The notes beneath the pieces are model-generated. The model made no database searches and was not told the DNA's origin. It saw only the letters and a list, made by a program, of their open reading frames with translations. Positions 1 through 64,000 of a stretch of 64,000 nucleotides of DNA are shown here, piece after piece. Origin of the DNA: Tropicimonas sp. IMCC6043 (GTDB lineage Bacteria; Pseudomonadota; Alphaproteobacteria; Rhodobacterales; Rhodobacteraceae). Position numbers and translations under genes: made by a program. Positions within the stretch are counted from its first letter, which is position 1. Every line of letters begins with the position of its first letter. The stretch lies in NCBI RefSeq assembly GCF_004146235.1, contig NZ_SELO01000001.1:248001-312000 (forward strand), read 5' to 3'.

Positions 1-71
1 TTCTGACGCGGCGGAAGGATCTGCTGGATCGGCTTTATGACGACGAAGATCCGGCGGTGGTGCTGGCATGA
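1..71 (+). CDS. 3' end of an unidentified protein (partial)
   Basis: The frame ending with the TGA at 69-71 is open to the left edge and reads as a charged, ordinary protein C-terminus (ending LYDDEDPAVVLA). Only about 22 residues are visible, too few for family assignment. A strong hairpin follows at 152-197, as expected after a transcription unit. The next gene on the same strand is a phenylpropanoid-type amidohydrolase, so a regulator or another enzyme of that pathway is possible, but this is a guess from position only. Confidence 0.45.
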   Translation, partial: LTRRKDLLDRLYDDEDPAVVLA

Positions 72-151
72 GCGCTCAACACTGCACCAACCGACGGCCG
101 TGCACCGGCCTTTGGAACGGAGAGCACCCAGCCCGGAGTCAAGGCGAAGCC

Positions 152-197
152 GCCGGGCGAGCGCCGGCCCGTTCCGGCGGGCCGGGACTCGCCCGGC
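152..197 (+). terminator. Nested GC-rich hairpin between the first partial gene and the amidohydrolase
   Basis: A 10-bp perfect inverted repeat (GCCGGGCGAG at 152-161 and its complement at 188-197) encloses a second 6-bp stem (CGCCGG 162-167 with CCGGCG 174-179). There is no U-tract after it, so it is not a textbook intrinsic terminator. It may end transcription of the upstream gene, stabilise the mRNA, or be a dispersed repeat. The rest of the 72-291 gap shows no gene. Confidence 0.4.
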
Positions 198-291
198 TCC
201 CGTTGCGCGCTTCTCGATTGCAACACTCGCCTCGGGCCGATCCCGCACGGCCCGACAGATTTCCCGATCATTCTCCCCTGAAGGACATCCC

Positions 292-1167
292 ATGGTCGAC
301 CTGACGAAAATCCGCGCCATCGACATCCACACTCATGCAGAAGAGCCCTGCGGCTGCCATGCCGATGACGGCTATGACGAGCTTCAGGCCACCATGGCGA
401 AGTATTTCCGCGCCCCCTGGGAGCATCCGCCGACGGTCCCTGAAACCGCCGCGCATTACCGCGCGCAGAACATCGCCGCGGTGATCTTTCCCGTCGATGC
501 CGAGCGCGAAACCGGTTACCGGCGCTACAAGAACGAGGAAGTGGCCGAGCTGGCCGCCGAGAATGACGACGTTCTCATCCCCTTCGCCTCCATCGACCCG
601 CACAAGGGCAAGCTGGGCGCCCGCGAGGCGCGCCGGCTGATCCGGGAGTTCGGCATCAAGGGGTTCAAGTTCCACCCCACGATGCAGGGCTTCTACCCCA
701 ACGATCGCATGGCCTACACCCTCTATGAGGCGATCGCCGAGGAGGGCGGAATCGCGCTCTTCCACACCGGCCAGACAGGCGTCGGCTCCGGCATGCGCGC
801 GGGCAACGGGATGCGGCTCAAGTATTCCAACCCGATGTACATGGACGACGTCGCCGTCGATTTCCCGGACATGAAGATCATCCTCGCGCACCCCTCCTTC
901 CCCTGGCAGGAGGAGGCGCTCGCCGTCGCCCAGCACAAACCGAATGTCTATATCGACCTCTCCGGCTGGTCGCCCAGGTATTTCCCCGACATCCTGGTGA
1001 AATACTGCAACTCGATCCTGCGGAAGAAAGTTCTCTTCGGCTCCGACTGGCCGATGATCACGCCCGAGCGGTGGCTGGCCGATTTCGAAGGGATCGCGAT
1101 CAAGGACGAGCTCCGCCCCGACATCATCAAAGGCAATGCGGCCCGCCTGCTCGGGCTCGCGACATGA
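292..1167 (+). CDS. Amidohydrolase-family (ACMSD-like) metal-dependent hydrolase, CouO-like
   Basis: This 291-aa protein has the metal-binding signature of the amidohydrolase_2 family: His-Thr-His at residues 13-15 (IDIHTH), FKFHP near 125-129, AHPSFPW in the middle and GSDWP near 250-254. An earlier in-frame start exists, but the upstream residues are arginine-rich junk and this ATG has GAAGGA before it. Family members include CouO, which cleaves the beta-ketoacyl-CoA formed from 4-hydroxycinnamate to release the benzoate. The 4-base overlap with an acyl-CoA dehydrogenase and the nearby pobA/pca genes fit a role in side-chain shortening of phenylpropanoids. The exact substrate is inferred; other decarboxylases of this family look similar. 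Confidence 0.75.
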   Translation: MVDLTKIRAIDIHTHAEEPCGCHADDGYDELQATMAKYFRAPWEHPPTVPETAAHYRAQNIAAVIFPVDAERETGYRRYKNEEVAELAAENDDVLIPFASIDPHKGKLGAREARRLIREFGIKGFKFHPTMQGFYPNDRMAYTLYEAIAEEGGIALFHTGQTGVGSGMRAGNGMRLKYSNPMYMDDVAVDFPDMKIILAHPSFPWQEEALAVAQHKPNVYIDLSGWSPRYFPDILVKYCNSILRKKVLFGSDWPMITPERWLADFEGIAIKDELRPDIIKGNAARLLGLAT

Positions 1168-2741
1168 AACCCTTTGCCGCGCCGCTCGATGACATTCTCT
1201 TCATCCTCGACCACGTTGCGCGGGCGACGGACCTGCCGGGCTATGACCCGGACCTGACACGCGAGATCGCGGGCCATTTCGCGACCTATGCCGAGGAGGC
1301 CATCGCGCCGCTCGACGAACCGGGGGACCGCCAGGGCTGCCGGCTTGAAGACGGCCGCGTGCGGATGCCGGACGGCTTTCCCGAGCTCTACCGCGACTAT
1401 GCCGAACAGGGCTGGCAGGGCCTGACCGTACCGGAGGAGTATGGCGGACAGGGGCTCGACGCGACGCTGCTGGCGGTGACGTCCGAGATCTTCACCGGCG
1501 CCAACCACAGCCTGCAGATGGTGACCGGCCTCGTTCCCGGCGCCGTGCGCACGCTTCTGGCCTTCGGCACCGAAGCACAGAAAGAAGCCTACGTTCCGCC
1601 GCTGGCCAGCGGCGAGGCGCTGGCGACCATGTGCCTGACCGAACCGGGCGCAGGCTCGGACCTTTCCCGCGTGCGCTGCAAGGCAGTTCAGGACGCCGAG
1701 GGCTGGCGGATCACCGGCGAGAAGATCTTCATCTCCGGCGGCGACCAGGACATGAGCGCGCGCATCCTGCATCTCGTGCTCGCACGCACTTCCGACGACG
1801 GCACCCGCGGCCTCTCGCTCTTCCTCTGCCCCTGCACGCGCGCCGACGGCAGCCGCAACGCCATTTCCGTGACCCGGATCGAAGAGAAGACCGGGCTCCA
1901 CGCCTCGCCCACCTGCCAGCTCGTCTTCGACGACGCCGAGGCGGAACTCATTGGCATGGAGGGCGCGGGACTCAAGGCGATGTTCACGATGATGAACCAC
2001 GCCCGCGCCGACGTGGCGCTCCAGGGCGTGGCCCACGCCGCCCGCGCCACCGACATCGCCCGCGCCTATGCCGCCGAGCGCATCCAGGGCCGCGGGCCGG
2101 ACGGAGCACCGGTCACCCTCGACGCCCATGCCGACGTGGCGCGGATGCTCGACGAGGCCGACGCGCTGGCGCTCGGTGGCCGCGCCATCGCGCATCTCGC
2201 CACCGTAACCATGGAGCGCGGCGAGGATCCCGACCTCGTGGAGATCCTGACGCCGATCGCCAAGGTGTATTGCACCGAGGCCGGCATCCGCGCTGCCGAT
2301 CTCGGGATCCAGGTGCTCGGCGGGTATGGCTATCTCTCCGAATACCGCGTCGAACAGACCTGGCGCGACGCCCGCATCACGGCGATCTACGAGGGCGCCA
2401 ACGGCATCCATTCACGTTCGCTGGTCTCGCGCCTGTTGCCCGGCGCCCCGGGCGATGCGCTGGAGCGGTTCCTCGCTGGCGAGAACTGCGCGGAAAGCCT
2501 CGTGCTCTGGCGCACAGCGCGACAGGATCTTACGGCCCGTGAGGACCCGAGCCCGGCCGCGCATGATTTCATGGCGCTAAGCGCGGAGGTGCTGCTCGAG
2601 GCGCTCTGGAACCGTATCCTCGGTGCGGCAGACAGCCATCCGGATCCAACGCGCATCCGCCGCCTTAGCGAGAAAGCGATTAATCGCGGACGGCTGCGGG
2701 CGGTGTTCCACGCGGGAGCCATCGCACAGAGCCTGTCCTGA
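1164..2741 (+). CDS. Acyl-CoA dehydrogenase (DmdC-like subfamily)
   Basis: This is a 525-aa FAD-dependent acyl-CoA dehydrogenase. It carries the family signature MCLTEPGAGSDLS near residues 155-167, the flavin and substrate segment QVLGGYGYLSEYRVEQ near 380-395, and the YEGANGIH motif, whose Glu near 410 is the expected catalytic base. The N-terminus (PLDDILFILDH) resembles the longer DmdC-type enzymes, which are usually near 590 aa, so the C-terminal domain is short here. The ATGA overlap with the amidohydrolase indicates coupled translation. A dehydrogenase is not needed for cinnamoyl-CoA but would be for dihydrocinnamoyl (phenylpropanoyl) CoA, which suggests a saturated side chain as substrate. 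That substrate is inference. Confidence 0.85.
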   Translation: MKPFAAPLDDILFILDHVARATDLPGYDPDLTREIAGHFATYAEEAIAPLDEPGDRQGCRLEDGRVRMPDGFPELYRDYAEQGWQGLTVPEEYGGQGLDATLLAVTSEIFTGANHSLQMVTGLVPGAVRTLLAFGTEAQKEAYVPPLASGEALATMCLTEPGAGSDLSRVRCKAVQDAEGWRITGEKIFISGGDQDMSARILHLVLARTSDDGTRGLSLFLCPCTRADGSRNAISVTRIEEKTGLHASPTCQLVFDDAEAELIGMEGAGLKAMFTMMNHARADVALQGVAHAARATDIARAYAAERIQGRGPDGAPVTLDAHADVARMLDEADALALGGRAIAHLATVTMERGEDPDLVEILTPIAKVYCTEAGIRAADLGIQVLGGYGYLSEYRVEQTWRDARITAIYEGANGIHSRSLVSRLLPGAPGDALERFLAGENCAESLVLWRTARQDLTAREDPSPAAHDFMALSAEVLLEALWNRILGAADSHPDPTRIRRLSEKAINRGRLRAVFHAGAIAQSLS

Positions 2742-2758
2742 CGTCGACTTCGGTTGAA

Positions 2759-2790
2759 GGCGCGGCGGCCTGCGGCCGCTGTTCCGCGCC
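2759..2790. repeat. 32-bp intergenic stem-loop repeat, copy 1
   Basis: GGCGCGG at 2759-2765 pairs with CCGCGCC at 2784-2790; the loop contains CGGCCTGCGGCC. A second copy with the same length, the same stem and the same first part of the loop lies at 7782-7813. Both are in intergenic DNA of the aromatic region, so this looks like a REP-like dispersed element, possibly with terminator or mRNA-stability effects. Here it lies between the convergent acyl-CoA dehydrogenase and pcaQ genes. Confidence 0.6.
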
Positions 2791-2842
2791 GTGGCGCCAG
2801 ACGCAAACCTCTGCTCCGGCTCCGAATCCACCGGCGCCCGCC

Positions 2843-3766
2843 TCACACCTCCAGCGCCGCCACCGCGTTCTTCACCGCTAGCCGGAAGACCTGTTCCACC
2901 GGCTTCGGCTGGCTGTCCGGCCGCGCCATCAGCCCGACCGGGCCTTTGGTGAGCGAGGTGTCGAACGGCAGACGCACGAGCGAGCCCTCGCTGATCTCCT
3001 TGGCCACCACCCCGGCGGAAATGATCCAGATCGCGTCGCAACTCCGGACATAGTTGCGGCCAAACGCGCCCGAGACGCTCTCGATCCGCCGCGGGATCTC
3101 GCCGACGCCATGCGCGATCATCACCCGCTCCACCAGCGGACGGATCGCCGAGGCTTCGGGCGGGTAGATCACCATCCACTCGCCGATCCGCCGCATGTCG
3201 GGATCCGCGAGCAACGGGTGGCCGGCGCGCACGACGAATTCGACATACTCGTCGTAGAGCTGCGTGAAGGGGATGCCCTTCATGGCTTCGGGCTGTCCGA
3301 GCCGGCCGATCACCAGATCGAGGCTGCCGCGGCGCAGAAGATCGAGCAGGTAACCGTGCGGTCCGTCGGTGATGCGCAGGTTCACCTCCGGCGCAAGCTC
3401 GAGAAACTCGCGCGCCACCTCGGGCATCAGCCGCGCCGCGACGCTCGGCAAGGCGCCGACCGAGAGGCTCAGCCTCTCGCCGCGCCCGACCTGCTGCACC
3501 CCGTCGATCCCCTGCTGCAGCGCCGCCACCGACATCTCGGCAAATTGCAGGAACACCTCTCCCTGCCGGGTGAGCGAGACGCCGGCGCGGTTGCGCAGGA
3601 GAAGAGAGGTGCCGAGGATCTCTTCCAGCTCCTTCAGCGTCTTGGAAATCGCCGGCTGCGTGAGAAACAGCCGCTCGGCCGCCCGCTTCATGCTCTTCTG
3701 GCGGACGATCTCCACGAAGCACTGGATATGGCGGAACTTGATGCGGCGGTCGATCACGGGTTTCAT
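2843..3766 (-). CDS. pcaQ: LysR-family regulator of the pca genes, PcaQ
   Basis: A 307-aa LysR regulator with an N-terminal winged helix (KFRHIQCFVEIVRQKSMKRA, then LFLTQPAISKTLKELE) and a C-terminal effector-binding domain. The IKFRHIQCF start and the position divergent from pobA-pcaDCHGB are typical of PcaQ, which activates protocatechuate genes in response to beta-carboxy-cis,cis-muconate or related intermediates. A TTG-initiated N-terminal extension to 3793 is possible, but PcaQ proteins normally begin just before the D/R-R-I-K-F-R segment, so the ATG at 3766 is chosen. It probably regulates the set starting at 3848. Confidence 0.85.
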   Translation of the reverse strand: MKPVIDRRIKFRHIQCFVEIVRQKSMKRAAERLFLTQPAISKTLKELEEILGTSLLLRNRAGVSLTRQGEVFLQFAEMSVAALQQGIDGVQQVGRGERLSLSVGALPSVAARLMPEVAREFLELAPEVNLRITDGPHGYLLDLLRRGSLDLVIGRLGQPEAMKGIPFTQLYDEYVEFVVRAGHPLLADPDMRRIGEWMVIYPPEASAIRPLVERVMIAHGVGEIPRRIESVSGAFGRNYVRSCDAIWIISAGVVAKEISEGSLVRLPFDTSLTKGPVGLMARPDSQPKPVEQVFRLAVKNAVAALEV

Positions 3767-3792
3767 TCCAAATTCGGCAATTAAGACCCGCA

Positions 3793-3808
3793 ATAACTCA
3801 TTTTACTT
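3793..3808. promoter_or_regulatory. Possible LysR (PcaQ) operator in the pcaQ-pobA divergent region
   Basis: The 81-bp divergent region is notably AT-rich. ATAACT-N4-TTACTT resembles the dyad reported for PcaQ (ATAACC-N4-GGTTAA) in half-site spacing and in the left half, but the right half matches poorly. The call rests mainly on position. Confidence 0.3.
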
Positions 3809-3847
3809 TTGATCTTCAAGAAATCATTCTGGCCTCGGGAGGACATT

Positions 3848-5017
3848 ATGCGCACACAGGTCTGTATCATCGGCGGTGGACCGTCGGGGCTCTTGCTCTC
3901 GCAACTCCTGCACCGAAAGGGGATCGACAGCATCGTTCTGGAGCGCAAGACGCGCGACTACGTGCTTGGACGGATTCGGGCGGGCATTCTCGAGACCGGC
4001 TTCGTCGAGCTGATGCGCGAGGCCGGCGTGGGTGAGCGGATGGACCGGGAATGCTTCATCCATGAGGGCACCGTCATCGCCTATGGCAACGAGGAATTCG
4101 GTATCTCCTTCCGCGAGCATTCCGGGCGGGACGTGGTCGTCTATGGCCAGACCGAGCTGACGCGCGACCTCTACGACGCGCGGGAGGCCGAGGGCGGCAA
4201 GCTCGTCTTCAATGTCGAGGATGTCGAAATTCACGATGCCGGAACGGGCTCCCCTTTCGTGACTTACCGGGTGGATGGCGCGGAGCAGCGCATCGACTGC
4301 GATTTTGTCGCCGGCTGCGACGGGTTCCACGGCGTCAGCCGGCAGACCATCCCGCTGACGGTCCGGCGCGAATACGAGAAGGTCTATCCCTTCGGCTGGC
4401 TCGGCATCCTGTCGGAAACCCCGCCGGTCCATGACGAGCTGATCTATTCCTGGTCCGAGCGGGGCTTCGCGCTTTGCTCGATGCGCAACGCCAACCTCAG
4501 CCGCTACTACATTCAATGCTCCTTGTCGGACAGCCCCGCCGACTGGTCCGACGCGGCCTTCTGGGAAGAGCTGAAGCGCCGCATCCCGGAGGCGCATGCC
4601 GACGTGCTCATCACCGGCCCGTCGATCGAAAAATCCATCGCGCCGCTCCGGAGCTTCGTCACCGAGCCGATGCGGTGGGGCCGGCTGTTCCTCTGCGGCG
4701 ACGCCGCCCACATCGTTCCGCCGACCGGCGCCAAGGGACTCAACACCGCCGCCTCGGATATCCACTATCTCTACCACGGGCTGGTTCAGTTCTACGAGGA
4801 GCGCGATGCCGAGGGGCTCGACCGCTATTCGGAAAAGGCGCTGGCGCGGATCTGGAAGGCGGAGCGCTTCAGCTGGGCCACGACAAACCTGCTCCACCGC
4901 TACCCGGACCAGTCGGAATTCGACCTGAAGATGCAGCGTGCGGAGATCGAGTTCCTCCGCTCGAGCGACGCCGCGCAGACGGTCTTTGCGCAGAACTATG
5001 TCGGGCTGCCCTATTGA
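3848..5017 (+). CDS. pobA: 4-hydroxybenzoate 3-monooxygenase
   Basis: This 389-aa flavoprotein hydroxylase converts 4-hydroxybenzoate to protocatechuate using FAD, NAD(P)H and oxygen. It shows the N-terminal dinucleotide fold IIGGGPSGL, the RAGILE segment of PobA, the CDGFHG (DG) motif near 154-159 and the FAD ribityl motif GDAAHIVPPTGAKGLNTA near 280-297. Length matches the family (about 390-395 aa). The ATG is preceded by GGGAGGA at a good distance; the in-frame upstream extension lacks conservation. It is the first gene of the rightward pob-pca set and its stop overlaps the pcaD start. Confidence 0.96.
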   Translation: MRTQVCIIGGGPSGLLLSQLLHRKGIDSIVLERKTRDYVLGRIRAGILETGFVELMREAGVGERMDRECFIHEGTVIAYGNEEFGISFREHSGRDVVVYGQTELTRDLYDAREAEGGKLVFNVEDVEIHDAGTGSPFVTYRVDGAEQRIDCDFVAGCDGFHGVSRQTIPLTVRREYEKVYPFGWLGILSETPPVHDELIYSWSERGFALCSMRNANLSRYYIQCSLSDSPADWSDAAFWEELKRRIPEAHADVLITGPSIEKSIAPLRSFVTEPMRWGRLFLCGDAAHIVPPTGAKGLNTAASDIHYLYHGLVQFYEERDAEGLDRYSEKALARIWKAERFSWATTNLLHRYPDQSEFDLKMQRAEIEFLRSSDAAQTVFAQNYVGLPY

Positions 5018-5805
5018 TGCGGATGATCGAGGCGAATGGCGTCGGGCTGCATGTCCGCGACGAGGGCGACCCTGCGGGCGCGCCGCTCGTCTTCGCCAAT
5101 TCGCTCGGCACGGATCTCAGGCTCTGGGACGCGATCCTGCCGCGCCTGCCGGCCGGGCTCCGCATCATCCGCCACGACACGCGCGGCCACGGGCTCTCGG
5201 ACTGTCCGGAGGCGCCCTACGCAATGGACGATCTGGTGACCGATGCCGAGGCGCTGCTCGACGCGCTCGACGTGACGGGCTGCGTCTTCGTCGGCCTCTC
5301 CCTCGGCGGGATGATCGGCCAGGGGCTCGCGGCACGGCGCCCCGACCTCGTCCGCGCCCTCGTGCTCTCGAACACCGCCGCCCGGATGGGGGACCCGGCC
5401 ATGTGGCACGCCCGCATCGCCAGCATCCGGGCCGGCGCGCTGGAGGCGGTGGCCGACGGTGTCCTCGACCGCTGGTTCGGCCCCGCCTTCCGCGCCCGGC
5501 CCGAGGCCGCAGCCTGGCGCAACATGATGACCCGAACCCCGCGCGAGGGCTATATCGGCTGCGCGGAGGCGATCGCCGCGGCGGACCTGAGCGAACCGAG
5601 CGCCGGTCTCTCGCTGCCTGTCCTCGGCATCGCCGGGTCGGAGGACGGCGCGAGCCCGCCGGAGCTGGTGGCCGGCACCGTCACCCGCATCCCCGGCGCG
5701 CGGCTGGAGATCATCGACCAGGCGGGGCACCTGCCCTGCGTCGAACGGCCGGAGATCTATGCCGGCCTGCTGACGGACTTCCTCGAGGAGATCAGACATG
5801 TCTGA
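5017..5805 (+). CDS. pcaD: 3-oxoadipate enol-lactonase
   Basis: An alpha/beta hydrolase of 262 aa that opens beta-ketoadipate enol-lactone to beta-ketoadipate. The nucleophile elbow is GLSLGG near residue 94 and the catalytic histidine is in QAGHLPCVE near the C-terminus; the HDTRGHG oxyanion-side motif is also present. The start ATG shares one base with the pobA stop (TGATG), and the end overlaps pcaC by 8 bases, so the three genes are translationally coupled. Gene order supports PcaD rather than a generic esterase. Confidence 0.93.
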   Translation: MRMIEANGVGLHVRDEGDPAGAPLVFANSLGTDLRLWDAILPRLPAGLRIIRHDTRGHGLSDCPEAPYAMDDLVTDAEALLDALDVTGCVFVGLSLGGMIGQGLAARRPDLVRALVLSNTAARMGDPAMWHARIASIRAGALEAVADGVLDRWFGPAFRARPEAAAWRNMMTRTPREGYIGCAEAIAAADLSEPSAGLSLPVLGIAGSEDGASPPELVAGTVTRIPGARLEIIDQAGHLPCVERPEIYAGLLTDFLEEIRHV

Positions 5806-6175
5806 GAAATACGAGGCCGGCATGTCCGTCCGCCGCAAGGTGCTGGGCGATGCGCATGTCGACCGTGCCGAGGCGGCAAAAACCGACTTTGACGCGCCGT
5901 TCCAGGAGCTTATCACCGAAAGCGCCTGGGGGACGGTCTGGGCTGGCGACGGCCTGAGCCTGCGCGAGCGCTCGATGCTGACTCTGGCGCTGCTGGCCGC
6001 CATGGGGAATTTCGAGGAGATCCCGATGCATATCCGCGCCACCGCGCGGACTGGCGCGAGCAAAAAGGACGTGCTGGAAGCCTTCCAGCATGTTGCGATC
6101 TATGCCGGCGTGCCGCGCGCCAACCACGCGCTGAAGCTCGCCAGGGAGACGTTCGAAGAGATGGAGAGGGAGTGA
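5798..6175 (+). CDS. pcaC: 4-carboxymuconolactone decarboxylase
   Basis: A 125-aa all-helical CMD-family protein of standard PcaC length. It contains the [18 protein letters not shown] helix and the [19 protein letters not shown] segment, with no CxxC, so it is a decarboxylase rather than an AhpD-type peroxidase. It turns gamma-carboxymuconolactone into beta-ketoadipate enol-lactone, the substrate of the overlapping upstream pcaD. The start is preceded by GAGGAGA. Confidence 0.94.
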
Positions 6176-6212
6176 GCCGGCGCCAGCGCGCGGCCCCAGG
6201 AGGAGACAAGCG

Positions 6213-6932
6213 ATGCCGACACCAGCGGAATTCTACCAGCGCGACCGGGACTGGCACCCGCCCGCCAATACGCCCGTCTACAAGACGAGCGTCACCCGCT
6301 CGCCGCAATATGCGCTCCTGAGCCTGCAGCAGTCGGTAAGCGAGATCACCGGCCCGACCTTTGGCCACAACGACATCGACCCGATGGACCGTGACCTCAT
6401 CCACAACTACGCCAAGGATGGCAGCAGCGCGATCGGCGAGCGGATCATCCTGCACGGACGGGTGCTTGACGAGAACGCGCGGCCGATTCCGAACACGCTG
6501 GTCGAGATCTGGCAGGCCAATGCGGGCGGCCGCTACCGGCACAAGAAAGACACCTATCTCGCGCCGATCGACCCCAATTTCGGCGGCTGCGGGCGGACGC
6601 TCACCGACGAGAACGGCTACTATTTTTTCCGAACCGTGAAGCCCGGCGCCTATCCCTGGCGAAATTACGTGAACTCCTGGCGGCCGGCGCATATCCACAT
6701 GTCGATCTTCGGCACCGCCTTCTGCCAGCGGCTCATCACCCAGTGCTATTTCGAGGGCGACCCGCTGATCGAGAAATGCCCGATCGTCAACACGATCCCG
6801 GGCCTGCCGGCACAGGCGCAGCTCGTCGCGGCGCTCGACATGAACGCCTCCGTGCCGCTCGATTCCATCGCCTACAAGTTCGACGTCGTCCTGCGCGGCC
6901 GCCGCGCGACGCTGTTCGAAAACCGGCTCTGA
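6213..6932 (+). CDS. pcaH: Protocatechuate 3,4-dioxygenase, beta subunit
   Basis: A 239-aa intradiol dioxygenase subunit carrying the non-haem Fe(III) site. Tyr108, Tyr147, His160 and His162 fall where the four iron ligands of PcaH are expected (RYRHKK, AYPWRN, RPAHIH). It opens the protocatechuate ring to beta-carboxy-cis,cis-muconate together with PcaG. The start is supported by AGGAGG upstream, and pcaG follows after 11 bases. Confidence 0.97.
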
Positions 6933-6943
6933 GGGAGGGGAAC

Positions 6944-7636
6944 ATGGTGCAGAAACTCGACTACCTGAAGGAGACGCCCTCCCAGACCGCGGGGCCTTAC
7001 GTCCATATCGGGCTGGCGCCGGGCGCGGCCGGGTTCGACATCTACCGCCAGGAGCTCGGCTGGGACATTGCCGGGCCGAACGCGCGCGGCGAGCGCATCC
7101 GCGTCGAGGGCATCGTCATCGACGCCACCGGCTCTCCGATCAAGGACGTGATGCTCGAGGCCTGGCAGGCCAATTCCGAGGGCGTCTACGCTCATCCGGA
7201 GAGCCCTGGCGAGGTCGAGGAGGGATTCCGCGGCTGGGGCCGGGTGATCACCGATTTCGAGACCGGAGAATGGGGCTTCGACACCGTCAAGCCCGGCCCG
7301 GTTCCGGCGCGCGCGGAGATGGGCAGGTCCGTGCGGCCCGCCGCCGAGGAGGAACTGGTCGATACCTATGGCCGCGGCCATGCCGGCCTCCGGCAGATGG
7401 CACCGCATATCAATCTCTGGATCGTCGCCCGCGGCATCAATATCGGTCTCAACACCCGAATCTATTTCGACGACGAGGCGGAGGCCAACGCAAAGGACCC
7501 CGTGATCAACCTGATCGAATGGGAGCGCCGCCGCCGGACGCTGATCGCGAAGCGGACGATGCGCGACGGCATGCCGGTCTACCGTTTCGACATCAAGCTC
7601 CAGGGCGAGGACGAGACCGTCTTCTTCGACATCTGA
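6944..7636 (+). CDS. pcaG: Protocatechuate 3,4-dioxygenase, alpha subunit
   Basis: A 230-aa subunit related to PcaH (QTAGPYVHIGLAPG near the N-terminus, LEAWQANSEGVYAHP, then MAPHINLWIVARGINIGLNTRIYF). As in other alpha subunits, the iron-ligand set is not complete; the subunit shapes the active site with PcaH. Start ATG follows GAGGGAGGGG. It ends a tight pobA-pcaDCHG run; the next gene, pcaB, comes after a 221-bp gap containing a repeat hairpin. Confidence 0.95.
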   Translation: MVQKLDYLKETPSQTAGPYVHIGLAPGAAGFDIYRQELGWDIAGPNARGERIRVEGIVIDATGSPIKDVMLEAWQANSEGVYAHPESPGEVEEGFRGWGRVITDFETGEWGFDTVKPGPVPARAEMGRSVRPAAEEELVDTYGRGHAGLRQMAPHINLWIVARGINIGLNTRIYFDDEAEANAKDPVINLIEWERRRRTLIAKRTMRDGMPVYRFDIKLQGEDETVFFDI

Positions 7637-7781
7637 GGGACGGCGCCCGCCGGATTGACCGGCGGTCCCGTTCGGCGTCACATGGCCCGGATATCGACGC
7701 AAGCAAGGGGTCTCGGAGAGGTGATACGGATTTTGGTTCGTCCGTTCGGCCAACGGCCGGTTTCGTGCGCGGCCCGGCGAT

Positions 7782-7813
7782 GGCGCGGCGGCCTGCGGCC
7801 TTTACTCCGCGCC
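7782..7813. repeat. 32-bp intergenic stem-loop repeat, copy 2
   Basis: GGCGCGG at 7782-7788 pairs with CCGCGCC at 7807-7813. The first 19 bases are identical to copy 1 at 2759, and only the last part of the loop differs. It lies in the pcaG-pcaB gap and could attenuate read-through into pcaB or mark an mRNA processing point. Confidence 0.6.
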
Positions 7814-7857
7814 TGGACACGAACGATCAATCTGCGAAGCGATCCCGCGGAGGCTGC

Positions 7858-8919
7858 ATGACCCCCCTCGCCTATCCCGGCCACATCTTCGCGCCGCTCT
7901 TCTCCGATCCCGAGATCGAAGCTCTCTGGTCGCGCGATCGTTTCCTTGCAGAGTTCCTGAACTTCGAAATCGCCCTCGCCGGAGCGCTGGCGGAGGCCGG
8001 CGTCGTGCCGCCCGCAACCGCCGAGACCGCTGTGGCCCGAATGGCGACCTTCGTCGCCGATCCCGAGCGGATCGCCGCGTCGGTGCCGGTCGACGGCGTG
8101 CCGGTGCCGGATTTCGTCCGCCAGCTCAAGGCGCATGTCGGCGACGAGGGCCTGCCCGCGGTGCATCGCGGCGCCACAAGCCAGGACCTCGTCGACACCG
8201 CCATTGTGCGCATCCTGCGCGATGCCAATGCCCTTCTCGATGCCCGCCTTGGCGCGCTTGACGAAGGGTTCACTTCGCTCGATGCGCGTTTCGGCGACGC
8301 GCCTATGATGGGACGGACGCGGATGCAGGCCGCTCTGCCGATCCGGGTCTCCGACCGGCTGGCCGGCTGGCGGCTGTCTCTGGCGGAAGAGCGGGCCGGG
8401 CTCGGCGCACTTCGGACCCGGATCGAGATCCTGCAGTTTGGTGGCCCGGTCGGCAACCGTGCCGCGCTGGCGCCCCATGGCGATGCGGTGGCCGACGCCC
8501 TCGCCCGGCGGCTCGACCTCGGCAATCCCCCCCGCGCCTGGCACGCGGCGCGCGGATCGCTGGCGGAATATGCTGGCTGGCTCTCCCGCGTTACCGCGAC
8601 GCTCGGCAAGTTCGGGCAGGACATCGGCATGATGGCGCAACAGGGCGTGAACGAAGTGGCGATCGCCGGCGGCGGCGGCAGTTCGGCCATGCCGCACAAG
8701 CAAAACCCCGTCCGCGCCGAACTGCTCGTGACCCTCGCCCGGCACAACGCCGTGCTGCTGCCCGGCATGCATCAGGCGATGCTGCATGAACAGGAACGCT
8801 CGGGCGCCGCCTGGACGCTGGAATGGATGATCCTGCCGGCGATGGTCATGACGACTGGCCGGGCGCTCCTCACCGCCGCCGAACTTCAGGGTCAGATCAC
8901 GCGGCTCGGCGCGGTCTGA
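7858..8919 (+). CDS. pcaB: 3-carboxy-cis,cis-muconate cycloisomerase
   Basis: A 353-aa member of the fumarase/aspartase superfamily that forms gamma-carboxymuconolactone, the PcaC substrate. The superfamily signature SSAMPHKQNP lies near residues 278-287 in a glycine-rich loop, and HRGATSQDLVDT near 102-113 is the other substrate-binding block. The short length (no C-terminal extension as in the roughly 450-aa pseudomonad enzymes) is usual for alphaproteobacterial PcaB. The ATG has GGAGG six bases upstream; longer in-frame starts read through the repeat and are not credible. Confidence 0.94.
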   Translation: MTPLAYPGHIFAPLFSDPEIEALWSRDRFLAEFLNFEIALAGALAEAGVVPPATAETAVARMATFVADPERIAASVPVDGVPVPDFVRQLKAHVGDEGLPAVHRGATSQDLVDTAIVRILRDANALLDARLGALDEGFTSLDARFGDAPMMGRTRMQAALPIRVSDRLAGWRLSLAEERAGLGALRTRIEILQFGGPVGNRAALAPHGDAVADALARRLDLGNPPRAWHAARGSLAEYAGWLSRVTATLGKFGQDIGMMAQQGVNEVAIAGGGGSSAMPHKQNPVRAELLVTLARHNAVLLPGMHQAMLHEQERSGAAWTLEWMILPAMVMTTGRALLTAAELQGQITRLGAV

Positions 8920-8929
8920 TACGTCCCGG

Positions 8930-9736
8930 TCATTGGTAGTCCCAGTACCGCCGCCGCTCCTGCCACATCTTCTCGCCGATCATGCAGTCATAGGGGTCGC
9001 GCAGCAGCATTTGCGCCGGCCGCAGCGTTTCGGCGGGCGACTGTGAAGCCATTTCGAGCACCAGCTTGCGGCGCACGGCCTCCGCGAAATCCTGCCAGTC
9101 CAGCACCGGGACCACGAAGGCGCCCGGCCCGCCGATCACGCAAGTCTCGTAATAGATGTCGAGATGCTCGAGATGCCACTGGCTGCCCATGCCCTCGCGC
9201 GTAAGCAGCGGCAGGCCGTTGATCGTGATCCCCTCGGCCAGAACACGGTCGCGGGCGAAGGTCACCGGGCGTCCGTCGTTGTTGGGGCCGTCGCCCGAAA
9301 TGTCGATGACCTTGCGAAGACCGGCGTATTCGTTGTTTTCGATCATCTCGGCGCCGAAAAGCAGCGCCTCGGAGATCGAGGTGCGGCGCAGGGCCGGGTT
9401 GAAATTGGCGCTGAGCGTGTCGGCGAAGGCGGCGAGATCCTCGCGGGTCTCGAGCAGCCGCCAGTCGACGATGACCTGCTGCGTGCCAGCCCATTCGACA
9501 TAGCTGAGCGCGACACGCCCGAGCATGCCGGACTGGACGGCGGCATAGACCGCGTCGGTCTGAAGCGCCGCCGCATAGCCGAGGCGCTGGATCTCCAGCT
9601 CGTTCTCGGTCATCGAGCGCGACACGTCGACCATCAGCACCAGTTCGAGATCGACCTCGATCCCGTCCGCGTCGGCGTGTGCGGCGGCTATGGCGGCAAG
9701 GCCGGCCGCGGCAGTGATCGTGGCAAGATGATTCAT
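8930..9736 (-). CDS. Secreted DUF1194 (von Willebrand A-like) protein
   Basis: A 268-aa protein with an N-terminal signal peptide (MNHLATITAAAGLAAIAAAHADA) followed by a VWA-like fold: LELVLMVDVSRSMTENE carries a MIDAS-type DxSxS, and KVIDISGDGPNN is the second strand. These are hallmarks of DUF1194, whose function is unknown. A GTG start at 9793 would add a polar stretch ahead of the signal peptide, so the ATG is preferred although neither has a good Shine-Dalgarno. It converges on pcaB with a 10-base gap. Confidence 0.82.
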   Translation of the reverse strand: MNHLATITAAAGLAAIAAAHADADGIEVDLELVLMVDVSRSMTENELEIQRLGYAAALQTDAVYAAVQSGMLGRVALSYVEWAGTQQVIVDWRLLETREDLAAFADTLSANFNPALRRTSISEALLFGAEMIENNEYAGLRKVIDISGDGPNNDGRPVTFARDRVLAEGITINGLPLLTREGMGSQWHLEHLDIYYETCVIGGPGAFVVPVLDWQDFAEAVRRKLVLEMASQSPAETLRPAQMLLRDPYDCMIGEKMWQERRRYWDYQ

Positions 9737-9902
9737 GAAAGGAGGATGCCCGACAGGCCACCCCGCCGTCCAATCACAACGGGTTTTGCTCACGCCGCTG
9801 CCGGCAGTAGACAGATCGGATAAACGAATACTAAGATCATTATACGTTTATGTCTCGACATGAACGCAACAAGAAACAATCGAACGACCAAAGGGGGGGA
9901 CA

Positions 9903-10994
9903 GTGATCGAATCCTTGAAAGAGGCGGTGGTGGAGTCCGCCGCATTCTATGTCGGCTGGGGGGGCTTGCTGCTCGGCATCGTTTTCGGGTTCATCGTTTA
10001 CCGGACCAATTTCTGTACGATGGGGTCGATCTCCGACATCCTGTCTTTCGGCGACCGCAATCGCTTCCGCGCCTGGCTCTTGGCCATCGCGGTGGCAATC
10101 CTTGGCGTGCTGCTGCTGGAGGGCATCGGCGTGGCCGACGTCTCGCTCTCGATGTATCAGACTCCCACTCTGGCCTGGGGCGCCAACGCAGTTGGCGGGC
10201 TCATCTTCGGCTTCGGAATGGTGTTCTCGGGCGGCTGCATCAGCCGCAACCTCGTGCGCGCCGGCGGCGGTGACCTACGCTCGATCGTGGTGCTGCTGAT
10301 CACCGGCATCTTCGGCTACATGACCATCGGCGGCCTGCTCGGCCCACTGCGGGTGGCGCTCTTCACGCCACTCGAAACCGACCTCTCTGCATCCGGGATG
10401 GAGACGCAGCGGCTTGGGGAGGCGCTCGCGACCGCCTCCGGCATGTCGGCCGGGTTTGCCACGCTTCTGACCGCGCTGGTCGTCGCCGGCCTGCTGCTCG
10501 CCTATTGTTTCAAGGACCCTGCGTTCCGCGCGTCGCGCCGCAACCTGATTGCGGGCATCGGCATCGGGCTCTGCGTTGTCGTCGGCTGGGCGCTGACCGG
10601 GCTTGCCTATGACGAGTTTGCCGACAATCCGACCCTGATCTCGCTGAGCTATGTCCGGCCGGTGGGCGATTCCATCGACTACGTCATGCGCTTCACCGCG
10701 CTCGGCGCACCGGGCTTCGGCATCGTGACGGTGGCCGGGGCATTGATTGGCGGCTTCCTCGGGGCGGTGTCGATGGGGCGGCTGCACCTCACCACCTTTG
10801 CCGACCAGGCGGATTCGATCCGCAACATGTTCGGCGCGGCGCTTATGGGGATCGGCGGGGTTCTCGCGCTCGGTTGCACCGTGGGTCAGGGGCTCACGGG
10901 GATCTCGACGCTGGCCATCGGATCGGTCATCACCTTCCTCTGCATCGTCCTCGGCGGTGCAATCGGGGTGAAGACGATGGAAGCCATCGCCTGA
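9903..10994 (+). CDS. YeeE/YedE-family transporter (TsuA-like thiosulfate uptake)
   Basis: A 363-aa polytopic membrane protein of the YeeE/YedE (sulphur transport) family. Its cysteines C38 (NFCTMG), C112 (SGGCISRN) and C325 (LGCTVGQG) correspond to the three conserved cysteines proposed to pass thiosulfate through TsuA. GTG start is preceded by AAAGGGGGGA. It stands alone, divergent from the DUF1194 gene, but lies a few kb from the soe/dsr genes, so import of thiosulfate or another sulfur species for oxidation or assimilation is a reasonable inference. The substrate is not proven. Confidence 0.85.
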   Translation: MIESLKEAVVESAAFYVGWGGLLLGIVFGFIVYRTNFCTMGSISDILSFGDRNRFRAWLLAIAVAILGVLLLEGIGVADVSLSMYQTPTLAWGANAVGGLIFGFGMVFSGGCISRNLVRAGGGDLRSIVVLLITGIFGYMTIGGLLGPLRVALFTPLETDLSASGMETQRLGEALATASGMSAGFATLLTALVVAGLLLAYCFKDPAFRASRRNLIAGIGIGLCVVVGWALTGLAYDEFADNPTLISLSYVRPVGDSIDYVMRFTALGAPGFGIVTVAGALIGGFLGAVSMGRLHLTTFADQADSIRNMFGAALMGIGGVLALGCTVGQGLTGISTLAIGSVITFLCIVLGGAIGVKTMEAIA

Positions 10995-11179
10995 GCGGAG
11001 GTGCACCCGCGGCACGCCCGCTGTGGGGCACCGGCGCTCCAATGAAGGGCGTGCAGTCGCGTCCTTGTCTCCGTCCAGGGGCGCCACGCCTTGTTCAGTG
11101 CCGCTGAAGCCACCCGTCATGTGCTGGCAGGGACGTCTGGAACCAAACCCGGTTCTGACAGGCGTCCAACACGGCCCGC

Positions 11180-11237
11180 GGGAGCCGGGACCGACGTCCC
11201 ACATACGGGGCCCTGCCCCGGCTCCCTGACGATTTTT
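11180..11237 (+). terminator. Candidate intrinsic terminator downstream of the YeeE/YedE gene
   Basis: A perfect 10-bp inverted repeat (GGGAGCCGGG 11180-11189, complement 11217-11226) is followed 6 bases later by TTTTT (11233-11237). The 27-base loop is longer than usual. The remaining bases of the 10995-11351 gap show no gene. Confidence 0.45.
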
Positions 11238-11351
11238 CGGCGTGCCGAGGTCCGTCCCTGAGCCGTGTCAAGGCGGAGGTCCGGCCATCAGACTACCATG
11301 GCACCCGTGTCAAATGGACCGGGGCGCCCGGTTAGCCATGTGCGAGGACCG

Positions 11352-14066
11352 ATGCCGGACGAGGCTGTTCCCGCCTTCCACGCGAACACCGTGGGGACTG
11401 TGCTCGACACCCTTCGGACGACGGCCGACGGGCTCGACAGCGCAGAGGCTGCGCGCCGCCTCGCGGCGCACGGCCCCAACCGCCTCCCCGACCCTCCCCG
11501 GCGCCATGCCGCCTTTCGCCTGCTCGCGCAGTTGCGGAGCGTCCTGATCTATGTCCTGATCGGCGCGGCTGCGGTCACGGCGGCGCTTCAGCACTGGGTG
11601 GATACCGGAGTCATCCTAGCGGTGGTCTGGGTCAACGCGATCATCGGATTCCTTCAGGAAGGCCGGGCAGAGAACGCGATGGACGCGATCCGGGGCATGC
11701 TGGCGCTCCACTCGTCGATGCTGCGCGACGGGCGGCGGACCAGCCTCGACGCGGCGGAGCTGGTGCCGGGCGATATCGTCCTTCTCGGCCCGGGCGACCG
11801 CGTTCCGGCCGACCTGCGACTGATCGAGGCGCGCGGCCTGCGTGTAGAGGAGGCGATCCTGACCGGGGAGTCGGTTCCCGTCGACAAGGGCATCGCCCCG
11901 GTCGCGCAGGAGGCGGATCTCGGCGAACGCCGCTCGATGATGTATTCCGGCACGCTGGTCGGCGCGGGTACCGGCCGCGGCGTGGTCGTCGCGACCGGGC
12001 CGGACACCGAGATCGGCCGGATCAGCGGAATGCTGTCGGAGGTCGAGACCCTGACCACGCCGCTGGTCCGCCAGATGGATGTCTTCGCCAGGTGGCTGAC
12101 CCTCTTCATCCTGCTGGTGGCCGCGACCCTGCTTGCCTACGGATATTTCGTCGGCAAGCTCGAATTTGCGGACCTGTTCATGGCCGTTGTCGGCCTCTCG
12201 GTCGCAGCGATTCCCGAGGGGCTGCCGGCCGTCCTCACGATCACGCTCGCGGTCGGCGTGCAGGCGATGGCGCGGCGCAATGCGATCGTTCGGAGGCTGC
12301 CGGCGATCGAGACGCTCGGCGCGGTGTCGGTGATCTGTTCGGACAAGACCGGCACGCTCACCCGCAACGAGATGATGGCGACCACACTGGCTGCAGCGGG
12401 GCATCTCTATTCGGTCGCCGGCCGCGGCTACGCGCCCGAGGGGGCCGTCACATGGCGCGAGGCCGACGCGCATCCGGACGAACACGCGGTGCTGACGGAG
12501 TTCGCCCGGGCCGCCGGGCTCTGCAACGACGCGACGCTGAACGGTGCGCCGGACGGCTGGCACGTCGAAGGCGACCCGATGGAGGGGGCGCTTGTCGCGC
12601 TGGCCGGCAAGATCACCCGGGAAGGCGCAGACCCGTTCCGCCAGTGGCGGCGAACCGACGCGATCGCCTTCGACTCGGCACATCGCTACATGGCGACGCT
12701 GCATCACGACCACGAGGGACACGCCCGCATTCACGCCAAGGGCGCTCCCGAGAGAATTCTGGCGATGTGCGCCGATCAGCGCGCGCCCGATGGCGGCACG
12801 GAGCCGCTGGACAGCGCGTATTGGCACGGGATGGTCGAGGACCTCGCCGCGGAGGGCCAGCGGGTCATCGCCGTGGCGGTCCGGTCCGTGCCGCCGGATC
12901 ACGTCGTCCTGAACTCATCCGATCTCGACGAAACCCTCACCTTGATCGGGTTGATCGGACTGATAGACCCGCCGCGGGACGAGGCCATCGCAGCGGTGGC
13001 AGAGTGCAACGCGGCCGGCATCCGCGTGAAGATGGTCACCGGCGACCACGCCGCCACGGCGCAGGCAATCGCCGAGCGGATCGGGCTCAGAGCCACGCAA
13101 CAGGTGCTGACCGGCAACGACATCGAGGCGATGGACGATGCCGCCTTCGCCGAAGCCGCGGTGACGACAGACATCTTCGCCCGCACCTCTCCGGCGCACA
13201 AACTGCGCCTGGTGATGGCGCTTCAGGCGCACGGCCTGACCGTCGCCATGACCGGCGACGGGGTCAATGACGCCCCGGCGCTGAAGCGCGCCGATGCGGG
13301 GATCGCCATGGGACAGAAGGGCAGCGAGGCCGCCAAGGACGCGGCGGAATTCGTGCTGGCGGACGACAATTTCGCTTCGATAGTCGCGGCCGTGCGCGAG
13401 GGGCGCACGGTCTACGACAACATCACCAAGGTCATCAGCTGGACACTGCCGACCAATGCCAGCGAAGGGCTCACCATCGTGCTGGCGCTCTTTGCCGGAA
13501 TGGCGCTGCCGATCACCGCCGTGCAGATCCTCTGGGTGAACCTGATCACCGCCGTCACGCTCGGACTGGCGCTCGCCTTCGAACCGGCCGAGGCGGGCAC
13601 GATGCGCCGTCCGCCGCGGCCACGCGATGCGCCCGTGCTGACCGGCGCGCTGGCCTGGCAGATCGTCTTCGCCTCGACGCTGTTTCTCTGCGCCGTCTTC
13701 GGGATCTTCTTCTACGCGAGCGGCGCCGGCTATTCGCTCGAGCTGGCGCGGACGATGGCGATGAACATGCTGGTGGTTCTGGAGATCGCCTATCTCTTCT
13801 ACATCCGCCATCTCCACGGCACGTCAATGACCTGGAAAGCGGCCCGGGGCACGCCGGTCCTCTGGGCCTGCCTGTTGACGGTCACCGCGGCGCAATTTGC
13901 GCTGACCTACCTGCCACCGCTTCAAGCCGCCTTCGGGACGGCTGCGGTCCCTCTGTTGGACGGTCTTCTGATCGTCGGCATCGGCGCGCTGGTCCTCGCA
14001 TTTCTGGAGATCGAGAAGCAGATGCGCCTCGTCCTCTCGCGCGGCAGGCAGGCCGGCGAGGCGTGA
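11352..14066 (+). CDS. P-type (P2-like) cation-transporting ATPase
   Basis: This 904-aa ATPase has an N-terminal cation-ATPase domain, an actuator motif ([10 protein letters not shown]), the M4 motif IPEGLP, the phosphorylation site SDKTGTLT (Asp331), [10 protein letters not shown], and the hinge [22 protein letters not shown]. The M4-M6 region resembles SERCA/PMR1 pumps: IPEGLP in M4 and NASEG in M5. M6 reads WVNLITAVT, so the Asp of the calcium site is missing and the ion cannot be assigned. The start ATG has GAGGA upstream; earlier starts read through low-quality sequence. Neighbouring genes do not indicate a substrate. Confidence 0.9.
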
Positions 14067-14067
14067 G

Positions 14068-14083
14068 CCGGCCACGGGGCCGG
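14068..14083. terminator. Hairpin between convergent ATPase and mrp genes
   Basis: CCGGCC (14068-14073), a four-base loop and GGCCGG (14078-14083) sit in the 34-base gap between two convergent genes, a usual place for a bidirectional terminator. No U-tract is present. Confidence 0.35.
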
Positions 14084-14100
14084 TCGCCCGTGTGCCGCGG

Positions 14101-15204
14101 TCAGTCCTCGTCTTCCTCGGGGAAGAGCCGCGTCGCCACCTTCAGCGCGATATCGCGATAATGCTTGGCGTGCAGGCTGTCGGGCTCGGACATCACCACC
14201 GGCGTGCCGGCATCCGAATGCTCGCGGATCGACATGTGAAGCGGGATCGCACCGAGGAAGGGCACGCCGAGTCGCTTTGCGTCTTCCTCGGCGCCGCCGC
14301 GGCCGAAAATATCCGAGGGCTTGCCGCAATGCGGGCAAATGAAAGTCGACATGTTCTCGACGATGCCGAAGATCGGCACATCGACCTTCTTGAACATCTT
14401 CAGACCCTTGCGGGCATCGATGAGGGCGAGGTCCTGCGGCGTCGAGACGATGACCGCACCCTGGAGCGGCACCTGCTGGGCCATGGTAAGCTGCGCGTCG
14501 CCGGTACCCGGCGGCATGTCGAGCACCATCACGTCAAGCTCGCCCCAGTCGACTTCGCGGGTCATCTGCATCAGCGCCGTCACCACCATCGGCCCGCGCC
14601 AGATCACCGGGTTGTCCTCCTCCATGAGGAACCCCATCGACATCACCTTCAGCCCGTATTTCTCTACCGGCCGGATGCGCTCGTCCTCGATCTCCGGGCG
14701 CTCGTGGATGTCGAGCAGCCGCGGCATCGACGGCCCGTAGATATCGGCGTCCAGAAGGCCGACCTTCAGGCCGAGCCCGCGCAACGCGAGGGCGAGGTTG
14801 ACCGAGGTGGTGGACTTGCCGACACCTCCCTTGCCGGAGGCCACCGCGACAATGGTCTTCACGCCCGGAACGGCGGCGGAATGCGGACGCATGTCGCGGC
14901 CGGGCGCCTCGGTCGGGCGTTTCCGGAGCTTCGGCGGCTCGGGCGGCGGCGGCGGCGCGGCGCGCTCGGAGGTCAGAACGACGAGGAGCTTCTCGACGCC
15001 CTCGAGTCCCGACAGCCGCTCCTCGATGAGCCGCTGAGTCTCCGCGATGTCGCCGGCGAAATCCTCGGGCACGTTGACCGGCACGAGAACCTTGCCGTCC
15101 TCGGCCGAGACCTGTTCGGGACGGACCATGCCGGAGGTCAGAAGGTCCGTGCGCAGCCCGGGCGGCGTGATCAGCGACAGGCGCGCCAGGATGACTTTTT
15201 TCAT
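14101..15204 (-). CDS. apbC: Mrp/ApbC (NBP35-like) iron-sulfur cluster carrier ATPase
   Basis: A 367-aa P-loop ATPase with the deviant Walker A SGKGGVGKST near residues 123-132, DADIYGPS, the DMPPGTGDAQLT block and the cluster-binding pair CPHCG near 285-289. The N-terminal region occupies the place of the usual DUF59-like domain and is joined by a proline-rich linker near 80-95. It likely assembles or delivers [4Fe-4S] clusters. It is the last gene of the leftward cysG-soeABC set, 32 bases after soeC, so it probably serves the iron-sulfur-rich Soe and Dsr proteins. Confidence 0.88.
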   Translation of the reverse strand: MKKVILARLSLITPPGLRTDLLTSGMVRPEQVSAEDGKVLVPVNVPEDFAGDIAETQRLIEERLSGLEGVEKLLVVLTSERAAPPPPPEPPKLRKRPTEAPGRDMRPHSAAVPGVKTIVAVASGKGGVGKSTTSVNLALALRGLGLKVGLLDADIYGPSMPRLLDIHERPEIEDERIRPVEKYGLKVMSMGFLMEEDNPVIWRGPMVVTALMQMTREVDWGELDVMVLDMPPGTGDAQLTMAQQVPLQGAVIVSTPQDLALIDARKGLKMFKKVDVPIFGIVENMSTFICPHCGKPSDIFGRGGAEEDAKRLGVPFLGAIPLHMSIREHSDAGTPVVMSEPDSLHAKHYRDIALKVATRLFPEEDED

Positions 15205-15236
15205 GGAATTCTTTCCCTGTTGGGCCGTTTGCCGGC

Positions 15237-16108
15237 CTATTTTCCGTAGTAGAGCGAGACCACGTGCTGCGCCTCGGCAAAGAACAGCCAGCGCGCGGCG
15301 AAGACGCCCGTGAGATGCAGGAGCACGGCGAGGCCGATCGCGACGAGGTTATTGGGCGCCAACAGCACGATCAGCAGCGGCAGCACCACCGCCAGCACGA
15401 GGCCGACGACCCTGAGCTTGGCCGCGTGCTTGCGTCCGACGTCAAAGGCCATCTCCCTGAGCAGGTAGTTGCCGCCCGAATGCGGCGGTTCGAGCAGGCG
15501 CACCCGGCCAATGGCGCCGAGGCCGGTGGCGGTCTCAAGGGTCGCGCCGGAGGCGGCAAAGCGCCCGTCGCCGATGTGCCAGGCAGCGAGCTGGGTTCCG
15601 CCGAGCAGCACCAGCAGAACACCTGCCGCGGTGGACTGGCCGGCCAGCAGCGCCCCGCCGGCGAGCGCGTAAGCGACAAACAGCACCGGCGTGAGCGGTT
15701 GGGACCAGCGCGGGACCGTCTTGAGCTGAGTGTAGATCATCGACGTGCTGAAGACGGTGGCGAGACAGAGCACCGCGCCAAGCAGCCCGAGCCAGCCGGG
15801 CGCGCCGCCGAGGAAGATCCGACCGAAGGCGAAGGGCGCGACCGTCAGCAGCGCGGCGACCGAGATCACCGCCTCGCGGCTGAGCCAGCTCGTGCGCCAC
15901 TGGCTGAAGGCGCGCGGCGCGTTCTTCGGATTGCCAAGATGGAAGGCCGACGCCAGCAGGCCGCCGACCGCGAGCGCGTAGGCCAGGAAATACATTCCGA
16001 AGGCTGCCCAGCCCAGGACATCGGGCTGTCCCAGCCCGAGCCATGTCAAAAGGCCGAAGCCGAGGCCGGAAAGCGCGGTGAACACGATAACGGAAGGAGC
16101 GGGATGCA

Positions 16109-16109
<1 letters not shown>
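15237..16109 (-). CDS. soeC: Sulfite dehydrogenase (quinone) membrane anchor SoeC
   Basis: A 290-aa integral membrane protein of the DMSO reductase anchor (DmsC) family, starting MHPAPSVIVFTALSGLG with roughly eight hydrophobic helices. It anchors SoeAB on the cytoplasmic side of the membrane and passes electrons to quinone. The start codon shares one base with the soeB stop. Assignment to Soe rather than Dms or Phs depends on SoeA lacking a Tat signal and on the siroheme/dsr context. Confidence 0.87.
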
Positions 16110-16842
<733 letters not shown>

Positions 16843-16846
<4 letters not shown>

Positions 16847-19659
16847 TTGAACCCCTCCCCGTAGGCGACATCCGCGGGACCGCGGCCCACCGGCGATGCC
16901 TGAGCCTCGTGCGCGGGTTCGGACGGGCCGTCCGGCGGCACGCGGCGGATCTTCACCCGGAGGTCGAACCAGGCGGCCTGGCCGGTGATCGGATCCGAAT
17001 TGGCCCAGCGACGGCCATCGCCCTTCGGCGGCAGCAGCTCGTGGATCAGGTGATTTAGGAGAAACCCCTTTTCGGCTTCCGGCGCAGCCTCGTCGAGCGC
17101 CCAGGCGCCGCGCCGCTTGCCGATGGCGTTCCAGGTCCAGATCGTCTCCGCGTTGAGCGCGTCCATCCGCGCCACCGGCACCTTGATCCGGCCGTGGGGC
17201 GATGTGACTTCGGCCCAGTCGCCATCTTCGAAGCCCTCGGCCTCCCAGATCCCGCCGGGAATGTAGAGCCGGTTGACGTTCGTGATCTGCCGCAGCCAGG
17301 CATTCTGCGAGCCCCAGGAGTGATACATGTGCATCGGTCGCTGAGTCAGCGCGTGGATCGGGTATTCCGCCTTGTCGACGGCGGCCTCCTCGAAGGGTTC
17401 GTACCAGACCGGCAGCGGCGTGCAGGTCGCCTTGACCCGGTCGCGCAGATGCTCGGGCGGCTGGCAGGCGCCGTGGCCCTCGGCGGCGCGCTGGAGCTTG
17501 CGGAGAGGCTCCACGTAAAGATTAAAGACGTAGGGCAACGGCTTGTCGAACAAGCCGATTTTCACGGCCCAGTCCTGATACCCCTGGTTCCAGGGCTTGT
17601 AGAACTGCGCCTCTTCCGGGATGTGGCCGATCCAGAATCCGCCATTCTCGATATAGCGCTGGAGCTGGTTCGGGTTGGGCGCACCTCTGCCCTCGCTTTC
17701 GCCGTCCTCGCCGCGCCAGCCGGCCAAAGGGCCTATTCCGGGGCGGCGCTCGTGCCGGACCATGTAGTCCGCGTAGTCGGCATATTTCTGGCTGCCATCC
17801 TCATTGACGAACCCTGGCAGGCCGAGCCGCGCGCCGAGATCGACGAGCGCGGACTGGAAGCCCTTCACATCACGATCGGGCTCCTGAACCGGCCAGCGGA
17901 TCGCGTCGGCCGCCGCCTCGGCTTCGCAGATCGGCCGGTCGAGCAGCGAGATGCAGTCGTGCCGCTCGAGATAGGTCGTGTCGGGCAGGATCAGGTCTGC
18001 GAAGGCCACCATCTCGGAGCTGTAGGCGTCCGAATAGAGGATATGGGGGATGACATACTCGCCGTTTTCGTCCCGGTCGGTCAGCATCTTCATGACCTCG
18101 GACGTGTTCATCGACGAGTTCCACGCCATGTTGGCCATGTACATGAAGAGCGTGTCGATCTTGTACGGGTCGCCGGCGTGCGCGTTGGAGATCACCATGT
18201 GCATCAGCCCGTGGACCGAGAACGGGTTCTCCCAGGTGAACGCCTTGTCGATCCGGAGCGGCAGGCCGTTCTCGCAGATTTGCAGGTCCTCCGGCCCCAT
18301 CGGGAAGCCGAGATGCGGACCGGCGAGCGGCTGGCCGGGACGACCGACGGCATTGGGCTTCGGGTGCGCCTCGGGGGGCTTGGGATAGGGCGGCTTGAAG
18401 CGGAAGCCGCCGGGCACTTCGACGGACCCCAGCAAGATTTGAAGGATATGCAGCGCTCGGCAGGTCTGGAAGCCGTTGGAATGGGCCGAGATTCCGCGCA
18501 TCGCGTGGAAGCTCACCGGGCGGCCAACCATGGTCTCGTGGCGCTGGCCCTTCCAGTCCGTCCAGGGCTGGTCGAGCACGATCTCCTCCTCGAAGGCGAC
18601 GCGGGCAAGCTCGGCGGCGGTGGCGCGGATCCGCTCGGGCGTGATCCCGCAGCGGTCCGCGACCGCCTCGGGCGCGTATTGCGGGTCGAGAAACGCCTCG
18701 GCCATCGCCTGCATCACCGTCCGGTAGGTCTTCCCCTGCCGCTCGAGGCCGTTGGTCAGGTCGGGAAGCGCGCCAGGCGTGTCGAAGCGCACGGCGTCGC
18801 CGGTCGCCCTGTCGACCACCAGTGGAACACCCTCCTCGTTGCGCAGGAAGAGCCCGTCCTCGTCGAGCAGGAAGCCGGCATTGGTGTAGCGCGCGAGATA
18901 GCCTGCATCGACCTTGCCCGCCCGCATCAGCTCGTGGATGAGCGACAGGATGAAGAGTCCGTCCGTGCCCGGCGTGATTCCGATCCATTCGTCGGCCACG
19001 GCATTGTAGCCCGAGCGGATCGGGTTCACCCCGATCACCTTTCCGCCACGCCCCTTGAGCTTGCCGATGCCGGCCTTGATCGGGTTGGAATCATGGTCCT
19101 CGGCGACGCCAAAGATCATGATGAGCCTGGTGCGGTCCCAGTCCGGCTGGCCGAACTCCCAGAACGCCCCGCCCATCGTGTAGATGCCGGCCGCGGCCAT
19201 GTTGACCGAGCAGAAGCCGCCATGCGCGGCGTAGTTCGGCGTGCCATAGGCCTGCGCCCAGAAGGACGTGAAGCTCTGGCTCTGGTCACGGCCGGTGAAG
19301 AAGGCGAGCTTCTTCGGGTCGGTCTCGCGGATCGGCTTCAGCCAGCTCACCGCGATCTCGTAGGCCTCCTCCCAGGAGATTTCCTCGAATTCGCCCGAGC
19401 CGCGCGGGCCCACTCGTTTCAGCGGCGCGCGCAGACGGGCGGGCGAGTAGTGCTGCATGATGCCCGCCGAACCCTTGGCGCACAGCACGCCCTTGTTCAC
19501 CGGGTGGTCGCGATTGCCCTCGATATACTTCACCTTGCCGTCCTGCATGTGGACGTTGATCCCGCAGCGGCAGGCGCACATGTAGCAGGTGGTCTTCCGG
19601 ATCTCGTCGGAGACCTTCGGAGAGGGCTGCGCCTCTATTCTACTCGTCATTTCAGTCAC
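16843..19659 (-). CDS. soeA: Sulfite dehydrogenase (quinone) molybdopterin subunit SoeA
   Basis: A 938-aa molybdopterin oxidoreductase of the DMSO reductase superfamily. The N-terminal [4Fe-4S] motif has C25, C28, C32 and C60 (CYMCACRCG, then VLCAKG). The middle contains FFTGRDQSQ and the C-terminus has a molydop-binding domain (GRIKVPVARMD). No Tat signal is present, consistent with the cytoplasmic SoeA that oxidises sulfite produced by Dsr. GTG at 19659 is chosen because GGGAGG lies seven bases upstream; an ATG nine bases inside is the alternative. It follows cysG by 53 bases. A related polysulfide or thiosulfate reductase is possible but usually exported. Confidence 0.88.
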
Positions 19660-19712
19660 TTGGTGTCCTCCCGTCACACGCAACCCAAAAATCGCGCCCT
19701 ATCTTTCTGATT

Positions 19713-21155
19713 TCATGCGTTTTCTGGAGAAAGCGACATTGCATGCGGCGCGTCCTCCCGCGCCCCTGCAGCCGGCGCCAGCAACGAACGGAGCCGGACA
19801 ACGCTGCCGATGAGGATCATCGACGGGCTCCGGAACCCTTCCCGCGCGACCTTCTCCGCGATGTCGCCGAGCGTGCCGGTCAGCACGCGTTGTTCCGGGC
19901 GCGTCCCGTTCTCGATCACCGCAACGTCGGTCTCCATCGCCACGCCGTGGCGGCGAAACCCCTCGACCAGCGTGTCGAGATTGGAGAGCCCCATATAGAC
20001 CGCGACCGTCTGGGCCGGGCGGACCAGCACCTCCCAGTCGAGATCGAGCACGCCATCCTTGCCGTGTGCCGTCACGAAGAGGCAGGACTGGGCGTGGTCA
20101 CGATGCGTGAGCGGGATGCCGGCATAGGCGCCGCATCCGGCCGAGGCAGTGATGCCCGGCACTATCCTGACGGGGATTCCGGCCGCCACCAGCGCCTCCA
20201 TCTCCTCGCCACCGCGGCCGAAGATGAAGGGATCGCCGCCCTTCAGACGCAGGACCCGGTTGCCCTCGCGCGCCAGCTTCACCATCAGCGCGGAGATGTC
20301 TCCCTGCTCCATCACGTGTTCCTTGGGGAGCTTGCCGACATAGATCCGCTCGGCATCGCGGCGCACAAGTGACAGGATCTCGTCGCCGATCAGACGGTCG
20401 TAGAGCACGACGTCGGCCCGTTGCATCAGGCGCAGCGCGCGGAAAGTCAGCAGGTCCGGGTCGCCCGGACCGGCACCGACGAGATAGACCTCGCCGGGCG
20501 GCCGCCCCCGCTGTTCGGCCACTTGTTGAAGATCGGCCTCGAACCGTTTGACTGCACCTTCGGAATCCCCCGCGAGATAGAGATCCCCAACGGGCCCATC
20601 GATCATCCGTTCCCAAAAATGTCGCCGTTCCCGGCCGCTGTCGATCACTTCGGCGATGCGGTCGCGGAAGCCGCCGACGAAGGCGGTGAGCCGGCCGTAG
20701 ACCGGCGGCAGCATGGTCTCGATCCGCGCCCTGAGGGTGCGGGCGATGACGGGCGCCGCGCCGCCGGTGGAGATCGCCACCACCACCGGCGAGCGATCGA
20801 CGATCGAGGGCGTGACGAAGTCGCATTTGTCGGTCACGTCGGCGATGTTGCAGAGCACCTTGTGGGTGCGGGACCATTGGTAGAGCCGTTCGTCGCGGTC
20901 CTCCTCCTCGGAGGCTCCGTAGACGACGAGGCTTTCGGCGACATCCTCCTCCCGCGGCAGCCTGCGCTCGAAGCTGAGCCCCGCGGGTGCCGCCTCGACG
21001 ATGCCCATCAGGTCCTCACCCGGATCGGGATCGAGCGACAGCACATGCGCGCCGGCCGAGAGCGCCCGCTCCACGCGGCGCGCCGCCACCGAGCCACCGC
21101 CATCGACCAGAACCCGGCGACCGGCGACGGTCAGGAAGATCGGAAGGTTGTCCAT
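19713..21155 (-). CDS. cysG: Siroheme synthase (trifunctional CysG)
   Basis: A 480-aa fusion. Residues 1 to about 210 are the NAD-dependent precorrin-2 dehydrogenase/ferrochelatase (LPIFLTVAGRRVLVDGGGSVAARR, then CNIADVTDKCDFVTPSIV). About 220 to 465 is the SAM-dependent uroporphyrinogen III methyltransferase (VYLVGAGPGDPDLLTFRAL, VLRLKGGDPFIFGRGGEE, VVPGITA-type block). It makes siroheme, the cofactor of DsrAB encoded just across the divergent promoter, so this operon supplies the cofactor and the sulfite-oxidising step while the other supplies the reductase. Seven bases separate it from the small upstream gene. Confidence 0.95.
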   Translation of the reverse strand: MDNLPIFLTVAGRRVLVDGGGSVAARRVERALSAGAHVLSLDPDPGEDLMGIVEAAPAGLSFERRLPREEDVAESLVVYGASEEEDRDERLYQWSRTHKVLCNIADVTDKCDFVTPSIVDRSPVVVAISTGGAAPVIARTLRARIETMLPPVYGRLTAFVGGFRDRIAEVIDSGRERRHFWERMIDGPVGDLYLAGDSEGAVKRFEADLQQVAEQRGRPPGEVYLVGAGPGDPDLLTFRALRLMQRADVVLYDRLIGDEILSLVRRDAERIYVGKLPKEHVMEQGDISALMVKLAREGNRVLRLKGGDPFIFGRGGEEMEALVAAGIPVRIVPGITASAGCGAYAGIPLTHRDHAQSCLFVTAHGKDGVLDLDWEVLVRPAQTVAVYMGLSNLDTLVEGFRRHGVAMETDVAVIENGTRPEQRVLTGTLGDIAEKVAREGFRSPSMILIGSVVRLRSLLAPAAGAREDAPHAMSLSPENA

Positions 21156-21162
21156 GCGCCGG

Positions 21163-21366
21163 TCACTCCCGCGTGGCGGCGCCGATCAGCGCTTCGCCCA
21201 ACATGATCGCGGTCTCCGCGTCGAGATCCACCTGGGTAATCCGGTGGCCCTCGCGGAGCACGAGGCGCGTCATGCTCATCCCGCCGTCGAACTCGACGTG
21301 TCGGAGCATCGCCTTGCGCCGGTAGGGCAGATCGAATTCCGCCAGATCGGTGATCGTCTCAGTCAT
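21163..21366 (-). CDS. Small conserved-looking protein of unknown function (67 aa)
   Basis: A 67-residue protein rich in charged residues (YRRKAMLRHVEFDGGMSMTRLV then REGHRITQVDLDAETA) with no membrane segment, cysteine or recognisable motif. It overlaps the upstream small gene by 8 bases and precedes cysG by 7, so it is certainly placed inside the operon. The mixed beta pattern suggests a small single-domain fold. The linkage to siroheme synthesis and sulfite oxidation suggests an accessory role, but no function can be stated. Confidence 0.7.
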   Translation of the reverse strand: MTETITDLAEFDLPYRRKAMLRHVEFDGGMSMTRLVLREGHRITQVDLDAETAIMLGEALIGAATRE

Positions 21367-21556
21367 AGTCCAGTCCTCGCGTGAACGCGGTTTCGAGCAC
21401 CCATTGCCAGTTCCGCGGCGTGTCCCGGAAGTCGGGCTTCACGTCGAACTCGAGGAACATTTCGCCGGATTGTCCAGCGTGTTTAACCAGTTCCTCGAGT
21501 TCGGGGAAAGTGGTCACCTCCGGATGGGCGATGATCAGGTCACTCAGCTGCGCCAT
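21359..21556 (-). CDS. Small acidic protein of unknown function (65 aa)
   Basis: A 65-aa acidic protein starting MAQLSDLIIAHPEVTTFPEL, with aromatic residues near the end (NWQWVLETAFTRGLDYD) and no cysteine. Upstream in-frame starts lie inside the dioxygenase-like gene and add an arginine-rich stretch, so this ATG is chosen. It overlaps the genes on both sides (17 and 8 bases), a sign of coupled translation with the TauD-like gene. I do not recognise the family. Confidence 0.65.
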   Translation of the reverse strand: MAQLSDLIIAHPEVTTFPELEELVKHAGQSGEMFLEFDVKPDFRDTPRNWQWVLETAFTRGLDYD

Positions 21557-22508
21557 GGATTTCCTCCGCCACCCGGACATGAAACCGCAACCGGAGCATG
21601 ACGCGCCGGTCGGTTTCCGAGGCACCGTCCTCGAACCGGGTCCTGTTGTGAAGCACGTTGTTGTTGAGAATCCCCTGCCCCCGGTCGAGCCGGATCTGGC
21701 GCATCAGCGGATCGCCCGCGGCGAGCCAGGCCCGCAGCCAGTCCGCGGCCTCGAGCGTCGCGGAGTCCTGCCGCCAGTTGATCGAACGCGTGCGGGCGGT
21801 GTAGCGCATCTGCAACCGGCCAGTGGCCGGGTCGGGATAGAAGACCGGTCCGACCGAATCAGGCCGTATCGTGCCATCGGGCTCCCGGTTCTCGGGAATC
21901 GTCATCGCCTCGGGATGCATCAGCGCGCGAACGTAGGCCGGGTCGGCCTCGCGCAGGCGCAGATAGGCCAGCTCAGGGTCCATCAGCTGATTCTCGCCGC
22001 CCGACAGCGCCTTCTGGTGGCAGTGCAGGAGGAAGCCGGCGACGCGGTTTTCGGGGGCGCTGTAATACCCATCGGTATGCCAGTTCATCGCCTTGGGAGT
22101 ATAGGGAATATAGCCCTTCTTTCCCTCTTCCGAGGAGGTACGCAGCGCCACGACCCCGGCCGCGCCGGACGAGCGGTGCGCCTCCGACTCCAGCAGGCCG
22201 AAATGCTGCGCGAACCGTGCGAGCGCCGCGCTCGCGGCCGCGACATCGGTCTCGGGATGCGCAACCGAATAGACCGCGAAATTGCCGAGCGCACAGCGGG
22301 CCTCAAGCTCCCGCACCGCCTCCGGAGAGGGTGATTCCAGCGAATCCACCTCGACCGGCGGCAGCGCCTGCAGGCGTTCAGAGACCCTCAATCGGGCCGC
22401 CCGCCACGCCGTCCAGGCCGTGTTCGGCTCCAGATCCTGCCATCTGAAATTCCTGATAATTTCGCTATCCTCGACCGACCCCAAACGGTAACCCCCCGAT
22501 TTTCCCAC
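21540..22508 (-). CDS. TauD/TfdA-like Fe(II)/2-oxoglutarate dioxygenase homologue
   Basis: A 322-aa protein with the TauD-type facial triad: His144-x-Asp146 in NWHTDGYY and distal His287 in NNNVLHNRTRF, with Arg302 nearby as the likely 2-oxoglutarate ligand. It is the first gene of the leftward cysG-soe operon, an unusual place for a sulfonate or clavaminate-type oxygenase. The GTG start has a weak Shine-Dalgarno; a TTG at codon 9, with GGGGGG seven bases before it, is a credible alternative. Substrate unknown. The location suggests a link to sulfur oxidation, for example generating sulfite from an organosulfur compound or modifying a cofactor, but this is inference. Confidence 0.75.
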   Translation of the reverse strand: MGKSGGYRLGSVEDSEIIRNFRWQDLEPNTAWTAWRAARLRVSERLQALPPVEVDSLESPSPEAVRELEARCALGNFAVYSVAHPETDVAAASAALARFAQHFGLLESEAHRSSGAAGVVALRTSSEEGKKGYIPYTPKAMNWHTDGYYSAPENRVAGFLLHCHQKALSGGENQLMDPELAYLRLREADPAYVRALMHPEAMTIPENREPDGTIRPDSVGPVFYPDPATGRLQMRYTARTRSINWRQDSATLEAADWLRAWLAAGDPLMRQIRLDRGQGILNNNVLHNRTRFEDGASETDRRVMLRLRFHVRVAEEIHGAAE

Positions 22509-22741
22509 TCTATGTTATCTTCTGCGGCGCAGCATTCCTTCGCTGCGGTGCAATATTGTTGCGCGCATCAACGCAGGAGTTGCACAATCTTTTAACATTC
22601 GTAAAATAATATGTGTAGATGCTTCGTTAGGAAACGCACAGCCGAAGATCGCGCACCCATCCGCAGCCCCCGGTTTCAGAGGAGATCCGGAGGCCGCCAG
22701 ATCCGCACGGATCGGGACGCGTCAGAGCCAGGGAGGACATG
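22509..22741. other. Divergent intergenic region between the cysG-soe and dsr operons
   Basis: This 233-bp region is strongly AT-rich in its middle compared with the surrounding genes and must hold promoters for both operons. Apart from the candidate dsr promoter at 22580-22607, no operator could be recognised by eye. Confidence 0.6.
22580..22607 (+). promoter_or_regulatory. Candidate sigma-70 promoter of the dsr operon
   Basis: TTGCAC (22580-22585), a 16-base spacer and TAAAAT (22602-22607) form a good -35/-10 pair in the AT-rich core of the divergent region. It would give a leader of about 130 bases before dsrA. Confidence 0.45.
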
Positions 22742-24037
22742 ATGAAGGACGACCCACAGGACCGCGGCGACGAGCGGAAGATCCACCCGACACCGTTGCT
22801 GGACGAGCTCGAGGACGGCCCCTGGCCGAGCTTCGTGACCGGCCTCAAGCGGCTTCGCGACGAAGGCTCCGAAAGCAACCGCAAGATCATGAATGACCTG
22901 CTCGGTCAGCTCAACCATTCCTACGAGAACCGGATGGGCTACTGGAAGGGCGGCACGGTCTCGGTCTTCGGCTATGGCGGCGGCATCATCCCGCGCTTCT
23001 CCGAGGTCGCGGACAAGTTCCCGGAATCGAAGGAGTTCCATACGCTGCGGGTCATGCCGCCGGCGGGCTATCACTACACGACCGAAATCCTGCGCAAGAT
23101 GTGCGACATCTGGGAGCGGCACGGCTCGGGCCTCATCGCCTTCCACGGCCAGTCCGGGGATATCATGTTCCAGGGCTGCACCACGGAGAACACCCAGAAG
23201 GCGTTCGACGAGCTCAACGAGATCGGCTTCGACCTCGGTGGCGCCGGACCTGCGCTGCGCACGGCGATGTCCTGTGTCGGCCATGCCCGCTGCGAGCAGT
23301 CCTGTTATGACGAGGTCCGGGCACACCGGACGATCATCAACAAGCTCCTGGACGAGATGCATCGCCCGGCCCTGCCCTACAAGTTCAAGTTCAAGTTCTC
23401 GGGCTGCGCCAACGACTGCGTGAACGCCATCCACCGCGCCGATTTCGCGGTGATCGGCACCTGGCGCGACGACATCAAGATCAACCAGGAGAAGGTCAAG
23501 GAGCACATCGCCGCCAAGGGCCGGAAATACACGATCGACACCGTCGTCTCGATGTGCCCGACCCGCGCGATCTCGCTCAACGACGACGACACGATCGAGA
23601 TCGACAACAAGTCCTGCGTGCGCTGCATGCACTGCATCAACGTGATGACCAAGGCGCTCAGCCCGGGCGATGACCGGGGTGTCTCGATCATGATCGGCGG
23701 CAAGCGGGCGCTGAAGATCGGCGACCTGATGGGGATCATGGTGGTGCCCTTCATGAAGCTGGAAACCGACGAGGATTTCGAGAAGCTCGAGGATTTCGCA
23801 GAGCGCGTCGTGGAGTTCTTCGCCGACAACGCGCTGGAGCACGAACGCGTGGGCGAGACAATCGACCGGATCGGCCTGCCGGCCTTCCTCGAAGCGCTCG
23901 ACATCGAGCCCGACCCGAACATGGTCAACCATCCGCGGACCTCCTGCTACGTGCGCACCGACGATTTCGACGAGGAGGCGGAGAAGTGGTTCGAGCGCAA
24001 GGCGCGCGAGGCGGGGCTTCAGATCAGCGCCGAATGA
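22742..24037 (+). CDS. dsrA: Dissimilatory (oxidative-type) sulfite reductase alpha subunit
   Basis: A 431-aa DsrA. The siroheme-[4Fe-4S] ligands are the pairs in CVGHARC and GCANDC, and a ferredoxin insert follows (CPTRAISL, then SCVRCMHCINV). In sulfur oxidisers DsrAB works in reverse, releasing sulfite from sulfur carried on DsrC. Oxidative direction is inferred from the partner set: DsrEFH and DsrL are present and dsrD is absent. Two tandem ATGs exist (22739 and 22742); the second has better spacing from GGGAGG. First gene of a 14-gene rightward run. Confidence 0.97.
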   Translation: MKDDPQDRGDERKIHPTPLLDELEDGPWPSFVTGLKRLRDEGSESNRKIMNDLLGQLNHSYENRMGYWKGGTVSVFGYGGGIIPRFSEVADKFPESKEFHTLRVMPPAGYHYTTEILRKMCDIWERHGSGLIAFHGQSGDIMFQGCTTENTQKAFDELNEIGFDLGGAGPALRTAMSCVGHARCEQSCYDEVRAHRTIINKLLDEMHRPALPYKFKFKFSGCANDCVNAIHRADFAVIGTWRDDIKINQEKVKEHIAAKGRKYTIDTVVSMCPTRAISLNDDDTIEIDNKSCVRCMHCINVMTKALSPGDDRGVSIMIGGKRALKIGDLMGIMVVPFMKLETDEDFEKLEDFAERVVEFFADNALEHERVGETIDRIGLPAFLEALDIEPDPNMVNHPRTSCYVRTDDFDEEAEKWFERKAREAGLQISAE

Positions 24038-24099
24038 CCGGCTTGGCTTGACGATACAGGACCGTCCGGGCCCGCGCGCCCGGACCGAGGGAGGACGAC

Positions 24100-25182
24100 A
24101 TGAAAGACCAGACCGACACCCCCCGTACGCCCGACGAGGTCGGCGTTCCGGACCCGTTCCAGTACATGCACCCGGTGATGAAGGCCAATTACGGCAACTG
24201 GGACTGGCATGACCGCCCGCAACACGGCGTGCTGCGCCACGTCTCCAAGTCTGGCGACGTGATCTACACGATACGCGCCGGCACGCAGCGGCAGATGGAC
24301 GTTTTCACCATCCGCAAGCTCTGCGACATCGGCGACAAGTTTGCCGACGGCCATGTGCGGTTCACGACACGATCGAACATCGAGTATCTCGTGGCCGACG
24401 AGGCGAAGATCGAGCCGCTGATCGCCGCGCTGAACGAGGCCGGCTTCCCGGTCGGCGGCACCGGCGCCTCGATCTCGATGATTTCGCACACCCAGGGCTG
24501 GCTCCATTGCGACATCCCCGGCACCGACGCGTCTGGCGTGGTCAAGGGGCTGATGGACATGCTGCATGAGGAGTTCGTGCATGACCGGATGCCGAACCGG
24601 CTCCGGATCACCACGTCCTGCTGCCAGATCAACTGCGGCGGCCAGGGCGACATCGCGGTCAACGTGCAATACACCAAGCCGCCGAAGATCAACCACGACC
24701 TGGTGGCGAATGTCTGCGAGCGCCCGGCCGTCGTGGCGCGCTGCCCGGTGGCGGCGATCCGGCCGGCGATGGTCAACGGCAAGCCCTCGCTCGAGGTTGA
24801 CGAGAAGAAATGCGTCTGCTGCGGCGCCTGCTACCCGCCCTGCCCGCCGATGCAGATCAACGGCGCGGATTCGACCAAGATCGCCATCTGGGTCGGCGGC
24901 AAGCATTCGAACGCCCGCTCCAAGCCCACTTTCCACAAGCTGGCGGTCGCCAACCTTCCCAACAACGCGCCGCACTGGCCGGAGGTGAAGGACGTCGTGC
25001 GGCGGATCGTCGAGGCCTACAAGGAGGACGCGAAGCACTGGGAGCGCATGGGCGAGTGGATCGACAGGATCGGCTGGAACCGGTTCTTCGAGATGACCAA
25101 CCTGGCCTTCACCAAGCACCATCTCGACACATGGACCGGCGCGCGGAAGTCCATGAACATGTCGGCCCATCTGCACTTCTGA
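24100..25182 (+). CDS. dsrB: Dissimilatory sulfite reductase beta subunit
   Basis: A 360-aa DsrB pairing with DsrA as an alpha2beta2 enzyme in the cytoplasm. It has the siroheme/cluster segment TTSCCQINCGGQGDIA near residues 170-185, RCPVAAIRP, and a ferredoxin insert with CVCCGACYPPCPPM near 242-255. In DsrB the siroheme is the catalytic one. The start follows GGGAGGACGAC. Together with DsrA it is of the expected size and shows no missing ligand. Confidence 0.97.
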   Translation: MKDQTDTPRTPDEVGVPDPFQYMHPVMKANYGNWDWHDRPQHGVLRHVSKSGDVIYTIRAGTQRQMDVFTIRKLCDIGDKFADGHVRFTTRSNIEYLVADEAKIEPLIAALNEAGFPVGGTGASISMISHTQGWLHCDIPGTDASGVVKGLMDMLHEEFVHDRMPNRLRITTSCCQINCGGQGDIAVNVQYTKPPKINHDLVANVCERPAVVARCPVAAIRPAMVNGKPSLEVDEKKCVCCGACYPPCPPMQINGADSTKIAIWVGGKHSNARSKPTFHKLAVANLPNNAPHWPEVKDVVRRIVEAYKEDAKHWERMGEWIDRIGWNRFFEMTNLAFTKHHLDTWTGARKSMNMSAHLHF

Positions 25183-25198
25183 CCGGAAAGGACGAACC

Positions 25199-25591
25199 GT
25201 GAAGCTAGGAGTCGTCGTCAGCGAGGGTCCCTATACCCATCAGGCCGCTGACACCGCGTATCATTTCGTGAAGGCAGCGCTGGACAAGGGCCACGAGGTT
25301 CCGCGCGTGTTCTTCTACCACGACGGGGTGAACGTCTCGACGCGCCTCTCGGTTCCGCCACAGGACGAGCGCCACATCCAGCAGAACTGGACGGCGCTCG
25401 CCCAGGAAAAGGGCATCGACCTAGTGGTCTGCATCGCTGCCGCACAGCGCCGCGGGCTGCTCGACGAAAACGAAGCGAAGCGCCAGGGCAAGGATTCCAA
25501 CAATATCGCCGAGGGGTTCCGGATCTCCGGCCTTGGACAGTTGATCGAAATGGGCATCCAGACCGACCGTCTGGTGATGTTCGGGGATTGA
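25199..25591 (+). CDS. dsrE: Sulfur-transfer protein DsrE
   Basis: A 130-aa DsrE with the active Cys78 in LVVCIAAAQRRGLL, the residue that carries persulfide in the DsrE2F2H2 hexamer and passes sulfur to DsrC. GTG start is preceded by GGAAAGGA. Together with dsrF and dsrH it marks an oxidising Dsr system, since sulfate reducers lack this trio. Confidence 0.96.
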   Translation: MKLGVVVSEGPYTHQAADTAYHFVKAALDKGHEVPRVFFYHDGVNVSTRLSVPPQDERHIQQNWTALAQEKGIDLVVCIAAAQRRGLLDENEAKRQGKDSNNIAEGFRISGLGQLIEMGIQTDRLVMFGD

Positions 25592-25601
25592 GGGGAGCGA
25601 G

Positions 25602-26009
25602 ATGTCCGAGACCAAGAAGTTCCTCTACGTGAACCGCAAGGCGCCCTACGGGACGATCTATGCGCTCGAGAGCCTCGAGGTGGTGCTGATCGGCGCGGCC
25701 TTCGAACAGGATGTCTCCATGGCGTTCCTCGACGACGGCGTGTTCCAGCTCACCAAGGGCCAGAACACCGAGGCGATTGGCGTGAAGAATTTCTCGCCGA
25801 CCTTCCGGGCGCTCGGCGATTACGAGGTCACCAAGCTCTATGTCGAGATGGAATCGCTCGAGGAGCGCGGCCTCGGCCCGGACGACCTCCAGGAGATCAC
25901 CTACGAGGACGAGGATGACGACTGGGAGGAGAAACCCTCGATCCGGATCGTCAGCCGCACCGAGATGGCCGACATCATGGCCGACCAGGATGTCGTGTTG
26001 AGCTTCTGA
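25602..26009 (+). CDS. dsrF: Sulfur-transfer complex subunit DsrF
   Basis: A 135-aa DsrF (RKAPYGTIYALESLEVVLIG, then LDDGVFQLTKGQ). It has no cysteine, as expected for the structural subunit of the hexamer, and has a long acidic stretch (EDEDDDWEEK) before the last strand, also seen in other DsrF proteins. Ten bases after dsrE, ten before dsrH. Confidence 0.95.
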   Translation: MSETKKFLYVNRKAPYGTIYALESLEVVLIGAAFEQDVSMAFLDDGVFQLTKGQNTEAIGVKNFSPTFRALGDYEVTKLYVEMESLEERGLGPDDLQEITYEDEDDDWEEKPSIRIVSRTEMADIMADQDVVLSF

Positions 26010-26018
26010 AGGGAACCC

Positions 26019-26327
26019 ATGTCCACTTTGCACACCGTCAACAAGTCGCCCTTCGGAAACGGAGCGCTCTTGAGCTGCATCAATCACTGCAAGCCGGGAG
26101 ATGCGGTATTGCTGATCGAGGATGGCGTCTACGGCGCGCTCGCGGGCTCTGTCGTCGAACACGCGGTCATAACCTGCGCGCCCTCCGTCTCGATCTACGT
26201 GCTGGAAGGCGACGCCGAGGCGCGGGGGATCGGCCCCGCGAAGCGGCTCCCGGACGTCCAGTCGGTCGGGTACGACGGCTTCGTCGATCTCGTGGCGACC
26301 CACGATCGCACCCAGGCCTGGCTCTGA
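26019..26327 (+). CDS. dsrH: Sulfur-transfer complex subunit DsrH
   Basis: A 102-aa DsrH/TusB-family protein starting MSTLHTVNKSPFGNGALLSC, with Cys20 at the conserved position and a second Cys24, followed by GDAVLLIEDGVYGAL. It completes the DsrEFH hexamer. A small hairpin separates it from dsrC. Confidence 0.95.
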   Translation: MSTLHTVNKSPFGNGALLSCINHCKPGDAVLLIEDGVYGALAGSVVEHAVITCAPSVSIYVLEGDAEARGIGPAKRLPDVQSVGYDGFVDLVATHDRTQAWL

Positions 26328-26332
26328 AAACC

Positions 26333-26349
26333 CGCCCCGAAAGGGGGCG
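26333..26349 (+). promoter_or_regulatory. mRNA hairpin before dsrC
   Basis: CGCCCC and GGGGCG (6-bp stem, 5-base loop) lie between dsrH and dsrC, followed by a purine-rich leader (GAAAGAAGGAAAGAAAG) that holds the dsrC Shine-Dalgarno. With the hairpin after dsrC it may delimit a stable dsrC segment of the transcript. It lacks a U-tract. Confidence 0.4.
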
Positions 26350-26371
26350 CACTGAAAGAAGGAAAGAAAGA

Positions 26372-26704
26372 ATGTCCTATCAGGTGAACGGTCACACGAT
26401 CGAGCACGACGAGGAAGGCTATATCACCACCCTCTCGGACTGGTCGAAGGAACTGGCCGACGAGATCGCCAAGGTCGAGAATATCGACATGACCGAGGAG
26501 CACTGGGCCGTCGTGAACTTCCTGCGGGATTACTACGACGAATACCAGATCGCGCCGGCCGTCCGGGTGCTGATCAAGGCGATCAAGAAGGAAATGGGCC
26601 CCGAGAAGGGCAACAACAAATACATGTATGAGTTGTTCCCCTACGGCCCGGCCAAGCAGGCGTGCAAGATCGCCGGTCTGCCGAAGCCGACCGGCTGCGT
26701 CTAA
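26372..26704 (+). CDS. dsrC: Sulfur-carrier protein DsrC
   Basis: A 110-aa DsrC with both redox cysteines on the flexible C-terminal arm: Cys98 (QACKIAG) and penultimate Cys109 (PTGCV), 11 residues apart as in true DsrC. It accepts sulfur from DsrEFH, is the substrate of DsrAB as a persulfide or trisulfide, and is reoxidised by the DsrK-containing membrane complex. The purine-rich leader and flanking hairpins suggest high expression. Confidence 0.97.
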   Translation: MSYQVNGHTIEHDEEGYITTLSDWSKELADEIAKVENIDMTEEHWAVVNFLRDYYDEYQIAPAVRVLIKAIKKEMGPEKGNNKYMYELFPYGPAKQACKIAGLPKPTGCV

Positions 26705-26724
26705 ACTGCTCGTGACGACACGCC

Positions 26725-26757
26725 AAGCCCCTGAAAATTAACGAAACGCAGGGGCTT
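26725..26757 (+). promoter_or_regulatory. 9-bp stem-loop between dsrC and dsrM
   Basis: AAGCCCCTG (26725-26733) and CAGGGGCTT (26749-26757) pair perfectly around a 15-base A-rich loop. The dsrM Shine-Dalgarno GGGAGG starts four bases later. No U-run follows, so it is more likely an mRNA-protecting or partial attenuating element than a full terminator, which fits a need for much more DsrC than membrane subunits. Confidence 0.5.
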
Positions 26758-26773
26758 AACGGGAGGACTCCGC

Positions 26774-27496
26774 GTGCTGGGATACATCTATGCCATTCTT
26801 TTCTACGCCGCGACGGCGATCCTCGTGATCGGTCTGGCGTCGAAGATCTGGATCTATGCCCGCACGCCGGCGCCCCTGAAGATTCCCACGACGCCCGCGC
26901 CGAAGACGCGCTCGGGCGTCGTGCTCCGGATGTTCCGCGAGGTCGTGTTCTTCGAGAGCCTCTACAAGTCCAACAAGTGGATCTGGCTCTTCGGCTGGAT
27001 GTTCCACATGGGGATGTGGCTGGTGCTTATCCGCCACCTGCGCTATTTCACTCAGCCGGTCTGGGGATGGGTGGAACTCGCACAGCCCTTCGGCATCTAT
27101 GCCGCCTTCGCCATGCTGATCGGGCTCGGCGGGCTCTGGGCGCGGCGGGTGCTGGTCGAACGGATCAAGTATATCACCAACCCCTCCGATCACCTGATGC
27201 TGGCGCTCCTGATGGGCATCGTGCTCTCGGGCATGATGATGCGCTTCGTCACGCGCACCGACATCGTCTCGGTCAAGGTCTACATGCTCGGGCTGATGCG
27301 CTTCGACGTGGGTTACATGCCTGCCGACCCGGTGCTGATGCTGCATCTGTTCCTCGTTGCGACGCTGATGATCGTCTTCCCGGTCTCCAAGCTGCTGCAT
27401 GCGCCGGGCGTGTTCTTCAGCCCGTCCCGCAACCAGGTCGACAACCCGCGCGAGAAGCGCCACATCGCCCCCTGGGCGGCCAAACTCGAGAGCTGA
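26774..27496 (+). CDS. dsrM: DsrM, haem b membrane subunit of the DsrMKJOP complex
   Basis: A 240-aa membrane protein related to NarI, with about five helices starting YIYAILFYAATAILVIG. Histidines in the helices (FHMGMWLVLIRHLRY, DHLMLAL, MLHLFLVAT) are candidate haem b ligands. It exchanges electrons with quinone and binds DsrK. GTG start with GGGAGG upstream. dsrK follows after nine bases. Confidence 0.94.
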   Translation: MLGYIYAILFYAATAILVIGLASKIWIYARTPAPLKIPTTPAPKTRSGVVLRMFREVVFFESLYKSNKWIWLFGWMFHMGMWLVLIRHLRYFTQPVWGWVELAQPFGIYAAFAMLIGLGGLWARRVLVERIKYITNPSDHLMLALLMGIVLSGMMMRFVTRTDIVSVKVYMLGLMRFDVGYMPADPVLMLHLFLVATLMIVFPVSKLLHAPGVFFSPSRNQVDNPREKRHIAPWAAKLES

Positions 27497-27505
27497 GGAT
27501 ACGTC

Positions 27506-29041
27506 ATGGCGCCCAAGGACAGCGACGACATTCCCCGGATGCACCACCCGCTGGAGATCCCGAAGCTCAAATGCGGCGCAATGGAAGATTCGGCTCCCTA
27601 CCCCGCCTCGCCCGCGCATCAGGCCAGCGTCGGCTTCCCCGAAGAGCTGCTGCCCGACTGGAAGGAGCGCGCGCTGGCCAAGATGAAGGACCTGGCGGAG
27701 AAGAACCGCGCCTTCAAGGTCTATCTCGACGCCTGCGTGAAATGCGGCGCCTGCACCGACAAGTGCCACTACTTCCTCGGCACGGGCGATCCGAAGAACA
27801 TGCCGGTGGCCCGGCAGGACCTGCTGCGTTCGGTCTACCGCCGCTATTTCACCTTTGCGGGCAAGTATTTCCCGAAACTCGTGGGCGCGCGTGACCTGAC
27901 CGAGGAGGTGTTGGACGAGTGGTATTCCTATTACCACCAGTGCAGCCAGTGCCGCCGCTGTTCGGTCTTCTGCCCCTACGGGATCGACACCGCCGAGATC
28001 TCGATGGCGGCGCGCGAGATCATGGACGTGGTCGGCAAGGGCCAGAAATACTGCAACGAGATCATCGGCAAGGTCCATGTCGTCGGCAACAATCTCGGGC
28101 TCCAGGAGAAGGCGCTGCGCGCCACGCTGGAGGATCTCGAGGAGGAGATCGAGGAGGATACCGGCGTCTCGGTGCGCCTGCCGCTCGACGAGAAGGGCGC
28201 CGACATCCTGCTGATCACGCCCTCGGCCGATTTCTTTGCCGAGCCGCATATCGAGGGGCTCATCGGCTATGCCAAGGTGTTCCACGAGGCGGGCGTAAGC
28301 TGGACGATCTCGTCTCACGCCTCTGAGGCCGCCAATTTCGGCCTTTTCATCGGTTCCTACGAGAACATGCGGAAGGTCAGCCTGCGCATTCGCAAGGCGG
28401 CGCAGGATCTCGGCGTCAAGCGGATCATCTTCGGCGAATGCGGCCATGCCTGGCGGGTGGCCTATTCCTTCCTCAACACGCTTGCGGGGCCCTGGGATTT
28501 CCTCGACCCGAAATACCCGGTGCCGCAGCACATCCTCGAGTTTACCTGGGACCAGATCCAGCGCGGCAATCTCAAGCTCGACAAGTCGCAGAACGACCAT
28601 ATCCGGCTTACCTATCACGATAGCTGCAACGTCGCCCGCGCCTCGGGGATGGGCGACCAGCCGGGCGGGCAATTCGAGATCCCGCGCAACGTGATCCGCG
28701 CGGTGTGCAACCATTTCTACGACATGGACCGCGACACGATCCGGGAATCGACCTTCTGCTGTGGCGGCGGCGGCGGGCTCCTGACCGACGAGTTGATGGA
28801 CCTGCGCACCAAGGGCGCGGCGCCGCGAATGACGGCGCTCCAGCAGGTGACGGAGGAGCACGGGGTCACCCACATGGCCGCCATCTGCGCGATCTGCAAG
28901 ACGCAGTTTTCGAAGGTGATGCCGAAGTTCGGCTACGACATGGAGTCGATCGTCTCGGTGCACCAGCTGGTATCGAACGCCATCGTCCTGACCGGTCAGG
29001 GCGGCGCGGAGGACGAGGACGGGGAGGAGGACGCCGCCTGA
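27506..29041 (+). CDS. dsrK: DsrK, HdrD-like iron-sulfur subunit
   Basis: A 511-aa soluble protein with two [4Fe-4S] motifs (CVKCGACTDKCH near 76-87, CSQCRRCSVFCP near 146-157), an ECGH segment near 311-314 and a CCG domain (HDSCN, then CCGGGGGLL near 415-423, then CAICKTQF). The CCG site handles the DsrC disulfide or trisulfide at the cytoplasmic face. A second protein with the same layout is encoded at 39998-41293. Confidence 0.95.
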   Translation: MAPKDSDDIPRMHHPLEIPKLKCGAMEDSAPYPASPAHQASVGFPEELLPDWKERALAKMKDLAEKNRAFKVYLDACVKCGACTDKCHYFLGTGDPKNMPVARQDLLRSVYRRYFTFAGKYFPKLVGARDLTEEVLDEWYSYYHQCSQCRRCSVFCPYGIDTAEISMAAREIMDVVGKGQKYCNEIIGKVHVVGNNLGLQEKALRATLEDLEEEIEEDTGVSVRLPLDEKGADILLITPSADFFAEPHIEGLIGYAKVFHEAGVSWTISSHASEAANFGLFIGSYENMRKVSLRIRKAAQDLGVKRIIFGECGHAWRVAYSFLNTLAGPWDFLDPKYPVPQHILEFTWDQIQRGNLKLDKSQNDHIRLTYHDSCNVARASGMGDQPGGQFEIPRNVIRAVCNHFYDMDRDTIRESTFCCGGGGGLLTDELMDLRTKGAAPRMTALQQVTEEHGVTHMAAICAICKTQFSKVMPKFGYDMESIVSVHQLVSNAIVLTGQGGAEDEDGEEDAA

Positions 29042-29067
29042 GCGCGCGTCACGAGGGAGGATACGAC

Positions 29068-31017
29068 ATGGAAGACATGGCCGAGGCGAGAAAGCCGACA
29101 TTCCGGCGGTTCCACGAGGGCGAGACCGCGGAAGACTGGGACCTGGAAGAGAAGATCTTCAACGCCGACCATTCGCACAAATGCCCGACCTACGTCCACA
29201 AGACGCCGCCCTGCCAGGGCGCCTGCCCCTCCGGGCACGAGATCCGTGGCTGGCTGGCGATCGCCCGCGGCATGGACAAGCCGCCGGTCGAGGACATGAC
29301 CTGGCAGGAATACGCCTTCCACCGGATGGCTGCGGCCAACCCCTTCCCGGCCACCATGGGCCGGGTTTGCCCGGCGCCCTGCGAGGCCGGCTGCAACCGC
29401 AACGAGGTGGACGATTTCGTCGGCATCAACGCGGTCGAGCAATATGTCGGCGACTGGGCGAACGAGAACAACGTCCGGCATACCCCACCCGCGGCCGAGA
29501 CCGGCAAGCGCATCGCGGTGATCGGCGGCGGGCCTGCCGGGCTCTCGGCGGCCTATTTCCTCCGTCTCGACGGCCATGAAGTGACGATTTTCGAGGCGAA
29601 CGAGAAGCTCGGCGGCATGATGCGCTACGGCATCCCCGGCTACCGGACCCCGCGCGACATGCTCGACAAGGAGATCGGGCGGATCATCGACCTCGGGGTC
29701 GAGGTCCACACCAATACCCGCGTCGGCAGCGACCTGTCGGTGGAATGGCTCGAGGCGGAATATGACGCGATCTTCTGGGCGCTCGGCGCGCAGACGGGGC
29801 GCCCGCTGCCGATCCCTGGCTGGGAGGACACCGAGAACTGCATCAACGGCATCGAATTTCTCGACGCCTTCAACCAGGGCTATGTGCTCGGGACCGCGAA
29901 GAAGGTTGTGGTGGTCGGCGGCGGCGACACCTCGATCGACGTCGCATCGGTCGCACGGCGCCTCGGCCACATCACCAAGGACTACCTGCCCGAGCGCAAC
30001 GACGGCTCGGTGATCGACTTCACCTCGCATGACGTCGCCTCCTCGCTGACGCGGGAAGGCATGGACGCGGTGCTGACCTCGCTCTTCCCGATCGAACAGA
30101 TGACGGCGGCAGAGCGCGAGCGCGAGGACGCCAAGCGCGAGGGCATCGAGATCAAGGGCGGTGTCATGCCGCTCGAGGTGCTGAAGAACGGTGATGGCCG
30201 CGCCGTGGGCCTTCGGATGTGCCAGTGCACGATGAAGGGCATGGTGCCGGAGCCGATCGAGGGCACCGAGTTCGAACTGGAGGCGGATATCATCATCGCC
30301 GCCATCGGCCAGATGGGCGATTTCCAGGGGCTGGAGGAGATGGATGGCGGCCGCGGCTTCATCGCCACCACGCCGACCTACCAGGTGAAGGGCAAGGAGA
30401 AGCATTTCGCCGGCGGCGACATCATCCGCCCGCACCTGCTGACAACCGCCATCGGCCACGGCCGGATCGCGGCGGACACGATCACCGACTTCCTCGACGA
30501 CGGCGAGATCGTGAAGCGGCCGAAGGTCGACGTGCATCACTTCAACCTGCTGGCCGAGCTGCACCAGCGGCACAAGGACCCCGAGCCCTATGACCATGCG
30601 CAGACGCGCGGCACAAACGATGCCGGCTTCGCAGTGCATAATTACGAGGATCGCAGCGCGGCGCAGATCATTCCGCATGACGAGCTCTTCAAGGGCCATT
30701 TCAACTTCGTGAAGCGCGAGGAACGCGAGGAGGTCCACATCCACGCCGACCACGTTCTGGGCAATTTCGAGGAGCGCATCGTCGGGCTCAGCGAAGAGCA
30801 GGCGAAGAAGGAAGGCGAGCGCTGCATGTCCTGCGGCATGTGCTTCGAATGCGACAACTGCGTGATCTACTGCCCGCAGGACGCGGTGCACCGCGTGAAG
30901 AAGGCGGACCGCACCGTCGGCCGCTATGTCTATACCGACTACACGCGCTGCATCGGCTGCCACATCTGCGCCGATGTCTGCCCGACGGGCTATATCAAGA
31001 TGGGCCTCGGGGAGTGA
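29068..31017 (+). CDS. dsrL: DsrL, iron-sulfur flavoprotein NAD(P)-dependent electron partner of DsrAB
   Basis: A 649-aa GltD-like flavoprotein. An N-terminal cysteine-rich region (CQGACPSGHEI, CPAPCEAGCNRNE) is followed by the FAD fold GGGPAGLSAA near 152-161, the NAD(P) fold GGGDTSID near 286-293, and a C-terminal two-cluster ferredoxin domain (CMSCGMCFECDNCVIYCP, CIGCHICADVCP). It takes electrons released by oxidising DsrAB to NAD(P)+. Its presence supports the oxidative direction. The start ATG has GGGAGGA upstream. Confidence 0.95.
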   Translation: MEDMAEARKPTFRRFHEGETAEDWDLEEKIFNADHSHKCPTYVHKTPPCQGACPSGHEIRGWLAIARGMDKPPVEDMTWQEYAFHRMAAANPFPATMGRVCPAPCEAGCNRNEVDDFVGINAVEQYVGDWANENNVRHTPPAAETGKRIAVIGGGPAGLSAAYFLRLDGHEVTIFEANEKLGGMMRYGIPGYRTPRDMLDKEIGRIIDLGVEVHTNTRVGSDLSVEWLEAEYDAIFWALGAQTGRPLPIPGWEDTENCINGIEFLDAFNQGYVLGTAKKVVVVGGGDTSIDVASVARRLGHITKDYLPERNDGSVIDFTSHDVASSLTREGMDAVLTSLFPIEQMTAAEREREDAKREGIEIKGGVMPLEVLKNGDGRAVGLRMCQCTMKGMVPEPIEGTEFELEADIIIAAIGQMGDFQGLEEMDGGRGFIATTPTYQVKGKEKHFAGGDIIRPHLLTTAIGHGRIAADTITDFLDDGEIVKRPKVDVHHFNLLAELHQRHKDPEPYDHAQTRGTNDAGFAVHNYEDRSAAQIIPHDELFKGHFNFVKREEREEVHIHADHVLGNFEERIVGLSEEQAKKEGERCMSCGMCFECDNCVIYCPQDAVHRVKKADRTVGRYVYTDYTRCIGCHICADVCPTGYIKMGLGE

Positions 31018-31019
31018 CC

Positions 31020-31505
31020 ATGCGACTGGCGCTCCTCTTTCTCGGCCTGGCGCTCGCGCTGGTCTCGCCTGCTTCGGCGGACGGGACCTGGGCCGGGCTT
31101 GGCCCGAGCGTGCCGAAGGCCACCGGCGAGCCGCATCCGGAGGGCAACGCCTATATGCGGCGCCATCACATGCAGCTGATGCGGCACGACCGGAACCTGA
31201 CCGTGCATGACGGAGACCGCGACGTCGGTGCAAGCCTCTCGGAATGCTTCGAATGCCACGCGGTCGAGGATGGCGCGGGCGGATACGTCACCTATGAGAG
31301 CGAGCAGCATTTCTGCCGGGCCTGCCACGACTTCGCGGCGGTGAAGGTCGATTGCTTCATGTGCCACCGCTCGACGCCCGAAGGGTTCGAGGAGCCGCCG
31401 ATGCATGCCTTCGACGCCACGCCGGAGCAGGACATCCAAGTGACCCGCAGCTTCCTCGACCATGCCTTCGGACCCGGCAAGAGCGACGGCGGGAGGACCG
31501 AATGA
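31020..31505 (+). CDS. dsrJ: DsrJ, periplasmic trihaem cytochrome c
   Basis: A 161-aa protein with an N-terminal signal or anchor (MRLALLFLGLALALVSPASA) and exactly three haem c motifs, CFECH, CRACH and CFMCH. It is the periplasmic haem subunit of DsrMKJOP. It starts two bases after dsrL and overlaps dsrO by four bases (ATGA). Confidence 0.95.
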   Translation: MRLALLFLGLALALVSPASADGTWAGLGPSVPKATGEPHPEGNAYMRRHHMQLMRHDRNLTVHDGDRDVGASLSECFECHAVEDGAGGYVTYESEQHFCRACHDFAAVKVDCFMCHRSTPEGFEEPPMHAFDATPEQDIQVTRSFLDHAFGPGKSDGGRTE

Positions 31506-32236
31506 GCCAGCCACCGAAGATTTCGCGCCGCGACCTGCTGAAGAGCGGCGGCAGCGCGGTGACGCTGACCATAGCTTCCGGCGTCACGCTCATGGCCTTC
31601 GGCGGCTCCGAGGTCCAAGGCGCGGCCGACGCGGGCAAGCGGTGGGGTCTCCTGATCGACGTGAACAAATGCGCCAAGGACTGCACCGCCTGCATCACCG
31701 CCTGCCAGGACGAGAACGGCTGGAAGGGGCACGGCAACCGGGAGACCGACGCTCAGTGGATCCGCAAGGTGACGCTGAAGAACAAGGCCACCGGTCATGA
31801 GACCGCGATGCCGGTGATGTGCCAGCATTGCGAGAAGCCGCCCTGCGTCGACGTCTGCCCGACCGGCGCATCCTTCAAGCGCAAGGACGGCATCGTGCTT
31901 GTGGACAAGCATATCTGCATCGGCTGTCGCTATTGCATGATGGCCTGCCCGTTCAAGGCGCGCAGCTTCGTGCACGAGCCCACCAACAACCAGTCGGTCA
32001 ACGCGCCGCGCGGCCAGGGGACAGTGGAGAGTTGCACGCTCTGCGTCCACCGCGTCGACAAGGGCCAGATCCCGGCCTGCGTCGAGGCCTGCGATGCCAC
32101 CGGTAACGGCGCGATGATCTTCGGCGACCTGAAGGACCCCGAGAGCGAGATCTCGAAGCGGCTCGCCGAGTTCCCCTCGGTGGCGCTGCGCGGCGATCTC
32201 GAGTTGAACCCGGGCGTTCGCTACGCGGAACTCTGA
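31502..32236 (+). CDS. dsrO: DsrO, Tat-exported ferredoxin-like subunit
   Basis: A 244-aa iron-sulfur protein with a twin-arginine signal (SRRDLLKS, residues 8-15) and four clusters' worth of cysteines (CAKDCTACITAC, CQHCEKPPCVDVCP, CIGCRYCMMACP, CTLC with CVEAC). It sits in the periplasm between DsrJ and DsrP. Its stop is followed closely by dsrP. Confidence 0.94.
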   Translation: MSQPPKISRRDLLKSGGSAVTLTIASGVTLMAFGGSEVQGAADAGKRWGLLIDVNKCAKDCTACITACQDENGWKGHGNRETDAQWIRKVTLKNKATGHETAMPVMCQHCEKPPCVDVCPTGASFKRKDGIVLVDKHICIGCRYCMMACPFKARSFVHEPTNNQSVNAPRGQGTVESCTLCVHRVDKGQIPACVEACDATGNGAMIFGDLKDPESEISKRLAEFPSVALRGDLELNPGVRYAEL

Positions 32237-32247
32237 AGGGAATGGCC

Positions 32248-33447
32248 ATGGAACGCACGATCTATCGCGAAATCCCGGCAACCGGTGCTCTCTGGGCGGT
32301 CGCGGCACTGCTCATCGCCTTCATCGCCGGCGCGGCTGCCTCGGTCATCTATGTCGAACATCACGGCCACATCGCAACCGGCATGAACAACCAGGTGGTC
32401 TGGGGCATCCCGCATGTCTTCGCGATCTTCCTGATCGTCGCGGCCTCGGGTGCGCTCAACGGCGCCTCGATCGCCTCGGTCTTCGGACAAGCACCCTACA
32501 AACCGATCGCCCGGCTCTCGGCGGTGCTCGCAATGTCGCTGCTGATCGGCGGGCTCGCGGTGCTGGTGCTCGACCTCGGCCGGCCGGACCGGCTGCTGGT
32601 GGCGATGACCACCTACAATTTCAGCTCGATCTTCGCCTGGAACATCTACCTCTACACCGGCTTCCTCGCCGTGGTCGCGACCTATCTCGCGGTGCAGATG
32701 AGCCGGGTCGACTATGCCTATGTGCGCGGCGTCGGCACGGTGGCCTTCCTGTGGCGGCTGGCGCTGACCACCGGCACCGGCTCGATCTTCGGCTGGCTGG
32801 TGGCTAGGCCCGGCTACGACGCCGCGATCATGGCGCCGCTCTTCATCGCCATGTCCTTCTCCTTCGGCCTCGCAGTTTTCATCCTCGTGCTGGTGACGCT
32901 GTTCCGGATCTCGGGGCGCAAGGTGGGCGGCGCGCTCTGTCACCGGCTCGGCGGGCTACTCGGCATCTTTGCCGCCACTGTGCTCTATTTCACTGCCGTC
33001 CAGCACCTGACCGCGCTCTACGCCGCCAAACATGCGGGCTTCGAACGGTTCATCCTGCTGGAGGGCGGCCATTTCACCTGGATGTTCTGGCTCCTGCAGG
33101 TTGTTGTCGGCGGACTCATTCCGATCGCGCTGATCTACGTGCCGCGGATGCGCAACAACCCTGCCGAACCGATCCTCGCCTCGATACTGGTCATCATCGG
33201 CGGGCTGGCGCAGATTTATGTCATCGTCGTCGGCGGGCAGGCCTACCCGATGGACATCTTCCCGGGTTACGAGGCGTCGAGTTCCTTCTTCGACGGCGAG
33301 GTCGCACGCTACAGTCCCACCCTGCCCGAATTCGCTCTCGGGCTCGGCGGTGTGGCGCTAGCACTGCTGGCGGTCGGTCTGGCGGCCAAGATCCTTCGGA
33401 TCTTGCCGACCAACCTGCTCGATGCGAACCTCCCGGCAAATGACTGA
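32248..33447 (+). CDS. dsrP: DsrP, NrfD/PsrC-type membrane subunit
   Basis: A 399-aa polytopic protein of the NrfD family, starting MERTIYREIPATGALWAV, with about ten hydrophobic helices; it is the quinone-interacting partner of DsrO. An ATG at 32242 is too close to the GAAGGG Shine-Dalgarno, so the ATG at 32248, seven bases from it, is preferred. The next gene begins 10 bases after the stop. Confidence 0.93.
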   Translation: MERTIYREIPATGALWAVAALLIAFIAGAAASVIYVEHHGHIATGMNNQVVWGIPHVFAIFLIVAASGALNGASIASVFGQAPYKPIARLSAVLAMSLLIGGLAVLVLDLGRPDRLLVAMTTYNFSSIFAWNIYLYTGFLAVVATYLAVQMSRVDYAYVRGVGTVAFLWRLALTTGTGSIFGWLVARPGYDAAIMAPLFIAMSFSFGLAVFILVLVTLFRISGRKVGGALCHRLGGLLGIFAATVLYFTAVQHLTALYAAKHAGFERFILLEGGHFTWMFWLLQVVVGGLIPIALIYVPRMRNNPAEPILASILVIIGGLAQIYVIVVGGQAYPMDIFPGYEASSSFFDGEVARYSPTLPEFALGLGGVALALLAVGLAAKILRILPTNLLDANLPAND

Positions 33448-33457
33448 GGATCAAGAC

Positions 33458-34474
33458 ATGCCGCTGGACGCTCACACCCCCCACCCGTTCTCGCGCTTCG
33501 TGGCCATTCTCGGCCGAGGCAAGACCAAGCAGCGCCACCTCACGCTGGAAGAATCCAGCGAGGCGATGGCGATGATCCTCGCCGGCGATGTCCTGCCGGA
33601 ACAGCTCGGCGCCTTCCTCATGCTGCTCAGGCTCAAGGAGGAATCGCCCGAGGAGATCGCCGGCTTCGTGCAGGCGACGCGCGCCACATTCGAACTGCCC
33701 GACGATCCGGTGGCGGTCGATATCGACTGGTCCTCCTATGCCGGCAAGCGCAGCCACCTTCCCTGGTTCCTGCTCTCGGTCGCCGTGCTGGTCGGCAGCG
33801 GCCACCGGGTGGCGATGCACGGCACCGAGGGGCACACGGCGGGGCGGGTCTATACCCGAGACCTTTTGCCGATGCTCGGGTTCCCCGTCGCCGGCTCACT
33901 CACTGAGGCCGCAGACCAGGTCGGCGAGACCGGCTTCACCTATATCCCGCTCGAAGTGTTGAGCCCGCGGCTCCGGGAACTCATCAATCTCCGTCCGATC
34001 TTCGGGTTGCGCTCGCCGGTCCACACCTTTTCGCGCATGCTCAACCCGTTCGACGCACCGGTAATGATGCAGGGCATCTTCCACCGCGGCTTCATGGACA
34101 TCCATTCCGGGGCGGCGCAGATCCTCGACCAGCCCTCGATGGCGGTGTTCCGCGGCGAGGGCGGCGAGATCGAGCGGCGCCCGAACAAGCCGGTGCAGGT
34201 CTGGACCACCCATGGGCAGGCCGGGCCGCATGTCGAGACCTGGCCGGCGCTGATCGGCGACACCTACCAACCCGCCGCGGAGGATATGAGCCCGCAGAAG
34301 ATGCTGGCGGTCTGGCGGGGCGATGTGGAGGACCCCTACGCGCTCGCCTCGATCACGGGCACGCTGGCGGTGGCGCTCCGGACCATGGGCCGGGCCGAGA
34401 ACATCGAGACCGCCGACGCGCTTGCTGCCGAACTCTGGGAGCACCGCGACCGGCGCGCCCTGCCCGCGCCATGA
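33458..34474 (+). CDS. Glycosyltransferase-family protein (anthranilate phosphoribosyltransferase-like, TrpD2/YbiB)
   Basis: A 338-aa protein with the N-terminal helical domain of class IV phosphoribosyltransferases (LTLEESSEAMAMILAG, then QLGAFLMLLRLKEESPEEIAGF) and a catalytic-like region VGSGHRVAMHGTEGH. The canonical PRPP loop of TrpD (GTGGD) is replaced by GTEGH, so it belongs to the TrpD2/YbiB branch, whose biochemical role is unclear. It lies between dsrP and dsrN with a four-base overlap to dsrN, so it is part of the dsr operon. The start at 33458 has GAGG eight bases before; an upstream ATG at 33440 inside dsrP lacks one. Confidence 0.85.
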   Translation: MPLDAHTPHPFSRFVAILGRGKTKQRHLTLEESSEAMAMILAGDVLPEQLGAFLMLLRLKEESPEEIAGFVQATRATFELPDDPVAVDIDWSSYAGKRSHLPWFLLSVAVLVGSGHRVAMHGTEGHTAGRVYTRDLLPMLGFPVAGSLTEAADQVGETGFTYIPLEVLSPRLRELINLRPIFGLRSPVHTFSRMLNPFDAPVMMQGIFHRGFMDIHSGAAQILDQPSMAVFRGEGGEIERRPNKPVQVWTTHGQAGPHVETWPALIGDTYQPAAEDMSPQKMLAVWRGDVEDPYALASITGTLAVALRTMGRAENIETADALAAELWEHRDRRALPAP

Positions 34475-35880
34475 CCCACCTGCCCCGCTTCATGATCGCC
34501 GCCGCCCACAAATCCTCGGGCAAGACGGTGATCTCGGCGGGCGTGGCTGCGGCCATGTCCGCGCGGGGCCTCTCGGTGCAGGGTTTCAAGAAGGGGCCGG
34601 ATTACATCGACCCGATGTGGCTGACCCGCGCCACCGGGCGGCCCTGCTACAATCTCGATTTCAACGCGCTAAACGATTCCGAGATCGCCACGCTCTTCGC
34701 CAGCCGCGCCCGCGGCGCCGACATCTCCCTGGTCGAGGCCAACAAGGGTCTCTTCGACGGTGTCTGTCCCGACGGCACCGATTCCAACGCAGCGCTGGCC
34801 AAGCGGCTCGGCCTGCCTGTCGTGCTGGTGGTCGACACCCGCGGCATGACCCGCGGCATCGCGCCCCTTCTGCTCGGCTACCGGGCCTTCGACCCGGAGG
34901 TCCGCATCGCCGGGGTGATCCTGAACCGGACAGGCGGGTCGCGGCACGAGGGCAAGCTCCGGCAGGCCGTCGAGACCTATACCGACCTCTCCGTCCTCGG
35001 CGCGGTCGGCGCATCGCCCTCGCTCGACATCTCGGAACGCCATCTCGGCCTCACGACGCCGTCTGAATGGTCTCAGCACAGCGTGTTCCTCGAGTCCTCC
35101 GCCCGCCGGATCGCGGCGCAAGTGGAAATCGACCGGCTGGTCGAGCTCGCCGGTACCGCGCCTGACCTGCCCGGCGCCCCGATGCCGCGCCCCGCCCCCC
35201 GGAGCGGCGCGGCGCTCCGGATCGGCATTGCGCGGGACGAGGCCTTCGCCTTCTACTATCCCGACGACCTCGAGCGGTTCGAGGCCGCCGGCGCGGAACT
35301 TGTGCCGGTCGACATGCTGCGCGACCAGGCCCTGCCCGAACTCGATGGCCTCCTCATCGGCGGCGGCTTCCCGGAGACCCAGATGGAAGCGCTTGCCGCC
35401 AATTCGGGCATGCGCGGGAGCCTCCGCGCGGCGCTCGAAGCCGGCCTGCCCTGCTATGCCGAATGCGGCGGGCTGATGTATCTCTGCCGGTCGCTGTCCT
35501 GGCATGGCGAGACCCGGCCGATGGTGGGCTTTCTCGAGGCCGACGCGGTGATGCATGCCCGTCCGCAGGGACGTGGCTATGTCCGTTTTGCCGGGACGCC
35601 GCAGGCGCTCTGGGGATCGACACCGGAAGAACGGCGCGCGCACGAGTTCCACTATGCCAGCCTCGAGAACGTCGCCGCTCCCGTCTATGCCCGCAGGATC
35701 ACCCGCGGCCAGGGCATCGACGGCGCCCATGACGGGTTGGTGAAGGCCAACACCCAGGCGGGTTTCGTCCATCTGCGCGATAGTGCCGCCACGCCCTGGG
35801 TCTCGGATTTCCTTCGCTTCGTATCCGGATGCCGGGACGGCGCGGCACGAAAAAACCCCGCCCTCGAAGGGCGGGGCTGA
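34471..35880 (+). CDS. dsrN: DsrN, cobyrinate a,c-diamide synthase-like siroheme amidase
   Basis: A 469-aa CobB/CbiA homologue: N-terminal P-loop synthetase domain (AAHKSSGKT near 10-18, then FKKGPDYIDP) and C-terminal class I glutamine amidotransferase domain (LLIGGGFPE, then YAECGGLMYL with the catalytic Cys). DsrN is thought to amidate siroheme for DsrAB. The glutaminase triad region appears intact. Its last codons overlap a terminator for the convergent tusA gene. A cobalamin role cannot be excluded by sequence alone, but no other cobalamin gene is nearby. Confidence 0.93.
   Translation: MTHLPRFMIAAAHKSSGKTVISAGVAAAMSARGLSVQGFKKGPDYIDPMWLTRATGRPCYNLDFNALNDSEIATLFASRARGADISLVEANKGLFDGVCPDGTDSNAALAKRLGLPVVLVVDTRGMTRGIAPLLLGYRAFDPEVRIAGVILNRTGGSRHEGKLRQAVETYTDLSVLGAVGASPSLDISERHLGLTTPSEWSQHSVFLESSARRIAAQVEIDRLVELAGTAPDLPGAPMPRPAPRSGAALRIGIARDEAFAFYYPDDLERFEAAGAELVPVDMLRDQALPELDGLLIGGGFPETQMEALAANSGMRGSLRAALEAGLPCYAECGGLMYLCRSLSWHGETRPMVGFLEADAVMHARPQGRGYVRFAGTPQALWGSTPEERRAHEFHYASLENVAAPVYARRITRGQGIDGAHDGLVKANTQAGFVHLRDSAATPWVSDFLRFVSGCRDGAARKNPALEGRG
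35850..35876 (-). terminator. Intrinsic terminator of the dsrE2-tusA unit, inside the dsrN 3' end
   Basis: Read on the minus strand, CCCCGCCCT, a three-base loop and AGGGCGGGG are followed by six Ts (A-run 35850-35855 on the plus strand). This is the best intrinsic terminator in the window and also encodes the last residues of DsrN on the other strand. Confidence 0.85.
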
Positions 35881-35899
35881 CAGTTGGTTCTTCTTCCGG

Positions 35900-36124
35900 T
35901 CAGTTCTTTTTGATCTCAAACTTGTAGATCTCGCCCTCGGTCGAGGAACTCAGGAGCTCGTTCCCGGTCTGGTTGCAGAAAGCCGCAAAATCGGCGACCG
36001 ATCCCGGGTCCGTCGCGCGGATTTCCAGCACCTGGCCGGCAGTCATTCCCTTGAGCGCTTTCTTGGCCCGCAGAATCGGCAGAGGGCAGTTGAGCCCTTC
36101 CGCATTGAGTAGTTGATCAGCCAC
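35900..36124 (-). CDS. tusA: Sulfur-carrier protein TusA
   Basis: A 74-aa SirA/TusA protein with the active Cys13 in NCPLPILRAKKAL and the DPGSVADF block. It receives sulfane sulfur as a persulfide and hands it toward DsrEFH in sulfur oxidisers. It is 28 bases downstream of dsrE2 and ends at a strong terminator. Convergent with the dsr operon. Confidence 0.95.
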   Translation of the reverse strand: MADQLLNAEGLNCPLPILRAKKALKGMTAGQVLEIRATDPGSVADFAAFCNQTGNELLSSSTEGEIYKFEIKKN

Positions 36125-36152
36125 CTATGTCCTCCCTGGTTGCGGCAGATGT

Positions 36153-36656
36153 TCAGATGAACAGGTTGATGTCGGATTTCAGTGCGGTCTCCATATAGGT
36201 CGCCGCGCCGCCGAGCTCGATGCCGTCGATCATGTCGTCCTTCGAGTATTCGAACAGGTCGAGCGTCATCTGGCAGGCGATCATGCGCACGTCGGACTCG
36301 ATGGCCGCCTCGCGCAACTCCTCGATCGAGGCCACGCCCTTCTTCTTGATCAGGTTCTTCATCATCGTGCCGGCAAGCCCGCCGGCGCCCGGCAGCATGC
36401 CCACCAGGTTCGGCATCTTCATGTGCCCGCCCATCATCGGCATTTCCATCGCCGCGTTGCCGAGCGTCGTAAAGCCGAGGTTGAGATCCTTCTTCAGCAG
36501 GACCAGCCCGTAGAAGGTGAAGAACATGGTCACTTCCACATCCATCGCCGCGGCCGTCGTGCCGAGGATGAAGGGCGGATAGGCCCAGTCGAGCGTGCCC
36601 TTGGTCACGATGATCGACATGCTCTTGGCGTTGTCGATTTGGCTGGTGTCCAGCAT
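36153..36656 (-). CDS. dsrE2: DsrE2-family sulfurtransferase
   Basis: A 167-aa DsrE2 protein: VTKGTLDWAYPPFILGTTAAAMD, a hydrophobic stretch VTMFFTFYGLVLL, a glycine/methionine-rich middle (MMGGHMKMPNLVG) and MIACQMTLDLF carrying the family cysteine. A GGGAGGA sequence precedes the chosen ATG; the longer frame lacks support. The tusA-dsrE2 pair is typical of dsr- and shdr-type sulfur oxidisers and is thought to load sulfur onto TusA. Confidence 0.93.
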   Translation of the reverse strand: MLDTSQIDNAKSMSIIVTKGTLDWAYPPFILGTTAAAMDVEVTMFFTFYGLVLLKKDLNLGFTTLGNAAMEMPMMGGHMKMPNLVGMLPGAGGLAGTMMKNLIKKKGVASIEELREAAIESDVRMIACQMTLDLFEYSKDDMIDGIELGGAATYMETALKSDINLFI

Positions 36657-37113
36657 GTGCGTCCTCCCGTCGCTTGGTTGACACATCTTAGCATTCATAA
36701 TTTCGAATGAATACTGAAGCTTCTGCCGCACCGCGGCATCGCCGCTCGCGCAACTCGTTGTAATACATACATCGTGCCGGGACCGCGTTGTGCCGCAAGG
36801 CAGAAAATTGCTTTCGAACGTCATGTCCGGTCGCGTCGACAGGCATTAGCGCCGCGTGCCCCACCCGTTCGAGAGTTCAGACAGTGCGCGCGTATCAGGG
36901 CAAATTCCCGTCCCTCGATCGCCACATACCGAATCGAGTGACGCAGGATGGACCCAGAAAGCAACAAAATTCACCCCGCGTCACAATATCATCACGCTTG
37001 GATCAAGACATGCTGATATTCGAATTATCGGATTCGGCGGAGACGAATGCGGCCGCGAGTCGGCAGGAACGCAAGCGCGCGCCATCACGTCGCGGATCGG
37101 GAGGAGACGCATC
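36657..37113. other. Divergent intergenic region dsrE2 / fadL-like gene
   Basis: 457 bp with no convincing gene. It is AT-richer than its surroundings near both ends. An inverted repeat ATTCAT-N8-ATGAAT (36693-36712) lies about 40 bases upstream of dsrE2 and could be an operator. No clear -35/-10 pair was found. Confidence 0.5.
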
Positions 37114-38400
37114 ATGACACTCAACAACCATCACCGTGCGATCGCCGGAGCGGCGACGCTCGCCCTGCTCGGGGCGGCGGCAGGCCCTGCGCTGGCAACA
37201 AATGGCTACTTCGCCAATGGCTACGGCGCCGGCTCCAAGGGCATGGCGGGCGCCGGCGTCGCGGTGCCGACAGGCGTGCTCAGCCTGGCGCAGAACCCTG
37301 CCCTCGGCAACAAGGTGGGCAATTCCGCCGGTATCTGCCTGACATTCTTTTCCCCGGATCGCGGCTTCGACATCGATGAGGGCGGCCCGCTCGTCCCCGG
37401 CAGCGAGACCAGCAAGAACGACATCTTCTACATTCCCTGCGGCGGCGCCAACTGGAAGCTGAACGACCAGAGCTCGCTCGGCTTCGTGCTCTATGGCAAC
37501 GGCGGCATGAACACCGAATACGACAGCAACATCTTCTCGAATTTCGCACCTCCGGGTGTCGCGACGACGCCGCTCGGCGTGAACCTCGAGCAGCTCTTCA
37601 TCAGCCTGAACTACAGCTACCAGATCAACGAGCTGTTCACGGTCGGCTTCGCGCCGATCTACGCCGTCCAGCGCTTCTCGGCCACCGGCCTCGAGCCCTT
37701 CGACAACCCGTTCTTCTCCACCGATCCTGGCCATGTCACCAATAACGGTGATTCCTGGTCGCGCGGCTGGGGCTTCAATGTCGGCCTGCTCTACGAGCCG
37801 AACGAGCAATGGGATATCGGCATTTCCTACCGGTCCCGTATCTGGATGAGCGAGTTCGACAAATATTCCGGCCTGTTCGCGCAGGGCGGCGATTTCGACA
37901 TCCCGGCGACGCTGCTGATCGGCGCGGCCTACACTCCGGCGGCGGATCCGCGCTTTACCTTCACAGCGGAATACCAGCGGATCTACTACAGCCAGATCGA
38001 CGCGATCGCCAACGAGAGCGCCGTGATCGACACCCAGTTCGGCGCGGATGACGGCCCGGGCTTCGGCTGGCTCGACATGAACATCTTCCGCGTCGGCGGC
38101 ATCTATCGCCACAACGATCAGTGGACCTTCCGCGGCGGCGTCTCCTATGCCAGCCAGTTCATTGACGACAACGAGGTGCTGCTCAACACGCTCGCACCGG
38201 CGACGATCCAGTGGCACGCCTCGCTCGGCGCCACCTACACGGTCAACGAGAACTGGAAACTGCACGGCGCCTACACGCACGCCTTCAACAGCGAAGTGTC
38301 GGGCCGGAACGAAACCAGTGCCTTCGGTCTCGACATGCAGGATATCGATCTGCGGATGTCGCAGAACGAATTCATCCTCGGCGCCAGCTACAGCTGGTGA
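37114..38400 (+). CDS. FadL/OmpP1-family outer-membrane transport protein
   Basis: A 428-aa protein with a signal peptide ending GPALA near residue 28, then the FadL N-terminal hatch (TNGYFANGYGAGSKGMAGAGVAV, ending LAQNPA) and a beta-strand-rich barrel to a C-terminal aromatic (SYSW). FadL channels take up hydrophobic molecules. Its place between tusA-dsrE2 and sqr suggests uptake or export related to sulfur compounds, but fatty acids or aromatics are equally possible from sequence. GGGAGGAG supports the start. Confidence 0.88.
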   Translation: MTLNNHHRAIAGAATLALLGAAAGPALATNGYFANGYGAGSKGMAGAGVAVPTGVLSLAQNPALGNKVGNSAGICLTFFSPDRGFDIDEGGPLVPGSETSKNDIFYIPCGGANWKLNDQSSLGFVLYGNGGMNTEYDSNIFSNFAPPGVATTPLGVNLEQLFISLNYSYQINELFTVGFAPIYAVQRFSATGLEPFDNPFFSTDPGHVTNNGDSWSRGWGFNVGLLYEPNEQWDIGISYRSRIWMSEFDKYSGLFAQGGDFDIPATLLIGAAYTPAADPRFTFTAEYQRIYYSQIDAIANESAVIDTQFGADDGPGFGWLDMNIFRVGGIYRHNDQWTFRGGVSYASQFIDDNEVLLNTLAPATIQWHASLGATYTVNENWKLHGAYTHAFNSEVSGRNETSAFGLDMQDIDLRMSQNEFILGASYSW

Positions 38401-38410
38401 CCTGCGAGGG

Positions 38411-38433
38411 CCGCGCCGCGATAGGCGGCGCGG
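38411..38433 (+). terminator. Hairpin terminator after the fadL-like gene
   Basis: CCGCGCCGC (38411-38419), five-base loop, GCGGCGCGG (38425-38433), then TTCCGTT. A 9-bp GC stem 10 bases after the stop codon with a weak T-rich tail. Confidence 0.6.
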
Positions 38434-38567
38434 TTCCGTTCACCGGCCCGGACCGGTCAAGCACTTGATCTTCGTCAATCCGCCGGGAGGCCGGTTGTGG
38501 CAGGCTTTGCCGCACGGATTGCGGCGAGGCCGCTGCAATCCGCTTGTTAGTTAGGGAGGGGAATGCG

Positions 38568-39851
38568 ATGGCACATGTCGTCGTGCTGGGCGCCGGGCTC
38601 GGCGGAATTATCATGGCGTACGAGGTGCAGGATCATCTCGGCCCGGATCATCAGGTTACAGCGATCAACAAGGGCACGACCTACGGTTTCGTGCCATCGA
38701 ACCCCTGGCTCGCCGTCGGGTGGCGCGAGAGGAAGGAGGTCGAGGTCGACCTTGTCACCATTCTGGAGCGTCGCAACATCCGGTTCCGTCCGGAAGGCGC
38801 GGCCCGCGTGCACCCGGACGAGAACCGGGTAGAACTGACCGGCGGCGACAGCGTCCCCTATGACTACCTGATCATCGCGACCGGGCCGGAACTGGCCTTC
38901 GACGAGATCGAGGGGCTTGGCCCGGAGGGCCACACCCAGTCGGTCTGCATGGTCGATCACGCGGTTCAGGCCAGGACCGCCTTCGACAAGCTCGTCGCCA
39001 ATCCCGGCCCGGTGATCATCGGGGCGGTCCAGGGCGCGAGTTGCTTCGGCCCGGCCTACGAGTTCAACTTCATCGTCGACACCGCGCTGCGCCGGGCCAA
39101 GGTGCGCGATAAGGTGCCGATGACCTTCGTGACCTCGGAACCCTATATCGGCCATCTCGGGCTCGACGGCGTGGGCGACACCAAGGGCCTGCTCGAGAGC
39201 GAGATGCGCGAGCACCACATCAAGTGGATCACCAATGCCCGGGTGAAGTCCGTCGAGGAAGGCATGATGCATGTCGAGGAGGTCGCCGAGGACGGCTCGG
39301 TCAAGGCCTCCCACGACCTGCCATTTGCTTTCTCGATGATGCTCCCGGCCTTCCGGGGGGTCGAGGCGGTTCGCGACATCGAGGGGCTGACCAATCCGCG
39401 CGGCTTCGTCATCGTCGACAAGCATCAGCGGAACCCGACCTATCCGAACATATTCGGGATCGGCGTCGGGGTGGCAATTCCGCCGATCGGACCAACCCCG
39501 GTTCCGGTCGGGGTACCCAAGACCGGCTTCATGATCGAGAGCATGGTGACCGCGACGGCGATGAACATCGCCTCCCTCGTGGCCGGCAAGGAGCCGCACC
39601 AGGTCGCCACCTGGAACGCGGTCTGCCTCGCGGATTTCGGCGATTCCGGCGTGGCCTTCGTCGCTCAGCCGCAGATCCCGCCGCGGAACCTCAACTGGTC
39701 GTCCTCCGGCAAATGGGTCCATTATGCCAAGATCGGCTACGAGAAATACTTCCTGCGGAAGATCCGGATCGGCAAGTCGGAACCCTATTACGAGCGCTTC
39801 GCTCTGAAGGCGCTCGGTCTCGACAAGCTGAAGGTCACACACCACGACTGA
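38568..39851 (+). CDS. sqr: Type I sulfide:quinone oxidoreductase
   Basis: A 427-aa flavoprotein of the disulfide reductase fold (VVVLGAGLGG at the N-terminus, FVPSNPWLAVGW near 41-52, YLIIATGP near 100-107). Cys127, Cys159 and Cys353 sit at the three positions catalytic in type I SQR, in the contexts SVCMVDH, GASCFGPAYEF and NAVCLADFGD. The C-terminus has amphipathic segments (GYEKYFLRKIRIG) for peripheral membrane binding. It oxidises sulfide to sulfane sulfur and reduces quinone, giving an entry to the TusA/Dsr route. Start supported by GGGAGGGG. Confidence 0.94.
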   Translation: MAHVVVLGAGLGGIIMAYEVQDHLGPDHQVTAINKGTTYGFVPSNPWLAVGWRERKEVEVDLVTILERRNIRFRPEGAARVHPDENRVELTGGDSVPYDYLIIATGPELAFDEIEGLGPEGHTQSVCMVDHAVQARTAFDKLVANPGPVIIGAVQGASCFGPAYEFNFIVDTALRRAKVRDKVPMTFVTSEPYIGHLGLDGVGDTKGLLESEMREHHIKWITNARVKSVEEGMMHVEEVAEDGSVKASHDLPFAFSMMLPAFRGVEAVRDIEGLTNPRGFVIVDKHQRNPTYPNIFGIGVGVAIPPIGPTPVPVGVPKTGFMIESMVTATAMNIASLVAGKEPHQVATWNAVCLADFGDSGVAFVAQPQIPPRNLNWSSSGKWVHYAKIGYEKYFLRKIRIGKSEPYYERFALKALGLDKLKVTHHD

Positions 39852-39857
39852 CGTTCC

Positions 39858-39885
39858 GGCCTGCGGCGCCGTAGCGCCGCGGGCC
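39858..39885 (+). terminator. Strong hairpin after sqr
   Basis: GGCC-U-GCGGCGC, loop CGTA, GCGCCGC-G-GGCC gives a 12-bp stem with one G-U pair beginning 7 bases after the sqr stop. No U-tract, so efficiency is uncertain; the next gene starts 112 bases later. Confidence 0.5.
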
Positions 39886-39997
39886 CCCTCACCTGTCCAA
39901 GCAGCAGCGCATCCGCGATGCGCTCTGGGACGCATGTCGTCTCCGGGCGGGATCGGCTATCCTTGCCAGCGGCAGATCTGAAGGCGGAGACACAGAC

Positions 39998-41293
39998 ATG
40001 GGGGCGCATTCCCGGGACAGAACCGTCGATTTCCTTGCCGTCGCGCGGGAGATCCTGCCGCCGGGCGCGAATTACGATTCCTGCGTCGGCTGTGGAATCT
40101 GCGCCTCGGGCTGCCCGGCGTCCGGCCTTTTCGGCATGGATCCGCGGCGCTTCATCAACATGGCCACGCTCGGGATGAACGAGGAGCTTGCAACCACGCC
40201 CTGGGTCTGGGCCTGCACCCAGTGCAAACGCTGCGCCTATCTCTGCCCGATGGGGATCGACGTGTCGCAACTCGTCGGCGTCGCCCGCGGGCTTTGGCCG
40301 GAAGAGGAGAAGCCCAAGGGCATCGTGCGCTCCTGCGCCGCGCAACGGATGGACGAGAGCACCAGTGCCATGGGCGTGCGCTCCAAGGATTTCGTCGAGA
40401 TCGTCGAGGAGACCGCTGAGGAGTTGCGCGAGGCCGACCCGCGTTTCGCCGATCTCAAGGTGCCCATCGACAAGAAGGGCGCGAAATTCGTCCTTAACCA
40501 GAACTCGCGCGAGCCGGCCGTCGAGCCGGAGGAGATGGGTCCGCTCTGGAAGATCCTCGACTATGTCGGCGCCGACTGGACCTATGCGTCCAAGGGCTGG
40601 GCGGCGGAAAATTTCTGCATGTTCACCGGCGATACCGAGGCCTGGCGGGAGATGGTGGAGACCCGCGTGTCGGCAATAAACGATCTCGACTGCGAGGTCT
40701 GGATCAACACCGAGTGCGGCCATTCCTTCTACACGCTCTGGCAGGGGATCGAGAGGTTCGGGCTCGAGGCGAATTTCGAGGCCGACACGCTCGTGACCTA
40801 TTACGCCCAGTGGATCCGCGAGGGAAAGCTTCCGGTCAACTCGGACTGGAACGTCAACAATATCAAGTTCACGGTGCAGGACCCCTGTCAGATGGTGCGC
40901 AAGTCGCTCGGCGACCAGGCCGCCGACGACCTGCGCTTCGTCGTGAAGACGCTGGTGGGCGAGGAAAACTTCATCGACATGCAGCCTTGCCGCAGCGCCA
41001 ACTATTGTTGCGGCGGCGGCGGCGGTTTCCTTCAGGCCGGGATGAATGACGCCCGCCGCGCCTATGGCAAGCGCAAGTTCGACCAGATCGCAGCGACCGA
41101 GGCGACATACGTGCTCACCCCTTGCCACAACTGCCACTCGCAGATCGAGGATATCGGCGAACATTATCAGGGCGGCTATCACGTGACCCATCTCTGGACG
41201 CTCATCTGCCTCTCGCTCGGCATTCTCGGGCCGGATGAGCGCAAGTATCTCGGCCCCGAATTGGCCGACCTCAACCTGCCGGACGAGGCATGA
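39998..41293 (+). CDS. DsrK/HdrD-like iron-sulfur protein (CCG domain)
   Basis: A 431-aa protein with HdrC-like double [4Fe-4S] motifs (CVGCGICASGCP near 29-40, CTQCKRCAYLCP near 74-85, each in the FINMATLGMNEEL-type context) followed by an ECGH segment and a CCG domain (DPCQ, CCGGGGGFL near 341-349, then CHNCH). DsrK has the same order, including ECGH and CCGGGGG. It overlaps glpA by four bases, where GlpC would be expected, but GlpC-specific motifs are not seen. Role inferred: electron transfer from sulfur or thiol/disulfide substrates, or a replacement for GlpC. No membrane segment is present. Confidence 0.85.
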   Translation: MGAHSRDRTVDFLAVAREILPPGANYDSCVGCGICASGCPASGLFGMDPRRFINMATLGMNEELATTPWVWACTQCKRCAYLCPMGIDVSQLVGVARGLWPEEEKPKGIVRSCAAQRMDESTSAMGVRSKDFVEIVEETAEELREADPRFADLKVPIDKKGAKFVLNQNSREPAVEPEEMGPLWKILDYVGADWTYASKGWAAENFCMFTGDTEAWREMVETRVSAINDLDCEVWINTECGHSFYTLWQGIERFGLEANFEADTLVTYYAQWIREGKLPVNSDWNVNNIKFTVQDPCQMVRKSLGDQAADDLRFVVKTLVGEENFIDMQPCRSANYCCGGGGGFLQAGMNDARRAYGKRKFDQIAATEATYVLTPCHNCHSQIEDIGEHYQGGYHVTHLWTLICLSLGILGPDERKYLGPELADLNLPDEA

Positions 41294-42885
41294 ACGTGCG
41301 GGTTCACGAGACCGAAGTCCTGATCATCGGCGCCGGCGCGACCGGCTCGGGCATCATGCGCGACCTCGCGTTGCGCGGCATCCACTGCCTGCTGATCGAC
41401 CGGCGGGACCTCAACGCCGGCGCCTCGGGCGGCAATCACGGGCTCCTGCACAGCGGCGGACGCTATGCAACGGCCGATGCCGAGACCGCCGCGGAATGCC
41501 GCCGCGAAGGTGAGATCCTGAAGCGATTGGCGCCGGAATGCATTGACGATTGCGGCGGGCTCTTCGTCGCCGTCGAGGGGGATGACCCGGATTTCGCCGC
41601 CCGCTTCCCGGAGCATTGCCGGGTCGCGGGCATTCCCTGCGAGGCGCTCACGCCCGCCGAGGCGCGGGAGCGGGAGCCGGCGCTGCCGGAGACGGTCTTC
41701 GCCGCTTATACGGTGCCCGACGCCACCATCGACCCGTTCCGCATCGTGCTCGAAAATGTCGGTCAGGCACAGCAGGCGAATGGCAGCCGCTACCTGCCGC
41801 ATACCGGCGTCGAGGGCTTCGACATCGAGGATGGCGAGATCGTCCGCACCCGCTGTCGCGACCACCGCTGCGGCGACCCGGTCGAGATCCGTGCCCGGCA
41901 GGTCGTCAACGCCAGCGGCGCCTGGGCGGAGAAGGTCGCCCGGCTCGCGGGCTGCACCGATGTCACCCTGCTCTGCTCCAAGGGCACGCTTCTCATCAGT
42001 AACGCCCGCGTCACCAACGGCGTCGTCAACCGGCTCCGCCCGCCCGATGATGGCGACATCCTTGTGCCCGGCGGCACCGTCTCGCTGCTCGGCACCTCCT
42101 CGGTCACGGTCGAGGACCCCGACGATATCCGCCCGACGATCGCGGAGGTCGACCGAATCCTCGCGGAGGGAGCGGCGATGCTTCCGATTTTGAACGAAAC
42201 CCGCTTCGTCCGCGCCTTCAGCGGCGTGCGTCCGCTCCTCAGGGCGCCGGGTTCGGAGAGTGACGGCCGCAAGGCGAACCGCGGATTCGCGCTTTTCGAC
42301 CACGAGGACCAGGGGTTGACGAATTTCGTCACTGTTGCGGGCGGCAAGTTCACCACATTCCGGCTGATGGCGGAGAAGGCCGGCGATCTCGTCGCGCGCC
42401 GCCTCGGCAACAGCGAGCCCTGCAAGACGGCGCTGGTCCCCCTGCCCTCCGGCGATGCGCTGCGCTGGACCGATCCGGGTGCTGCGGCGCGCGACTGGTA
42501 TCGCCGCGCCGACCCGACCGACATGATCCTCTGCGAGTGCGAGATGGTCGCCCGCTCCGCAGTCGACACGATCCTCGCCGAGGCGCCCGGCGCCGAGGAC
42601 CACATGAGCCTGCGCGCCATTGCACTCCGCAGCCGCATCGGCAAAGGCGCCTGCCAGGGCGCCTTTTGTGCGCTCCGGGTCATGGCGCATCTCTACGACC
42701 GCGGCGTCTATGACGGGCCGGACGGGCTCAGGCAGGCGCGGGACTTTGTCGAGGGCCGCTTCCGTGGCGTCCGGCCGGTGCTCTGGGGCGCACAGATGCC
42801 ACAGGCCGAACTGGCCGAGATCCTGCATTGCGGCCTCGCCGGCATGGACCTTGCCGCGGCCGAAGACGAAGGGCGGACAGGATGA
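41290..42885 (+). CDS. glpA: Anaerobic glycerol-3-phosphate dehydrogenase subunit A
   Basis: A 531-aa FAD-dependent dehydrogenase: IIGAGATGSGIMRDLALRG at the N-terminus, NHGLLHSGGRYA near 46-57, catalytic DAO fold to about 390, and a BFD-like [2Fe-2S] domain at the C-terminus (LCECEMV, then GKGACQGAFCALR). GlpA oxidises glycerol-3-phosphate to dihydroxyacetone phosphate. The ATGA overlaps on both sides tie it to the DsrK-like gene and glpB. Confidence 0.92.
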   Translation: MNVRVHETEVLIIGAGATGSGIMRDLALRGIHCLLIDRRDLNAGASGGNHGLLHSGGRYATADAETAAECRREGEILKRLAPECIDDCGGLFVAVEGDDPDFAARFPEHCRVAGIPCEALTPAEAREREPALPETVFAAYTVPDATIDPFRIVLENVGQAQQANGSRYLPHTGVEGFDIEDGEIVRTRCRDHRCGDPVEIRARQVVNASGAWAEKVARLAGCTDVTLLCSKGTLLISNARVTNGVVNRLRPPDDGDILVPGGTVSLLGTSSVTVEDPDDIRPTIAEVDRILAEGAAMLPILNETRFVRAFSGVRPLLRAPGSESDGRKANRGFALFDHEDQGLTNFVTVAGGKFTTFRLMAEKAGDLVARRLGNSEPCKTALVPLPSGDALRWTDPGAAARDWYRRADPTDMILCECEMVARSAVDTILAEAPGAEDHMSLRAIALRSRIGKGACQGAFCALRVMAHLYDRGVYDGPDGLRQARDFVEGRFRGVRPVLWGAQMPQAELAEILHCGLAGMDLAAAEDEGRTG

Positions 42886-44198
42886 AACGCAGGTCCCGCC
42901 GCATTGACACCGATCTCGCGGTGATCGGCACCGGAATCGCCGGATTCGCCGCGAGCCTCTTCGCCTGCCGCCGCGGCCTCGAGGTGGCCCAGTTCGGCCA
43001 TAGCGGCGCGATGGCCTATACCACCGGCTATCTCGACCTGCTCGGCGTTCAGGACGGCCGGGTGCTCGACGATCCCTGGGACGGGCTCGGCGCACTGCGC
43101 CGCGAGACGCCGGAGCACCCGTTGGCGCGGCTGCCGGACGAGACCATCCGCACGGCCTTTGGCCTCTTCACCGAGGCGCTCACCGAGATGGGCCTTGGCT
43201 ACACCGCGCCCGGCGAACGCAACCTGCGCGCCTTGCTGCCGAACGGGCTCGTCAAGTCGACGCTGTCGGTGCCGCAAACGATGCTGCCGGGATGCGAGGC
43301 CCTTGCGCAGCGCGCACGCACGCTGGTGCTCGATTTCGACGGGCTTCAGGGCTTCAGCGCCCGCGCCTTCGAAGCCAACCTCGCGGAGCGCTGGCCGGGT
43401 CTCAGTTCGGCGCGGCTTACCTTCCCGGGGATGGAGGACCGGCAGGTCTTTCCCGAGGTCATGGCCCGGGCGCTGGAGACCCGCCAGACGCGGGAGGCAC
43501 TGGTCGATCTCATCCGGCCGCAGCTCGATGGTGCGGAGTATGTCGGCCTGCCGGCGATCCTCGGGATGCAGGCGCCTGACCGCATTCGCACAGAGATGGA
43601 AGCCGCGCTCGGCGCGACGCTCTTCGAGATCCCGACCATCCCGCCCGCGGTCCCCGGCATTCGCCTGCGCGAAGGTTTCGAACGCACGATGCCCGAGCGC
43701 GGCGTGACGCTCGACCCGGTGCTCAAGGTGTCCAGGGTCCGTTTCGGTGCGGCGGGCGCGACGCTCACCCTGCACGGCGCGATGGAAGATATCGAGGTCG
43801 AGGCCCGCGCCGTGCTGCTGGCCACCGGCCGATTCCTGTCCGGTGGCCTGCGCGCTGATCGAACGCAGGTCAGCGAGACGCTTCTGGGCCTACCGATCCG
43901 CCAGACGGAAAGCCGCAACGACTGGTATCGTAAGGATTATTTCGATCCGGCCGGACACCCGGTGAATCGGCTCGGGATCGAGGTCGACGCCTCGTTCCGC
44001 CCGGTCGATGCCGCGGGCGATCCGGTGCAGGACACCCTTTTTTCCGCTGGTGCTATCCTAGCGCACCAGGACTGGGTCCGGCAGCGCTGCGGCGCCGGGC
44101 TGGCGATCGCCTCGGCCTATGCCGCCGTCGACTCCGCCGCCGCCCATCTCACGCCCGAGGGCCAGCCCCCGGACCGGTCGGTCAGATCGGATCGGTGA
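42882..44198 (+). CDS. glpB: Anaerobic glycerol-3-phosphate dehydrogenase subunit B
   Basis: A 438-aa FMN/FAD-type flavoprotein (LAVIGTGIAGFAASLFACRRGLEV, AYTTGYLDLLG, and the C-terminal GAILAHQDWVRQRCGAGLAIASAYAA). It forms the flavin core with GlpA and normally passes electrons to the iron-sulfur subunit GlpC. Here the iron-sulfur partner is probably the DsrK-like protein upstream. The stop lies inside the 3' end of the convergent cyclase gene (17-base overlap). Confidence 0.88.
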   Translation: MKRRSRRIDTDLAVIGTGIAGFAASLFACRRGLEVAQFGHSGAMAYTTGYLDLLGVQDGRVLDDPWDGLGALRRETPEHPLARLPDETIRTAFGLFTEALTEMGLGYTAPGERNLRALLPNGLVKSTLSVPQTMLPGCEALAQRARTLVLDFDGLQGFSARAFEANLAERWPGLSSARLTFPGMEDRQVFPEVMARALETRQTREALVDLIRPQLDGAEYVGLPAILGMQAPDRIRTEMEAALGATLFEIPTIPPAVPGIRLREGFERTMPERGVTLDPVLKVSRVRFGAAGATLTLHGAMEDIEVEARAVLLATGRFLSGGLRADRTQVSETLLGLPIRQTESRNDWYRKDYFDPAGHPVNRLGIEVDASFRPVDAAGDPVQDTLFSAGAILAHQDWVRQRCGAGLAIASAYAAVDSAAAHLTPEGQPPDRSVRSDR

Positions 44199-47100
44199 AG
44201 GCGCGGGCTGCCGTGACGAAGGCCGGGTGCGCCTCTGCGCCCTCCGGCGTCAGCCGCGCGAGTTCCGCCGCAAGCCAGGCTTCCGCCTCGACCTGACCGG
44301 CGCGCCCCGCCATCAGGCGCGCGCGCGACGCGGCGATCAGCGCCGACCAGGCCCGCGTTCCAGCCTCGACCGCCAGTGTGTCCGCCTGTGCTAGGTCGGC
44401 CTCTGCGAGCGCGGTGGCTGCGGGATCCTGCAACAGCGCGATCTCCGCCCGCAGGCGATGGACCTCGGGCGCATAGAGCAGGTCCCCCCCCTGCTCCAGC
44501 GCCTGCATCGCCCGCCCCATCGCCTGTTGCGCAGAACCGAAATCGCCGGCATCGGCGCGGCACCGGGCGAGGCAGGCACGGTGATAGGCTCCACCGAGAC
44601 GCAGGCCGATTGCATCCATCTGTGCGATCGCCGCCTCGAAATCGGCCAGCGCCGCGGTCGGGCTCTCGTTGCGCATGCGCTCATGGGCGAGCCAGACCGC
44701 ACCCGCCGCGATCCAGAACGGCTGGCCGAGCTCCACCGCACGGGCAACGGCGCCTTCGAGAACCGGGCGATAGTCAAAATCGGTCAGCGCATAGCTGTAG
44801 GGCGCGTGGCTGTAGATGCGGATATAAGGTTCCAGGAAGGGCAGTTCGAGGAAGGCCTCGTGATCCAACGCCTCGCGCAGCGTCGCCTGCCAGCCAGCGA
44901 GATCGCCGGCGAGGTAGCGGCCGTGGATCTGGAAGAGCAGCGCGATCTCGAGACTGTCCTGCGAATAGTGAACCGCCTGATGGCGATGCAGATGCGGCTG
45001 GTAGAGCCGGCGGACACGATGCGTCGTCGCCTCCTGCTCGGCCAGCCGTCCCTGGTTGCAGAGCATCGGCGCCGCCGCGCAGGCCGCCAGCACCTCGAGT
45101 TCCGGCAGCTCGGCGGCGATCTCGTCCATCCGGCGGTTCATCTCCGTTCCACGCGGCACATCGCCCCGAACGAGGTAATGCGCCCAGATCCCCCAGGCGA
45201 TCTGGAATTCGCTCTCTCCGCTGCGTCCTCGGGCGAGGCAAAGCTCCATCGCGCGCCTGTAGGCTTCGGCCACGCTGGCATCGGAGAAGCCCCGCTGCTG
45301 AACCAGCGCGAGGCCGCGCGAGAACTTCACCGCCATCTCCAGCTCGTCGCGCACCGGTCCCTCGGTGATCCCGAGCAAGCCCTCTTCCGCCCAGTCCATC
45401 AGTCGGATCGCCTCGGCGACCTCGCCCTGCGTGACCGCGAGCTGGGCGGCGCGGACGAGGAAGGGGATCGCCTCCGCGGGGCGTCCGGCGCCCATCAGGT
45501 GGGTCGCCGCGGTCACCGGCTGCGCCTCGAGCCTGCCTGGCGCGACGGCGCGATAGGCGGCGAGCGCCGTGTCGTGCAGTTGCAGCTTGCGGGCGCGCAG
45601 CAGGGTCTGCATCACCGCGTCGCGGATCAGCGCGTGGTCGAACGACACCGTGCCCCCGCCGCCGGGCACGAAGAGGCCGCGGCGGATCAGGTCGGCGAGT
45701 TGGCCGGAGATCTCGGCTTCGTCACGCCCGACCATGGCCGCCAGCACGTCGATGCGCACCTCCGCCCCGAGCACCGCGGCGGCATCGACGAGGTCGCGCA
45801 GATCGCCGACATGGTCGAACCGTTCCAGCAACGCCTCGATCATCGTCGGCGGGATGGTCTGGGTCGCGTCGCGGTCCGGCCGTTCCAGCACCGCCTTTGT
45901 AATATGCTCGAGATAGAGCGGTACGCCGCCGGCAAGCTCGACGATACGGCGGCGCGTCTCGGGCGGGATGACGCCGTTGGCGTCCAGGTCGGCAACCAGC
46001 GAGGCAGCGCTTTCCGTCTCGATCCGGTCGAGACGGATCGGAACCACCCCCTCGGCTACGGTCTCGGGACCTTCGGGGCGGCGGGTGACCAGGATGAAGA
46101 GCGGCCGTCCGGCGAGACGCTCCGGCAGCCCGGAGAGCAGCGCGGCGCTTTCGGTATCGATCCAGTGCGCGTCCTCGACGAAGAGAACGACCGGAGCCTC
46201 CGAGATCGTTGTCTCCAGAAGCGCCAGAAGCGCCTGCGAAACGAGTTCGTTGCGGACGATGGGCGCCGGCTGGGCAGCGTCCAGGCCGTAGAGCAGCGCC
46301 AAACCCTGCACCGCACCTTCCGGCGCCCATTGGGCGAGCAGCGCACGCCGCTCGTCCGGGGTCTCGACAGAGCCGAGCCCCGCCAGCGCATCGACGAAGG
46401 CACGGAAACAGGCGAAGCTGCGGTCCCGCAGATGCGGTTCGCAGGCGATCCTCAGGATGTCGTTCTCATCGACGCTCTCGCGAAGGAAAGCCTCCACCAG
46501 AGCGGTCTTTCCATATCCGCCGGGCGCGGTCACCTCGACCACCGCCACGCGCCCGTCGGTGACCGATCGCCAGAGTTCGCGAAGCTGTTCCCGACTGCGG
46601 GCACGCCCTACAAAGCGGGCGACGGGCGCGGTTGCCGCATCGGGCGTGGCCATCCAGATCTCGACCGGTTCGGCGAAGCCGCGCAACTTGCGCGCGCCAC
46701 GCGGTGTGAGCGCGACACCGGTCCCTTCCAGCCGCTGACCAGTCTCGGCCGAGACCGCGACCTCGCCGTCACCGGCCTCGGCCTGAAGCCGCGCGGCGAG
46801 ATTGACCGTGCCGCCGATGGCCAGCGCCTCACCCGCCGGTGCGCCGGGGTCGGATTCGGCCACGACCATCCAACCCGTCGCCACCCCGGCGCTGGCCGAA
46901 AGCACGCCGGCGCCCGGAAGCGGGATCGCTCCGGCGCGCCGGACGATTTCGAGCGCGGCGTGGACCGCCGGCACTGCCGAGTTCTTGAGCGTGCTGGGAT
47001 AGCCGAAATAGGCCAGCATGCCGTCGCCCATATACTTGGCGACGAACCCACCGTGCTCGATGACCGCCGCGTTGCAGATCTCCCGGAAACGGTTGACCAC

Positions 47101-47286
47101 GTCGAACATCGCCTCGTCGCCGATCGTGCCGGTAAGCGAGGTCGACTCTGCGAGGTCGCAGAAGAGCACCGTCATGAAACGGGCCCGCGCGGCGCTGCGC
47201 TCGGTCACCCGCGCGCCGCAGGAAGAGCAGAAGCGCGCGCCGTGCTGCAAGGCAGCGCTGCAGGAGGGGCAGACGGCGGCGTTCAT
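44182..47286 (-). CDS. Class III adenylate/guanylate cyclase with AAA-type ATPase and TPR-like region
   Basis: A 1034-aa multidomain protein. Residues 1-28 hold a zinc ribbon (CPSC, CSSCG). Residues 36-200 are a class III cyclase domain with both metal aspartates (Asp44 in FCDLAEST, Asp88 in YMGDGM) and the NLAARLQ catalytic Asn/Arg, so activity is likely. An ATPase domain follows with Walker A GGYGKT near 250 and Walker B VVLFVEDAHW, then a helical repeat half. Such proteins act as signal-integrating regulators. Its start overlaps the upstream FAD-protein gene by four bases (ATGA). Product nucleotide is not certain. Confidence 0.88.
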   Translation of the reverse strand: MNAAVCPSCSAALQHGARFCSSCGARVTERSAARARFMTVLFCDLAESTSLTGTIGDEAMFDVVNRFREICNAAVIEHGGFVAKYMGDGMLAYFGYPSTLKNSAVPAVHAALEIVRRAGAIPLPGAGVLSASAGVATGWMVVAESDPGAPAGEALAIGGTVNLAARLQAEAGDGEVAVSAETGQRLEGTGVALTPRGARKLRGFAEPVEIWMATPDAATAPVARFVGRARSREQLRELWRSVTDGRVAVVEVTAPGGYGKTALVEAFLRESVDENDILRIACEPHLRDRSFACFRAFVDALAGLGSVETPDERRALLAQWAPEGAVQGLALLYGLDAAQPAPIVRNELVSQALLALLETTISEAPVVLFVEDAHWIDTESAALLSGLPERLAGRPLFILVTRRPEGPETVAEGVVPIRLDRIETESAASLVADLDANGVIPPETRRRIVELAGGVPLYLEHITKAVLERPDRDATQTIPPTMIEALLERFDHVGDLRDLVDAAAVLGAEVRIDVLAAMVGRDEAEISGQLADLIRRGLFVPGGGGTVSFDHALIRDAVMQTLLRARKLQLHDTALAAYRAVAPGRLEAQPVTAATHLMGAGRPAEAIPFLVRAAQLAVTQGEVAEAIRLMDWAEEGLLGITEGPVRDELEMAVKFSRGLALVQQRGFSDASVAEAYRRAMELCLARGRSGESEFQIAWGIWAHYLVRGDVPRGTEMNRRMDEIAAELPELEVLAACAAAPMLCNQGRLAEQEATTHRVRRLYQPHLHRHQAVHYSQDSLEIALLFQIHGRYLAGDLAGWQATLREALDHEAFLELPFLEPYIRIYSHAPYSYALTDFDYRPVLEGAVARAVELGQPFWIAAGAVWLAHERMRNESPTAALADFEAAIAQMDAIGLRLGGAYHRACLARCRADAGDFGSAQQAMGRAMQALEQGGDLLYAPEVHRLRAEIALLQDPAATALAEADLAQADTLAVEAGTRAWSALIAASRARLMAGRAGQVEAEAWLAAELARLTPEGAEAHPAFVTAARAFTDPI

Positions 47287-50261
47287 CGCGCGGGGGACTC
47301 TTTCAGCAGGCGGCGCAGGTCGGCCGACTGCAGCGGGTTGTTGATTGTCGCGTCGCAGGTCAGGAAGACGCCGCCGAAGGGAGATGTCGCGATGTCGGCA
47401 GGCGTGATGTCCCCCAAGGGCAGACCGAGGGCCGGCGAGGAAATCCGGATCGTCATTTCGAGCGGTTGCAGCCGCGCCTGCCCGAGCGAGAAGTCATAGA
47501 CCGAGTATTGCCACTGGCCGAGCTTGTTGCGGGTGACCATGGCCATCTCGAAGCCCGGCCGAACCCGCTCGAAGTTCGCCAGCTCGCGGGCTGGAACCTC
47601 GGCGCCAGCCATCCGGTAGCTGCAGGAAATGATCTCCGCATCCGTGACGGGGTCGCGCACGACGTAGCTGCCGTCCACGTCATCCACTGCCGCCTTTTGC
47701 TTGGGAAAGCCGTAGCCGTAGACCCCGAGCAGGACCGGCAGGGAGGCGTCGAGATAGAGCCGAGTCGGCGTCAGCAACGGCGGCAGGTCCTGCAATTCGG
47801 GATCGCTGTGGCGGACCCAGGGGACGGCGCAGATGAACTCCGAATAATTCATGCCGAACGGCATGAGATTGGGCCGGACATTGCGCTGGCGACCGAAGAG
47901 CAGCGTCACCGGATGCGTGCCCGGCGGCGTCAGAGACTGTTCTGCCGGCTCCAGCCCTGCGGGCAGCATCGCCGCGACCGCAGCGCGCGGGAATGGCAGC
48001 GTGACCGTCGGCCCGGTCGTCTCGGCCATGCCGAAGGCGGCGCTCCAGGGCCAGCCGGAGTTCTGCGGCCGGTAGGAGGTCAAAACCGGCGCGCGGGGCT
48101 TCGGCGCGTTCGATGGCTCGCGCGGGATCGGGTCGGCAAGCTCGCCGATGATCCTCACAGGCTTGCCCGCAAGCCCCGCCGCCGCCCGGAGCCCCGACAT
48201 TGCCGCCGCCTCGACGCAGCCGGCATTGATGCCGGTATAGGTCCAGTCGCCGGCCAGCCAGAGGTTACGGAAGCCGGACCGGTCCGAGCGCAACCGCGCC
48301 GCGGTCGAGCCCGGCACCGAAAGGACGTAGCGCTCGGTCGGCTCGTAATTGGCCCTGAAATACTGCGTCTGCCACATCCCGCCCGCGCCCGGCGATTGCG
48401 TGCTGATCAGCGCGCTCTCGTCGAACTGGCCCGCAGCATCGAAGGCGCCCGGCCAGATCCTGGGGCCGTGATCGTGCATCCAGCGCCGCGACGACTCCAT
48501 CACCGCGGCATGTGCCCGCGCCGGGAAGCCGGTGTCGGTATAGGGCGGAATGACCTCAGGGTCCGCTAGCGGGCCACAGAAATAGGCAATGGACCCTGGC
48601 TCAAGTGCCGTCGGCCAATCCTCGGTGGCCGTGAGATGGGTCATGTCCGCCCAGGTGTTCATGTCGTCGGCATAGGCGGTCAGGATTGAATCGCCATCGG
48701 GCCATTCCAGCGCGTCGACGGTCGGTTTCAACCAGAGTTGCATCGCCTGGGTCGCGGTGGTCTCGACGCGGTCGATCATCCGCCGCCAGGCGGGATCGGC
48801 CGCGATCAGTTCGCCCGCGATCTCTGGCAGCGCGCCGAGGGAGATGCCAAGGATGACCTCGTCGAAATCCTTGCCGAGTTCGAGGGTTCGGGTGCCGACC
48901 GGCGCCCAGTCGGTCCAGGAGCTTTCGAGGTTGATCTTGCGGTCCCTCAGCGCCGCGCCCTCTTCGAGCTGGTCGTAGAACGGTTCGGACGGCCAGCAGT
49001 CGAGCCCATCGACCCGCACGAAGGGCGCGTATTCGCCCGCGGTGACGGTGGCCTGGCGGTCGATGACGATCCGCTCGACCGCCAGTTTCGCGGCATCGAG
49101 CTCCAGCGTCCGCACCTTGTGGAAGAACTCGAACTTCACGCCGCGCGCCTTCAGCGCCTTGTAGTAGGGCGTGAAGATCGTGTCGCCCATGCCGGCGCGC
49201 ATCTTGAAGAAAATGGCCTTCTTGTAGGTGAAGAAGAGCCGCATCGACCCGTGCAGGAAAGTGCCGGCGGCGATCGCCCGGTGCGACGGGTCGGTCCTGC
49301 CATGGCGGAAGCCAAAGGCGTAATCATAGACGGCCCGCACCAACGGGCTGTCGATCGTCTCGGGTTGCGCGCCGTGCCGGGCCAGCCATTGCGAGATCTC
49401 CTCGCCGTCGATCGACTCGAACCCTTCGAGGAGCACGTCGTCTGCGATCATGCCGCGGAGCGCCGCACCGCCGAGATCCAGGATCAGGTAGGCCTTGCGC
49501 ATGTCTGCGGACATCTCCGCGGTGGACATCGTCCCGGCGAAGCTCGCCCGTGCCGTCCGGATATCGCGCTGAACCTGATGCGCGAGCGCCTGGAGCGCCT
49601 CGACATCCTCCGAGGCGACCGCACCCAGATCCCCGGGCAGCGCCCGGGCGAGGCCGTGCAGCCAGTGCAGCGCGGTGGCGCCGAGACTGTCGAGCGTGTC
49701 GTCGATACGCGCACCGATATGCGCGATCACCCGGTCGGGAAGAGCATCGGCCGGATGCTCCGGCTGGTGCGCCGCGAGGGTTTCGGAGTCCAGCAATTCG
49801 CGGAGATAAGCGGCCAGTTCCTGAAGGTAATAGACCGGGCTCAGATAGACATCGTCGGAGCCGGGCACCGCGCTGTTGCCGGCAACCTGCATCGGCCAGA
49901 AACGCCAGCCGCCGGGCGCCGCGTCGCCAAGGGCGATGTTGCCATGCGGAATGAAGGCGTCTTCAAAGGAGAGGAACGTGCCGTCGGCGCCCGCATCCTT
50001 GAGCTCCTTCAGACAGGCCTTCATCTGGGCAATCGCGTTGTCGTAGAAGCCCGACCAGACATGCAGCCCGTGTTCCTCGATCCGCTGGCCCTCGCCGGCG
50101 CGCCGCCCGCTGGCCCCTTTGCCGCCCAGACGCCAGCCGAGCTGATAGACTGTGACCTCGTAGCGCGCCCGCGCCTCCGCGGTTTCGGTGAGCGCGAAGG
50201 CCGCCGTCATGGCACCGACACCGCCGCCGAGAACCGCGACTTTGATCTTCTTCTCTGTCAT
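47283..50261 (-). CDS. FAD amine-oxidase-like protein fused to an acetoacetate-decarboxylase-like domain
   Basis: A 992-aa two-part protein. Residues 1 to about 720 are an FAD/NAD(P)-binding amine-oxidase or phytoene-desaturase-like domain (VAVLGGGVGAMTAAFAL, GWRLGGKGASGR, EEHGLHVWSGFYDN, and the FAD-binding end LWLAGDWTYTGINAGCVEAA). Residues about 755-992 resemble an acetoacetate decarboxylase-fold domain (YSEFICAVPWVR, LLGVYGYGFPKQKA). The start with GGGGAG upstream is preferred to one 20 codons earlier. It is translationally coupled to the downstream cyclase. Substrate unknown; the N-terminal part is closest in style to isoprenoid desaturases. Confidence 0.75.
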   Translation of the reverse strand: MTEKKIKVAVLGGGVGAMTAAFALTETAEARARYEVTVYQLGWRLGGKGASGRRAGEGQRIEEHGLHVWSGFYDNAIAQMKACLKELKDAGADGTFLSFEDAFIPHGNIALGDAAPGGWRFWPMQVAGNSAVPGSDDVYLSPVYYLQELAAYLRELLDSETLAAHQPEHPADALPDRVIAHIGARIDDTLDSLGATALHWLHGLARALPGDLGAVASEDVEALQALAHQVQRDIRTARASFAGTMSTAEMSADMRKAYLILDLGGAALRGMIADDVLLEGFESIDGEEISQWLARHGAQPETIDSPLVRAVYDYAFGFRHGRTDPSHRAIAAGTFLHGSMRLFFTYKKAIFFKMRAGMGDTIFTPYYKALKARGVKFEFFHKVRTLELDAAKLAVERIVIDRQATVTAGEYAPFVRVDGLDCWPSEPFYDQLEEGAALRDRKINLESSWTDWAPVGTRTLELGKDFDEVILGISLGALPEIAGELIAADPAWRRMIDRVETTATQAMQLWLKPTVDALEWPDGDSILTAYADDMNTWADMTHLTATEDWPTALEPGSIAYFCGPLADPEVIPPYTDTGFPARAHAAVMESSRRWMHDHGPRIWPGAFDAAGQFDESALISTQSPGAGGMWQTQYFRANYEPTERYVLSVPGSTAARLRSDRSGFRNLWLAGDWTYTGINAGCVEAAAMSGLRAAAGLAGKPVRIIGELADPIPREPSNAPKPRAPVLTSYRPQNSGWPWSAAFGMAETTGPTVTLPFPRAAVAAMLPAGLEPAEQSLTPPGTHPVTLLFGRQRNVRPNLMPFGMNYSEFICAVPWVRHSDPELQDLPPLLTPTRLYLDASLPVLLGVYGYGFPKQKAAVDDVDGSYVVRDPVTDAEIISCSYRMAGAEVPARELANFERVRPGFEMAMVTRNKLGQWQYSVYDFSLGQARLQPLEMTIRISSPALGLPLGDITPADIATSPFGGVFLTCDATINNPLQSADLRRLLKESPAR

Positions 50262-50712
50262 CCGGCCGCTCCCCGGAAGATCCTTTTGACGTCCACGAAA
50301 ATGATATCCCTGTTCGGCCAACCGACCGCCGTCGGTCGTTCTGCGCCCCGGCCCACGGCATCAGCCTACGCCGGTTTCCCGAGGCCGCACAACCTTGTTT
50401 CCCATACGGCAATTGTGGAAAGCGCGCGCTGGTCCGTCATTCCATCTGGCACCATCATTGCACACAGTATCGGTGTCGGCCGACCTTGGACCGGAGTTCC
50501 CGAACCCTTTGTCAGGGCTCGGCGATGATCCCGCCATCCACCGCGAACACATGGACACGCAGGCGGGCAACGCGGTGCCCGTTGCCGTGATCGTCAAGCT
50601 TGGGACAATTCCGGTAGCGCCGGAGATTGGCAGGCGCATTTGCGTCGGAAAGGTCGACCGTCACGAAGTGCGGCGAGATTGACCCGCGCGAAGGCTCGGA
50701 CCGCATCCTGCG
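50262..50712. other. Intergenic region upstream of the FAD/ADC gene
   Basis: 451 bp without a convincing gene. It includes a palindrome (50321-50336). The part at 50512-50560, read on the minus strand, has a short frame ending VFAVDGGIIAEP that recalls a short-chain dehydrogenase C-terminus, possibly a decayed remnant. Confidence 0.4.
50321..50336. promoter_or_regulatory. Palindrome ACCGAC-N4-GTCGGT upstream of the FAD/ADC gene
   Basis: A perfect 6-bp dyad with a four-base spacer lies 60 bases upstream of the start codon at 50261, in a position suited to a repressor operator. No regulator is encoded next to it, so the partner is unknown. Confidence 0.35.
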
Positions 50713-51753
50713 TCAGTGCGGCCCTGCCCCTTCGGCCATGGCTTCGATTTCATCCAGGGCGGCCGGCAGCAGATCGTTCCGCGCCCTGAAATCGGTGCCG
50801 AGGCTGACGGAGATCAGGTCGATGCCCGCCTCGTGCAGGACCATCGGAACGTTCCGCCGCCGCCCCAGGTCGCACAGGGGCACCAGCCCGAAGGGCACGT
50901 CCTCGACGACATAACGCGTCGCGAGCGTCGTCGGCCCAAGCGACCCACGGCCGAGGGCCACGACCTGTCGGGCCAGATCGTGCATGCTTTCACCCGTGAT
51001 TTCCGGGAAAGTCAGCCGGAAATGGTCCTGCACGCTGCGCACCTCGAAGCCGAGATCCCGGGCGAGCGCGAGCCGCTCGAGGTCGAGCCGTTCGATCAGC
51101 CGGCCCACGGCCGGGGTGATGCCGCGGTAATTTTCCCACGCCTCTCCCGTCTCGATCCGCGTCAGGTTGCCGAGCGTGTTGGCGAGGTGAACTTCCGGAT
51201 TGAGATTGCTCAGGCCGATGGCGAGCGGGCTGGGGATCGGCCGGAACACGTCGCCGAAGAGCGACTGACACAGCGCGACCGCTTCGGCAGGGTCATCGAA
51301 CCCGGCCGAGGCCATGTCGATCGTGCCCCGCAAGGTCCCGACGCGGATGCCCTCCGGCGTCCGGTGCGCGGTCGCGACCGTCGTCGACCAGGAAACGCAC
51401 CGCGCCTCCCTGCCCTCCATGCGGAGACGGCGCGCGAGATAGAAGGAGGCGAAGGAGAGTTCCGCGCTGAAGATGACGGTCTGAGAGGGTTCCAGAGCTG
51501 TCGCGATGGCGTCGAGAACGGCGCGGGTTCCGGTCGCCTGTCGGGCGAGGATCATCGCCTCTGCGTGCTCCACGGCCTCCGCCAGCGTCGCGGCCTGCGG
51601 GACCGTCGCGCGGGTCTCGATCGCCCCGTAAAACCGGGTGTCGGGCGAGGGCCTGTGAGCCTCAGAGAACAGTCGCACATCGTGCCCGGCCTGCATCAGG
51701 AGCACCGCGTAGGTCAGCCCGACCGGCCCCCCGCCAATCACCGAAACCTTCAT
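50713..51753 (-). CDS. Opine (octopine/nopaline) dehydrogenase-family NAD(P)-binding protein
   Basis: A 346-aa protein with an N-terminal Rossmann fold (VSVIGGGPVGLTYAVLLMQAGHDV) and the C-terminal opine-dehydrogenase helical domain (SNLNPEVHLANTLGN, then ENYRGITPAVGRLIERLDLERLALA), where the conserved His is likely catalytic. Such enzymes reductively join amino acids and 2-oxo acids, or oxidise the opines. It is the last gene of the leftward set with tctCBA, 68 bases after tctA, so it may act on the imported carboxylate. Ketopantoate reductase is the alternative fold relative. Confidence 0.75.
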   Translation of the reverse strand: MKVSVIGGGPVGLTYAVLLMQAGHDVRLFSEAHRPSPDTRFYGAIETRATVPQAATLAEAVEHAEAMILARQATGTRAVLDAIATALEPSQTVIFSAELSFASFYLARRLRMEGREARCVSWSTTVATAHRTPEGIRVGTLRGTIDMASAGFDDPAEAVALCQSLFGDVFRPIPSPLAIGLSNLNPEVHLANTLGNLTRIETGEAWENYRGITPAVGRLIERLDLERLALARDLGFEVRSVQDHFRLTFPEITGESMHDLARQVVALGRGSLGPTTLATRYVVEDVPFGLVPLCDLGRRRNVPMVLHEAGIDLISVSLGTDFRARNDLLPAALDEIEAMAEGAGPH

Positions 51754-51821
51754 GATGTATCCCCCGAAAGCCTGCGCAAATCGGCCGCCCCGGATGCCGG
51801 GGCGGCCGCCTTCTCACCCGG

Positions 51822-53345
51822 TCAATGCGCCGCCGGGGTTTCCGCAGTGCCGGCCAGTTTCCGGCGCAGCATGCCGATCAGCGGCAGCGACATGATCAGC
51901 AGGCTGAGGCCGGCAAGCAGCATCGAGAGCGGGTTGTGCAAGAGCGACCACCAGTCACCCTGGTTGATCAGCAGCGTCAGCCGCAGATTGTGCTCGGCCA
52001 TGTCACCCAGGATCAGACCCAGGACGATGGGTGCCAGCGGGAAATGCAGGCGGTTGAGCAGGTATCCGAAGATCCCGAGGCCGAACATCAGCCACACGTT
52101 GAACATGCTGCTGCTGAGCGCGTAGATCCCCACGAAAGTCAGGCAGAGGATCATCGGAGCCAGCACCGGCTGCGGCAGGCGCATCACCTGGGCAAAGACC
52201 CGCGTGGCGACATTGCCGCCAAGGGTGAAGAGCAGCAGCGAGGTCAGCAGCATCTGCCACATGAAGCCAAAGACGATGTCCGGCGTATCGCGAAAGAGCT
52301 GCGGACCGGGCTGCAGGCCATGCACCAGGAGACCGGCGAGGATCACCGCGGAGACACCACTGCCCGGCACGCCGAGCACCAGCGCAGGGATCATCGCGGC
52401 GGCGTTGTCGGCGTTGTTTCCGCACTCGGCGGCGGCGATCCCGAGGGGGTTCCCCTTGCCGAAACTCTCCGGCTCCTTCGATACCCGCTTGGTCTCGTTA
52501 TAGGCGATGAAGGCCGCCATGGAGCCGCCGGTGGCGGGCAGGATGCCGACCCAGATGCCGATCGCGCTGCTGCGCAGCCAGGTCGGCACGAAGGACCAGA
52601 AGTTCCGGCTGAGGCTGTCCTCGGGGCGCGACTTGAAATCCGAAAGCTGATAGCCGCGCACGACACCCTTCTCGATCATCCGGATCGCCGGCGGGATGGC
52701 GTAGAGTCCGGTGAGGATGATGAGGAGGTTGATCCCGTCGATCAGGTATTTCTGATCCCAGGTCAGCCGCTGGTGTCCCGTCATCACGTCCGAGCCCACG
52801 GAACCCAGGATGAGGCCGATACAGCCGGCAATGATGCCCTTGACCGGATCCTTGCCGAGGAGGATGGCGATCGTCGACATGCCGAAGATGGCGACCCAGA
52901 AATACTCGGCCGGACCGAAGAGCAGCGTCACCTTGACCAGCGGCGGCGCAAAGAGCATCAGCGACACGGCAGAGAACGCGCCGCCGATCGCGGACGACCA
53001 GCAGGCGATCTTGAGCGCATAGCCGGCGCGCCCCTCCTGGGCCATCGGGTAGCCGTCGAAGGTGGTCACGATCGACGGCGGCGTACCGGGGATGTTCAGC
53101 AGGATCGCGGGAATCGCGCCGCCATACATGGCGCCATTGTAGATCCCCGCCATCAGGCCGAGCGCCACGAGCGGTTGCAGCGAGAATGTCAGCGGGATGA
53201 GCACGGCGATGGCAAGCGTCGCCGTCAGGCCCGGCAGCGAGCCCACGATCATGCCGGTCAGGACACCGACGACCATACCGAGGATGTTCGGCCATTCCAG
53301 CACGACAGGCAGCGCGTGAAGGATGGGCAGAAAGAGGTCAAGCAT
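51822..53345 (-). CDS. tctA: Tripartite tricarboxylate transporter large membrane subunit TctA
   Basis: A 507-aa integral membrane protein of the TctA family with the typical GLMAGIYNGAMYGGAIPAILLNIPGTPPS motif region near 60-90 and about 11-12 helices. It forms the carrier with TctB and receives substrate from the periplasmic TctC. The start overlaps the tctB end by eight bases. Substrate is a carboxylate of unknown type. Confidence 0.94.
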   Translation of the reverse strand: MLDLFLPILHALPVVLEWPNILGMVVGVLTGMIVGSLPGLTATLAIAVLIPLTFSLQPLVALGLMAGIYNGAMYGGAIPAILLNIPGTPPSIVTTFDGYPMAQEGRAGYALKIACWSSAIGGAFSAVSLMLFAPPLVKVTLLFGPAEYFWVAIFGMSTIAILLGKDPVKGIIAGCIGLILGSVGSDVMTGHQRLTWDQKYLIDGINLLIILTGLYAIPPAIRMIEKGVVRGYQLSDFKSRPEDSLSRNFWSFVPTWLRSSAIGIWVGILPATGGSMAAFIAYNETKRVSKEPESFGKGNPLGIAAAECGNNADNAAAMIPALVLGVPGSGVSAVILAGLLVHGLQPGPQLFRDTPDIVFGFMWQMLLTSLLLFTLGGNVATRVFAQVMRLPQPVLAPMILCLTFVGIYALSSSMFNVWLMFGLGIFGYLLNRLHFPLAPIVLGLILGDMAEHNLRLTLLINQGDWWSLLHNPLSMLLAGLSLLIMSLPLIGMLRRKLAGTAETPAAH

Positions 53346-53838
53346 GGATGACGTCTCCCGCGGGGACCGACATGACTGTGGCGCTCTGGAAGAACTCCTC
53401 GGGAAGCGGTCGGTTGAACAGAAGGCCGAAGACGGCATAGACGAAGATGCAGAAGGCGAGCGTCGCAGCGAGGAGCGCGCGCCAGGAGCGGTATTCCGCG
53501 AATGCCGCCGCGACGATGATGAACAACGCGCTGGCCGTGTAGTATCCGAGTGTCTCCACGATCAGGAGATACCCCGCGAAGAGAGCCAGTCCGCCGACCA
53601 TCCGCTTGGGGTTGATCGAGAAATGCCAGGTCTCGATCTCTGCGCCCTGAGCGCGCTGAGATGCCCCCGTCAACGACCGGATCATCATGATGACTGTCGC
53701 CACGGCCATGACCGTCAGGACCATTTCCGGGAACAGCTTGGCGTCTTCCGGAAGGCCGCTGAGATTCTGCCAGGCAAACAGGGTGGCGAGCAGAAGGAGG
53801 GTTCCGACTACCAGTTCCGTGATTTTATAGCGCATCAC
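53338..53838 (-). CDS. tctB: Tripartite tricarboxylate transporter small membrane subunit TctB
   Basis: A 166-aa protein with four hydrophobic segments (VGTLLLLATLFAW, MVLTVMAVATVIMM, MVGGLALFAGYLLIV, ALFIIVAAAFAEY), the TctB layout. Between tctC and tctA in the usual order. Confidence 0.9.
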   Translation of the reverse strand: MMRYKITELVVGTLLLLATLFAWQNLSGLPEDAKLFPEMVLTVMAVATVIMMIRSLTGASQRAQGAEIETWHFSINPKRMVGGLALFAGYLLIVETLGYYTASALFIIVAAAFAEYRSWRALLAATLAFCIFVYAVFGLLFNRPLPEEFFQSATVMSVPAGDVIHA

Positions 53839-53910
53839 TCATTTCACCTTGTGAGGTCAGCGGCCGGCGCAAGCGGGCACCGGCCGCAGCGTGCATGTCG
53901 AGAGCGAGGC

Positions 53911-54882
53911 TTATTTGACCCAGGGGTCGATTTCCCACGCCTTGTCGAGCGCCGTGCTGGTGTTGGTGAGGAACTCGCCATAGGCCGCCGGATCGAGATA
54001 GGCCAGCGGCGCGCCGGCGGATTCCGCCTTGGCGATATACTCGGGATCTTCCATCGCCTTGGCGACAGCACCGGCGATAACGGCGACGATCTCGTCGGGG
54101 GTGCCGGCCGGGAAGGCGAGACCGCGAGACGAGCCGGAAATGACCTCCACGCCCTGCTCCCGGAAGGTCGGCACATCCGGCGCGGACGCGGCGCGTTCCG
54201 CGGACATCACGCCGAGGATCCGGATATCGCCTTCATCCGCATAGTCGGTCGCCTCGGAAAGGTTGAAGGCGGCGACCGGGATATGTCCGCCGAGCAGCGC
54301 CGTGCGCAGCGGTGCCGTCGCGCCGAAGGGCACGTGGTTGAACTTGGACTCGGTCTCGGCCTGAACCTGCTGGATCGCGAGATGTTCGCTGGATCCGACA
54401 GACCCGCTGGTGCCGATCGGGAGCGCGCCCGGATTGGCCTTACCGAACTCGATGAGATCGCCGAGGGTCTCGAACTGGCTGTCGCTGCGGACCGCGAAGA
54501 TGCCGGGATCATAGACGAGGTTGGCCACCGGGGCGAAGCTCTCCGGGCTGTATGCGGTCTCGCGCGTGTAGGAATAGGCGAACATCGCGGGCAGGTTTAT
54601 GAAGCCGAGCGTGTAGCCATCCGGCTCGGACGCTGCCAGCAGGGAGAACCCGACCTCGCCGCCGGCGCCGGGCTTGTTGAGGATCACCAGATCGGCCCCG
54701 AGATACTTCTCGATGAACGGCTCGATGGTGCGCGCAGCCACATCGGTGCCGCCGCCGGGATTGAAGGCAACGATCACGTCAATGGGCTGTTCCGGGTATT
54801 CGGCCAGCGCCGGGGCTGCCAGCATTCCGGCGGCCATCAGACCGGCGACGAGGCTGCGGCCAAGTGCATACGGGGTCTTCAT
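53911..54882 (-). CDS. tctC: Tripartite tricarboxylate transporter periplasmic binding protein TctC
   Basis: A 323-aa Bug-family solute receptor with a signal peptide (SLVAGLMAAGMLAAPALA) and the conserved IDVIVAFNPGGGTDVAARTI and ILNKPGAGGEVG blocks that bind the substrate carboxylate. First of the three tct genes, 99 bases after the monooxygenase gene, so possibly read from the same promoter. Confidence 0.93.
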   Translation of the reverse strand: MKTPYALGRSLVAGLMAAGMLAAPALAEYPEQPIDVIVAFNPGGGTDVAARTIEPFIEKYLGADLVILNKPGAGGEVGFSLLAASEPDGYTLGFINLPAMFAYSYTRETAYSPESFAPVANLVYDPGIFAVRSDSQFETLGDLIEFGKANPGALPIGTSGSVGSSEHLAIQQVQAETESKFNHVPFGATAPLRTALLGGHIPVAAFNLSEATDYADEGDIRILGVMSAERAASAPDVPTFREQGVEVISGSSRGLAFPAGTPDEIVAVIAGAVAKAMEDPEYIAKAESAGAPLAYLDPAAYGEFLTNTSTALDKAWEIDPWVK

Positions 54883-54981
54883 GTGGGTCTCCTTTGAGTT
54901 GGATCAGTGGATGTCGTCACGGGGCGGTTTGGTCCGCCCGCTATTGTTTTGGGCTGTTCGGTTATCGTTCAGGCAGTTGTC

Positions 54982-56439
54982 TCATTCCGCCGCCTCCGTC
55001 AGGGACGGCGTGGAGTCGGTCCATTCGTCGCCTTCCAGTTCGGGAATGTCATAGGCTTCCAGCGCCTCGAAATGGCGCTTCCGGTCGGCCACGAAAAGCT
55101 CGGACACGATCCCGCGCATCAGGCGGTCCGCGCCGGCCGAGATCGCCGGAATGTCCCCCGACAGCTTGCCGTGGCTGAGCATGGCAGCGTCGTTGAAACA
55201 ATGGATGCGCGCCAGCATGGGACAGTCGCCCGCGCTCTTCTCGAGAAACTCGAAACTCTCGCCGAGATAGGGCGCGTCGACCATGAAGGGCGTGGTCGGC
55301 CCCATCTCCGGCCGATACGGGCCGTCTCCCCAGGTCTTGATATGGGGCGCGATGGCGGCCAGCTCGGCGCGACCGTCGAAATCGTTGCGGAAGCCCGTGG
55401 CCGCGATGATGAAGTCGGCCGGGAAATCCGCAAATGGCGTTTTGGCGACGACGTGATCGCCCGTCTCGGTCACGGTCTCGACAGGGCAGCCGAGGAACAG
55501 CCGCGCGTTTTCGTGCCGGGTCACCCGGAGGGTGGAACTGCGCGGCGGCGGTACCTGCTGATCGTTCACATAGGCGACGAACCGGTATTTCCAGGCATCC
55601 GGCAGGACGCGCATCCCGTGCACGACGCCCTGGCTGCCGATGCCGGTCATCTTGTTGACGCGCGGCATCTCCTTGCGGCGGATCAGCATGTCGACCTGCG
55701 CCGCGCCCGATTCCAAGGCGGTCGCCGCGTTGTCCATGGCCGAGGCGCCGGCCCCGATGACGATCACCCGCTTTCCGGCGAGCGCGGCGAAGTCGACCGG
55801 ATCGGCGCTGTGCGCCCAGAACCTTTTGTCGATGCCGTCGAGAAAGCCCGGCACGACCCCGCCGCCGAGGCCGGAGCGACCGGTCGCCAGCACGAGGTGA
55901 CGGCAGTATTCCACCCGTTCCCCCGTGCCGTCGTAGAGCGAAACGGCAACCAACCCGTCTCCGGCATCCGCAAGCCCGGTCATCCGGGTCTCGTTCACCA
56001 CCGGCAGGCCCAGGACCCTGCGATACCACCGCAGGTAGTCCATCCATTGGCCTTTCGGGATCTTGTCGAGCGCCTCCCAGCCGTCGACTCCATACTGCGC
56101 CGTATACCAGGCACGGAAGGTCAGAGACGGCAGGCCGAGCGCGGGACCGCTGAGCGACTTGGGCGAGCGCAACGTTTGCATCCGCGCGAAGGTTTCCCAC
56201 GGGCCCTCGAGCCCGGCCGGCGCCGCATCGTAAAGCACCACGTTGTCGACGCCCGCGAGCTTCAGCCGTGCGGCACCGGCCAGCCCGCACATACCGGCGC
56301 CGATAAAGAGCACATCCCAGACGCGCTGCCCCTCCCGGTGGCGCGGCGGGACCCAACTCTTGGAGGGCAGTTCGAGATAGTCGAGATCCGTCGCAAGACG
56401 CGCCTCAAGCTGTCGCAATCCGTCCGTTGCAGAACTCAT
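54982..56439 (-). CDS. FAD-dependent NAD(P)H flavin monooxygenase (CzcO/BVMO-like)
   Basis: A 485-aa flavoprotein with the FAD fold FIGAGMCGLAGAARL near 46-60 and an NADPH fold VIVIGAGASAMDNAATAL near 230-247. The FxGxxxHxxxW/P signature of Baeyer-Villiger enzymes is not evident, so it is a CzcO/FMO-type oxidoreductase of unknown substrate. It overlaps the AhpD-like gene by four bases (ATGA) and precedes the tct transporter, suggesting oxidation of the imported compound. Confidence 0.82.
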   Translation of the reverse strand: MSSATDGLRQLEARLATDLDYLELPSKSWVPPRHREGQRVWDVLFIGAGMCGLAGAARLKLAGVDNVVLYDAAPAGLEGPWETFARMQTLRSPKSLSGPALGLPSLTFRAWYTAQYGVDGWEALDKIPKGQWMDYLRWYRRVLGLPVVNETRMTGLADAGDGLVAVSLYDGTGERVEYCRHLVLATGRSGLGGGVVPGFLDGIDKRFWAHSADPVDFAALAGKRVIVIGAGASAMDNAATALESGAAQVDMLIRRKEMPRVNKMTGIGSQGVVHGMRVLPDAWKYRFVAYVNDQQVPPPRSSTLRVTRHENARLFLGCPVETVTETGDHVVAKTPFADFPADFIIAATGFRNDFDGRAELAAIAPHIKTWGDGPYRPEMGPTTPFMVDAPYLGESFEFLEKSAGDCPMLARIHCFNDAAMLSHGKLSGDIPAISAGADRLMRGIVSELFVADRKRHFEALEAYDIPELEGDEWTDSTPSLTEAAE

Positions 56440-57023
56440 GCCGCCTCTCCCCTGGCCGTGCTGTGCGAATGGCCGAGCGGGTGCATCAGCCGGTTGGCCC
56501 AGCCGAAGATCGCGACCGCGTGCACCAGATCGACGAGTTCCGCATCTCCGAGCCCGGCCTCCCGCAACGCGCGGACGCGCTTTGGCGTGACACGCGCGGG
56601 CATGGCGGCAAGCGCTTCGGCAAAGTCGACGATGGCACGCTCCCGGTCCGTCAGCGCGTCGCGGCGTCCCGCCCAGAGCGCCGACACCACCCTGCCCGAC
56701 CCGCTCAGCCGGACGTGCTTACGGGCATGGACATTGGCACAGTATTGGCATCCGTTCGCGAGCGACGCCGCAAGTGCGGCCAGTTCCCGGTCCGCGCGCG
56801 GCAGCCCGCCTTCCGCATAGAGGATGGCGTTGAAAAGCTGCGTCCGCGCGACATAGCTCTCCGGATCATGGGCCAGCGTGCGCACATAGGGCGACACCCC
56901 CGTGGATGACGGCGTGACCTTCATCGCCTCGAGCTGCGTGCGCGACGCCTCGGCGATCTCGACCGGAGGCAGATATGGCGCCCAGGTCAGCGGCTTGATC
57001 CTGATGACGGGAAGCGCGCTCAT
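56436..57023 (-). CDS. AhpD-like alkylhydroperoxidase-domain protein
   Basis: A 195-aa CMD-fold protein with the AhpD-type redox pair Cys92/Cys95 and His99 (NGCQYCANVH). It resembles the family I recall as Avi_7169-type, which is found paired with a CMD partner, here the gene upstream. It overlaps both neighbours by four bases. Likely a thiol-dependent peroxidase protecting against the flavin monooxygenase or acting on its product; inferred. Confidence 0.82.
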   Translation of the reverse strand: MSALPVIRIKPLTWAPYLPPVEIAEASRTQLEAMKVTPSSTGVSPYVRTLAHDPESYVARTQLFNAILYAEGGLPRADRELAALAASLANGCQYCANVHARKHVRLSGSGRVVSALWAGRRDALTDRERAIVDFAEALAAMPARVTPKRVRALREAGLGDAELVDLVHAVAIFGWANRLMHPLGHSHSTARGEAA

Positions 57024-57508
57024 CTTGCACCGTTCACGGCGGCCAGTCCCTCGACGACCTGCACCTGGAAACAGACGAAGGCGACGAGTTCCGATAGCGC
57101 GACGATCTGCGCCGGGCTCATCCCCACGTCCAGAAGCGCCTGGAGCGCGGCGCGCGAGGCGCGGGCGGGCTCCCGCGATATCATGTCGACATGGGCCGCG
57201 ACGGCCGCGAGCCGTGGATCGTCGGGCATGCCGCCATGCGAAACCTCGCGGAGCCCGGGCTCTTCGCTCGCCGGGTATTCCGAGATCAGCGTGGCATGCT
57301 CCGAGTGCAGAGCCACCCGTCGCGCGACCGCCGCACGAAACCCGCGGCTCAGCCCGAGATCGTCCTCCGGCGCCAGCACCGAAAGGCGACAGGCTTCCAC
57401 CCCGGAGACGATCTCCGGCCGGTGGGTCCGCAGGCCGAGGCCGGTGCCGCCGTCGGTCAGGCCGGCAGCGCGGTCCACGATGTCCGGGCGGGAGGGTCGC
57501 AGTAACAT
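57020..57508 (-). CDS. CMD-domain protein (partner of the AhpD-like protein)
   Basis: A 162-aa protein whose middle and end have the helical carboxymuconolactone-decarboxylase look (SRGFRAAVARRVALHSEHATL, then ALLDVGMSPAQIVALSELVAFVCFQVQVV), without a CxxC. It resembles the Avi_7170-type family paired with the previous gene's family. An in-frame start at 57598 adds a low-quality extension; the ATG at 57508 is chosen although its Shine-Dalgarno is weak. First gene of the leftward set, divergent from a LysR gene. Confidence 0.75.
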   Translation of the reverse strand: MLLRPSRPDIVDRAAGLTDGGTGLGLRTHRPEIVSGVEACRLSVLAPEDDLGLSRGFRAAVARRVALHSEHATLISEYPASEEPGLREVSHGGMPDDPRLAAVAAHVDMISREPARASRAALQALLDVGMSPAQIVALSELVAFVCFQVQVVEGLAAVNGAR

Positions 57509-57651
57509 GGTCCGGTTTCCATTCTCGCTGCGTCGTGCGATCTTTGGCTGCCGCGCCGCCGGAAACCGAAGACCGGTTGCGCGATCACACCGTTGCAATT
57601 ATCTCGATACGGAATATTACATTGTCCATGATGTCAATCAGGAATGATAAA

Positions 57652-58611
57652 ATGATCGACGTGCGCGCGATGGAAGTCTTCGAGGCAGCCATGGCCTGCG
57701 GGTCGATGACCGCTGCGGCCCGCCAGATCGGCATCGGGCAGCCCGCCGTGACGCGCCTTGTCAAGGACCTGGAGGCGGAGGTCGGCTTTCAGCTCTTCCA
57801 GCGCAACGGGCCGCGGATCTCTCCCACCGACCAGGGGTTGCGGTTTTACGAGGAGGTTCAGCGCGTTCTGTCGAACATGCGGCAGATCCGGGAGCGCGCG
57901 ACCGCGATCCGTGAGGACTGCGAGCCGTCGATCGACATCGCCGCGACGCCCACCATGTCCGGCGGGCTCTTGAGCCCGGCGCTGGCCCGAATGCCGGTTC
58001 GACTGCCGCATTTCGTCAATGCCCAGACGATGGACGCCGAACATGTCGTGCGTGCGCTGCGCAACCGCACGGCGGATTTCGGGATGTCGGCCTTTCCCCT
58101 CGAGCACGCGGGACTGAAGGCTCATGTGATCTGCGAGGCGCGGGTCGTCGCGGTGCTTCCCGCGGACCATCCGCTGGCCGCCCGCGACGTCTACAGCCTG
58201 TCGGAAATGTCCGGCCAGCGCCTCGTCACCGTCGGCAACGCGTTCCGGCTCCGGCGCAGCATTTCAGCCGCGCTGCGGGCGGAGGGCGTCGAGGTGACAT
58301 CCGAGTTTTCCACGAACTCCTCGCTCAATGCCGTCATGGCGGCACGCTCCGGGCTTGGCGTCGCCCTGGTCGACCCCGTGACAGCCTTCGGCATTCCGGT
58401 CGAGGGCGTGGCGGTCCTGCCCATCGACCACCCGATTCCCTTCGCCTGGGGATTGCTCAGCCCGTCTGACCGGGTCCTGAACAAGACGCTCTCCAGCTTT
58501 GTCGAGAGTTTCCGCGACGCCTCGGCGGCGGTTGTCCCCGGATGCACGTTCCACGATGCGGCGGACGATGTGGCGCTCAGACATGTCAATTCGCTCGCTG
58601 AAGAGATCTAG
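57652..58611 (+). CDS. LysR-family transcriptional regulator
   Basis: A 319-aa LysR protein starting MIDVRAMEVFEAAMACGSMT, helix-turn-helix GIGQPAVTRLVKDLEAEVGF near 35-54 and a periplasmic-binding-like effector domain to the end. Two earlier ATGs (57628, 57631) are possible; this one has AGGA nine bases before it. It is divergent from the CMD-AhpD-monooxygenase-tct-opine dehydrogenase set, which it probably controls. Confidence 0.88.
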   Translation: MIDVRAMEVFEAAMACGSMTAAARQIGIGQPAVTRLVKDLEAEVGFQLFQRNGPRISPTDQGLRFYEEVQRVLSNMRQIRERATAIREDCEPSIDIAATPTMSGGLLSPALARMPVRLPHFVNAQTMDAEHVVRALRNRTADFGMSAFPLEHAGLKAHVICEARVVAVLPADHPLAARDVYSLSEMSGQRLVTVGNAFRLRRSISAALRAEGVEVTSEFSTNSSLNAVMAARSGLGVALVDPVTAFGIPVEGVAVLPIDHPIPFAWGLLSPSDRVLNKTLSSFVESFRDASAAVVPGCTFHDAADDVALRHVNSLAEEI

Positions 58612-58640
58612 CGCGGACCGACCTGCTCCAGCCGGCCCCG

Positions 58641-59561
58641 CTAAAGCAGCCGTCCGCGGAAAGTGCCCTCCTCGACCATGTCGCGGATACAGCGATGCAG
58701 CAGGTCCTTCACTGCCAGCGCCGAGGAAGAAAGCCCGGTATCGGCATGCCAGGCGAAGGACAGGACCCGTTCGATGAAGGGCGACTCGATCCGCGCGGCA
58801 GACAGCCAGCCGGCCTCGATCTCGGCAGAGAAGGCGGAATAGGGCACGATCGTGCAGGCCGGTCCCGACTGGATGATGCTCCGATAGACCGAGATCGAAT
58901 CCTGCTCGTAGGCGATGTTGAGCGACAACCCTTCGCGCAGGGCGATGTTCTCCATCTCGATCCTGAGCTGGTGCGTCTTGTGCCCCATAACCAGCGGGAA
59001 GTGCCGCAGTTCCGCAAACTCGATGGTCTCGCCCAGGCTTGCGGGCAGCTCCGATCCGACGAGATAGAGCTTCTGCGCGATGACCGGCTCGCTGGTGATC
59101 CCCGACATCGCCGTCACGTTCGGACGCAGCGCGAAATCGACATAGCGCGGCGCCATCTGGTCATCCATCTCGCCGCGATAAAGATCGAGGATGTGCAGGT
59201 TCACCTTCGGAAAGGCGCGCCGGGTCTCCCAGAAGATCCTTCCGGCCAGCCGGGGCGCCAGCGATGCGGCGAGGACGATGCGCACCTCGCCTACCGGCTC
59301 GTCCGTGGCGTTGACGACCTCCTCGCGGACCTGATCGACATGGCGCAAGAGTGCCGTCGCGCGGTCGAACAGGCGTTCCCCGGCGGGTGTCAGGCGCACG
59401 CCGCGGGCCCCGCGCTCAAACACCGGCACTCCAAGATCCTCCTCCAATACCTTGATCTGAAGGGAGAATGCCGGCTGGGCCATGTTCGCCATGCGGGCCC
59501 CGGCAGAGATGCTGCCGGCACGGGCGGCAAGCAGGAAATACCTCAACTGGGCGAGTTTCAT
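58641..59561 (-). CDS. LysR-family transcriptional regulator (CynR/Cbl-like style)
   Basis: A 306-aa LysR protein: MKLAQLRYFLLAARAGSIS, helix-turn-helix MAQPAFSLQIKVLEEDLGVPVFER near 27-50, then the effector domain. It is divergent from the uroporphyrinogen-decarboxylase-family gene with a clear palindrome between them, so it likely controls that gene and itself. It converges on the other LysR gene 29 bases away. Confidence 0.9.
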   Translation of the reverse strand: MKLAQLRYFLLAARAGSISAGARMANMAQPAFSLQIKVLEEDLGVPVFERGARGVRLTPAGERLFDRATALLRHVDQVREEVVNATDEPVGEVRIVLAASLAPRLAGRIFWETRRAFPKVNLHILDLYRGEMDDQMAPRYVDFALRPNVTAMSGITSEPVIAQKLYLVGSELPASLGETIEFAELRHFPLVMGHKTHQLRIEMENIALREGLSLNIAYEQDSISVYRSIIQSGPACTIVPYSAFSAEIEAGWLSAARIESPFIERVLSFAWHADTGLSSSALAVKDLLHRCIRDMVEEGTFRGRLL

Positions 59562-59600
59562 CGGACGCTTCCTTCCCCATACAAATTCACGATATCAACC

Positions 59601-59624
59601 ATACAAAACTACTATTTTTTGTAT
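59601..59624. promoter_or_regulatory. LysR-type operator palindrome ATACAAAA-N8-TTTTGTAT
   Basis: A perfect 8-bp dyad in the AT-rich divergent region, with an additional ATACAAA half-site at 59579-59585. This arrangement (strong dyad plus extra half-site near the regulator) is typical of LysR recognition and activation sites. It lies about 70 bases upstream of the start at 59694 and 40 bases from the LysR start. Confidence 0.65.
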
Positions 59625-59693
59625 AGCCCTTCGGGGCGTAATCTTCCTCCACGGCCACGCGCCGGACCGCGGGACAGAGAACGAGGAAACGTG

Positions 59694-60728
59694 ATGGAAT
59701 ACAGCGAAACGGTGCGCAGCGTCTTCGGGGCACGGGCGGACAACGGACCGCTCTTTTCCGTCTGGACCCATTTTCCGCAATTCGACCGTGACCCCGCCGC
59801 TCTCGCGACCGCGACCGTAGATTTCCAGAAGACTTTCGGCCTGGATTTCATCAAGACCTCCCCGAACGGGATGTACACGATCGAGGATTGCGGCGTGGAG
59901 CTGGATTTCTCCGAAGTGCATCGCGGCGGCGTGGCACATGTCACGACGAGCCCGTTCCAGGGGCCGGAGGACTGGTGCCGGCTGCGCCCGCCCTCGCCCG
60001 AAACCGGGGCCTTCGCGCGCGAGTTGACGTCGCTCCGGATGATTCGCGAGCAGGCCCCCAACGTGCCGGTCTTCTTCACGGTGTTCAGTCCGCTGACCAT
60101 CGCCAGCAAGCTGAGCCAGGGCCGGATCCGAGAGCAGATCTCCAGCGACCGCTACGCAAGGGAGATCCACGCCGCGCTTGCATCCATCGCCGACGCCGTC
60201 GCCGCGCTTTCGGAGGCGGCGGTCGAAGCCGGGGCCGACGGGGTCTTCTATGCGCATCAGGATACCGGGCGGCACCTGCTGGACTATGACCACTTCGACG
60301 AGTTCGGCATCACCTACGATCTGGAGGCGCTGGAAGGCGCCCGCAACGCCCGGTTCAACATCCTGCACCTGCACGGCGATTCCATCCGGTTTCACGACCT
60401 GATCACCTATCCGGTGGATGCGCTGAACTGGCACCACTGGGAAACCAAGCCGACCGCCGCTGCCGGGCTCGTCGCCTCGGGGAAATGCCTCTTCGGCGGC
60501 ATCGACCGCCGCTCGCTCACCCGGAACGACGTCGCCGCCGTCGGCCGGCAAGTCTCCCAGACTCTGGCCGCCACGCGAAATCTGGGGGACGTGATCGTCA
60601 CGCCAAGCTGCACAATTCGCGCCGGGTTCCGCGAGAGCACGCTGCACCAGGTGCGCGCACTGGTCAAAGGCGAGGCCGTGCCGCCACCACTGCACCGGGC
60701 TTTCGTAGCTCGGGAATTGCCAGCATGA
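59694..60728 (+). CDS. Uroporphyrinogen decarboxylase-family protein (not HemE)
   Basis: A 344-aa URO-D-fold protein. The N-terminal RxxWxMRQAGR block of HemE is absent. It has FFTVFSPLTIASKLSQ, GADGVFYAHQDTG, HLHGDSIRFHDL and a late SCTIRAGF with Cys306, closer to cobamide-dependent methyltransferase relatives. That suggests a role in methyl transfer or another decarboxylation. GAGGAAA supports the start. Divergent from a LysR gene that likely regulates it. Substrate unknown. Confidence 0.78.
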   Translation: MEYSETVRSVFGARADNGPLFSVWTHFPQFDRDPAALATATVDFQKTFGLDFIKTSPNGMYTIEDCGVELDFSEVHRGGVAHVTTSPFQGPEDWCRLRPPSPETGAFARELTSLRMIREQAPNVPVFFTVFSPLTIASKLSQGRIREQISSDRYAREIHAALASIADAVAALSEAAVEAGADGVFYAHQDTGRHLLDYDHFDEFGITYDLEALEGARNARFNILHLHGDSIRFHDLITYPVDALNWHHWETKPTAAAGLVASGKCLFGGIDRRSLTRNDVAAVGRQVSQTLAATRNLGDVIVTPSCTIRAGFRESTLHQVRALVKGEAVPPPLHRAFVARELPA

Positions 60729-60844
60729 GGCTGCCGGAGTTGTTTCGGGCGAGCCTTCAGGGCACCGATGCCGTCCAGCGCTTGCGCGAAGCGGTCGAAT
60801 GGCCTTCCGCCGGCGGCTCAACCTCTCGGGCACAAGTCATTTGA
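60725..60844 (+). pseudogene. Short coupled frame, possibly the start of a truncated gene (39 aa)
   Basis: An ATGA overlap with the previous stop opens a 39-codon frame (MRLPELFRASLQGTDAVQRL, then a TGA at 60842-60844). The composition looks like the N-terminus of a real protein (amphipathic start, LREAVEWP) cut short, so it may be a frameshifted or deleted gene. It could also be chance. The rest of the gap to 60922 shows nothing. Confidence 0.3.
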
Positions 60845-60922
60845 TCTTCAGCGGCACGGGCGCGCTGTCAGGGCGCAACCGGATTGTGTATTTGCTCGTT
60901 CGATGCTCACGGCCACGGCCGG

Positions 60923-62053
60923 TTACACCGCGCCTCCGCCGGACGCCTCCAGGATCGATGCCATCGCCTCAAGAAGGCGCCGCCCCTCGGCTTCGCCGCC
61001 CACGGTTATGCGCAGCGATCCGTCCGGGACGGGCCATGGCAGGAACTGGACCGCGATCCCTTCCCGGCCAAGCGCGTCGGCCAGCGGCGCGGCCGGGCCG
61101 GCGCGCCGCACCGTCAGGAAGTTGGCGAAGCTGGGCGCTGCGGTAAATCCGAGTGCTTCGAGCCCACGACGCAGGTTTTCGCGCGCTGCCACCGTCTGCG
61201 CAACCGCCTGCCGCAGATGCGCGGTGTCGAGGAAGGCCGCGCGCGCTGCGGCAAGCGAGGGGCGCGAAACGTTGAAATTGTGCCGGATACGGGTGAATCC
61301 GAGCGCTACATCGGCGCTGCTGCAGAGCGCATAGCCGATCCGCAGCCCGGCAAGGCAATAAGCCTTGGAAAAGGTCCGGGTGACCACCCATGGCCCGGAA
61401 CGCGCCCGCAGCAGCGCAAGGACATCGCTCTGCGCCTCGAGCGCGGTGAACCCGAAATAGGCCTCGTCGACCACCAGCAGGCAGGTCTTGGGCACCTCGG
61501 CAATGGCGCGGCGAAGCTCCTCCGCGCTGAGGACGTTGCCGGTCGGGTTGTTCGGCGTGCAGAGATAGAAAAGCCGCGTGCGACCGGTCATCGCCGCCAG
61601 CATCGCCGGCACGTCGTTGGCGCCGTCCGCGCGGAGCGGAACGTCGATGATCCGGGCGCCCACCATCTGCACGCCCTTGCCGCAGGTCGGAAAGGTCGGG
61701 CTCGGCATGACCGCATCGTCGCCGGCCTCGAGCGCAATCTGCGCCGATTGCACCAGCAACTCACCCGATCCGTTGCCGAGGACGATCCTGTCCCGCGCCA
61801 CGCCGGTCTCCGCGGCAATCGCCGCAACGAGCGCGGTTGCGTGATGGTCGGGGTAGCGATGGCTCGCCTCCAACGCATCGCGGGCTGCGGCGAGCGCCTT
61901 CGGGGAGGGCTGCATCGGCGCCTCGTTGAGGTTCATCCGGACCAGTCGGGGATCCGGCAGATCCCCCTCTTCCGGCATCTGCGGCAGGGCCGGAAACCGG
62001 ATATCCATGATCCGCGGAACGGGGATCGGGTGAAGCTCGAGCAGGTCGGACAT
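60923..62053 (-). CDS. HisC-like class I/II aminotransferase
   Basis: A 376-aa PLP aminotransferase with CTPNNPTGN near 165-173, LLVVDEAYF near 192-200 and the PLP lysine Lys230 in RTFSKAYCLAGLRIGYA. It is closest to histidinol-phosphate aminotransferase in motif style, but no other his biosynthesis gene is nearby. It follows an amino-acid ABC transporter on the same strand, suggesting catabolism or conversion of the imported amino acid. An extra N-terminal 40 residues precede the conserved NLNEAP segment. Confidence 0.85.
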   Translation of the reverse strand: MSDLLELHPIPVPRIMDIRFPALPQMPEEGDLPDPRLVRMNLNEAPMQPSPKALAAARDALEASHRYPDHHATALVAAIAAETGVARDRIVLGNGSGELLVQSAQIALEAGDDAVMPSPTFPTCGKGVQMVGARIIDVPLRADGANDVPAMLAAMTGRTRLFYLCTPNNPTGNVLSAEELRRAIAEVPKTCLLVVDEAYFGFTALEAQSDVLALLRARSGPWVVTRTFSKAYCLAGLRIGYALCSSADVALGFTRIRHNFNVSRPSLAAARAAFLDTAHLRQAVAQTVAARENLRRGLEALGFTAAPSFANFLTVRRAGPAAPLADALGREGIAVQFLPWPVPDGSLRITVGGEAEGRRLLEAMASILEASGGGAV

Positions 62054-62115
62054 GGGTATCTTCCGGAAAGGAATATCGGCACGCCTTGACCGGGCGCGGC
62101 CGGGGATCATTGGGC

Positions 62116-62925
62116 TCAGACCACGTTGCGCTCGCGGTAGGTCTGGAGGAAACTCCGCAGGCGCGGGTCGGACGGCTCGGAGCCGAAGATGTCCGCCGGC
62201 GGGCGGCAGGTCACCAGTCGGCCGCTTTCGAGGAAGCCGACCCGGTCGGCGACATGGGCGGCGAAACCCATTTCATGGGTCACCACCACCATCGTCATGC
62301 CTTCGGCGGCCATCTGCTTCATGACTGCCAGCACCTCGCCGACCAGCTCGGGATCGAGCGCCGAGGTCGGCTCATCGAAGAGCATGATGTCCGGCTCCAT
62401 GGCGATCGCCCGGGCGATCGCGACGCGCTGCTGCTGACCGCCGGACAAGCCGGAGGGATAATTGTTCGCCTTGTCGCCGAGATTGACCTTGTCGAGCGCG
62501 GCCTCGGCGCGGGAATAGGCCTCGTCCCGGCCCAGACGCTGCACCTGTATCAGCGCCTCGGCGACGTTCTGCCGGGCCGTGAAATGCGGCCAGAGGTTGA
62601 ATTGCTGGAAGACCATGCCGATATGCCGGCGCTGCTCGCGGAGCGCGGCGGGCCGAAGCGGCTTGCGCGGGGACGCGCTACCCTCCTGCCAGCCGATGAG
62701 GCGCCCCTCCTTGCGCACCTCGCCCGCCTGGTAGCGTTCGAGGAAGTTGAGGCAGCGCAGAAGCGTGCTCTTGCCCGAGCCGGACGGGCCGATGAGGCAG
62801 AGGACCTCGGAGCGGTTCACGTCGAGACTGATATCGTCGAGCGCCTGAAAGTCGTCGAACCACTTGGACAGTCCGCGCACGGTCATGATCGGTTCGACGG
62901 CGGATTGCGACGGGTCTGCGGTCAT
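62116..62925 (-). CDS. Polar amino-acid ABC transporter ATP-binding protein
   Basis: A 269-aa ABC ATPase of the HisP/GlnQ family: Walker A GPSGSGKS near 50-57, [15 protein letters not shown] signature, Walker [14 protein letters not shown] and the switch His in [10 protein letters not shown]. Fifteen bases after the permease gene and 62 before the aminotransferase gene, on the same strand. Confidence 0.94.
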
Positions 62926-62940
62926 GCTGGAAGTCTCCTT

Positions 62941-63612
62941 TCAGGTCGCGGAGGCGCTGCGCCGGAGGTGGCGCATCGCGTAGGTCTCGACGCGCCGGCC
63001 AAGCTCGGCCGTCACCACGACCAGGAGCCAGTAGAACAACGAGAGCGCCAGGAACGGCTCGACAAAGGTGAAGGTCTCTGCGGCCATCGTCTGGGTCTCG
63101 TAGAGCAGTTCGGGCACCGTCACCACCGACAGGATGGCGGTCTCCTTGCTGAGGATGATGACGAAATTCGTCAGCGGCGCCGTGATCAGCACCATCATCT
63201 GGGGCAGCATGATCCGGCGCAGAATGGCAAATTCGCCGATGCCTATGGCGCGGGCCGCTTCAAGCTGGCCCTTCGGGATGGCCTCGAAGCCCGAGCGGAA
63301 GATCTCTGCGAAATAGGGGCTGCCATAGACCACGAAGCTCACGATCCCGGACTGGATCGGCGACAGGACGAGCCCGGCATAGGGCCCGCCGTAATAGAGC
63401 ACGAAGAGCTGGATCATGAAGGGCGTGCCGCGGATCACCTCGATATAGGCTTGGAGGATCCAGCGCACGGGCCAGGCCGACCAGCGATAGAGGCAGGCAA
63501 TGACGAAGCCGAGGAGCGCGCCGCCGAGGGACCCAACGATCCAGCACAGGAGCGAGACGCCGAATCCGCGCAGCAATGCCGGCCCGTAGCGCAGGAAGAG
63601 ATCGTATTTCAT
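62941..63612 (-). CDS. Polar amino-acid ABC transporter permease
   Basis: A 223-aa permease of the HisM family, with five or so helices and the EAA-like loop EAARAIGIGEFAILRRIMLPQM near 120-141. Pairs with the permease beginning outside the window. Eight bases separate the two. Confidence 0.92.
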   Translation of the reverse strand: MKYDLFLRYGPALLRGFGVSLLCWIVGSLGGALLGFVIACLYRWSAWPVRWILQAYIEVIRGTPFMIQLFVLYYGGPYAGLVLSPIQSGIVSFVVYGSPYFAEIFRSGFEAIPKGQLEAARAIGIGEFAILRRIMLPQMMVLITAPLTNFVIILSKETAILSVVTVPELLYETQTMAAETFTFVEPFLALSLFYWLLVVVTAELGRRVETYAMRHLRRSASAT

Positions 63613-63620
63613 GGCTCCCC

Positions 63621-64000
63621 CTAGTCCAGACGCAGGCGCCGCTCGGCCATGCGGCCCAGCTGCGACAAGGTGAAATTGATGACGAAGTAGACCGCGGCAG
63701 CGGCGAGATAGATCTCCAGCGGCCGATAGGTCTGGCCGGTGATGTTCTGGGCCACGCGCGTCAGCTCGCCTATGCCGACGACCGACGCAAGCGAGGAAAC
63801 CTTGACCAGCAGGATGAGCTCGTTGACCAGCGACGGCAGGCCGAGGCGCAGCGCCTGCGGCACCAGAATGCGCCGCCAAAGCGCGACCGGCGGGATGCCG
63901 AGGGCTTCGGCGGCCTCGGTCTGACCGGCCGGAATGGACTGCAACGCGCCGCGCAGGATCTCGGCCACATAGGCCGCGGAACACATCCCGATCGCCAGGA
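63621..64000 (-). CDS. Polar amino-acid ABC transporter permease (partial, 5' end outside window)
   Basis: The C-terminal part of a second HisQ/M-type permease, open to the window edge. It contains the EAA-like loop EAAEALGIPPVALWRRILVPQA and ends LSQLGRMAERRLRLD. The binding-protein gene is not visible and should lie upstream, outside the window. Confidence 0.9.
   Translation of the reverse strand, partial: LAIGMCSAAYVAEILRGALQSIPAGQTEAAEALGIPPVALWRRILVPQALRLGLPSLVNELILLVKVSSLASVVGIGELTRVAQNITGQTYRPLEIYLAAAAVYFVINFTLSQLGRMAERRLRLD

Follow-up and report, generated by a model that had tools for sequence, protein, structure and literature searches.

A glycerol-3-phosphate dehydrogenase in which an HmcF/DsrK-type iron-sulfur protein probably replaces GlpC, with a possible link to DsrC

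The anaerobic glycerol-3-phosphate (G3P) dehydrogenase of E. coli, GlpABC, delivers electrons to quinone. For other sulfate reducers, heterodisulfide-reductase (Hdr)-like genes next to glpAB have already been published: according to the portions of the papers available to us, hdrF1 and hdrF2 are clustered with glpAB in Desulfobacterium autotrophicum (PMC2702500), and Hdr-like BCA genes lie with glpBA in Pseudodesulfovibrio (PMC11505543). These portions describe no trio made of GlpAB and a soluble HmcF-type iron-sulfur protein (FES, below), no spread of such a trio to sulfur oxidisers and no link with DsrC. In the accessible part of the open-licence PMC literature, no description of the FES-GlpAB trio or of GlpAB with DsrC was found. 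DsrC itself is presented, in the accessible text of PMC10553843 and PMC10920352, as a redox hub served by membrane complexes (DsrMKJOP, Tmc) and by Flx-Hdr.

The FES-GlpA-GlpB unit

The window analyzed here is a stretch of 64,000 nucleotides from Tropicimonas sp. IMCC6043, in which the following features were delimited:

26372-26704, + strand: dsrC, with a CX10C tail, the proposed electron acceptor of FES (TIGR03342, 166.6 bits)
27506-29041, + strand: dsrK of the dsr cluster, a paralogue of FES used as reference (NF045796, 612 bits, cut-off 400)
35903-36124, - strand: tusA, sulfur relay (PF01206, 79.1 bits, cut-off 28.6)
36153-36824, - strand: dsrE2, sulfur relay (NF047629, 215.8 bits, cut-off 210)
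38568-39851, + strand: sqr, sulfide:quinone reductase
39858-39885, + strand: G+C-rich 12-bp hairpin between sqr and the trio (folding of 39849-39997)
39998-41293, + strand: FES, 431-residue iron-sulfur protein of HmcF/DsrK type with a predicted HdrC-HdrB-like fold, probably in GlpC's place
41290-42885, + strand: glpA, anaerobic G3P dehydrogenase subunit A (PRK11101, 475.4 bits, cut-off 425)
42882-44198, + strand: glpB, anaerobic G3P dehydrogenase subunit B (TIGR03378, 215 bits, cut-off 174.15)

The open reading frames of sqr, FES, glpA and glpB all stand where the initial annotation had put them. FES, glpA and glpB are joined by two 4-bp ATGA overlaps, at 41290 and 42882, the first being the four-base overlap of FES with glpA that had been pointed out before. 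The earlier description of the three genes as fused translationally holds for this coupling but not for a fusion, as FES, glpA and glpB are separate open reading frames. A promoter and terminator scan was uninformative (no promoters; three terminator-like sites against 2.9 expected).

Other genomes were scanned with two peptide patterns, so that relatives devoid of these patterns were missed, and the 80 best of the 159 relatives were retained. In 70 of 72 loci FES was located less than 300 bp from GlpA or GlpB, so that this pairing is not due to chance; two gene orders occur. The real unit is FES-GlpA-GlpB. The 72 loci span alpha-, beta- and gammaproteobacteria, Magnetococcales and Desulfobulbaceae-type sulfate reducers. 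Glycerol or G3P genes were present at 41 of them: GlpK at 21, a DUF2160-marked ABC transporter at 15, GlpD at 12, Ugp at 10, a DeoR-type regulator taken as GlpR at 9 and GlpT at one. GlpC of the E. coli type was not detected in the examined flanks of any trio locus, whereas GlpC adjoins all 14 canonical GlpB loci and none of the four trio-type GlpB loci. This upholds the earlier suggestion that GlpC had been replaced.

Both partner subunits belong to the expected families. In addition to passing PRK11101, GlpA is 39.5% identical to its E. coli counterpart and carries a C-terminal CEC...CQGxxC motif; its score with TIGR03377 (551.7 bits) falls 1.1 bits short of the cut-off of 552.8, which was counted against our preferred reading. 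GlpB passes PRK05329.2-4 (490.6 against 345 bits) as well as TIGR03378.

The iron-sulfur protein

The DsrK-type architecture reported earlier for FES was recovered in full, with two CxxCxxCxxxC ferredoxin motifs starting at residues 29 and 73, ECGH at 239-242 and CCGGGGG at 337. FES contains a single complete CCG motif, C297-x39-CC-x37-CxxC. In HdrB-type proteins the spacing is CX31-39CCX35-36CXXC, so the second gap of FES exceeds it by one residue. C240 is invariant across 67 rows. Each of the 26 paralogue rows that bear an in-frame TGA has it at the position of the ECGH cysteine, which is thereby marked as the probable redox-active thiol in the DsrK/HmcF/TmcB family. Three loci with coordinates running over a stop or out of frame (L056, L097 and L151) were left out of alignment A3.

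The top-scoring NCBIfam models for FES were HmcF (NF045711, 194 bits, cut-off 750), TmcB (NF045724, 167 bits, cut-off 735) and DsrK (NF045796, 124.2 bits, cut-off 400); FES remained below all three cut-offs, but each model scored above those of GlpC, which both failed (TIGR03379, 38.8 against 279.9 bits; PRK11168, 48.3 against 278 bits). In a 69-row tree, which had one row for HmcF, none for HdrD and none above the TmcB cut-off, the FES proteins encoded beside glpAB formed one clade with 100/100 support on the HmcF side. This clade lies outside DsrK, which has its own 100/100 clade, and far from GlpC, which groups with GlcF across a 100/100 branch. The grouping inside canonical GlpC, which the initial annotation had named as a refuting result, did not occur. 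The family models and the tree rule out that FES is a canonical GlpC, and the NF045796 score together with the tree rules out that it is DsrK proper. By sequence, FES is nearer to HmcF and to paralogues of sulfate reducers than to DsrK proper; the replacement of GlpC by a DsrK/HdrD-type subunit, as first proposed, is supported.

The predicted fold of FES agrees with this. Residues 162-426 of the model adopt the HdrB-type CCG domain fold (Z 18-19 to HdrB chains), and a profile comparison relates the N-terminus to HdrC (E 1.7e-13). Over its full length, the model is matched best by EtfD (Z 22.8, 374 residues aligned). The model also matches LutA (Z 18.0) and 3kwl, a Helicobacter pylori protein of unknown function (Z 17.2, 328 aligned). 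By sequence, no close solved relative was found, only weak scores to HdrC, HdrB, iron-sulfur-binding reductase and ferredoxin-like chains.

Taken together, FES-GlpA-GlpB is very probably a catabolic G3P dehydrogenase in which GlpC has been swapped for an HmcF/DsrK-type, HdrCB-like subunit. We give this a probability of about 0.82, a value which covers the subunit replacement in a G3P-catabolic enzyme and does not extend to DsrC as acceptor. Complex formation, cofactors, direction and acceptor are what we infer beyond the gene unit. GlpA, with FAD, would oxidize G3P to dihydroxyacetone phosphate, and the electrons would pass from GlpA through GlpB to FES, where two ferredoxin-type clusters would relay them to the CCG-bound cluster and the ECGH cysteine. 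If the swap is real, the trio would represent a class of G3P dehydrogenase with its own electron exit route, and its annotation in many sulfur bacteria as an incomplete GlpAB with a stray iron-sulfur protein would be wrong.

Electron acceptor and other readings

The initial annotation had also raised recruitment of GlpAB to a thiol/disulfide or sulfur electron circuit beside SQR and Dsr. The co-occurrence data give indirect support to the Dsr part of this proposal. At an E-value of 1e-25, DsrA/B was found in 31 of 39 proteobacterial trio genomes against 50 of 394 background genomes. This DsrA test was set up for 50 of the 71 FES-glp loci and covered 49 of them (all but L048); matches to the DsrA model that lay in long frames and scored about 50 bits at most were counted, by judgement, as other sulfite/nitrite reductases. 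Fisher tests were also run with a looser (33/39) and a stricter (26/39) DsrA count, 31/39 being the like-for-like figure. A DsrC-family match was present in 39 of 41 proteobacterial trio genomes against 12 of 98 in the host family. The CX10C form of DsrC was read in 33 of these 41; it was not verified in the other eight, all MAGs or bins by title, which was counted against DsrC as acceptor. Such co-occurrence may reflect habitat and gene transfer, and the rows are not phylogenetically independent.

The acceptor of FES could accordingly be a disulfide, trisulfide or persulfide of DsrC, which we propose tentatively and to which we lean slightly over quinone. Five of the six trio genomes in which no DsrA was found keep a CX10C DsrC. 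Tropicimonas marinistellae also yielded no DsrA. Furthermore, in a few Rhodobacteraceae lacking detectable DsrA the trio is linked to dsrEFHC, tusA or dsrE2, and in one MAG it adjoins dsrEFHC-tusA-dsrE2. Counted against DsrC were the very few loci in which the trio is linked to dsrC within the examined flank and the fact that genomes with DsrA are mostly without the trio. The absence from the window of a membrane cytochrome-b-type gene beside FES, of the kind that accompanies Isp2, was counted against the preferred reading.

That quinone is the acceptor, as in E. coli, is quite possible, although we would not put it at even odds. EtfD, the closest full-length structural match of FES, is menaquinone-linked; the GlpK and transporter context of the trio loci and the retention of the trio in the six genomes without detected DsrA are also consistent with quinone. 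It is harder to reconcile with the enrichment of DsrA and DsrC, and with an ECGH motif which is absent from the 14 GlpC rows examined and whose cysteine aligns with TGA in paralogues. In addition, a single other ECGH-type match was found in genome G007, the Isp2 of a hydrogenase encoded next to dsr relay genes.

A related possibility, compatible with quinone and also to be taken seriously, is that the co-occurrence with Dsr is purely ecological, the trio having spread by gene transfer between bacteria living in sulfidic and anoxic habitats. The distribution of the trio is indeed patchy (2 of 198 sampled genomes of the host family and 4 of 398 of the phylum), and the tree places four of its five betaproteobacterial rows together with those of Desulfobulbaceae type. 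The conservation of CX10C DsrC without DsrA, and the physical linkage to dsrEFHC in one genome of that kind, argue the other way. Carriage of the trio on plasmids was rejected, just two weak matches (24% and 34% identity) being obtained. The other refuting result named by the initial annotation, conservation of the trio in non-sulfur-oxidizing relatives, was observed in part, in sulfate reducers and in the six genomes without detected DsrA.

The complete proposal, in which FES-GlpAB is a G3P:DsrC oxidoreductase that passes glycerol electrons into the DsrC thiol/disulfide (or persulfide/trisulfide) carrier and bypasses the quinone pool, is less likely than not as a whole. Glycerol oxidation may feed electrons straight into DsrC in many sulfur-metabolizing bacteria. 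If DsrC is the acceptor, a carbon-fuelled, soluble entry point would be added to the DsrC redox hub, and the survival of DsrC without detectable DsrA in some marine Rhodobacteraceae would be explained. In sulfate reducers, such an oxidoreductase would power the final step of sulfite reduction. In DsrAB-less bacteria that keep DsrEFH-TusA-DsrE2-DsrC, it would allow sulfane sulfur to be reduced to sulfide by way of DsrC, a process which in some would run together with an Isp-type hydrogenase.

It is very unlikely that GlpAB has left G3P and serves as the flavoprotein module of a sulfur electron-transfer complex. No glycerol gene adjoins the trio within the window, and the host carries glpD-glpK at another locus, together with a GlpR-like regulator, so that it has a further G3P route besides the trio. 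However, GlpA retains H54, R58, Y59 and R314, which the alignment shows to be common to GlpD and GlpA and which we take to be substrate-site positions by their role in GlpD. The glycerol genes at 41 of 72 loci, among them the DUF2160-marked ABC transporter of three close relatives (L044, L048 and L072), also speak against such a repurposing.

The product of sqr matches solved sulfide:quinone reductases (phmmer against the PDB, 3sz0, E 2.6e-144), 3sz0 being presumably that of Acidithiobacillus ferrooxidans, and its only three cysteines, Cys127, Cys159 and Cys353, are taken to be the catalytic set. The gene adjoins the trio in 2 of 72 loci; it was rejected as a member of the unit and is probably a mere neighbour, and the SQR part of the circuit first proposed was not supported. 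The hairpin downstream of sqr (folding z -2.29 for 39849-39997; one of 200 shuffles as stable) has no T-run and is not a standard terminator, and none was called there. A single sulfide-oxidation operon placing SQR and GlpAB on a common electron circuit is highly improbable: sqr and FES share a strand with a gap of 146 bp and the order fadL-sqr-FES-glpAB recurs in Aliiruegeria lutimaris (L044), but there the gap is 956 bp, sqr is adjacent in just 2 of 72 loci and, in the window, the hairpin separates sqr from FES.

Comparison with known systems

With the E. coli-type GlpABC, the trio shares the GlpA and GlpB families, coupled genes, a glycerol context and an iron-sulfur subunit that bears a CCG motif along with two ferredoxin motifs. 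It differs in its gene order (FES-A-B or A-B-FES instead of A-B-C with GlpC) and in FES itself, which shares 21.5% identity with E. coli GlpC, falls short of both GlpC models, contains ECGH and has one complete CCG motif against two CCG stretches in GlpC. FES resembles HmcF, TmcB and DsrK in its two ferredoxin motifs, ECGH and CCGGGGG-type CCG motif, but is below all three family cut-offs and has GlpAB as partner. Compared with HdrCB and HdrD, it has an HdrB-like predicted fold and an N-terminus of HdrC profile, whereas its identity to HdrB is about 14%.

The published clusters likewise place GlpAB beside heterodisulfide-reductase-like proteins; as far as the accessible portions of PMC2702500 and PMC11505543 go, these involve either membrane-bound HdrF proteins or distinct HdrBCA-type genes and not a soluble HmcF-type FES. 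Finally, the Isp-type [NiFe] hydrogenase (small subunit-Isp1-Isp2-large subunit) also couples a dehydrogenase to a DsrK/TmcB-like protein, Isp2. Unlike the trio, it has a TmcC-like membrane partner, Isp1, and H2 as electron donor. In DsrA-less Tropicimonas it lies next to dsrEFHC and, in two cases out of three, close to the trio.

Gene organization and glycerol context of the FES-GlpAB trio

In the window, a dsr cluster is followed by a gene for a FadL-type porin, sqr, the gene of an iron-sulfur protein (FES), glpA and glpB. The dsr cluster encodes DsrA, DsrC, DsrK, DsrE, TusA and DsrE2, together with a DsrP-like protein scoring under cut-off, and a CobB-family protein occupies the dsrN position.

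22799-24001: DsrA gene of the dsr cluster
38568-39851: sqr, a genuine SQR by similarity, with three cysteines (127, 159 and 353)
39858-39885: strong, G+C-rich 12-bp hairpin between sqr and FES, with no T-run; not a standard terminator
39998-41293: FES, iron-sulfur protein of 431 residues
41290-42885: glpA
42882-44198: glpB

The gap between sqr and FES is 146 bp. Both the FES-glpA and glpA-glpB junctions are 4-bp ATGA overlaps, which confirmed the four-base overlap with glpA reported in the initial annotation. At its end, glpB lies tail-to-tail with a convergent gene for a 1034-residue cyclase/ATPase-type protein (17-base overlap, 44182-44198), which is TOMM_kin_cyc-like and below the TOMM_kin_cyc cut-off.

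A scan of genome contigs by two peptide patterns from the FES alignment yielded 159 relatives, and the best 80 were kept. These comprised 71 proteins of the GlpAB-linked type (L044-L114) and nine paralogues carrying a TGA (L115-L123), 57-60% identical, whose examined flanks were without GlpAB; the first type is the one counted below. Among the 72 loci formed by the window and the 71 relatives of this type from the best 80 of 159, 70 had GlpA or GlpB no more than 300 bp from FES, and 67 had both. The exceptions were L071, where the contig ends right after FES, and L065 (Magnetococcales, genome G672), where FES is without partner genes and GlpAB is on a different contig. At L065, the only clear case of a broken trio, FES neighbours two genes that are presumably methionine-sulfoxide-reductase-like. 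In the same loci, the order was FES-A-B in 49, window included, and A-B-FES, the order of the Desulfobulbaceae-type rows, in 21 (counting L079, with only GlpB in its flank).

Glycerol or glycerol-3-phosphate (G3P) genes were present in the flanks of at least 41 of these 72 loci: at least 21 contained GlpK, 15 a DUF2160-marked ABC transporter, 12 GlpD, 10 Ugp, 9 a DeoR-type regulator and 1 GlpT, all lower bounds because many loci end early. SQR was found in 2 of the 72. Pfam confirmed DUF2160 and DeoR in the query proteins; we take DUF2160 to belong to glycerol transporters, and the DeoR protein near the trio is presumably GlpR. The trio-locus flanks examined contained no GlpC of the E. coli type. 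Among 398 Pseudomonadota genomes, GlpB occurred in 18, 14 with adjoining canonical GlpC and 4 of the trio type. A close FES was detected in 2 of 198 sampled genomes of the host family, both of the host's genus, and the contig scan added further members of that family.

Furthermore, GlpA residues H54, R58, Y59 and R314 correspond to GlpD H50, R54, Y55 and R317, presumably the catalytic positions, and the window protein shares with E. coli GlpA a CEC...CQGxxC motif at the C-terminus. On the basis of the glycerol context, the constancy of the unit and these conserved GlpA features, FES-GlpAB is predicted to be a G3P-catabolic enzyme. Elsewhere in the host genome (5.46 Mb), glpD and glpK stand with the gene of a GlpR-like regulator (C81, L136:6670-10763), so FES-GlpAB would be the host's second G3P dehydrogenase.

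Affiliation of FES and its ECGH cysteine

In NCBIfam searches, FES scored 194 bits with HmcF (cut-off 750), 167 with TmcB (735), 124 with DsrK (400), and 48 and 39 with two GlpC models (278 and 279.9); it lies under every cut-off and so belongs to none of these equivalog families. It is 21.5% identical to E. coli GlpC (E 1.8e-8), 23.9% to the window DsrK and 26.9% to Tropicimonas Isp2, a hydrogenase subunit. ECGH and CCGGGGG are common to FES and the window DsrK, so that the DsrK-type architecture initially annotated was upheld. In E. coli GlpC, as in the 14 GlpC rows, ECGH is missing and two CCG stretches are present.

In an IQ-TREE phylogeny of 69 rows, HdrD not among them, the 19 GlpAB-linked rows formed a single clade (support 100/100). 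Closest to it were 17 rows of paralogues that came for the most part from sulfate reducers and were not monophyletic; HmcF and a small number of further rows joined deeper, with support 91/69. The DsrK and the Isp2-like rows formed clades of their own, and a 100/100 branch separated FES from GlpC and GlcF. Owing to long branches (HmcF, GlcF and others), the deep branching order is unsure. Of the two alternatives in the initial annotation, the replacement of GlpC is supported; in the tree FES is on the HmcF side, outside the DsrK clade. Identity with GlpC was ruled out by the model scores, the ECGH contrast and the tree position.

The AlphaFold2 model of FES (mean pLDDT 86.6, built on 67 rows) matched M. 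smegmatis EtfD best (Z 22.8, rmsd 3.9, 374 residues). HdrB chains matched over residues 162-426 (Z 18.2-19.4). LutA followed at Z 18.0 and a functionally uncharacterized H. pylori protein at Z 17.2, and in Foldseek the E values of LutA and HdrB ranged from 3e-5 to 1e-3. A profile search with the 67-row alignment matched HdrC in the first 100 positions. FES thus looks like an HdrC-HdrB fusion.

C240, the ECGH cysteine, is invariant in all 67 aligned FES rows. In deltaproteobacterial-type genomes, 26 paralogue rows, including at least one duplicate pair (L119 and L149 are the same locus), each contain one in-frame TGA, aligned to C240 in 26/26; none was seen at this position in the GlpAB-linked rows L044-L114. 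The codon may be read as selenocysteine (E-Sec-G-H). Because exchange between Cys and Sec commonly marks a redox-active thiol, ECGH is probably a reactive site; the TGA position suggests where the active thiol of the DsrK/HmcF family is likely to be. The TGA-bearing paralogues (L115-L123, L138-L142, L149-L165) are mostly from sulfate-reducer loci. One cluster (L123:2792-12908) encodes two HdrA-like proteins, an MvhD/FlpD-family protein, the paralogue, a MetV-type protein (Pfam: methylene-THF reductase C-terminal) and methylene-THF reductase; an FES-type subunit is found there where HdrCB might be expected.

Possible electron acceptors: DsrC or quinone

In the proposed mechanism, G3P would be oxidized by GlpA and electrons would pass through GlpB to FES, where two [4Fe-4S] clusters would deliver them to the CCG cluster and C240. 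DsrC and quinone are about equally probable as the acceptor. The fold leaves this point undecided, since EtfD delivers electrons to menaquinone and HdrB reduces a heterodisulfide. Three points count against DsrC: no membrane partner adjoins FES in the window, EtfD is the best structural match, and ordinary GlpABC feeds quinone.

In favour of DsrC stands the ancestry of FES among CCG proteins predicted to serve it: a passage of PMC10553843 describes TmcB in this way, and one of PMC10504309 has the DsrC-trisulfide reduced by DsrMK. Co-occurrence points in the same direction. DsrA was over cut-off in 35 of 49 trio genomes; eight more (G935, G947, G954, G957, G968, G969, G975, G976) had a DsrB-like match or DsrA pieces, most of which lay at the end of a contig, and in six (G934, G937, G949, G951, G956, G961) it was not found. 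After removal of Desulfobulbaceae and 'Deltaproteobacteria' titles, 31 of 39 trio genomes passed E 1e-25, a number that becomes 33 if the two weakest fragments are admitted and 26 if the model cut-off is applied. In the phylum sample minus its 4 trio genomes, 50/394 passed E 1e-25; the Fisher p of 2e-18 at this same threshold overstates the association because the genomes are related. The converse fails, the trio being absent from 50 of 53 DsrA genomes of the phylum sample.

A DsrC/TusE family match was obtained in 13/13 trio genomes of the first set and 36/38 of the second (G957 and G958 missed). This corresponds to 39/41 Pseudomonadota trio genomes, against 14/100 host-family genomes with both trio genomes counted, or 12/98 others, groups unequal in taxonomic breadth. 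For each genome the best fetched locus was inspected for the CX10C tail, which separates DsrC from TusE: it was present in 33 of the 41 (missing or unseen in G935, G942, G947, G950, G957, G958, G961 and G976), and the 7 fetched loci of non-trio family genomes all had it. A CX10C DsrC occurs in five of the six genomes in which DsrA was not found (G934, G937, G949, G951, G956); the sixth, G961, yielded only a TusE-like fragment. The host congener G007 has a CX10C DsrC too; its FES-search matches listed above E 5e-4 were FES and an Isp2 only, with no DsrK match like that of the host among them.

Physical linkage also supports DsrC. In G937 (L050/L199), dsrE-dsrF-dsrH-dsrC is followed by tusA-dsrE2 on the opposite strand, then by FES-glpA-glpB, divergent from dsrE2, and genes for a solute-binding protein and a DUF2160 ABC transporter. 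These form one island (L199:4885-11559) in a MAG in which DsrA was not found. In Tropicimonas marinistellae (L198), within 10 kb past the trio come the genes of a [NiFe] hydrogenase, including those for the TmcC-like Isp1 and the DsrK/TmcB-like Isp2, and then dsrE2-tusA-dsrE-dsrF-dsrH-dsrC. In G007 (L203), the hydrogenase-dsr genes stand at a distance of 10 to 18 kb and, relative to L198, in the opposite orientation, Isp1, TusA, DsrE and DsrF not being called there; in G956 (L202) the trio and the hydrogenase-dsr run are on separate contigs. Isp-type [NiFe] hydrogenase genes adjoin dsrE2-tusA-dsrEFH-dsrC at L198:6911-14157, L202:3572-10456 and L203:5135-12407, and no DsrA was detected in the L198 and L202 genomes. 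The remaining flanks gave isolated weak matches only (DsrC family, 34%, L105; TusA, 38%, L086; a hydrogenase small-subunit piece, L098). Where DsrAB is lacking, FES acting as a reductant together with the sulfur relay would give DsrC-based sulfane sulfur reduction; for Thiocapsa HydSL, whose genes accompany isp1 and isp2, sulfur reduction is reported in PMC10892978.

Relation to known systems

Hdr-like genes adjoining glpAB are already published: Desulfobacterium autotrophicum has hdrF1 and hdrF2 alongside glpAB (PMC2702500), and a figure legend gives Hdr-like BCA with glpBA in a Pseudodesulfovibrio glycerol cluster (PMC11505543). Excerpts of PMC10920352 and PMC10504309 present FlxABCD-HdrABC as a further DsrC partner, and one of PMC11291895 mentions an archaeal GlpABC. 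The name 'GlpC' given in PMC7787665 to an iron-sulfur protein adjoining an Isp-type hydrogenase is a naming muddle within the superfamily of FES. As neither the trio nor a link between GlpAB and DsrC was described in the literature passages searched, what is new here beside the published Hdr-like/glpAB clusters is the trio variant and the specific hypothesis of DsrC as its acceptor.
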